Shown here: positions 1-33,451 of the stretch, in pieces
How positions within the stretch are numbered: position 1 is the first letter of the stretch
Layout: the number at the start of each line of letters is the position of its first letter
NCBI GenBank assembly: GCA_902785635.1
Contig: CACZZH010000056.1
Span: forward strand, 1-33,451
DNA: 33,451 bases
Direction of reading: 5' to 3'
Origin: an uncultured Lachnospiraceae bacterium
GTDB lineage: Bacteria > Bacillota > Clostridia > Lachnospirales > Lachnospiraceae
Program-made: the position numbers and the translations under genes
Notes under the pieces: model-generated
Told to the model about the DNA's origin: nothing
The model's input: only the letters and a program-made list of their open reading frames with translations
Database searches by the model: none

Positions 1-2120
1 AGCATGGAAACGACCCTGTCCTGATCCGCCAGATTGATTCCGATCACACCCATGGAGACTCTTCCGGTACAGCGCACATCAGTCTCACGGAACCGGATGC
101 ACTGTCCGAAGGTCGTAACAAGAAGGATCTCTTTCCGGCCATCCGTCAGTGCTACGTCGATCAGTTCATCTTCTTCTTTCAATACGATCGCTGTCAGTCC
201 CTTTTTACGGACGTTCGCATAATCCAGAAGGGACGTACGCTTCACGATACCGCTGCGGGTCGCCATGAACAGATATTTTCCTTCTTCAAAACTTTTCAGA
301 GTGATGACTTCCGAAATCTTTTCCTCCGGCTGCAGTTCCAGAAGATTGACGATCGCAGTCCCTCTCGATGTCCTGCTTGCTTCGGGAATCTCATAAGCCT
401 TCAGGCGGTAGACCCTGCCCTTATTGGTAAAGAACATCAGGTAGTCATGGGTGCTGGTCATAAGCATCTCCGAGATGTAATCATTTTCCAGCGTCTGCAT
501 ACCCCGGATGCCCTTTCCTCCCCGGTTCTGGCTCTTGAAGGTATCCTCCGTCATCCGTTTGATATATCCCAGCTTCGTCATGGTGATCACAACATTCTCA
601 CGCGGAATCAGATCCTCTGTGGTAAAGTCGAAATCATCGCGGTCGATCACTGTCCGGCGGTCATCACCGTATTTATCGGAAACCTCCAGAAGTTCCGTGC
701 GGATCACTCCGAGAAGAAGGTTTTCATCAGCAAGTATCGCCTGCAGCTGTTCGATTCTCTTGACCAGCTGCGCATACTCTTCCTCCAGCTTTTCTCTTTC
801 CAGACCGGTCAGAGCACGCAGACGCATATCTACGATTGCCTGCGCCTGTGCATCAGAAAGACCAAAGCGTTCCATCAGTCCTTCTTTCGCCAGCTGTGTA
901 GTACGGCTTCCCCGGATGATCTTGATCACTTCATCGATATTATCAAGAGCGATCAGCAGTCCCTGCAGGATATGAGCTCTTTCCTGCGCCTTGTTCAGAT
1001 CATACCGGGTCCTTCTGGTCACGACCTCTTCCTGATGCTTCAAATAATATTGCAGCATCTCGAGAAGGTTCATCACCTTCGGCTGGTTGCCGTCCAGTGC
1101 AAGCATATTCACACCGAAAGTATCCTGCAGCTGGGTATGCTTGAACAGACGGTTCAGAATCACCTTTGCATTCACATCATGGCGGACATCTACCGTCACG
1201 CGGAGACCTTCCCGGCTGGATTCATCCGTGATTCCGGTGATTCCTTCGATCTTTTTATCCCGCACCAGCTCCGCCATCTTTTCGATCAGGCGGGCCTTGT
1301 TGACCAGATAAGGAAGCTGCGTGATCACGATCCGGTTCTTCCCGTTCGGCAGAGTTTCAATATCCGTTACTGCACGCACACGGATCTTTCCTTTTCCTGT
1401 ACGATAAGCCTCCTCAATACCGCTCCTTCCGAGAATGACCGCTCCGGTCGGAAAATCCGGACCCTGGATGATGCCCATCACTTCTTCAAGAGAAGTATCT
1501 TTTCCTTCTTCCACGCGATTGTCGATGATCCGCACGATCGCGCTGATCACTTCCCTCAGATTATGCGGAGGAATGTTGGTAGCCATACCGACTGCGATAC
1601 CGGTAGCACCATTTACCAGAAGATTTGGAAAACGTGCCGGCAGTACTGTAGGTTCTTTTTCTGTTTCATCAAAGTTCGGGACGAAATCAACTGTATCTTT
1701 ATTGATATCCGCAAGCATCTCCATTGATATCTTGCTCAGACGCGCCTCTGTATAACGCATGGCGGCAGCGCCGTCTCCGTCCACCGAACCGAAATTGCCG
1801 TGGCCGTCTACCAGTGTATAACGGAATGACCAGTCCTGTGCCATGTTGACCAAGGCACCGTAAATGGAACTGTCTCCGTGCGGATGATACTTACCCATCG
1901 TATCACCGACAATACGGGCACATTTTCTGTGAGGTTTGTCAGGACCGTTATTCAGTTCGATCATACTGTAGAGAACACGTCTCTGCACCGGCTTCAGCCC
2001 GTCTCTTACATCCGGCAGCGCTCTGGAAGCGATCACACTCATGGCGTAGTCGATGTAAGATTCTTCCATTGTCCGTTTCAGGTCCACTTCCTGAATCTGA
2101 TCAAAAATATTGTCTTCCAA
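1..2120 (-). CDS. gyrA: DNA gyrase subunit A (3' end outside window)
   Basis: ATP-dependent type II topoisomerase breakage-reunion subunit; pairs with GyrB to introduce negative supercoils. About 706 codons are visible; the family is usually 800-880 residues, so the end of the C-terminal beta-pinwheel lies beyond position 1. The catalytic Tyr sits in [10 protein letters not shown] (complement of about 1735-1760). The quinolone-determining segment reads [13 protein letters not shown], with Gly where E. coli has Asp87. The start is TTG at 2118-2120: an in-frame TAA lies 3 nt upstream (one codon earlier), there is no in-frame ATG or GTG before it, and GGAGG (complement of 2130-2134) is spaced 9 nt away. 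It follows gyrB on the same strand after an 81-nt gap. Identity is certain; the TTG start is well supported. Confidence 0.97.
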
Positions 2121-2201
2121 AATTTATGTCCTCCCGCTCTTACGCGGATCCCCGCCCCTGTCAGAGGCGAATTTATTGTTTCTCACAAGCTACGTCTGAG
2201 A

Positions 2202-5252
<3,051 letters not shown>

Positions 5253-5256
<4 letters not shown>

Positions 5257-5462
5257 TCTTCAATCCGTATCTGTTCCCCTTCAAATGAAACGACATCACC
5301 TGGGTACAGCTTTCTGCCCCTTCGCACTTCCGTCTCGCCGTTGACCAGGACCATACCATCCGTGATCACCGTCTTCGCATCTGATCCTTTTTCACACAGC
5401 CCGGCTGCCTTCAGCGCCTGTCCGAGCTTGATATATTCCTCTTTTACTTTGATTATTTCCAT
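5253..5462 (-). CDS. yaaA: S4-domain RNA-binding protein YaaA/RlbA family
   Basis: A 69-aa protein consisting of almost nothing but an S4 RNA-binding fold: EYIKLGQALKAAGLCEKGSDAK, then the VNGETEVRRGRKLYPGD signature. The family occurs between dnaN and recF in Firmicutes and is linked to ribosome (50S) assembly; that role comes from the family, not from this sequence. Its stop codon overlaps the recF start by 4 nt. It lies 48 nt downstream of the dnaN stop. Confidence 0.93.
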
Positions 5463-5510
5463 AAGTCATCGTCTTTCTGTCCGCACGCGTAAGTATTCCT
5501 GCGGAATATT

Positions 5511-6614
5511 TTAAACCACAAAGTTCACCGGAAGCACCAGATAGATATAATTGCCTGCTGCATCTCTGATAAAGCAGGGTGCTTTGGCATTCATGTAATA
5601 GATATCGATCTTTTCATCATCGATCACGCGAAGCGCGTCGATCAGATATTTCGGATTGAAGCCGATCATGATCTCCCGGCCTTCCATTTCAATATCGATC
5701 TCTTCATCCATGGAACCGATCTGGGAATTGATCCGCAGCTCCATTTTATTATCGGCAATATTCATGATGATCGGTTTCCGGTCTTCCTCTCTCACCAGAA
5801 GAATGGAACGGTCGATACAGTCGAGCAGTTCCCTCCGGTTGATCGTTACCTTCGTCTCATAATCACTGGAGATCATCTGGTCTACCCGGAAATACACTCC
5901 CTCGATCAGCCTTGATACAACGGTCGTACTGTCAAATATGAACATGATATGATTCTGCGTCATATACATTTCCACAATACTTTCCGCATCTCCCGGAAGA
6001 ATCTTGAAGATCTCCTGAAGAGTCTTGCCGGGCACGATCACGCTCTTTGCGGGATAATTATTCTTCATTACGAGTCTGCGGATGGAGATCCGGTGGCCAT
6101 CCAGTGAGATCACACGCAGAATATTCTCGTTGATCTCAAACAGTTCTCCGGTCATGATCTTATTAGAATCATTGGCGGCGATCGAGAAGATCGTCTGACG
6201 GATCATTTCCTTCAGAGAAAATTGGGAGATCTCCACGGGATCCTCTTTTTCCAGATAAGGAATACGTGAGAAATCTTCCCATTCCTTTGCCATGATCTGG
6301 AAATTGGCTTTCTCACAAACGATCTTTACATGGAGGTTTTCATCTGCACTGATCGTTACTTCATTTTCAGGAAGTTTGCGGATGATATCCGACAGCATCC
6401 TGGCGTCAATGGCAGCTGCTCCCTTTTCTTCAACAATACCGGTCACTTCCGTTTCAATTCCCATCTCCATGTCATTTGCTGTTAATGTGATGGACGAAGT
6501 TCTGGCGTCGATAAGAATACACTCCTGTATACTGAGCGTTGTTCTGGAAGGAACTGCCTTGGATACAATATTGATGCCGCTGATCAGTTCGGATTTCATA
6601 CATTTGATAATCAT
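5511..6614 (-). CDS. dnaN: DNA polymerase III beta sliding clamp
   Basis: Ring-shaped processivity clamp for replicative polymerase, 367 aa, matching the family. The three-domain repeat architecture is consistent with recognisable segments: MIIKCMKSELISGINIVSKAV at the start, ITLTANDMEMGIE, ISLDGHRISIRR near residue 170, and the C-terminal ending YIYLVLPVNFVV, close to the usual LMPMR-like tail position. It follows dnaA on the same strand with a 282-nt gap that contains an AT-rich stretch and a repeat module shared with the parA upstream region. Confidence 0.97.
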   Translation of the reverse strand: MIIKCMKSELISGINIVSKAVPSRTTLSIQECILIDARTSSITLTANDMEMGIETEVTGIVEEKGAAAIDARMLSDIIRKLPENEVTISADENLHVKIVCEKANFQIMAKEWEDFSRIPYLEKEDPVEISQFSLKEMIRQTIFSIAANDSNKIMTGELFEINENILRVISLDGHRISIRRLVMKNNYPAKSVIVPGKTLQEIFKILPGDAESIVEMYMTQNHIMFIFDSTTVVSRLIEGVYFRVDQMISSDYETKVTINRRELLDCIDRSILLVREEDRKPIIMNIADNKMELRINSQIGSMDEEIDIEMEGREIMIGFNPKYLIDALRVIDDEKIDIYYMNAKAPCFIRDAAGNYIYLVLPVNFVV

Positions 6615-6695
6615 AATACCAACTTCCTTTCACCAAAGTAAAAATGCAGGAGCACCGGGTCCAGCTTTGCTGCTTTCGAAAAAATAGAATACGAA

Positions 6696-6724
6696 AAGCT
6701 TTCGCTTCCTGACGATGGACTCGC
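6696..6724 (-). repeat. dnaN-leader copy of the parA-upstream B module
   Basis: Read on the minus strand, this 29-nt stretch matches 24075-24103 (and its second copy near 24226) at 25 of 29 positions. It includes an exact 16-mer core, TCAGGAAGCGAAAGCT, at 6697-6712. It sits in the untranslated leader of dnaN, about 80 nt before the start codon. It may be a lineage-specific dispersed palindrome (GAAGC-GAAA-GCTTC hairpin); function is not known. Confidence 0.7.
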
Positions 6725-6896
6725 AAAAACGTTTGGAACGTATAATATATAAAATAATATTTATTTCGTAACAGAAGTAATAATACCTGTTGATATGTGG
6801 AGAAGTCTGTCCGGCCCCGTATTTACAGGATTTTCCGGAAGGAAAACCGGTGGAAACCGGAGCAGGAACATGTGAAGAAAAGAAGAGTTTTCCACA
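6725..6896. other. AT-rich dnaA-dnaN intergenic region, possible second origin half
   Basis: Positions 6740-6785 are almost pure A/T (runs of TATAATATATAAAATAAT) and could be a DNA-unwinding element or the dnaN promoter region. Towards dnaA there are DnaA-box-like sequences: TTTTCCACA near 6889-6897, and TGTGGAGAA near 6796 as a weaker inverted copy. In Bacillus the origin is bipartite around dnaA; the same arrangement is inferred here, not shown. Confidence 0.5.
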
Positions 6897-8270
6897 TCAG
6901 ATATTCGGATTGATCTTCCGGCGTATGATCTCCACAGTGTTGCGCAGAGCTTCCGACTGCTCCATATCTGATACGATTTTGTTGATACCGTGGATAACTG
7001 TGGAATGATCTTTCTTTCCTATATAAGTACCGATGGTCTTATATGGAATGTCGATCATTTCACGGCAGAGGTACATGACGATCTGCCTCGGTATAACGAT
7101 ATCGCTGCTTCTTTTATTGCTGGAAAGATCCGAGGGCTGAAGATGAAAATGTTCTGCCACGGTCTCCACGATCAGAGAAGGAGTGATCTCTCTGTTCTGG
7201 TCGGGAGCCACAATATCCCGGATCGCTTTTTCAGCGAGTTCCACATTGATCTCTTTATTGTCCAGCCGGCTGTAGGCGATCAGTTTGTTCAGAGCTCCTT
7301 CCAGTTCACGGATATTGGACTTAATATTATTGGCAATATACTGAATGACCTCATCATCGATGTCATATCCGTCGGTCTCCTCCTTTTTCCGGAGAATCGC
7401 CATTCGTGTTTCAAAATCTGGAACGGAAATATCCGCCAGAATTCCCCATTCAAACCTGGAACTGAGCCTTGTCTCCAAAGTCTCGATCTCCTTGGGAGGC
7501 TTATCGCTGGATATGATGATCTGTTTGTTGTTGCCGTGAAGCTCGTTGAAAGTGTGGAAAAATTCCACCTGAGTCGCGTCCTTTCCGGAGATGAACTGGA
7601 TATCGTCGATCAGAAGGACATCTACACTCCGGTATTTTTCACGGAAAGAAGATATCTTGGAATTATTGTTATTCCCGTTTCGAATCGCATCGATCAGCTC
7701 GTTGGTAAAGGTCTCACTGGTAACATAAAGCACATTCATCTCCGGATTCTGATCCAGAATGAAATGGGCGATCGAATGCATCAGATGAGTCTTTCCAAGA
7801 CCTGCACCCCCGTATATAAAAAGAGGATTGTACATTTTACCCGGCGATTCTGCTACAGCAAGAGCAGCTGCGTGGGCAAACTTATTGTTGTCCCCGACAA
7901 CGAATTTATCGAAAGTATATCTGGGATTGAGATTGGCTCTCTCCTTGGAAAGAGCAAGCTGTACATTCCCCTGGGAGGCGTCGCCTTCTGCGCTTCTTGC
8001 ACGCGCCTGATCCGGCATGATGAATTCGACAGAATATTCGATTCCGGTAAGTTCTGCAATAGCAACTTTGATCGGAAACATATATTTCTTGTTGATATAG
8101 TCGACGCCGATCTGTTCCGATGGGACCAGAATCGTAACGATTCGTTTGTCATCGTCGATATTATGTACCTTCAGAGGCTGCAGCCAGGTCTTAAAGGAGA
8201 TGTCGGTAAGGTCGTGTTCGATCTTGACCATTTGAAGAATCTCATTCCACTTTTCTTTGATTACATCCAT
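6897..8270 (-). CDS. dnaA: Chromosomal replication initiator protein DnaA
   Basis: AAA+ initiator that binds DnaA boxes at oriC and opens the duplex; 457 aa, normal length. Domain I is at the N-terminus (WNEILQMVKIEHDLTDISFKTWLQPL), followed by a short linker. Domain III has Walker A GGAGLGKTHLMHS near residue 155 and Walker B VLLIDDIQF near 215. The domain IV helix-turn-helix carries the signature YKTIGTYIGKKDHSTVIHGI near 425. ATG at 8268-8270 is preceded by a weak GGAAC-type site. A large plus-strand open frame lies opposite this gene (6990-8276) but shows no independent coding evidence. Confidence 0.98.
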   Translation of the reverse strand: MDVIKEKWNEILQMVKIEHDLTDISFKTWLQPLKVHNIDDDKRIVTILVPSEQIGVDYINKKYMFPIKVAIAELTGIEYSVEFIMPDQARARSAEGDASQGNVQLALSKERANLNPRYTFDKFVVGDNNKFAHAAALAVAESPGKMYNPLFIYGGAGLGKTHLMHSIAHFILDQNPEMNVLYVTSETFTNELIDAIRNGNNNNSKISSFREKYRSVDVLLIDDIQFISGKDATQVEFFHTFNELHGNNKQIIISSDKPPKEIETLETRLSSRFEWGILADISVPDFETRMAILRKKEETDGYDIDDEVIQYIANNIKSNIRELEGALNKLIAYSRLDNKEINVELAEKAIRDIVAPDQNREITPSLIVETVAEHFHLQPSDLSSNKRSSDIVIPRQIVMYLCREMIDIPYKTIGTYIGKKDHSTVIHGINKIVSDMEQSEALRNTVEIIRRKINPNI

Positions 8271-8295
8271 ATTTGATCAGTTCCGTTCCTGTTCT

Positions 8296-8325
8296 TTTAT
8301 ATTTTCATACTTTAAAATACGTAAA
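8296..8325 (-). promoter_or_regulatory. Candidate sigma-A promoter of dnaA
   Basis: On the minus strand TTTACG (8320-8325) and TATAAA (8296-8301) are separated by 18 nt in an AT-rich stretch, 25-55 nt before the dnaA start codon. The -35 matches four of six consensus bases. DnaA boxes lie just upstream at 8392-8457, which would suit DnaA autoregulation; that is inference. Confidence 0.5.
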
Positions 8326-8379
8326 GACGATAAAAATCTACACTAATTCTACTCCAAAATGGGTCGGATTTCAATGTAT

Positions 8380-8590
8380 AAGCAGGAAACGTTTTCCACT
8401 ACTTATCCATGAGGTTTTCCACAGATTATCCACCAAATGTTGAAAACCTGTGGAAAAACGGATGATTTCATGTGTAAATTACGGGAAATGCTGAATTTAT
8501 AAGGAAGCTGAATGTGGAAATCAGATTGACCGAACAAGTGAAATATGATATGTTTTTCACAGCGTATTATTGATCTGTTATCCTCACAGA
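8380..8590. other. oriC candidate: cluster of DnaA boxes
   Basis: Within 200 bp upstream of dnaA lie several 9-mers near the TTATCCACA consensus: TTTTCCACT (8392-8400), CTTATCCAT (8402-8410), TTTTCCACA (8415-8423), TTATCCACC (8426-8434), an inverted TTTTCCACA (8449-8457), an inverted ATTTCCACA (8513-8521) and TTATCCTCA (8579-8587). None is a perfect consensus box. The neighbouring 8281-8345 is AT-rich. Gene orientation switches here from leftward to mostly rightward, as expected for a replication origin. Confidence 0.8.
8526..8554 (+). promoter_or_regulatory. Candidate gpmA promoter
   Basis: TTGACC (8526-8531), a 17-nt spacer and TATGTT (8549-8554) lie about 50 nt before the gpmA start. The -35 is strong and the -10 has four of six bases. 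It overlaps the edge of the DnaA-box cluster. Confidence 0.5.
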
Positions 8591-8605
8591 AAGGAAATAT
8601 CATCT

Positions 8606-9352
8606 ATGAAAAAACTTGTTCTGATCAGACATGGAGAAAGTGAATGGAATAAACTGAACCTGTTTACAGGCTGGATGGATGTTGATCTGAGTGAAAAAGG
8701 TCATGAAGAAGCAAAGCAGGCCGGAAGAACTCTGAAAGAGGAAGGCTATGATTTTGATATCTGCTATACCTCTTATCTGAAGAGAGCGATCCATACTCTG
8801 AACCATACACTGGATGAGATGGACAGAAACTGGCTTCCTGTTGTAAAGACCTGGAAACTGAATGAGCGTCATTACGGAGCACTTCAGGGCCTGAACAAAG
8901 CAGAGACCGCTGAGAAATACGGCGAAGAACAGGTCAAAATCTGGAGAAGATCTTTTGATATCAAGCCGCCCGCACTGGATGAAGATGATGAGCGCAGCGC
9001 GACAAAGCAGGAAATGTACCGTGATGTAGATCCCGCACTTCTTCCGGCAAACGAAAGTCTTGAGACTACCATTGAGCGTGTTGTTCCCTTCTTTGAGGAA
9101 GTGATCAAGAAAGACATGCAGGATGGAAAGAGAGTCGTGATCGCGGCACATGGCAATTCCCTCAGAGCACTTGTTAAATACTTTGACAATCTGAGCAAAG
9201 AAGAGATCATCGGTGTAAACATTCCTACAGCTGTTCCGCTTGTATATGAATTTGATGATGATTTCAATGTGATCCGTCATTACTATCTCGGCGACCAGGA
9301 TGCGATCAAGGCAAAGATGCAGGCGGTTGCAAACCAGGGCAAAAAGAAATAA
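8606..9352 (+). CDS. gpmA: 2,3-bisphosphoglycerate-dependent phosphoglycerate mutase
   Basis: Glycolytic enzyme interconverting 3- and 2-phosphoglycerate; 248 aa, the usual GpmA length. The histidine phosphatase RHGESEWN motif with catalytic His9 is at the N-terminus. [15 protein letters not shown] and [20 protein letters not shown] are GpmA-specific, and the second catalytic His is in [10 protein letters not shown] near residue 183. ATG at 8606 is chosen because homologues begin [10 protein letters not shown] and AAAGGA lies about 10 nt upstream; a 12-codon upstream extension (from 8570) is less likely. A strong terminator follows, so it is a single-gene unit. It separates dnaA from rpmH, which are often adjacent in Firmicutes. 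Confidence 0.96.
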
Positions 9353-9365
9353 ATAATGTAAATGA

Positions 9366-9395
9366 AGATCCGGCCGCTGCGGCCGGATCTTTTTA
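9366..9395 (+). terminator. Rho-independent terminator after gpmA
   Basis: A perfect 10-bp stem AGATCCGGCC / GGCCGGATCT around a GCTGC loop, followed by TTTT and an AT-rich stretch, 14 nt after the gpmA stop. Confidence 0.92.
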
Positions 9396-9439
9396 TAGGA
9401 TAGTATGGATTTTTCTGCAGTCGTGTATCACTGCAGATA

Positions 9440-9715
9440 ATGAGTTTGTTGAGGCGGCCTCGGGGGCAGGATCCCTCACCCTGTCTAAAACTTGCAGGGG
9501 CCACAAATCTCTATAACTCGTCAACTGCAAAAACAGGGGCAACGCCAGGATACGCCGTGTAATCCTGATGATTACACGGCTAATCCTGAGCTGCATCCAG
9601 GCTTTGAAAGCCTGGCTTCGGCCCCTGTTTTTTTGTTGTCTCGTTAAGAGATTTTGTGGACTGCAAAATACGACCGGCTGAGGGATCCTGCCCCGTCGGC
9701 CGCTCCTACTACTCA
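9440..9715. repeat. Long imperfect inverted-repeat element 1 (non-coding)
   Basis: Two arms of about 75-90 nt face each other. GGGGCAGGATCCCTCA (9463-9478) is exactly complementary to 9679-9694. Inward, CCACAAATCTCT pairs with AGAGATTTTGTGG, and AACAGGGGC with GCCCCTGTT; outward, GGCGGCC pairs with GGCCGC. The core holds two further hairpins: GCCGTGTAATC/GATTACACGGC (11 bp, 9554-9580) and CCAGGCT/AGCCTGG (9597-9615). No credible gene lies inside. It resembles a MITE or a large structured RNA; no transposase and no target duplication were identified. Confidence 0.75.
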
Positions 9716-9819
9716 TCACCTCATATTTTTCCGCAGATTTGTGAAGTAATACGTGTATATCCGTTTTCAAAAGATGTAAGATAGCACTCTTATCGCGCTA
9801 TTTCAAAATCCGGTATGCT

Positions 9820-10100
9820 ATTTTTCGCATATTTTCCGTCCGTCTTACGCTCTCAGGCATGCGCGCCATCGGGGGCAGGGATCATTTATAGCGAAATTGT
9901 CAGGACAGGAACGCAGACGAGATATGCACCCTACGCAGTCTTAGAGCGTTTTGTCTATGCGCGAATGCGTCGGAGCCTTAGACGAAGTTGGGTGAGAGCT
10001 CGGCGGAGTGGGTCCGGGTTTCGCGGTAATGATTCCTACCCCCGATGGTGCGCATGCTGTCCGTATGTGTGAATTTCCGAATGCGGAAAAACATATACAT
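9820..10100. repeat. Long imperfect inverted-repeat element 2 (non-coding)
   Basis: The arm 9856-9886 is complementary to 10028-10058 at 27 of 31 positions, centred on CCATCGGGGG / CCCCCGATGG. Pairing continues less perfectly outward (TATGC.TTTTTCGCAT against the region up to 10100) and inward (GCGAAA against TTTCGC). The arm cores of elements 1 and 2 share GGGGGCAGG followed closely by ATC, so they may be diverged relatives. The right end abuts the stop codon of the ABC permease gene. Short open frames inside follow the palindrome and are not considered genes. Confidence 0.65.
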
Positions 10101-11384
10101 TTAGTTTTCTTGAAGTGCCTTGGAAGGCTGCATCCTTGCAGCATGAAGGGATGGAAGAAAAGAGAAGATCTGCGTCTGGATCACAGACAGATGAAATACA
10201 GTCAGGACAGTCTGAAAATGCAGTGTGGGCATCAGATCCGTTCCTGCGGACCATACCATAAAAAGAAAGAGAATACCAAGAACCAGGACAGATAAGATAC
10301 ATGCACAAAAAGCGCTGATCATTCCGATGCAGAAACCTTCAAAAAGAAACTGAAAAAGAATGTTTTTTACCCCTGCTCCGACTGCCCTGCGGATACCGAT
10401 CTCCTTTGTGCGTTCCTGTATGGAAAAATACATTGTATTCATGATGAGCAGACCGCTGATAACTGTCATGAGGAACAGAACAGGGATGCCAAATGTCCGT
10501 ACGGACCGTATATATTCCTCTGTCTGCTTCAGGATAGAATCATAATCATACAGGCAGGTATAACCGGAATGGAGATCCGTGCGCTGTGTGATTAAATATG
10601 CTTCGGAAAAGGATTCTTCTGTAAATAGAAAAAAACAGGAAGAGGAAGTGACCGGAAAAAGATCATCTTCTTTTCTGATCGTATACAGATTGCAGGATAC
10701 TTCTGCCGGATCGTCGGATGAACTTATGAGGATATCCCGGTTCAGCTGCAGATTATTTCCGGCTGTAACGGGAAGATCTTCGATCACACCGCATACCTGA
10801 AAGATATGATCAGACTGATCATCCCGGAAAGAAAAAATTTTACCCGTTGGCAGATCATCGCCGAACAGAAGCAAAGCTGTACTGTGTTCGATCATGCATG
10901 GAATGATATCACCGTTCTCTATTTCAGGAAGAAGGAACTTGTTTTCCCGGAGTTTTATCCGGTCGACGTACAGACTTCCGGAAGCCTGATACGGAAGAAA
11001 GCCGTTTTGAATGGATCCGGAAAGAATCCTGACATTCATGTTCAGAATAAGAGGCCTGCCCCGATATGTTCCTCTTCTGCGAAGTACTTTGTCGGATTCT
11101 CTTTGAAGCGTATATATATATGAAAGGTTATTCTTTTCCAGTGAAGAGATCAGTCCGGACAGATCTAGATCTCCCTCGGACTGAATCAGAACACCGTTTC
11201 TGGCAAACCGCTGCAAATGTTGAAACGTCTGAAAAGTATAGGCATTTATCAGTTCAGAAAACAATATGTAAAGGATCAAAGGAATCATGACCCCGCTTAT
11301 GGTGAGTATCAGTCTCCTTTTTCTTCCTATATTAAGTAGAACTGCTGTTTTTATCTGAAGATGAAGCATCCGCATGTATTTCAT
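10101..11384 (-). CDS. ABC transporter permease, MacB/FtsX type
   Basis: A 427-aa membrane protein with the MacB topology: one N-terminal membrane segment (about residues 27-48), a large extracytoplasmic domain (about 55-290), and three C-terminal segments. The FtsX/MacB signature is seen at NTMYFSIQERTKEIGIRRAV and the typical C-terminal ending AARMQPSKALQEN. It probably acts with the adjacent ATPase and adaptor as a mechanotransmission-type exporter or signal transporter rather than a classical substrate channel. It starts 12 nt after the ATPase stop. Substrate is unknown; the operon's own secreted protein or lipoprotein is a candidate by context only. Confidence 0.9.
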   Translation of the reverse strand: MKYMRMLHLQIKTAVLLNIGRKRRLILTISGVMIPLILYILFSELINAYTFQTFQHLQRFARNGVLIQSEGDLDLSGLISSLEKNNLSYIYTLQRESDKVLRRRGTYRGRPLILNMNVRILSGSIQNGFLPYQASGSLYVDRIKLRENKFLLPEIENGDIIPCMIEHSTALLLFGDDLPTGKIFSFRDDQSDHIFQVCGVIEDLPVTAGNNLQLNRDILISSSDDPAEVSCNLYTIRKEDDLFPVTSSSCFFLFTEESFSEAYLITQRTDLHSGYTCLYDYDSILKQTEEYIRSVRTFGIPVLFLMTVISGLLIMNTMYFSIQERTKEIGIRRAVGAGVKNILFQFLFEGFCIGMISAFCACILSVLVLGILFLFMVWSAGTDLMPTLHFQTVLTVFHLSVIQTQIFSFLPSLHAARMQPSKALQEN

Positions 11385-11396
11385 TTTATAAATCCA

Positions 11397-12047
11397 TTAA
11401 AGTTCTATGATCCGGTCTGCCCGGTCTGCAATGGACCGGTCATGTGTGACCATGATCATTGTCTTTCCCTGATCGGTAAGATTACGGAATTGATCCATGA
11501 TCATATTTGTATTGCTCTCATCCAGATTTCCGGTAGGTTCATCTGCCAATATGACATCAGGATCCATAAGCAGTGCTCTTGCAATAGCGATTCTCTGCTG
11601 CTCTCCTCCGGAAAGAGTTCGTATATCCCTGTTTTGTAATGATTCCAGATGGAACATGCCGATCAGATCTTCTGTTCTTTGGCTGATCTTTTTTGAGATC
11701 GGATTTCCGGAAAGAGGAGAATAAATAGACGGAAGCATAATGTTGCTCTGCATATCCAATCCCGGAATCAGATGATAATTCTGGAATATAAATCCAATGG
11801 AACGGTTCCGGATAAGATCCTTTTTGGAGGGCTTCAAAGACCGGATATTCTGTCCGAAAAGCAGATATTCACCGGAAAAGTCCTGATCGAGCAGACCGAT
11901 CAGATGGAGAAGTGTCGTTTTCCCTTTTCCGGATCTGCCTGTGATGATCGTGAACTGGTGCTGCTTAAATACACAGGAGAAATGATCCAGGATTTTGCGA
12001 TCACCAAATGATTTCTGTATATTGTTTAAGGAAATAACAGTACACAC
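11397..12047 (-). CDS. ABC transporter ATP-binding protein, MacB/LolD type
   Basis: A 216-aa ABC ATPase with Walker A GRSGKGKTTLL near residue 37, Q-loop FQNYHLIPG, signature LSGGEQQRIAIARALL near 145, Walker B DVILADEPTGNLDE and the H-loop VTHD. The EPTGNLD segment is typical of the MacB/LolD/FtsE class. Start codon is GTG at 12045-12047, with AAAGGG 7 nt upstream. The protein ends soon after the H-loop (IIEL), slightly shorter than many relatives (about 220-230 aa) but with all motifs. It lies between the adaptor and the permease of the same operon. Confidence 0.94.
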   Translation of the reverse strand: MCTVISLNNIQKSFGDRKILDHFSCVFKQHQFTIITGRSGKGKTTLLHLIGLLDQDFSGEYLLFGQNIRSLKPSKKDLIRNRSIGFIFQNYHLIPGLDMQSNIMLPSIYSPLSGNPISKKISQRTEDLIGMFHLESLQNRDIRTLSGGEQQRIAIARALLMDPDVILADEPTGNLDESNTNMIMDQFRNLTDQGKTMIMVTHDRSIADRADRIIEL

Positions 12048-12099
12048 TTCTTTTCCCTTTCACATTTTAAGGGCAAAAGATATTTTGCCGCTGATATTA

Positions 12100-12936
12100 T
12101 TATAATAACGAAAGCACCAGATCCCCTTCCGATAATCCGGATGTGATCTCGGTCATTCTGCCGTCTGTGATTCCTGTATCCACAGAAAGTTCCACAGTGC
12201 TGTCCTCTTTTTTTAAAAGGACGCAGGTTTCTCCCGCATTATTGAGAAACACACATTCTGAAGGAATGAGAAGAACATCCTGTTTTTCTTCCGCTGTGAT
12301 CCGGACAGTCACGCGGCTTCCCGGCCTTCCGAGAAGACCTTGATCCTCAAGAGATAAAATGATGGAAAAGATGCCTTCCGTCACATTATCTCCGGTACTG
12401 ATCAGAGATGCTTTCGTTTCCTGTCCCCCGATCCAGGCATGGATCCGGGTACCGGAGTTAATTTTGTTCAGGTAAAGCTCCGGAAGTTTCACTTCGAGAA
12501 GGATGTCCGGAGAAGAAAGATAACGGATTCGAATCTGGTCTTGTGAAGGTTTATTCACACAGAGAATTCGTATCGCGGAAGGAAATGAGAGGATGCTGCC
12601 GTTTTTATATTGCCATACTGCCCGTCCCGGAGAAATATAATCTCCGGGACCGGCAGTTATTCTTCCTTCAGAGGAAGAAAGTTCAAGGTTTCTGATTTCA
12701 TAAGAGCCGGTCGGAACAGTCTCATCAAAAGTGATCGTGTCTGCGATGAAACCTCTTTTTACAGCAAATACTTCCTCATATCCGGTTATGGTCTCTTCTG
12801 TTTCCGCTGTGAGGATCCCGGAACCCGGATAGATCCGGAAGGGATCTGCCTGACTGAAAAGCAGCCTGAAAATAAACAGAAAAAGACAGCACAGAATGAT
12901 CATTGCAGAAAATGTAAAAACTGGTTTACGCATCAC
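12100..12936 (-). CDS. Membrane-anchored efflux adaptor (MacA/HlyD-like)
   Basis: A 278-aa protein with an N-terminal membrane anchor (about residues 9-30) and an extracytoplasmic remainder. The C-terminal part, VTVRITAEEKQDVLLIPSECV to TEITSGLSEGDLVL, resembles the beta-barrel and membrane-proximal domains of periplasmic adaptor subunits such as MacA. The long coiled-coil hairpin and a clear lipoyl motif were not recognised, so it is a reduced or divergent adaptor. The start may be GTG at 12936 or the next codon, ATG at 12933. It overlaps the lipoprotein stop by about 10 nt, implying translational coupling. Confident as a transporter accessory protein, less so for exact class. Confidence 0.72.
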   Translation of the reverse strand: MMRKPVFTFSAMIILCCLFLFIFRLLFSQADPFRIYPGSGILTAETEETITGYEEVFAVKRGFIADTITFDETVPTGSYEIRNLELSSSEGRITAGPGDYISPGRAVWQYKNGSILSFPSAIRILCVNKPSQDQIRIRYLSSPDILLEVKLPELYLNKINSGTRIHAWIGGQETKASLISTGDNVTEGIFSIILSLEDQGLLGRPGSRVTVRITAEEKQDVLLIPSECVFLNNAGETCVLLKKEDSTVELSVDTGITDGRMTEITSGLSEGDLVLSLL

Positions 12937-13858
12937 CGATGATCTCCCGGTCGATATAATTGCGGATCATGCTGTCATTTTCAAATCCGATGATAAGAAA
13001 TCCCTGGGGCTCATTGAGCAGATATTCTCTGCCTTTTTGATCCTGATAGCGGATGATCCTTGAGGCTTTGATGAGATCGGAATCGGAAAAGCCTTCCTTA
13101 TAATTGAGGCAGAAAGACAATTCTATTTCATCGCCTTTCTTTAATGAAAGAAAGCCTTCTCCGGGTACAGGACTATTGTTGACTTTTCTGGTAATATTTG
13201 TGATATCCAGAAAATCAAGAGCTTCGAAGGCGGTAATGGTGCAGTCTTCATTCACTTCAAGCCTGATGGTGACCGGCCTGGAGGGATCCGAAGGAATCAC
13301 GGAAAGGATCGCCTCCGGCGCGTCCGTATAAAGAAGGATTCCTCCGTCATCCGGAATATCCTGTCCGTACAGACCTTTTGGATTATAAAATCGCATGGAT
13401 CTGGGTGTATAGGAGTAAAGTTCTCCGTCGATATTCAGGTCCAGACTGTCGATGGAAAAATCTGCAGGCTGGTCCGGACGGGCGGATACCTTCAGATGTA
13501 TATAGTAATAATGCCATCCTCTGTATACATCTCCTGCAGTTGTCTCCTCCTGTGTGATCTTATAATCTCCTTCTCCTGAGATCCGGTAACGATCAACTTT
13601 GATCTCCTTAATTTCTTTCCTGGAGAAAACCGGAAGCTCATAGGAGAATTCTTCTTCCTCTTCCCCGGAGAACAGGGTGGCATTACATACCATTCCTCCT
13701 CCATATAATATGTTTTCCATTATGCTGTCCTTTTCTGTCTCAGATACGGAAAAGGATTCTTTCGTTTCATTCACAGACGGACGGGAAGCACATCCGGCAA
13801 AAGCGGCGGAAAAAAGGATGATCGCTGTGAGACAGGTTGTACGAACGGATAATCGCAT
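12926..13858 (-). CDS. Secreted lipoprotein of unknown function
   Basis: A 310-aa protein with a lipoprotein signal: basic N-terminus MRLSVRTT, hydrophobic core, then FAGC with Cys23 as the probable lipidation site. The mature part is acidic, beta-strand-like and without a family I recognise (VDRYRISGEGDYKI, YYYIHLKVSA, LDLNIDGELYSYTPR). ATG at 13858 is preferred over an upstream in-frame start at 13885 because GGAGGAA lies 6-7 nt before it and the lipobox is then correctly placed. It lies 13 nt after the secreted-protein gene and overlaps the adaptor gene. It may be a substrate-binding or immunity-like partner of the exporter; that is context inference only. Confidence 0.78.
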   Translation of the reverse strand: MRLSVRTTCLTAIILFSAAFAGCASRPSVNETKESFSVSETEKDSIMENILYGGGMVCNATLFSGEEEEEFSYELPVFSRKEIKEIKVDRYRISGEGDYKITQEETTAGDVYRGWHYYYIHLKVSARPDQPADFSIDSLDLNIDGELYSYTPRSMRFYNPKGLYGQDIPDDGGILLYTDAPEAILSVIPSDPSRPVTIRLEVNEDCTITAFEALDFLDITNITRKVNNSPVPGEGFLSLKKGDEIELSFCLNYKEGFSDSDLIKASRIIRYQDQKGREYLLNEPQGFLIIGFENDSMIRNYIDREIIGDA

Positions 13859-13871
13859 ATGTTCCTCCTGT

Positions 13872-14489
13872 TTATCTTCTTGCAAGTTTTAAATAGAGTC
13901 CCGCTCCTCTGTCAAAGGTATAGCTGTATTTGATCTGTGAGCGCTTCAGAAAGCGGTGAGATCTGACAATTGCGTATTTAAGAATATTTCCAAAGAAAGC
14001 CGGCCTGTAATAATAAAGCGTACTGTAGTTTTTCATTACAAAGGTATAATCAGTTGAATAGGAACTGGACACAGTAGATGAATAGTTTCTGGAAACGCTG
14101 GTAGCAAGACTGACATTCGGTGAAGAGACGCCCAGGGTCGAAGAGACGATGGAAGAAACGGATTTGGATCTGCTCTGTCCGAGATGGACTGTAATGTCCC
14201 TTTTATTGTTGGACAGCCAGGAGCCGGTCAGATAATATAAAGGCCGGTAATATTTGGCATTTTTCTTTGCTCTGTAGATGTAAAATAAGGATGTCTTGAT
14301 CTTGATCCATTTCTGACTGTCTGTGGAATAATAAGTATCGCTGCCGGTATAATATTCTGCAGCATTCCTGGACTTTTTCGGAGGTTTGCTGATATATGCC
14401 GAGGCGCCGGACACAGGAGCTGCAGCGGCTGAAAAGACAGCAGCGGACAATAAAAAAGCGCAAAATCTCTTCATAAGAGTATGTTTCAT
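13872..14489 (-). CDS. Secreted Ser/Tyr-rich protein of unknown function
   Basis: A 205-aa protein with a clear signal peptide (MKRFCAFLLSAAVFSAAAAP, probable cleavage near VSGASA, residue 30). The mature part has no recognisable enzyme motif. It has a very Ser-rich central stretch (about residues 105-150, e.g. SVSSIVSSTLGVSS) and many Tyr and basic residues elsewhere; no Cys remains after the signal. Start ATG at 14489 has AAGGGGA 7 nt upstream. It is the first gene of a five-gene operon (secreted protein, lipoprotein, adaptor, ATPase, permease) behind a strong promoter. A bacteriocin-like or surface role is conceivable from context but unproven. Confidence 0.78.
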   Translation of the reverse strand: MKHTLMKRFCAFLLSAAVFSAAAAPVSGASAYISKPPKKSRNAAEYYTGSDTYYSTDSQKWIKIKTSLFYIYRAKKNAKYYRPLYYLTGSWLSNNKRDITVHLGQSRSKSVSSIVSSTLGVSSPNVSLATSVSRNYSSTVSSSYSTDYTFVMKNYSTLYYYRPAFFGNILKYAIVRSHRFLKRSQIKYSYTFDRGAGLYLKLARR

Positions 14490-14643
14490 AAAGCGATCCC
14501 CTTTCCCTGATGATGGATGAATTCTGCGAAGTGCAGCTGAACAGAGTTGAGTAGGTATTGTGTATTAGAAAGATCTTTCAATACGAATGGAAGGCAGGAT
14601 CGGAACATCCTGCATCAGACGGATATCCGTTCCGGTAAAAATG

Positions 14644-14672
14644 AATATAACTCATTGTATCAGGAATGTCAA
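14644..14672 (-). promoter_or_regulatory. Sigma-A promoter of the secreted-protein/ABC operon
   Basis: On the minus strand, TTGACA (14667-14672), a 17-nt spacer and TATATT (14644-14649) make a near-consensus promoter. The transcript would have a leader of about 150 nt with a GCAGGAT/ATCCTGC hairpin (about 14593-14612) and the palindrome ACGGATATCCGT near 14619. Confidence 0.8.
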
Positions 14673-14790
14673 GTACAAATAATATAATAACAGCTTTAAA
14701 TAAAATATGATAATTGTGAAAATATAGGATGGAAGGGTCCGGGTCCAAAATATAGGACGGCCGGATTCATCAAATTACAATATCCTGTTC
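14673..14790. other. Divergent intergenic stretch between operon and rpmH promoters
   Basis: No gene. AT-rich, with a short direct repeat AAAATATAGGA(T/C)GG at 14719-14732 and 14747-14760, 28 bp apart, separated by a doubled GGGTCC. Could be a binding site or chance. Confidence 0.4.
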
Positions 14791-14818
14791 TTGACTTGCA
14801 TTTGCTTTATGGTATAAT
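14791..14818 (+). promoter_or_regulatory. Sigma-A promoter of rpmH
   Basis: TTGACT (14791-14796), 16-nt spacer, perfect TATAAT (14813-14818). The rpmH start codon is about 95 nt downstream, giving a leader of roughly 85 nt. Confidence 0.88.
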
Positions 14819-14911
14819 AAACGCGATGTTTTCACAGTTTCCGTATGAAACGTATTTTAGAATAAAACCAATTATGATAGATAGATTGGTAAGTAAAGGG
14901 GGGACGCCGCT

Positions 14912-15046
14912 ATGAAGATGACATTCCAGCCGAAGAAGAGATCCAGATCAAAGGTTCATGGCTTCAGAGCAAGAATGAGCACTGCCAACGGAAGAAAGGT
15001 GCTTGCTTCCAGAAGAGCTAAAGGCAGAAAAGTGCTTTCCGCTTAA
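14912..15046 (+). CDS. rpmH: 50S ribosomal protein L34
   Basis: A 44-aa, strongly basic ribosomal protein too short for most gene lists. It reads [20 protein letters not shown] and ends GRKVLSA, with the full L34 signature ([30 protein letters not shown]). AAAGGGGGG lies 8-16 nt upstream of the ATG. It is followed by a hairpin and then rnpA, the conserved rpmH-rnpA-yidD-yidC order. Confidence 0.97.
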
Positions 15047-15067
15047 CCAATGGATATGCCAAGTATC

Positions 15068-15089
15068 GGAGTTTCGTTCGCGAAACTCC
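15068..15089 (+). promoter_or_regulatory. UUCG-capped hairpin between rpmH and rnpA
   Basis: A perfect 9-bp stem GGAGTTTCG / CGAAACTCC closed by a TTCG tetraloop, 21 nt after the rpmH stop and 29 nt before rnpA. It is followed by ATTTCTTTATCT, not a clean U tract, so a partial attenuator or an mRNA-processing/stabilising element is more likely than a full terminator. Confidence 0.75.
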
Positions 15090-15118
15090 ATTTCTTTATC
15101 TCAGAAAGAATGAATTGA

Positions 15119-15463
15119 ATGAAGTTTTCAGAGTCGCTGAAAAAAAACAGGGATTTCCAGTTTGTCTATCAAAACGGGAAGTCCTTTGCCAACCGATACC
15201 TGGTGATGTATGTGCTGCGTACAGGCACTGCACATAACCGGATCGGTATTTCGGTAAGTAAAAAAGTCGGAAATTCCGTCGTGAGACATCATATCACGAG
15301 ATTGATCCGGGAAAGCTACCGGCTCAATGAAGAAAGTTTTGATGATGGTCTGGATATGATCGTGATCGCCAGGCCCGGCGCTAAAGAAAAAAATTTCTTT
15401 GAGATCGAGAGCGCACTGCTTCATCTGGCACGGAAAAGTCAGGTGCTGGTGAAGGAAGTCTGA
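15119..15463 (+). CDS. rnpA: Ribonuclease P protein component
   Basis: A 114-aa basic protein that assists the RNase P RNA in maturing tRNA 5' ends. The RNR-type signature is seen as [20 protein letters not shown] followed by TRLIRESYR (about residues 40-70), and the N-terminal [20 protein letters not shown] is typical. ATG at 15119 has only a weak AGAAAG-type site upstream. It belongs to the rpmH transcript. Confidence 0.95.
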
Positions 15464-15489
15464 TAGAAGATGCTGGTCAGACAGAAGAT

Positions 15490-15699
15490 ATGAAAAAGAT
15501 TTTGATCAAACTTATAAGGTTGTATAGGCGTTACATTTCACCTGTGAAATACACGAAATGCCCTTATTTTCCAAGCTGTTCCAGCTATGGACTGGAGGCT
15601 GTCGAAAAGTACGGGGCTCTGAAAGGTTCGCTTCTGGCGATGTGGCGCATTTTGCGATGCAATCCTTTCTCCAGGGGAGGATACGATCCGGTTCCCTGA
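15490..15699 (+). CDS. yidD: Membrane protein insertion efficiency factor YidD
   Basis: A 69-aa protein of the YidD family, which supports YidC-dependent membrane insertion. Diagnostic are the [21 protein letters not shown] segment (Cys-containing, residues 16-36), the central [20 protein letters not shown] ending and the amphipathic basic N-terminus. It sits between rnpA (26 nt) and yidC (25 nt). Confidence 0.94.
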
Positions 15700-15724
15700 C
15701 GGAGATTTTCATGGAGGACACAAA

Positions 15725-17008
15725 ATGTATCTGACAAAGAACAAAACTCCCATCATTGGTGCAGTTGCAATCGTACTTGGACTGATCATGAATGGGATTT
15801 TCAATGTTCAATCGGCGATCGGTCTGAATAATATCGGTCTTTGTATTATTCTTTTTACGATCATCGTAAATATGCTGATGCTTCCGCTTACCGTCCAGCA
15901 GCAGAAGTTTTCCAAGCTGCAGACGAAGATGAATCCGGAACTTCAGGCGATTCAGAAAAAGTACAAAGGTAAGAATTCAGATCAGGCCGCGATGGCCAAA
16001 ATGAATGAGGAAACACAGGCAGTTTATGCCAAATACGGCGTAAATCCCATGGGCAGCTGTCTGCAGATGATCATTCAGCTCCCAATTCTGTTTGCTCTTT
16101 ACCGCGTGATCTGGAATATTCCTGCTTATGTGGATAAAGTAAAGGCTGTTTTTGAAGGACTCGCCTCTTCCATCCTTACAACTGCCGGCGCAGAGGAATA
16201 TCTGGGCGAAGTTGCAAAAACGGTAGGCGTAAGCTTTAAAGAGTTCTCTTCAAACACGATCATTGACGTTCTTTATAAATTCAAACCGGCCAACTGGAAC
16301 GGACTGATTGAAAAATTCCCGGATCTTACGGAACAGATCAATTCCACAAGAGAAAAAGTCAACAGCATGAATACCTTCCTCGGAGGACTGGATATCGCAG
16401 ATGCTCCGATGAATATCATCCGCACCGCATGGGGCAATAAGGAGATCCTGCTCCTGATCGCAGCAGTTTTGATTCCTGTGCTTGCAGCAGTTACTCAGTG
16501 GCTGAGCGCCAAACTGATGACTAACATGCAGAGTGATGCAGCAAAGAATAACGAAGGCGCAACAGACCAGATGTCTCAGACCATAAAGAGCATGAATACG
16601 GTAATGCCGATCATGTCTGCAGTATTCTGCCTCTCTCTTCCGGTAGGTATGGGTATCTACTGGATCGCCAGTGCAGTTGTGAGAAGTATCCAGCAGATCG
16701 CGATCAACAAGCATCTTGATAAGATGGATATTGATGAACTGGCGAAGAAGAACCTTGAAAAGCTGAATGAAAAGCGGGCAAAGAAGGGACTTCCTCCTGA
16801 GAAGATGAATTCCAATGCGCATCTTTCCACCAGAAACATTGAAAACAGTAAATATGGTGTTTCGGCAAGCAGGAAGGCACAGCTTCAGAAAGAAGCAAGT
16901 GAGATCAAGAGCTCTTCGGAAGCCAAGTCCGGTTCGGCTAAGCCGGGAAGTCTTGCCGCAAAGGCAAATCTTGTCCGTGATTATAATGAAAGTCACATGA
17001 AAAAGTGA
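15725..17008 (+). CDS. yidC: Membrane protein insertase YidC/OxaA
   Basis: A 427-aa insertase with five predicted membrane segments: about residues 9-28, 37-57, 117-137, 237-258 and 286-310 (ending LPVGMGIYWIASAVVRSIQQ). The cytosolic loop QQQKFSKLQTKMNPELQAIQKKYKGK and the signature QMIIQLPILFALYRVI are typical of Gram-positive Oxa1/YidC proteins without a large extracytoplasmic domain. The second segment reads TIIVNMLMLPLT, so the groove Arg (E. coli R366, in IVRGIMYPLT) is replaced by Asn49. The C-terminal tail is long and Lys/Ser-rich. GGAGG precedes the ATG. It is followed by jag. Confidence 0.95.
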   Translation: MYLTKNKTPIIGAVAIVLGLIMNGIFNVQSAIGLNNIGLCIILFTIIVNMLMLPLTVQQQKFSKLQTKMNPELQAIQKKYKGKNSDQAAMAKMNEETQAVYAKYGVNPMGSCLQMIIQLPILFALYRVIWNIPAYVDKVKAVFEGLASSILTTAGAEEYLGEVAKTVGVSFKEFSSNTIIDVLYKFKPANWNGLIEKFPDLTEQINSTREKVNSMNTFLGGLDIADAPMNIIRTAWGNKEILLLIAAVLIPVLAAVTQWLSAKLMTNMQSDAAKNNEGATDQMSQTIKSMNTVMPIMSAVFCLSLPVGMGIYWIASAVVRSIQQIAINKHLDKMDIDELAKKNLEKLNEKRAKKGLPPEKMNSNAHLSTRNIENSKYGVSASRKAQLQKEASEIKSSSEAKSGSAKPGSLAAKANLVRDYNESHMKK

Positions 17009-17025
17009 TCAGAGGGGAAAGAGAA

Positions 17026-18039
17026 ATGGATGAGTATATCAGAGTCACAGCCAAGACTGTTGAGGATGCCATTCTGGAAGCATCCATTGCGCTTGGAACA
17101 AGCAGTGACAATATCGAATATCATATCATAGAGAGAGAGACAAAAGGTTTCCTGGGAATCGGTGCAAAGAAGGCAGTGATCGAAGCCCGCAGAAAGATGT
17201 CTGATGAAGATATCATAAACGAAGTGTTCCGCGGGAAAGAAACAGAACCGGCAAAGAAAGCCAGGAAAAAGGAAGAATCTTCTGAAAAAAAGGCTGCGAA
17301 GAAAACGGAGAAAAAGCAGGTAAAGGAAACGGTCAAATCAGAGAAAAAGGAAGAAAAGGCTGCAGCAAAAGCAGAGAAAAAACCTGAGAAATCTGAAAAG
17401 GAAAAAGCCGAAAAAGCCGAAAAGAGTGAAAAAGCTGTAAAGAAAGCAGTCAAAGAAGAAAAAGCTTCTGGTAAAGAGGATAAAAAATCCGAACAGAAAG
17501 AGCAAAAGTCAGAAAAGAAGGCGGCAAAGGCTGAGAAGAAAGGAGTTCCGGCAGATCCGGAAGTGGTAAAGAGCCGTGCCGAAGAATTCCTTTCCTCCAT
17601 GCTCAGCGCAATGGGAGTACAGGCATCGATCGAAACAACATATGAGGACGGCACTTTGAATGTAAACCTCGAAGGCGATGATATGGGAATCCTGATCGGA
17701 AAAAGAGGACAGACTCTGGATTCCATTCAGTATCTTACAAGCCTTGTTGTAAACAAAGGAAAAGCGGCTTACGTAAGAGTAAAGATCGATACGGAAAACT
17801 ACAGGGAACGTCGGAAAGCAACTCTTGAGAATTTGGCAAAGAATATGGCCTTCAAGGTCAAAAAGACCAGACGCCCCGCTTATCTGGAACCGATGAATCC
17901 TTATGAGAGACGCATTATTCATTCCGCTCTGCAGAATGATCCTTATGTGACAACACACAGTGAGGGAGAAGAACCGGCAAGGAAAGTCGTCATTACTCTG
18001 CGCAAGCATGAAAGAGACGAAGCCGGACAGGAAGAGTAA
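17026..18039 (+). CDS. jag: RNA-binding protein Jag/KhpB (Jag_N-KH-R3H)
   Basis: RNA-binding protein (SpoIIIJ-associated/KhpB family) that partners KhpA in pneumococcus and is encoded next to yidC. The 337-aa protein has a Jag_N domain (residues 1-58, ERETKGFLGIGAKKA), a long low-complexity Lys/Glu/Ala linker (about 65-180), a KH domain with GILIGKRGQTLDSIQYL (about residue 225) and a C-terminal R3H domain containing NPYERRIIHSAL. ATG at 17026 is preferred over an in-frame start at 17005, because AGGGGAAA sits 7-8 nt before it and the protein then begins MDEYIRVTAKTVEDA as in relatives. The linker is unusually long. Confidence 0.93.
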   Translation: MDEYIRVTAKTVEDAILEASIALGTSSDNIEYHIIERETKGFLGIGAKKAVIEARRKMSDEDIINEVFRGKETEPAKKARKKEESSEKKAAKKTEKKQVKETVKSEKKEEKAAAKAEKKPEKSEKEKAEKAEKSEKAVKKAVKEEKASGKEDKKSEQKEQKSEKKAAKAEKKGVPADPEVVKSRAEEFLSSMLSAMGVQASIETTYEDGTLNVNLEGDDMGILIGKRGQTLDSIQYLTSLVVNKGKAAYVRVKIDTENYRERRKATLENLAKNMAFKVKKTRRPAYLEPMNPYERRIIHSALQNDPYVTTHSEGEEPARKVVITLRKHERDEAGQEE

Positions 18040-18060
18040 TTATACAATATGAAAATGGAG

Positions 18061-18102
18061 GGCTGTCGCAATTGGTCGTTTTTTTAATCAGTTGCGGCGG
18101 CC
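18061..18102 (+). promoter_or_regulatory. Leader hairpin before mnmE
   Basis: A 14-bp RNA stem between 18061-18074 (GGCTGTCGCAATTG) and 18089-18102 (CAGTTGCGGCGGCC). Three pairs are G-U wobbles in the plus-strand RNA and would be A-C mismatches in the minus-strand RNA, so the structure is strand-specific. The loop holds seven T's. It lies 21 nt before mnmE. It may end the jag transcript or control mnmE; the U run is in the loop, not after the stem. Confidence 0.6.
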
Positions 18103-18123
18103 TTCACTCTTTTACGAGGTCCT

Positions 18124-19524
18124 ATGAATAACAATGATACGATCGCTGCCATCTCCACGGCAGTAAGCGAAGCCGGAATCGGCATTGTAAGGATCAGCGG
18201 CCCGGACGCTCTGGAAGTGGCGGACCGGGTATGCCTTCTTGCAGGAAAAGAAAAAAGGAAGCTGGCTGATGTTCCTTCCCATACGATACATTACGGGTAT
18301 GTGACAGGCCCGGATGCCGGCCGGACAGAGATCATAGATGAAGTGCTGGTCAGTGTCATGCGCGGCCCCAGGTCATTCACAGCAGAAGATACAGTAGAGA
18401 TCAATTGCCATGGCGGCGTATATGCTGTGCGAAAATGTCTGGAAGCGGTGCTGGAGGCGGGCGCAAGAGCGGCACAGCCCGGGGAGTTTACGAAAAGAGC
18501 TTTCCTGAACGGCAGGATCGATCTTTCATCCGCAGAGGCAGTAATGGATGTGATTCAGGCAAAGAGCGCACTTTCACTGAAGAGTTCCGTTCAGCAGCTC
18601 AAAGGAGCAGTATTCCAGGCTGTGCGTACTCTCCGCTCTTCCATGCTGGAAAAGGCAGCTTATATAGAAGCTGCCCTGGATGATCCGGAGCACTACAGCC
18701 TGGAAGGGTTTTCAGGGCAGCTGCTCTCCTGCGCTGCGGACTGGAAAGAAGAAGTGGAACATCTGGTCCGTACTTCTGACAGCGGCAGACTGGTACGGGA
18801 AGGAATCAACACAGCCATTATCGGAAAACCGAACGCCGGAAAATCATCTTTGCTGAATCTTCTTGCCGGGAGCGATCTGGCGATCGTTACAGAGATCGCC
18901 GGGACTACCCGGGATGTGCTTACACAGACTCTTCGCATCGGGGATGTCGTACTGAATGTGGCGGATACGGCAGGTATTCGTGATGCAAAAGATACAGTGG
19001 AACAGATCGGCATTGAAAGGGCTCTCTCCTGTGCAAAAGAAAGTGATCTCGTATTATATGTTGCTGACTCTTCTCTCCCGGTCGACGAATGGGACCGCAG
19101 GATTCTGGAAATGCTTTCCGGGCAGAAAGTGATCGCTCTATTGAATAAATCAGATCTGCCCAGCGTGACCGGTCCGGAACAGATCCGCCCCCTCATAGGT
19201 GAAAAAGGTGTGATCCTTTCCGTTTCCGCTTTGGATGGAACCGGTATTGAAGATCTGAAAGACAGTATAATGAAAATGTTTTACGGTGGGGATCTGTCCT
19301 TCAATGATGAGGTCGTGATCACAAATATACGGCACAGGCAGTGCCTGATCGATGCCGGAAAAAGCCTGGATCTTTTGCTGGAAAGTCTTGAAATGGGATT
19401 GCCGGAGGACATCTGCAGCATTGATCTGACGGATGCGATCGATCATCTCGGGGAGATCACTGGCGAGACTATGAGGGAGGATCTGATCGACGAGATCTTC
19501 GGGAAATTCTGCATGGGGAAATAA
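18124..19524 (+). CDS. mnmE: tRNA modification GTPase MnmE
   Basis: GTPase that with MnmG installs the (carboxymethyl)aminomethyl group at U34 of certain tRNAs; 466 aa, normal length. Present are the N-terminal folate-binding domain (TIAAISTAVSEAGIGIVRISG), the G domain with G1 GKPNAGKSSLLN near residue 237, the G2/G3 region (AGTTRD, ADTAGIRDA), G4 NKSD, and the conserved C-terminal FCMGK with the catalytic Cys. The start lies just after GAGG and follows a stable leader hairpin. mnmG follows after 16 nt. Confidence 0.97.
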   Translation: MNNNDTIAAISTAVSEAGIGIVRISGPDALEVADRVCLLAGKEKRKLADVPSHTIHYGYVTGPDAGRTEIIDEVLVSVMRGPRSFTAEDTVEINCHGGVYAVRKCLEAVLEAGARAAQPGEFTKRAFLNGRIDLSSAEAVMDVIQAKSALSLKSSVQQLKGAVFQAVRTLRSSMLEKAAYIEAALDDPEHYSLEGFSGQLLSCAADWKEEVEHLVRTSDSGRLVREGINTAIIGKPNAGKSSLLNLLAGSDLAIVTEIAGTTRDVLTQTLRIGDVVLNVADTAGIRDAKDTVEQIGIERALSCAKESDLVLYVADSSLPVDEWDRRILEMLSGQKVIALLNKSDLPSVTGPEQIRPLIGEKGVILSVSALDGTGIEDLKDSIMKMFYGGDLSFNDEVVITNIRHRQCLIDAGKSLDLLLESLEMGLPEDICSIDLTDAIDHLGEITGETMREDLIDEIFGKFCMGK

Positions 19525-19540
19525 ATAACAGGAAACCGGA

Positions 19541-21451
19541 ATGGAAAAGAAAAGTATTTTTAGCCTGAAAAAGAAAACAGATGTAGTTGTAGTGGGTGCA
19601 GGACATGCAGGATGTGAAGCAGCTCTTGCCTGTGCCAGGCTTGGACTGGATACCGTGCTTTTTACCGTAAGCGTGGAGAGTATAGCTCTTATGCCCTGTA
19701 ATCCCAGCATTGGAGGAAGTTCAAAAGGGCATCTGGTGAGGGAAGTGGATGCACTTGGAGGAGAAATGGGAAAGGCGATCGATAAGACCTTTCTTCAGTC
19801 CCGCATGCTGAATGAATCCAAGGGGCCTGCGGTCCATTCTCTGAGGGCTCAGGCAGATAAAGCCCAGTACAGCAAATATATGAGGGTGACATTGGAAAAC
19901 ACGCCTCATCTTTCGATACGGCAGACGGAGGTAGCGCAGCTTCTGTGTGAAGGCGGCACGATCACGGGGGTCCGCACGGTTTCGGGTGCTCTGTACGAGT
20001 GCCGTGCCTGTATTCTCTGTACGGGTACATATCTGAATGCGCGCTGTATCTACGGAGAAGTCAGTACCTTCACAGGTCCGAACGGACTCATGGCTGCTAC
20101 GCATCTCACGCAGTCCATGCTGGATCTTGGCATTCGTATGAGAAGGTTCAAGACAGGAACACCTGCAAGAATTGATAAAAGAAGTATAGACTTCTCTACG
20201 CTTGAGGAACAGAAAGGCGATGAGCGAGTTGTTCCGTTTTCCTTTGAAACAGACCCGGACAGCGTACAGATACCGCAGATGTCCTGTTACCTTACCTATA
20301 CCACGGAGAGGACCCACGAGATCATCCGGGAAAATCTGGATCGCTCTCCCCTCTTTTCCGGGATGATCGAAGGAACCGGTCCGAGATACTGTCCTTCCAT
20401 AGAGGATAAAGTCGTCCGTTTTCCTGATCGGAACAGACATCAGGTATTTCTGGAGCCGGAGGGACGCGACATCAATGAGATCTATATCGGTGGAATGTCC
20501 AGTTCTCTGCCGGAGGATGTTCAGGAAAAAATGTACCGTTCTGTGATCGGTCTGGAAAATGCGCATATTGTGAAAAATGCATATGCCATAGAATATGACT
20601 GTATTGATGCGACACAGCTGAAACCGTCTCTGGAGTTCCGAAATATCCGGGGTCTGTTCTCCGGAGGCCAGCTGAACGGGAGTTCCGGTTATGAGGAAGC
20701 GGCAGCTCAGGGACTTGTGGCCGGAATCAATGCCGCACGTTATATAACCGGACAGGATCCTTTTATCCTTGATCGTTCAGAAGGATATATCGGGGTGCTG
20801 ATCGATGATCTGGTGACGAAAGAGACACAGGAACCATATCGGATGATGACATCCCGGGCGGAATACCGTCTCCTGTTGAGACAGGACAATGCGGATCTGC
20901 GATTGACAGAAAAAGGATATCAGATCGGACTTATTGATAAAAATAGATATGAAAAATTCTGTAAAAAGCGGGAGCTGATCGAAAAGGAAATATTCCGTGT
21001 ACAGAACCTTCCGATCGGAGCGAATGCTCATGTACAGGCATTCCTGGAAGACCACGGAAGCACCGCTTTGAAGACGTCTGTCACTTTGGCGGAACTGATC
21101 CGAAGGCCGGAACTGGACTACACTGTGCTGAAGGAATTGGATCCGGACCGCGGAACTATTCCTGAGGATGTGGCGGAACAGGTAAACATATCGATAAAAT
21201 ACGATGGGTATATACGCCGTCAGCTTCAACAGGTAAAGCAGTTTTTGCGTTTGGAAGAAAAAAAGATCCCGTCGGATATTGATTATGAAAAGGTCAACAG
21301 CCTTCGAATCGAGGCAAGGCAGAAACTGTCAAAGATACGGCCTGTCAGTATCGGGCAGGCTTCAAGAATCTCCGGTGTATCTCCGGCAGATATTTCGGTA
21401 CTTCTGGTATATCTGGAGAGTCATAGAAAAGCAATAAATGATAAGGAGTGA
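19541..21451 (+). CDS. mnmG: tRNA uridine-5-carboxymethylaminomethyl enzyme MnmG
   Basis: FAD-dependent partner of MnmE (GidA), 636 aa, full length. The N-terminal dinucleotide-binding motif [19 protein letters not shown] lies at residues 17-35. It is followed by [24 protein letters not shown], the TGTYLNA segment, the [11 protein letters not shown] motif and the C-terminal GidA-associated domain ([26 protein letters not shown]). It is separated from mnmE by 16 nt and from rsmG by 3 nt, indicating one operon. Confidence 0.98.
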
Positions 21452-21454
21452 TTT

Positions 21455-22192
21455 ATGGCAGATATAGATACTTCAGCACAGCAGGTGGAAAAGCTCCGGG
21501 AGACACTGGAGAGGCTTCCTCTGGAGATCAATGATGAGATGTGTGAAAAACTGCTGCTCTTCTACTCCATGCTGATCGAAAAGAATAAGGTAATGAATCT
21601 TACAGCAATCACACAATATGAAGAGGTTCTGGAGAAGCATTTTCTGGACTCTCTTTCTCTGATCAATGTGTGTGATCCGACCGGAAAGCGAATCCTTGAC
21701 CTGGGAACAGGAGCCGGCTTTCCGGGAATTCCGCTAAAGATCGTGTTTCCTGATACGGAAATGGTTCTGGCTGATTCTCTGCAGAAACGGCTGCGCTTTC
21801 TGGATGAGGTGATCGAAAGCTGTGAGTTAAATAAGATCCGGACTGTGCATGGCAGGGCAGAAGATCTTGGAAAAGCAGGTTCTGAACTGAGAGAAAGCTT
21901 TGATTTATGTGTATCACGGGCTGTAGCTAATCTATCTTCTCTTTGTGAGTACTGTCTTCCTTTTGTAAAGACAGGAGGATGCTTTGCAGCATATAAATCC
22001 GGGGGTGCAGATGAAGAGATCGATCAGGCGAAAAAAGCGATTCACATTCTTGGAGGAAAACTGGAAAATAATTATTCCTTTACTCTTCCGGGTACCGATA
22101 TGGGGAGAACGCTGATTCTTATAAGGAAGATCCGGAACACACCCCGAATTTATCCGAGAAAAGCAGGGCTGCCCGGAAAGCAGCCCCTGTGA
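21455..22192 (+). CDS. rsmG: 16S rRNA (guanine-527-N7)-methyltransferase RsmG
   Basis: SAM-dependent methyltransferase (GidB), 245 aa. The SAM-binding motif ILDLGTGAGFPGIPLKIVFP is near residue 75, with KNKVMNLTAI and HFLDSL ahead of it and VSRAVANLSSL later, all typical. It starts 3 nt after the mnmG stop with AAGGAGTG as ribosome site. The end of the gene overlaps a hairpin that may terminate the converging hydrolase transcript. Confidence 0.96.
   Translation: MADIDTSAQQVEKLRETLERLPLEINDEMCEKLLLFYSMLIEKNKVMNLTAITQYEEVLEKHFLDSLSLINVCDPTGKRILDLGTGAGFPGIPLKIVFPDTEMVLADSLQKRLRFLDEVIESCELNKIRTVHGRAEDLGKAGSELRESFDLCVSRAVANLSSLCEYCLPFVKTGGCFAAYKSGGADEEIDQAKKAIHILGGKLENNYSFTLPGTDMGRTLILIRKIRNTPRIYPRKAGLPGKQPL
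22158..22189 (-). terminator. Possible terminator for the minus-strand hydrolase gene
   Basis: On the minus strand, CAGGGGCTGC / GCAGCCCTG forms a stem with one bulge around TTTCCGG and is followed by CTTTTCT. It lies inside the 3' end of rsmG and 40-70 nt after the hydrolase stop. The U tract is short. Confidence 0.5.
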
Positions 22193-22229
22193 AGAAACAA
22201 GTTTGGAAGGTTTGCTGTTGCACTTATCT

Positions 22230-23165
22230 TTATAAATAGGAAGCAACAGATTTCGGATCTTCCAGCTGTGGGATCCATTTGGTCTTTGGAATTTCAAAAA
22301 TGCTGACATTCGAATTAAGCTTTGCATAGGAATCAGCATTCTCACTGCCACTCTCCGTTTTCTCTCCGTAGAGAATTGTGATCGGGAGTTTCAGTGAGGC
22401 AAAGGCTTTTGAAATATCCCAGGAAAGGTAGCCGCCGTTAAGACTTGCAAGAAAATACCGGCCTTTTCCGTTATCCTTATGAGAGGATTCATAAAGCGCA
22501 TCCATTGTGGATTGCTGTACAAGAAAAGGATTAAAGAAGTATTCTTCTTTTAAACGGTAGTCCATATTGGATCGATTGGAAACGATATTATATATGGTCG
22601 TACCAATAACAGGGAGACAAAGAAGAAAGCGAAGAGCTTTCGCGTTTTCAATCAATCCGGATTTTAATGACTTTAAAGAAACAGGGTTGATCATGGTGAT
22701 CTTTTTAAAGAGTGACGGATCAACTTGTGCTGCAATAACTGCGAAAGAGCCGGAAAGACCGGTAGCACAAATATGTACCGGTTCTCCGATTACATTTCGG
22801 ATAAAGTCATTGATCATGAGGACCATAAGATAATTCGTGTATTGAATCGGCTGCTTCTCCGACCTGCCGCATCCCGGAAGGTCAATGGTGAAAATTTTGT
22901 ATTTTTTGTTTAATTCCCTTGAAACATGAAACCATTCAAAAGACGAGTCCGAATAGGAAGCATTATGAATCAAAAGAAGGGGATCCTCTCCTCTCCCACT
23001 GACCTCATAATAGATCTTCCCAAAACGGTTATCGTAATATCTTCCTTTGTCGCTGCGAAGAATTCCCTTTTCAGCTTTAAGAAAAATACAATGATTGATA
23101 AAAGTCAGTCCACCGGCAATGGCAGTATTCAAAAAGAATAATCTCTTAATTGTACTTTTAGACAT
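22230..23165 (-). CDS. Membrane-anchored alpha/beta-hydrolase-like protein, catalytic triad incomplete
   Basis: A 311-aa alpha/beta hydrolase fold protein with an N-terminal hydrophobic anchor (about residues 9-28). Fold landmarks: LLLIHNASYSDSSFEW, the strand IFTIDLPGCGRS, and a nucleophile elbow TGLSGS with Ser138 (last Gly of GxSxG replaced by Ser). The usual acid-loop Asp (ILYGEKTES) is not evident. The usual catalytic His before PQLE-P is replaced: the segment reads PKTKWIPQLEDP. It is therefore probably non-catalytic or divergent. ATG at 23165 is preferred over an upstream in-frame start at 23288, because AAAGGA lies 7 nt before it. It is transcribed against rsmG and the following coiled-coil gene. 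Confidence 0.8.
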   Translation of the reverse strand: MSKSTIKRLFFLNTAIAGGLTFINHCIFLKAEKGILRSDKGRYYDNRFGKIYYEVSGRGEDPLLLIHNASYSDSSFEWFHVSRELNKKYKIFTIDLPGCGRSEKQPIQYTNYLMVLMINDFIRNVIGEPVHICATGLSGSFAVIAAQVDPSLFKKITMINPVSLKSLKSGLIENAKALRFLLCLPVIGTTIYNIVSNRSNMDYRLKEEYFFNPFLVQQSTMDALYESSHKDNGKGRYFLASLNGGYLSWDISKAFASLKLPITILYGEKTESGSENADSYAKLNSNVSIFEIPKTKWIPQLEDPKSVASYL

Positions 23166-23326
23166 TTCGAATCCTTTTGTATAGTATAATAAAAGACAGA
23201 CAATAACGAATGAGTTTTTATGGGTATATGGAAAAACGCATACACTGCATTTCTCTGATAGTATATCGAATATTCGTTCAGGTGTCAAAAGATAGATCCC
23301 GGAAAATGTTTTGATGGAGAAACGTT
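23166..23326. other. Divergent intergenic region, hydrolase / coiled-coil gene
   Basis: No gene. AT-rich, with a TATACTATAC stretch on the minus strand near 23180 that may hold the hydrolase -10, but no convincing -35 was found. GGAG lies 9-12 nt before the coiled-coil gene start at 23327. Confidence 0.35.
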
Positions 23327-23857
23327 ATGTTAGATGAATTTATTCTGGAACAGTTAGATCGTATTGAAGATGAGTATTTGGAACTGAATCAAAAACTTGC
23401 AGATCTGACAGAACAGGAAAAGGCAGAACAGGTTCAGTTAAATAAATATCTGGATGCAGATGATCTTGGTTTGGAGTTGTTTTCTCCAAGGTCTAATGCG
23501 GGTCCAATCAAAGAAAAGGTTTCTGAGATTCAGAAACATTTGGAAGAACTCCGAATCCTGCAGATCGAAACTACGGATAGGATCGCAAGGAACCGGGAAA
23601 AAGAAGAAAAATATCAGCAAATGCTGAATGAAGCACGAATGGCGGACATTTCAGATGAAAGATCAGTTTCTGACAACCTGAAAGAAGAAAAAGAAAAGGA
23701 AAAAATAAAAACCCAGGTAGAAGATCTGAAGGAAATTCTTGAAAGGGTTGAAAAATGCATTAATCTTGTCAATCATGACCGGTCAAAATGCAAAAGCGAG
23801 TTAAAAAATCTGAGATATTATCTAAAAGCGCTGATTGCGAATGATTCTGAAAAATGA
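23327..23857 (+). CDS. Coiled-coil protein of unknown function next to parS
   Basis: A 176-aa, very charged protein predicted to be almost wholly alpha-helical coiled coil: heptad-rich stretches at about residues 5-45, 60-105 and 120-165. A short non-helical LELFSPRSNAG lies near residue 50. No membrane segment or signal peptide. The pattern (short SPR-containing break, then long paired helices) loosely recalls the DegS-type sensor coiled coil without a kinase domain; this is a weak resemblance, not an assignment. It ends 9 nt before the first parS and reads in the same direction as parAB, so a chromosome-partition accessory role is possible. Confidence 0.7.
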   Translation: MLDEFILEQLDRIEDEYLELNQKLADLTEQEKAEQVQLNKYLDADDLGLELFSPRSNAGPIKEKVSEIQKHLEELRILQIETTDRIARNREKEEKYQQMLNEARMADISDERSVSDNLKEEKEKEKIKTQVEDLKEILERVEKCINLVNHDRSKCKSELKNLRYYLKALIANDSEK

Positions 23858-23865
23858 ATTTAAAA

Positions 23866-23881
23866 TGTTTCACGTGAAACA
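23866..23881. other. parS site 1
   Basis: The perfect 16-bp palindrome TGTTTCACGTGAAACA, identical to the Bacillus parS consensus, 9 nt after the coiled-coil gene stop. Binding site for ParB/Spo0J encoded at 25156. Confidence 0.96.
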
Positions 23882-23923
23882 TTTTGCGGGAATGAGGAAT
23901 AATCAAAGTTCCTGCAAAGAAAA

Positions 23924-23939
23924 TGTTTCACGTGAAACA
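23924..23939. other. parS site 2
   Basis: A second perfect TGTTTCACGTGAAACA, centre-to-centre 58 bp from the first. The paired sites form the ParB-nucleation centre beside oriC. Confidence 0.96.
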
Positions 23940-23993
23940 TTTTTCTTTGGAAATCATTATTTATAATAGAAATCTAAGACCAGTTGTGATAAG

Positions 23994-24330
23994 ATATCAT
24001 ATCGGAAGCGGCGAAGCCGCTGTTTCCCAAAGGGAACCGATATGATAACAAGCAAAATTGCTGAAAGCAATTTCGCGAGTCTATTATCAGGAAGCGAAAG
24101 CTTCGCAAAAGATAAGACATCGGAAGCGGCGAAGCCGCTGTTTCCCAAAGGGAACCGATATACAACAGAAAATCAGGATTTTCTGTTGTCATATGATAAC
24201 AAGCAAAATTGCTGAAAGCAATTTCGCGAGTCTATTATCAGGAAGCGAAAGCTTCGCAAAAGATAAGGTATCGGAAGCGGCAGCTTCGCAAAAGATAAGA
24301 CATCGGAAGCGGCAGTTTCTTATAAAAAAT
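23994..24330. repeat. Nested palindromic repeat block between parS and parA
   Basis: Two module types alternate. Module A (24001-24042, 24119-24161) has an outer ATCGG/CCGAT stem enclosing AGCGGC-GAA-GCCGCT and TTCCC-AAA-GGGAA hairpins. Module B (24044-24116, 24195-24267) contains AAATTGCT-GAA-AGCAATTT and GAAGC-GAAA-GCTTC hairpins plus GATAA/TTATC ends. A 12-bp inverted repeat ACAACAGAAAAT/ATTTTCTGTTGT lies at about 24162-24189. Two truncated A/B pieces follow up to 24330. No credible gene is present. It would form the parA 5' leader if transcribed. Confidence 0.85.
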
Positions 24331-24357
24331 GAATCTGGCTGAGAGGAAGTGTACCAG

Positions 24358-25131
24358 TTGGGAAAAACCATTGTAATAGCCAACCAGAAAGGCGGGGTTG
24401 GAAAAACTACTACAGCTGTGAATCTTTCTGCAGCATTGGCAGCTGCAGGTAAAAGACCTTTGTTGATCGATATGGATCCTCAGGCAAATGCCAGCAGTGG
24501 ATTTGGCATCAGCCGGGATGATATCAATAACAGTTCTTATGAATTGCTTCTCGGAGAAGCGGACGCTGATGATTGTATTTTAAAAAATGTGTATAAAAAG
24601 CTTTGTGTAATACCATCGGACATGAATCTTGCAGCCGCAGAGATCGAATTAACGGGTATAGACCGTAAGGAGTATCTTCTGAGAGATGCGATCGGTAATG
24701 TTAAGAGTAAATATGATTATATTCTGATCGATTGTCCGCCATCCCTGAATATTCTTACGATCAATTCCATGTGTGCCGCTGATTCGATCCTTATACCGAT
24801 CCAATGTGAGTATTACGCGCTCGAAGGATTGTCACAGCTGCTTCATACCATTGATCTGGTGACAGAACGATTAAATACGCAGCTCCAGGTAGAAGGTGTG
24901 GTGTTCACTATGTTCGACGGCCGGACAAATCTTTCACAGCAGGTCGTGCAGAATGTTAAGGAGAACCTGAAGCTTCATATATACAAAAGCATGATACCAA
25001 GAAACGTTCGATTAGCAGAAGCTCCCAGCTTTGGAATGCCGATCATGGAATATGATGCACGTTCAACAGGTGCAGAGGCATATATGAAACTGGCAAAGGA
25101 GGTCATGAAAACTGCGAAGAACCGGAAATAA
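24358..25131 (+). CDS. parA: Chromosome-partitioning ATPase ParA/Soj
   Basis: Deviant Walker ATPase, 257 aa from TTG at 24358 (or 260 aa from GTG at 24349). Motif KGGVGKTTTAVNL near the N-terminus, Walker A' region DMDPQANASSGFG, and DYILIDCPPSLN at about residue 120. TTG is preferred because homologues begin MG(K/R)-IAIANQKGG and GAGAGG is 11 nt upstream; it is only 2 nt from the GTG. parB follows after 24 nt. Acts with ParB-parS on origin segregation and DnaA control (family knowledge). Confidence 0.96.
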   Translation: MGKTIVIANQKGGVGKTTTAVNLSAALAAAGKRPLLIDMDPQANASSGFGISRDDINNSSYELLLGEADADDCILKNVYKKLCVIPSDMNLAAAEIELTGIDRKEYLLRDAIGNVKSKYDYILIDCPPSLNILTINSMCAADSILIPIQCEYYALEGLSQLLHTIDLVTERLNTQLQVEGVVFTMFDGRTNLSQQVVQNVKENLKLHIYKSMIPRNVRLAEAPSFGMPIMEYDARSTGAEAYMKLAKEVMKTAKNRK

Positions 25132-25155
25132 CGAAAAATCAATCAGGAGGATATA

Positions 25156-26178
25156 ATGGCTGTCAGAAAAGGGTTGGGAAGAGGACTGGACAGTATGTTT
25201 CCCAAATATACGCAGACAGATGAAACAGCCGGATCGAATGACGCTGCAAAGGAAAAGGAAAAAGGCAGACGCAAAAAGACAGAGCAGAAAACAGATGTGG
25301 TCTCCTCTGTAAGAAAACCAGCAAAAGCTCCGTCCGATGATCGCAGTCGGAAGGAAGCAGATGCCCAAAGCGGACCGGTCATGGTAAAGATCTCCAGAGT
25401 TGAGCCGAACCGGAATCAACCGAGAACAAATTTTAATGAAGATGCTTTGCTTGAACTGGCGGAGTCCATAAAGCAGGTTGGAATCATTCAGCCGATCGTA
25501 GTCCAGAAAAGGGAAGATTACTTTGAGATCATAGCCGGAGAGCGACGATGGCGTGCTGCCAGAATGGCAGGACTCAAAGAAGTTCCGGTTGTGATCAAAG
25601 AATTGACGGATAAAGAGATTCTTGAACTTTCTCTGATCGAAAATATTCAGAGAGAGGATCTGAATCCGATTGAGGAAGCAAAAGCCTATAAAAAATTACT
25701 GGAGGAATTCGATCTGACACAGGATGAGCTTGCGGAGCGTGTTTCAAAAAGCCGTACAGCTATTACGAACACGATGCGTCTTTTGAAACTGACTGACAAG
25801 GTTCAGGAGATGCTGATCACGGATATGATCTCGGCAGGACATGCCAGGGCCTTGATTGCCCTGGAAGATCCGGAGCAGCAGCTGATCGCCGCAAACAGGG
25901 TATTTGATGAAAAACTCAGTGTCCGGGACACGGAGAAGATGGTGAAAGCACTTCTTCATCCGCCGGCACCGAAGAAAGAGAAAAAGAAACCGGATGAAGC
26001 GCTGGAACTGATCTATCATGATATGGAGGACCGCCTTCGCGCTGTGCTGGGGACAAAGGTAACTGTCAACTACAGCTCAAGTGAAAAGGGGAAGCTTGAG
26101 ATCGAATATTATTCCAGTGAAGAACTGGAAAGAATTTACGATCTGATCCGGTTTGGAACCGGACAGAATGCAAATTAA
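25156..26178 (+). CDS. parB: Chromosome-partitioning protein ParB/Spo0J
   Basis: CTPase and DNA-binding protein that loads at parS; 340 aa. MAVRKGLGRGLDSMF at the start is typical of the ParA-interacting N-terminus. An extra Lys/Glu-rich linker spans about residues 25-75. The CTP-binding/ParB core follows (NRNQPRTNFNEDALLELAESI, IIAGERRWRAARMAGL, ENIQREDLNPIEEA). The helix-turn-helix is at TQDELAERVSKSRTAITNTMRLLKL and the dimerisation domain is C-terminal. Strong AGGAGGA ribosome site. Two parS sites lie about 1.2 kb upstream. Confidence 0.97.
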   Translation: MAVRKGLGRGLDSMFPKYTQTDETAGSNDAAKEKEKGRRKKTEQKTDVVSSVRKPAKAPSDDRSRKEADAQSGPVMVKISRVEPNRNQPRTNFNEDALLELAESIKQVGIIQPIVVQKREDYFEIIAGERRWRAARMAGLKEVPVVIKELTDKEILELSLIENIQREDLNPIEEAKAYKKLLEEFDLTQDELAERVSKSRTAITNTMRLLKLTDKVQEMLITDMISAGHARALIALEDPEQQLIAANRVFDEKLSVRDTEKMVKALLHPPAPKKEKKKPDEALELIYHDMEDRLRAVLGTKVTVNYSSSEKGKLEIEYYSSEELERIYDLIRFGTGQNAN

Positions 26179-26193
26179 GGGGTGAGTATAAGA

Positions 26194-26709
26194 ATGGAAA
26201 GCAGTATATTGAATTCTCTGGGACTCGACCCTGGTATCATATTGGTTCTGATGATGATACTAATGGTATTTGTCCTGCTGTACCTGGTGCGGGTATCAAT
26301 GAAGCTGACGCGTTTCCTGAAAAGGTATCGTATCTTTATGAGGGGGAAGGATGCGGTATCTCTGGAAAAAGCGTTCGCCCAGAAATTTCTGGAAGTCGAT
26401 AAACTTATGGAGCTCTCCAAAAACCAGGCTCTTGAGATCGGCAGAATAAAGGATGTTCTTACCAGAACGACGAATAAGATCGGCATCGTGAAATATGATG
26501 CGTTTCCCGATGTGGGAGGAAAGCTGAGTTTCGCACTTGCGATGCTGGATGAAAGCAATTCGGGATTTGTGCTGAATGCGATTCACAGCAGGGAAGGCTG
26601 TTATACCTATGTGAAAGAGATCGTTAAAGGAGAATCCTATATCGTTCTTGGGCAGGAGGAAAAAGATGCACTTCGCCAGGCTGTGAATTATTTCGGGGAT
26701 CTTGGTTAA
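26194..26709 (+). CDS. DUF4446 family membrane-anchored protein
   Basis: A 171-aa protein with one N-terminal membrane segment (about residues 12-34, DPGIILVLMMILMVFVLLYL), a helical middle and the DUF4446 hallmark VKYDAFPDVGGKLSFALAMLD. The family commonly follows parB in Firmicutes; function unknown. ATG at 26194 with GGGGTGAG 6-9 nt upstream is chosen over a GTG at 26182 inside that ribosome site. It begins 15 nt after parB. Confidence 0.88.
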   Translation: MESSILNSLGLDPGIILVLMMILMVFVLLYLVRVSMKLTRFLKRYRIFMRGKDAVSLEKAFAQKFLEVDKLMELSKNQALEIGRIKDVLTRTTNKIGIVKYDAFPDVGGKLSFALAMLDESNSGFVLNAIHSREGCYTYVKEIVKGESYIVLGQEEKDALRQAVNYFGDLG

Positions 26710-26739
26710 GTCCCGCAGACAGACAAAAAATGTAAAAGA

Positions 26740-26770
26740 CAAGACTTACCGGCCTTAACTGTGAGTCTTG
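26740..26770 (+). promoter_or_regulatory. Hairpin in the serS upstream region
   Basis: CAAGACTTA / TGAGTCTTG forms a 9-bp stem with one G-U pair around a 13-nt loop. No U tract follows, so it is not a standard terminator. No T-box features fit in the 115-nt gap. Confidence 0.45.
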
Positions 26771-26824
26771 TGCAATGAAGAATAAAAAGAAAATAAAAAG
26801 AATATACAGAACAGGAGATAAACA

Positions 26825-28147
26825 ATGCTTGATATAAAATTCTTAAGAGAAAATCCGGATGTCGTTAAAGAGAATATCAAAAAGAAATTTCAGGATCATA
26901 AGCTTCCTCTGGTCGATCAGGTGATCAGCCTGGATGCACAGCGCAGAGATATCATTCAGGAGACGGAAGCCATCAAAGCAGCAAATAATAAGCTCTCAAA
27001 GGCGAACGGACCACTCTTTGGAAAGCTTAAAAAATGTGCAGACGACGCGGAACGCGCGGAGATCGAAAAGGTGATCGAAGAAAATAAGGAGAAGGTACGG
27101 ATCAATGATGAGCGTGAAAAGGCTCTCGACACAGATCTGGCTGAACTCGACAGGAAGATTCGTGAGATCATGTATGTGATCCCGAATATCATCGATCCTT
27201 CTGTACCTATCGGAAAAGACGACAGTCAGAACGTGGAGATCGAAAAGTTTGGTGAGCCAGCAGTACCGGACTTCGAGATTCCTTATCACACAGAGATCAT
27301 GAAATGGTATGACGGCATCGATCTGGATACTGCAGTGGATAAAGTAGCCGGAAACGGTTTCTATTATCTGATGGGTGATATTGCCAGACTGCATTCTTCA
27401 ATTCTTGCCTATGCCCGTGATTTCATGATCGGAAGAGGATTTACCTACTGCATTCCGCCGTTCATGATCCGAAGCGCAGTTGTCGACGGAGTTATGAGCT
27501 TTGCAGAGATGGATGCCATGATGTATAAGATCGAGGGAGAAGATCTGTACCTGATCGGAACTTCAGAGCATTCCATGATCGGTAAATTCCGCGACACATT
27601 AAACGATGAGGAAAAGCTTCCGTATACATTGACCAGCTATTCTCCCTGTTTCCGTAAGGAGAAAGGTGCTCATGGCATCGAAGAGCGCGGTGTGTACCGG
27701 ATCCATCAGTTTGAAAAGCAGGAAATGATCGTAGTATGCAAGCCGGAAGACAGCCCAATGTGGTTTGACCGTCTCTGGCAGAACACGGTAGATTTCTTCC
27801 GTACACTGGATATCCCTGTCCGCACGCTGGAGTGCTGCTCCGGTGATCTGGCAGATCTGAAAGTGAAATCCCTGGATGTGGAAGCCTGGTCTCCGAGACA
27901 GAAAAAGTATTTCGAAGTCGGAAGCTGCTCCAATCTTGGAGATGCACAGGCAAGAAGACTCGGAATCCGCGTAAAGGGGAAGGACGGAAGAAAATATCTG
28001 GCTCATACGCTGAATAATACGGTCGTTGCTCCGCCTCGTATGCTGATCGCTTTCCTGGAGAACAACCTGAATGCTGACGGAAGCGTGAATATTCCGAAGG
28101 CACTGCAGCCTTACATGGGCGGACAGGAAAAGATCGAGAAGAAATAA
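26825..28147 (+). CDS. serS: Seryl-tRNA synthetase
   Basis: Class II aminoacyl-tRNA synthetase, 440 aa. The N-terminal tRNA-binding coiled coil occupies about residues 30-105. Motif 2 is seen at YSPCFRKEKGAHGIEERGVYRIHQFEK. Motif 3 corresponds to LAHTLNNTVVAPPRMLIAFLEN near the C-terminus. It begins MLDIKFLRENPDVVKENIKK as in relatives, with AGGAGAT upstream. Sequence features such as VIPNIIDPSVPIGKDDSQN are typical of bacterial SerS. Confidence 0.97.
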   Translation: MLDIKFLRENPDVVKENIKKKFQDHKLPLVDQVISLDAQRRDIIQETEAIKAANNKLSKANGPLFGKLKKCADDAERAEIEKVIEENKEKVRINDEREKALDTDLAELDRKIREIMYVIPNIIDPSVPIGKDDSQNVEIEKFGEPAVPDFEIPYHTEIMKWYDGIDLDTAVDKVAGNGFYYLMGDIARLHSSILAYARDFMIGRGFTYCIPPFMIRSAVVDGVMSFAEMDAMMYKIEGEDLYLIGTSEHSMIGKFRDTLNDEEKLPYTLTSYSPCFRKEKGAHGIEERGVYRIHQFEKQEMIVVCKPEDSPMWFDRLWQNTVDFFRTLDIPVRTLECCSGDLADLKVKSLDVEAWSPRQKKYFEVGSCSNLGDAQARRLGIRVKGKDGRKYLAHTLNNTVVAPPRMLIAFLENNLNADGSVNIPKALQPYMGGQEKIEKK

Positions 28148-28169
28148 GATGCGCAGGAGGTGAGATACT

Positions 28170-29057
28170 ATTCATACCTATCTTCGAGCTATCGGATTTG
28201 GACAGCAGCCTGGATCAGAATATGAGATGGAACAGCTGCTGGACAATCTGTTCCATACATATGATGAACGAAAGATCGTAAAGCTTGAAAACGGAAAGGC
28301 AATGTATGAACTGTCCCGTGCATTCGGACCGCATATGGGGATCCGTGTCTGCGGGGAAGTGGATGGATTCGGCTTTCATCGTCAATACTATTATCCCTAT
28401 CTGGAGGGACACTGCGAAACGACCGATCAGACAGTGATCATCAATACCCGCACGGATGGTGCCGGCTTTATCGGAGAAGCAGAGGACGGGAGAGTAGATA
28501 TCTCACTGATCTTTTATCTGCAAAATCCGGCGGATTATCTGCAGAACAGCTTCATGGGCTACCTTGCGGATCGGAGGATCACGACAACGATCACAGGACT
28601 CGCCTCAGGAGGCGCGATTCTGCTGCCCGGAAAAAGTGACCGGCAGGGAACGCATCGTGAGGAGCGTAATGATTATTACCGGCGTCATGAGCAGATGGTG
28701 ACCGCGGCGAAAAACGGCAGTGAAGAGGCGATCGAAAGCCTGACCATCGAAGACATGGATATCTATGCCATGATCTCAAGGAGAGTGCTGCACGAAGATA
28801 TCCTGACGATTATCGACACATATTTCATGCCTTATGGTATGGAAAGTGATCAGTATCAGATTCTTGGGACGATCCTGTTCTACACAAAGGTACGCAACAG
28901 CATCACCCGTGAATATGTGTATCAGATGACGGTAGACTGCAACGGGATGCTGATCGATCTTTGTATCAATGAAAAGGATCTGCTTGGAGATCCGGAGGAA
29001 GGCCGGCGGTTCAAAGGAAATATCTGGCTGCAGGGAAGGCTGAACCTGGATCATTAA
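28170..29057 (+). CDS. DUF3881-like protein with probable ATT start codon
   Basis: A 295-aa protein resembling the Lachnospiraceae DUF3881 family, function unknown. Sequence-supported start: AGGAGGTGAG (28155-28164) is the best ribosome site around, and the only in-frame start-like codon at proper spacing is ATT at 28170-28172. It gives a product beginning MHTYLRAIGFGQQPGSEYE before the first ATG (28227). An in-frame TGA lies 3 codons earlier, and no ATG, GTG or TTG occurs in between. Without ATT the product would lack 19 residues that look conserved (HTYLRAIGF). ATT starts are very rare (infC). The remaining protein is soluble, mixed alpha/beta, without recognised catalytic motifs. Confidence 0.75.
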   Translation: MHTYLRAIGFGQQPGSEYEMEQLLDNLFHTYDERKIVKLENGKAMYELSRAFGPHMGIRVCGEVDGFGFHRQYYYPYLEGHCETTDQTVIINTRTDGAGFIGEAEDGRVDISLIFYLQNPADYLQNSFMGYLADRRITTTITGLASGGAILLPGKSDRQGTHREERNDYYRRHEQMVTAAKNGSEEAIESLTIEDMDIYAMISRRVLHEDILTIIDTYFMPYGMESDQYQILGTILFYTKVRNSITREYVYQMTVDCNGMLIDLCINEKDLLGDPEEGRRFKGNIWLQGRLNLDH

Positions 29058-29093
29058 AGCTGACTTTATGCTGACTTAATAGGATTGTTAATC

Positions 29094-29155
29094 TTGACAC
29101 CGGCGTAAGCCGGTGTTATTATTTGTCTCGAAGAAATTCCGAGTAAAATACTAGG
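29094..29155 (+). promoter_or_regulatory. Promoter and candidate operators of the Rrf2/IscR-like gene
   Basis: TTGACA (29094-29099), 17-nt spacer and TATTAT (29117-29122) form a near-consensus promoter. The spacer is itself an inverted repeat, ACACCGGC-GTAA-GCCGGTGT (29097-29116). Downstream lies a second palindrome, CC-G-AGT-AAAAT-ACT-A-GG (29139-29155), of the general layout bound by Rrf2 regulators. Autoregulation by the following gene is inferred. Confidence 0.75.
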
Positions 29156-29170
29156 ATTTAGGAGAGCAAT

Positions 29171-29647
29171 ATGAGATTATCAACAAAAGGCCGATACGGG
29201 CTGCGCGCTCTTCTGGATGTGGCAGTATATTCCGAGGAAGAGCCGGTCTCGATCCGAAGCATTGCGCAGAGACAGAATATATCAGAGGCATATCTTGAGC
29301 AGCTTATGCCGAAGTTAAAAAAAGCCGGCCTCATCGACAGCCAGCGCGGAGCTTCGGGAGGTTACCGGCTTACGCGTCCGGCGGAGGAGATCTCTGTGGG
29401 AGAGGTACTGCGTGCCCTGGAAGGGGAGCTCGATGCTGTCAACTGCCCGGGACTGAAAGAAGCGGCCTCCGAGGAGGAAGGCTGCTCAGAGGCGCACACC
29501 TGTGTGACAAAGTATGTGTGGCAGAGAATTAATGACAGTATCACAAAAACGGTGGATGAGATCAGCCTGAGCATACTGGTGGAACAGAGCAGACAGATCC
29601 ATGAAGAGAGCAGCGCAAATGTATCCGGAAAGCGTGCATGCTGCTGA
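29171..29647 (+). CDS. Rrf2-family transcriptional regulator, IscR-like
   Basis: A 158-aa winged-helix regulator beginning MRLSTKGRYGLRALLDVAVY, with wing region QRGASGGYRLTRPAEEISV. Three cysteines in the IscR-type region (Cys92 in NCPGL, Cys105, Cys111 in CSEAHTC) could bind a [2Fe-2S] cluster; spacing is a little wider than in E. coli IscR. A C-terminal CC pair ends the protein. It heads the nifS-nifU group and has a palindromic operator just upstream, which supports Fe-S-responsive autoregulation. CymR-like cysteine control is the alternative, but that family lacks the Cys triad. Confidence 0.9.
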   Translation: MRLSTKGRYGLRALLDVAVYSEEEPVSIRSIAQRQNISEAYLEQLMPKLKKAGLIDSQRGASGGYRLTRPAEEISVGEVLRALEGELDAVNCPGLKEAASEEEGCSEAHTCVTKYVWQRINDSITKTVDEISLSILVEQSRQIHEESSANVSGKRACC

Positions 29648-29748
29648 AACGGTTTTTACAGATGACGGTCTGTATGAAGACTGTATTTTCAGCCGCGATC
29701 AACCGTGAGGCGCAGGATTGTTATGAAAAAATATGAGGTAAGGATTCC

Positions 29749-30933
29749 ATGAAAAAAATAATTTATCTGGATAATGCGGCAACTACGAAAACAAGTCCTG
29801 AAGTGGTAGAAGCCATGCTTCCCTATTTTACGGAGCAGTATGGCAATGCTTCTGCCATCTACAGCATCGGAAGCTCCAATAAAGAGGTGATCTCCCGGGC
29901 AAGGAAAGACATTGCGGATGTGCTTGGGGCAAAAGAAAACGAGATCTATTTCACGGCAGGCGGTTCCGAGTCCGATAACTGGGCATTAAAGGCGACCTGT
30001 GAAGCATATGGTGCAAAAGGAAAGCACATCATCACATCAAAGATCGAGCATCATGCAATTCTTCATACCTGCGAATATCTGGAAAAACAGGGCTTTGAAG
30101 TGACCTATGTGGATGTGGATGAAGACGGTGTGATCAAAATGGATGATCTGAAAGCTGCGATTCGTCCGGATACGATTCTGATCTCTGTAATGTTTGCAAA
30201 TAACGAGATCGGAACGATGCAGCCCATCCGGGAGATCGGCGCTCTGGCTCACGAACACGGCATTCTGTTCCATACAGACGCTGTGCAGGCTTTTGGTCAG
30301 GTACCGATCAACGTGGATGATCTGAACATTGACATGCTCAGCTCCAGTGCGCATAAACTTCACGGCCCCAAGGGTATCGGCTTCCTGTATATCCGCAAAG
30401 GCGTAAAGATCCGCTCATTTGTACACGGCGGCGCCCAGGAACGCAAGCGCCGTGCCGGTACGGAAAATGTTCCCGGTATTGTTGGCTTTGCAAAGGCTGC
30501 AAAGATCGCTCAGGAGACAATGGAAGAACGCAGAGCAAAAGAGATCGAACTGCGTGACTATCTGATCGACAGGATCATGGCGGAGATCCCATATACAAAG
30601 CTTAACGGACATCGCACAAACCGTCTTCCAAACAATGCGAACTTCAGTTTCCAGTTCATCGAAGGCGAATCCATGTTGATTCTTCTGGATGATAAGGGAA
30701 TATGTGCTTCCTCCGGATCCGCATGTACATCCGGTTCTCTGGATCCTTCGCATGTACTGCTTGCCATCGGACTGCCTCATGAGATCGCTCACGGTTCACT
30801 GCGTCTGACCCTTTCTGAGGAGACCACGAAGGAAGATATCGATTTTACCGTGGATCAGCTGAAAGCGATCGTAGAGAGACTTCGCAGCATGTCTCCTCTG
30901 TATGAGGATTTCATTCGCAGGCAGGGAAAATAG
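29749..30933 (+). CDS. nifS: Cysteine desulfurase NifS/IscS
   Basis: PLP enzyme that delivers sulfur from cysteine for Fe-S cluster assembly; 394 aa. PLP Lys203 is in SSAHKLHGPKG and catalytic Cys326 in SSGSACTSGS. N-terminal IIYLDNAATTKTSPEV and GGAQERKRRAGTENV are family signatures. The short active-site loop and pairing with a NifU-type scaffold fit the NifS subgroup. It lies 101 nt after the IscR-like gene and 95 nt before nifU. Confidence 0.96.
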   Translation: MKKIIYLDNAATTKTSPEVVEAMLPYFTEQYGNASAIYSIGSSNKEVISRARKDIADVLGAKENEIYFTAGGSESDNWALKATCEAYGAKGKHIITSKIEHHAILHTCEYLEKQGFEVTYVDVDEDGVIKMDDLKAAIRPDTILISVMFANNEIGTMQPIREIGALAHEHGILFHTDAVQAFGQVPINVDDLNIDMLSSSAHKLHGPKGIGFLYIRKGVKIRSFVHGGAQERKRRAGTENVPGIVGFAKAAKIAQETMEERRAKEIELRDYLIDRIMAEIPYTKLNGHRTNRLPNNANFSFQFIEGESMLILLDDKGICASSGSACTSGSLDPSHVLLAIGLPHEIAHGSLRLTLSEETTKEDIDFTVDQLKAIVERLRSMSPLYEDFIRRQGK

Positions 30934-31028
30934 ACCGGTATGAGGTCTTATAAAGTGGAGATGAACTGATAAAGATGATGGGTACAAGAGACCGTTCCTG
31001 TCCCGGAATATTAAAAGGAGAAGAATAA

Positions 31029-31466
31029 ATGTACAGCGAAAAAGTAATGGATCATTTCAACAATCCCCGTAATGTGGGAGAGATCGAAAACGCCAGCGGA
31101 GTCGGCACTGTCGGAAATGCCAAGTGCGGAGATATCATGCGGATGTATCTGGATATCGATGAAAACGGCATCATTCAGGACTGTAAATTCAAGACCTTCG
31201 GCTGCGGTGCTGCTGTTGCCACCAGTTCCATGGCAACAGAACTGGTAAAAGGAAAAACGATCCAGCAGGCGCTGGAAGTGACAAACAAGGCCGTTATGGA
31301 AGCACTGGACGGTCTTCCCCCTGTAAAAGTGCACTGTTCCCTGCTGGCCGAGGAGGCGATCCATGCGGCACTTTGGGACTATGCTGAGAAGAACGGCATC
31401 AAGATCGAAGGTCTCTCAAAACCCAAGAGCGATATCAGCGAAGGAGAGGAAGAAGAGGACTATTGA
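31029..31466 (+). CDS. nifU: Fe-S cluster assembly scaffold NifU/IscU
   Basis: A 145-aa scaffold on which [2Fe-2S] clusters form. Ligands are Cys33 (KCGD, with Asp35), Cys59 (FGCGAA) and Cys103 (HCSLL). It starts MYSEKVMDHFNNPRNVGEIE, typical of the family, with AAAGGAGAA 8 nt upstream. A very acidic tail (EGEEEEDY) is not part of the core fold. No C-terminal Nfu domain is present. The PARG gene starts 4 nt after its stop. Confidence 0.96.
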   Translation: MYSEKVMDHFNNPRNVGEIENASGVGTVGNAKCGDIMRMYLDIDENGIIQDCKFKTFGCGAAVATSSMATELVKGKTIQQALEVTNKAVMEALDGLPPVKVHCSLLAEEAIHAALWDYAEKNGIKIEGLSKPKSDISEGEEEEDY

Positions 31467-31470
31467 CAGC

Positions 31471-32307
31471 ATGAGATCAAGAGTTGCTTTAATACAATCA
31501 TTCAAAGATACCCAGCGTTATATTAAAGAAAACGAACAGCTTCGTGAGGAGACACTGCTTGCAATGGCAGCAACAACGCTGTATCTGGAAGGCTACGAAT
31601 CTTTTAATCCATCAATAAAGGTCGGGACTGCGAAGATCCGTGTGACCGAAGATACTACATTCCATTGTGCACAGACTCTGGTGAGCGAAACAAATGCAGA
31701 AGGTAAAGTAGCTGTTCTGAATTTCGCAAATGCGTATACTCCGGGCGGCGGAGTCACCGACGGCGCAGGTGCTCAGGAAGAATGTCTTTGCAGAAGCAGC
31801 AATCTTTACAACTGCCTGAATGTCCCGTATCTTCTGAAAAATTATTATAAATGGAATCGGAAGAACACGGGGGACATGGGAACGGATGCGCTGATCTACA
31901 CCTCCGGAGTGACTGTGTTTAAGACGGATGATGACATTCCGGAAATGATGGAGAAGGAAAACTGGTTTAAAACCGATGTCATTACCAGTGCAGCGCCATA
32001 TTATGATTCCTTCCGAAAAAAACCTGTGACTATGGAAACACTTGGAAATGTATTCTTCGGACGGATCAGGAATATTCTGGAAGTGGCAGCGGCCAATAAT
32101 GTGGATGCTCTTGTGCTGGGTGCATTCGGATGCGGGGCCTTCAACAATCCGCCTGATCTGGTGGCAGAGCAGTTCCGCAAACTTCTTATAGACCGCGGGT
32201 ACGGCCGGTTTTTCAAGGAGATCGTGTTTGCGATCAAAAAAAATGATACCCGGAATTCCAATTTTGAAGCATTTCAGGCAGCGTTCAGCGCAGATATTGT
32301 TTCATAA
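31471..32307 (+). CDS. Microbial-type poly(ADP-ribose) glycohydrolase (TIGR02452-like)
   Basis: A 278-aa macrodomain-fold protein of the bacterial-type PARG family (TIGR02452), expected to cleave ADP-ribose from modified proteins or polymer. The catalytic loop is clear: NFANAYTPGGGVTDGAGAQE, with the GGG at residues 92-94 and the QEE at 102-104. The C-terminal region carries GAFGCGAFNNPPDLVAEQF, also typical. ATG at 31471 is chosen since an in-frame start at 31363 lies within nifU. The 4-nt gap to nifU implies co-translation with Fe-S genes. Substrate is unknown; no ADP-ribosyltransferase gene is in the window. Confidence 0.88.
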   Translation: MRSRVALIQSFKDTQRYIKENEQLREETLLAMAATTLYLEGYESFNPSIKVGTAKIRVTEDTTFHCAQTLVSETNAEGKVAVLNFANAYTPGGGVTDGAGAQEECLCRSSNLYNCLNVPYLLKNYYKWNRKNTGDMGTDALIYTSGVTVFKTDDDIPEMMEKENWFKTDVITSAAPYYDSFRKKPVTMETLGNVFFGRIRNILEVAAANNVDALVLGAFGCGAFNNPPDLVAEQFRKLLIDRGYGRFFKEIVFAIKKNDTRNSNFEAFQAAFSADIVS

Positions 32308-32503
32308 CAGTTTAAGCTTCCCGGGATCTCTTCGGAAAGCTTAACAGAATCACAGGTTCGTGCAATAAAAGCTGTGCAATAAAAAGAAAAAAGGATTGGA
32401 CAGAAGAGATAGAATCGTGTATTATAGATATGTTCATCTGATCGCAGATTAACATCGGGCAGCAGGGTTCGTTCTGAGCGCCGATCAGATCTGGATCAAA
32501 TAC
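32308..32503 (+). promoter_or_regulatory. Leader with sigma-A promoter for the tRNA-Arg-like array
   Basis: No gene. A hairpin TTAAGCTTCC / GGAAAGCTTAA (32312-32344) follows the PARG stop but lacks a U tract. A good promoter follows: TTGGAC (32396-32401), 18-nt spacer, TATTAT (32420-32425). Transcription would begin about 32432, some 70 nt before the first tRNA-like unit at 32504. Confidence 0.7.
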
Positions 32504-32774
32504 GTCTACGTAGCTCAGCAGGATAGAGCGACCGCCTCCTAAAAAGCAGGCGATGCAGAAAGCCAGGTTGAGTAAGGCGGGAACACTCCGGTTCGAACAG
32601 AGTCGGAAAATTACAGCAGGTTTCACACGAGTTGTTTTGCAAAAGGGTTCAGTCCCTGTGAAACCGGAAATTTTCATCAGTTGTCTCCGGACGACGAAAG
32701 CCGTCCGAGATCATAAACACGGCAGCCACAGCCGATTGGCGAAAAACCCAGTGTTTAAGCCAAAAAATGGGCAT
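32504..32774 (+). ncRNA. tRNA-Arg(CCU)-like unit 1
   Basis: Its first 39 nt (32504-32542) are identical to the 5' half of the complete tRNA at 33337: acceptor 5' strand GTCTACG, D-arm and anticodon loop CTCCTAA. Then it diverges: CGCCT/AGGCG could close an altered anticodon hairpin. GTTCGAA lies at +87, flanked by ACTC/GAGT. No acceptor 3' strand is visible. The tail holds a 9-bp hairpin GGTTTCACA/TGTGAAACC, the shared AAACCGGAAA (32661-32670), CGGACG/CGTCCG, and the conserved terminal hairpin with GTGTTTAAGCC (32751-32761). Confidence 0.75.
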
Positions 32775-33057
32775 GTCTACGTAGCTCAGCAGGATAGAGC
32801 ACTCGCCTCCTAAGACTGGCACTACGGCTATCCGGCGAAAAATCAGAGAAACTGCTCTGAAGTTCGAAATGAGTCTCGGACAAGTACTTTTACAAACTAT
32901 AGAGCGCCGCCAAAAAACGGCGCACCATACTTTCCAGTGTGTATGCTTCCTGCTAACGGATTTCAGTCAAAAAACCGGGAAATGTTAGCAGAGAATCATA
33001 AATCGGTTACCGGCCGAATGGTGAAAAACCCCGTGTTTAAGCCAAAAATCCGGATAC
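32775..33057 (+). ncRNA. tRNA-Arg(CCU)-like unit 2
   Basis: Starts with GTCTACG and the same D-arm and CCTCCTAA loop. The anticodon-stem 5' strand differs (CACTCGCC) and TCGCC can pair with GGCGA about 25 nt on. GTTCGAA lies at +87, enclosed by GCTC/GAGT. The acceptor 3' strand CTCGGAC (32875-32881) pairs with five of seven 5' bases. The tail contains GCGCCG/CGGCGC, the 8-bp stem CTGCTAAC/GTTAGCAG and the shared AAACCGGGAA. It ends with a terminal hairpin carrying GTGTTTAAGCC (33033-33043) and a wobble-preserving change in its stem (TGGT/GCCA). Confidence 0.78.
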
Positions 33058-33336
33058 GTCTACGTAGCTCAGCAGGATAGAGCGACCGCCTCCTAAGAAG
33101 GTGGCATAGCTGAACCCTGAGCTGAAAGGCAATTGTATTCTGAAGTTCGAAATGAGTCTTGGACGTTGAAAAATTTACATCGAAGCGTTTTTGAAAAGCG
33201 TATGGTACGATGTAAACCCTGCGTATGTTTCCAGCTAACAAAAAGGTATCAAAAACCGGAAAATGTTAGCTGAGGATCATAAATCGGTTACCGACCGATT
33301 GGCGAAAACCCAGTGTTTAAGCCAAAAATCGGATAC
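33058..33336 (+). ncRNA. tRNA-Arg(CCU)-like unit 3
   Basis: Starts with the intact 5' half (39 nt). CCGCC and GGTGG can form an altered anticodon stem exposing TCCTAAGAA. GTTCGAA lies at +87, enclosed by ATTC/GAGT. The acceptor 3' strand CTTGGAC (33158-33164) pairs with six of seven 5' bases, so this unit is the closest to a foldable tRNA with an extra 34 nt. The tail has TTTACATCG/CGATGTAAA (9 bp), CAGCTAACA/TGTTAGCTG (9 bp), AAACCGGAAA, AATCGG/CCGATT and the terminal hairpin. Confidence 0.8.
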
Positions 33337-33410
33337 GTCTACGTAGCTCAGCAGGATAGAGCGACCGCCTCCTAAGCGGTAGGTCGGAGGTTCGAATCCC
33401 CTCGTGGACG
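33337..33410 (+). tRNA. tRNA-Arg (CCT anticodon)
   Basis: Complete 74-nt cloverleaf: acceptor GTCTACG/CGTGGAC, D stem GCTC/GAGC, anticodon stem ACCGC/GCGGT with loop CTCCTAA (anticodon CCT, reads AGG), variable AGGTC, T loop TTCGAAT. Discriminator is G; CCA is not encoded. The T stem GGAGG/CCCCT has an A-C mismatch at its middle pair and a G-T outer pair, unusual for a functional tRNA. It is the last of four tandem tRNA-Arg-type 5' halves and the only complete one. Confidence 0.93.
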
Positions 33411-33451
33411 GCCTGAAAAGAGTGGAATGTGTTAGCTGGCGGATAGCCGGC
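33411..33451. other. Array tail cut by window edge
   Basis: After the tRNA comes TGTTAGCTGGCGGAT (about 33429-33443), resembling TGTTAGCTGAGGAT in the tail of unit 3. Unit-type sequence therefore appears to resume beyond the complete tRNA and may continue past the window. Confidence 0.45.

Follow-up and report, generated by a model that had tools for sequence, protein, structure and literature searches.

The tandem accretion of ICEs, IMEs and CIMEs at tRNA genes is a described process, exemplified by the tRNA-Lys gene of S. agalactiae (PMC5704250), and a family of Rhizobium phages carries a replacement tRNA-Leu (PMC8631192). Insertion into tRNA genes, replacement tRNAs carried by the inserting element and serial accretion are known in principle from these reports and from PMC3146451, and the original prediction, which held that no known arrangement explains the array described here, has to be revised on this point. 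The array is, with high confidence, read as the stacked left ends of ICEs that inserted serially in the anticodon loop of tRNA-Arg(CCU), each with a leader, here called X, and its own complete tRNA. It is very likely that the elements integrated one into another; the array does not consist of independent tRNA decoys belonging to one family.

The window, i.e., the whole stretch of 33,451 nucleotides that was analysed, comes from an uncultured Lachnospiraceae bacterium (contig CACZZH010000056.1; genome G000 in the comparisons below). The 5' half of tRNA-Arg(CCU), which extends from the acceptor strand to the anticodon loop, is present in four copies that start at positions 32504, 32775, 33058 and 33337, spaced by 271, 283 and 279 nt, and the last copy is the sole tRNA among the four according to ARAGORN and Rfam (33337-33410 in Rfam); both the copy positions and the restriction of a normal 3' half to the last copy had been predicted correctly. 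The promoter expected about 70 nt before the first copy was also found, as a sigma-70-like site on the + strand (TGGACA-17-TATTAT, 32397-32425, 10/12 matches) located 78 nt upstream of the first 5' half; the scan of this region returned two promoter-like sites, one per strand, with 1.1 expected. This promoter is predicted to transcribe the entire stack.

All features of the array lie on the + strand. The first 5' half (32504-32542) belongs to a split tRNA-Arg(CCU) and forms the chromosomal end of the stack, its last seven bases (32536-32542) being the core CTCCTAA, placed there by comparison with right ends. It is followed by leader X1 of the first element (32543-32774, conserved 3' domain 32683-32774), of which a very similar version is present in relatives G003 and G011. 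The second 5' half (32775-32813, core 32807-32813) is read as the front part of the tRNA that the first element brought and the next one split, and precedes leader X2 of the second element (32814-33057, 3' domain 32945-33057). In the same manner, the third 5' half (33058-33096, core 33090-33096) would be the front part of the tRNA brought by the second element and split by the third, whose leader X3 (33097-33336, 3' domain 33227-33336) leads into the complete tRNA-Arg(CCU) carried by the third element (33337-33410, core 33369-33375), the next target. Positions 33411-33451 hold the start of a post-tRNA hairpin with a TTAGC word, compared by eye with loci L048 and L093. The contig stops at 33451, within this hairpin (by eye), and therefore what follows the tRNA was invisible when the original prediction was made. 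That prediction described three units that share the 5' half and then differ from each other. The shared half stands, but the units also have in common a conserved 3' domain after the anticodon loop and the T-arm-like sequence GUUCGA, 47-48 nt past the core in all three window units and 46-49 nt past it in 12 of the 24 X's compared.

The genes neighbouring the array in the window look chromosomal and encode ParA, ParB, SerRS, a DUF3881 protein, an Rrf2-type regulator, a class-V aminotransferase, a NifU-like and a PARG-like protein. The DUF3881 gene (28227-29057, + strand) has a homologue directly upstream of tRNA-Arg(CCU) in genome G068, for which it is the only homologue in the window's own genome (39% identity), and C-termini similar to DUF3881 precede the tRNA in several other relatives (by eye). 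The last four of the genes listed lie between DUF3881 and the array in the window (29171-32307), while the DUF3881 homologue of G068 adjoins the tRNA.

With the last window unit as the query, 36 of 61 genomes gave a match, mostly through the tRNA part alone. At least two such 5' halves within 400 bp were found in at least nine of the 61 genomes, own genome included (G000, G003, G011, G017, G019, G025, G027, G028 and G057), so that the array is not unique to the genome of the window. Confinement of the units to that genome had been named beforehand as a result that would speak against the original prediction; this sequence comparison was carried out, and homologues were found in named Lachnospiraceae genomes. 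The stacks end in a complete tRNA-Arg(CCU), or in G028 at the contig edge, and their units fall into a long (~220-320 nt) and a short class (~100-125 nt). A second stack-like place exists in the own genome on contig C169 (L028/L048), where the second tRNA-Arg(CCU) of this genome, element-borne and with a changed D-arm, has a lower Rfam score of 43.2 bits and is possibly decaying. Variant or decayed tRNA-Arg copies (e.g., GTCCCAGTACCTCAGCAGG) were also seen by eye in or before stacks at L037 (G017), L041 (G015) and L196 (G699), hinting at older insertions.

The insertion point can be delimited by comparing X's behind different host sequences. X plus tRNA are alike in G190 and G352 behind different host halves, and the X of the L097 type occurs near-identical, with few base changes, behind four different host halves, namely those of Mordavella and Blautia An249 (same half), Sellimonas, Ca. 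Mediterraneibacter quadrami and an uncultured Lachnoclostridium. Identity behind the different halves starts at CTCCTAAG, which is present at all ten right ends scored for pairing, and the first X base after CTCCTAA is A, C or G. Therefore, the core is the 7-bp sequence CTCCTAA, the whole anticodon loop. Several elements occupy one site by this same core in G699 and in Blautia An249, where, as in L145, two identical X units stand in tandem.

When the stacks were read by eye, the acceptor and anticodon stems were often found to differ among the copies, and the last 5' half fits its own 3' half. These differences led to the prediction that the missing 3' halves are located elsewhere. A pattern search of 15 genomes returned six orphan 3' halves in four genomes (two each in G000 and G057, and one each in G019 and G027), every one of them after unrelated sequence ending at TCCTAAG; 11 further genomes gave three in three (G068, G103 and G352), and one more on a G190 stretch brought the total to ten. 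Scored against fifteen 5' halves, nine of the ten orphans reach 12 of 12 pairs (5/5 + 7/7) with a half of the same genome, the means with halves of other genomes being 7.1-9.6 of 12, while the G190 orphan reaches just 10/12 with its own half (4/5 + 6/7). Some pairs between genomes also attain 12/12 (e.g., G057 with G027), and the two G057 orphans are identical in sequence. Since several mismatched half-joins are also accepted by ARAGORN, the argument rests on the pairing count and not on this program.

The orphan at G000:C98:13536 reaches 12/12 (5/5 + 7/7) with window copy 2 only, among all 15 halves, and the tRNA of this copy is intact in relative G003, behind an X1-like leader. After this orphan stands a ParB gene (PF02195, 2e-14, cut by the contig end), which belongs to the left body of the element that carried the split tRNA. 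The right end on the same contig (L083:13250-13390) contains a stretch of ~50 bp with GGCAATGGTGGCCAATGTTTATGATC directly repeated, which by eye resembles X1 on the other strand. In the own genome (~79% complete), only two orphans were found (C98 and C95), those for window copies 1 and 3 being absent from the matches, and the pattern search gave none in five of the nine stacked genomes (G003, G011, G017, G025 and G028). The tRNA-like 5' halves are what integration left at the front of different tRNA-Arg(CCU) genes, the back pieces of which lie far away.

Right ends adjoin the orphan 3' halves, and ICE genes together with a tyrosine integrase are found at such right ends. The G190 element (~69 kb, C25:27,698-96,715), the only one examined for the full set of conjugation genes, encodes a relaxase (PF03432), a coupling protein (PF02534) and VirB4 (CD1110 family, 1118 bits), besides ParB-ParA-ParB, RepA_N, a CD1108-family protein, topoisomerase III (TopB), an ArdC-like protein, a SpaA/thioester protein, an HTH_17 protein with weak similarity to Tn916 Xis and, near the right end, a 463-aa tyrosine integrase. 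In G057, a 473-aa integrase lies ~700 bp from a right end, and identity among the right-end integrases of G190, G027 and G057 is 55-71%. Three of the 61 genomes (G017, G027 and G057) have this integrase clade at E<=1e-60, all of them among the nine stacked ones (hypergeometric 0.002). The own genome has no intact integrase of the clade at this threshold, and a 91-aa integrase remnant (74%) lies there ~500 bp from the right end on C95. Between its two cores, the G068 element measures 25,945 bp, and joining the flanks restores a tRNA-Arg(CCT) cloverleaf; it contains ParB-ParA-ParB, a VirB4 fragment (below cut-off), an IS1634 transposase, a Fic gene and, at L122:1263-1336, a complete replacement tRNA-Arg(CCU) with the same anticodon, and a search of its contig for an integrase gave no match. 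Elements that carry the unit at their left end range from ~17 to ~69 kb, with their genes standing behind the complete tRNA, and features of ICEs are present among them: a tyrosine integrase at one end, conjugation genes (in G190), and attL and attR with a common core and a restorable empty site.

Two further observations were made at these elements. A streptomycin-adenylyltransferase-like gene adjoins the right end of a tRNA-Arg(CCU) element in G027 (L085:9668-10549 on C52). Moreover, a Clostridiales-1 RNA (RF01699, 103.9 bits) follows the replacement tRNA of the G190 element and overlaps the start of ParB (L127:2395-2550, equal to L093:2050-2205); this RNA is listed in PMC2864571, and three above-cut-off copies occur in the own genome on other contigs. 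It was rejected as a standard part of the elements, being present at 1 of 12 loci only. A phage origin was rejected as well, since none of 28 IMG/VR motif matches precedes a tRNA-Arg (by eye); a coverage of 80% of X plus tRNA is reached by no phage or plasmid record, and the best 10 of each set match the tRNA part only.

The mechanism proposed for the stacks is as follows. The integrase would recombine the core CTCCTAA, as tyrosine integrases do at other tRNA genes, and each element would split the tRNA gene it enters while supplying a complete replacement behind X. Because the replacement tRNA keeps the core, it would become the next target, and left ends would consequently pile up before an intact tRNA. 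A terminator-like hairpin follows the replacement tRNA (by eye), which defines the unit as one or more 5' halves, X and tRNA. After integration, the captured host tRNA promoter would transcribe the 5' halves, the X's and the tRNA together. Six right ends, i.e., the near-identical three of G068, G190 and G352 and those of G103, C98 and C95 (L123:6650-6760, L124, L180, L125, L083 and L084), have in common a promoter-like TRGA..-17-TATRRT (by eye) and a leader ATCTG[AG]TCAAT..AATAT that read towards the core, and the right end of G699 is without the ATCTG[AG]TCAAT leader. In an excised circle, transcription from such a right-end promoter would cross the core and continue into X and the tRNA, and RNase P would then free the tRNA from X. 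The least certain step is the last one, in which the 3' domain of X, as a leader that assists folding and processing, would make the tRNA usable both after integration and in the circle.

The stacks are not necessarily complete records of these insertions. In G699, a left stack and a junction of right end, core, X and tRNA lie ~24 kb apart on one contig, X standing there without a 5' half, which suggests that left-end cores may be used too. Recombination between two cores would delete the bodies between them and leave short stacks. Some element bodies are absent in G352 and G699 and, considering also the incomplete pairing of the G190 orphan, part of each stack is probably the scar of later deletions rather than a complete nest.

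A covariance model built of the 3' domain of X matched 13 of 397 genomes of the family (E<=0.01) and six of 392 genomes of the order (E<=0.001), all six within the family and the own genome being counted in both sets. Leaving aside the own genome and G011, 11 loci remain, and at nine of them the matched X stands directly before a complete tRNA-Arg(CCU); in L100 a split 5' half comes after X and the complete tRNA one unit later, and in L101 the contig ends. In addition, a DNA motif of X was located on 19 contigs of the GTDB set, belonging to named Lachnospiraceae genera and MAGs, some labelled only Clostridia or Eubacterium; on two of them (L143 and L151), the parser saw no 5' half. Rfam lists no family for X, only tRNA being matched at E up to 1, and the nearest approach is a tRNA match of 28.5 bits, under the cut-off of 29, that spans the host half and X in L096.

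In their 3' part, the long units resemble a structured RNA with complementary pairing that is particular to each element. In 20 distinct X's, a hairpin follows an AUAAA-like motif, and its loop is often complementary to the strand that abuts the tRNA, with a conserved GGC...GCC hairpin between the two, so that the domain is predicted to form a pseudoknot that ends at the replacement tRNA. The summed pairing energy of the X's with their own partners was reached by 2 of 20,000 permutations for the 20 X's and by 38 of 20,000 for 14 representatives, and the longest Watson-Crick run was equalled in 24 and 574 of 20,000, respectively. The own partner is the best of 20 in four of the 20 X's, and L100a, L136, L144 and G003_1 pair poorly. 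Folded as single sequences, the three units of the window are more stable than their shuffled versions (z of -3.9, -2.8 and -2.9).

Most likely, X functions as a leader that helps the replacement tRNA to fold and to be processed. Its main rival is a role in recombination, in which the elements and their integration are as described and X acts as DNA, being part of the recombination site for the binding of integrase, excisionase or ParB. This alternative is considered rather unlikely. X lies within the attachment region; the arm-like word TTAGC occurs seven times in the 520 bp from the start of the G190 tRNA, versus 0.2 per control window, although only once in the last 420 bp of the right end; it is also found inside X2 and X3; and part of the X domain is near-palindromic in several elements (by eye). 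However, pairing partners change together with complementarity kept between elements, which a protein site would not require, and the pairing strand touches the tRNA.

Returning to X as a leader RNA, it is possible, though tentative, that it represents a new class of mobile-element leader in which a pseudoknot is joined to a tRNA, the host promoter is taken over at integration, the decoding of AGG is kept through any number of insertions and one tRNA gene becomes an open-ended landing platform in gut Lachnospiraceae. The chimeric RNA of 5' half and X, which would be made only from the integrated copy, may in turn report integration to the element. Several other properties of X were considered and set aside. 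Insulation, whereby X would keep the upstream 5' halves off the last 3' half, is not claimed, the native sequence exceeding all 12 shuffles in one of six arrays in a weak fold test (the reference pairs were MFE pairs, which for several tRNAs did not form the cloverleaf); this outcome also counts against the leader role of X. An antisense right-end RNA acting against X, prompted by reverse-complement-like bits of X1 in L083 and L084 (by eye), was dropped because the complete G068 element offers X no complement of >=11 nt save the 12-bp helix internal to X itself. No promoter was seen by eye within long X's, and the sole + strand site in the scan of the window stack is the one preceding copy 1; the short X's L033, L142 and L145 end in a promoter-like stretch (by eye). 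Finally, the X of the L097 type (e.g., L122:1025-1262) contains a short reading frame with a possible ribosome-binding site, and a small ORF was rejected as a feature of X, as it was seen in this type only (both by eye).

A more distant alternative is that 5' half and X form one RNA gene, i.e., a tRNA-derived regulator or decoy acting in trans on ArgRS, AGG decoding or an anticodon nuclease. The conserved structure of X, with the T-arm-like GUUCGA in half of the X's compared, the promoter-like site ahead of the stack and the sub-threshold tRNA match of L096 agree with such RNAs. Nevertheless, near-identical X's come after different host 5' halves, so that the half belongs to the host and has not co-evolved with X; distant 3' halves exist and pair with the 5' halves; and X follows a right end without any 5' half at the G699 junction. 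A decoy RNA is therefore improbable, and none of the present results points to decoys, regulators of ArgRS or targets of an anticodon nuclease. The family of tRNA-derived structured RNAs originally envisaged survives in part: relatives exist and the 3' part of the long units looks structured, but the tRNA-like 5' halves are the fronts of split genes.

Slightly less probable still is an integron-like array, in which the ~280-bp units would be mobile cassettes captured singly at the tRNA. The regular short units, the fixed site, the single promoter and the direct cores between units recall such arrays, but the unit sits at the left end of elements of tens of kilobases and the integrase does not score as an IntI, reaching 34-40 bits with the NCBIfam integron-integrase model versus a cut-off of 265. 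A group I intron in tRNA-Arg(CCU) is known from Agrobacterium and was rejected here, as Rfam gives tRNA only at E up to 1 and the neighbouring half is another 5' half. The tandem duplication and decay of one tRNA gene into pseudogenes by slippage or unequal crossover would account for alike units of which the last alone is complete, but it is hardly credible and already contradicted by stems that differ between copies in several stacks and fit distant orphan 3' halves, by X's of unrelated sequence that begin exactly at the core and by the element genes behind the complete tRNA.

Serial integration of ICEs provides an explanation for the puzzling 'partial tRNA arrays' of gut Firmicutes and for contigs that break off at tRNA-Arg(CCU), both of which can be understood as stacked integration ends. 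It also supplies an exact signature (5' half, CTCCTAA, X and complete tRNA) by which such elements can be found and counted, one of them having an aminoglycoside adenylyltransferase-like gene beside its right end. Moreover, it poses the question of how a cell retains a needed tRNA while its gene is split repeatedly, to which X may hold the answer; as a putative structured leader absent from Rfam, X is accessible to simple pre-tRNA assays.

The closest family for these elements is presumably that of the Tn1549/CTn-like conjugative transposons of Clostridia. Both have in common a CD1110-family VirB4, a CD1108-family protein, topoisomerase III, an ArdC-like protein, RepA_N and ParAB, whereas the elements described here are specific for tRNA-Arg(CCU), have an integrase clade of their own and carry X and a tRNA. 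In S. agalactiae, as here, elements with the same target accumulate in tandem at one tRNA gene and decayed members keep their att ends; however, the direct repeat there includes the end of the target gene, which stays whole, while here the anticodon loop is cut, a new complete tRNA is brought in and 5' halves are stacked upstream (PMC5704250). The ssrA islands of Dehalococcoides also form long tandem series at a single small-RNA gene, each of the many islands having its direct repeat, but they use a serine recombinase at the 3' end (T-loop) of the tmRNA and leave 3'-end repeats over up to 100 kb, in contrast to the compact 5' halves found here (PMC3146451). In the Rhizobium system, the element likewise splits a tRNA and encodes a substitute, although it is a phage and not an ICE with a leader X; its substitute lacks the 12-bp target, which according to its authors prevents super-integration, whereas here the substitute keeps the core and stacking follows (PMC8631192). 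Accretion at tRNA genes (PMC5704250), tandem ssrA islands (PMC3146451) and replacement tRNAs (PMC8631192) are already in print. Among the matches listed in a search of the literature, from which most subscription journals are excluded, none described X or the stacking of tRNA-Arg(CCU) 5' halves in Lachnospiraceae. What appears to be new is the 3' domain of the long X's, a domain absent from Rfam, with a predicted pseudoknot and a putative function as a leader of the tRNA that follows it.
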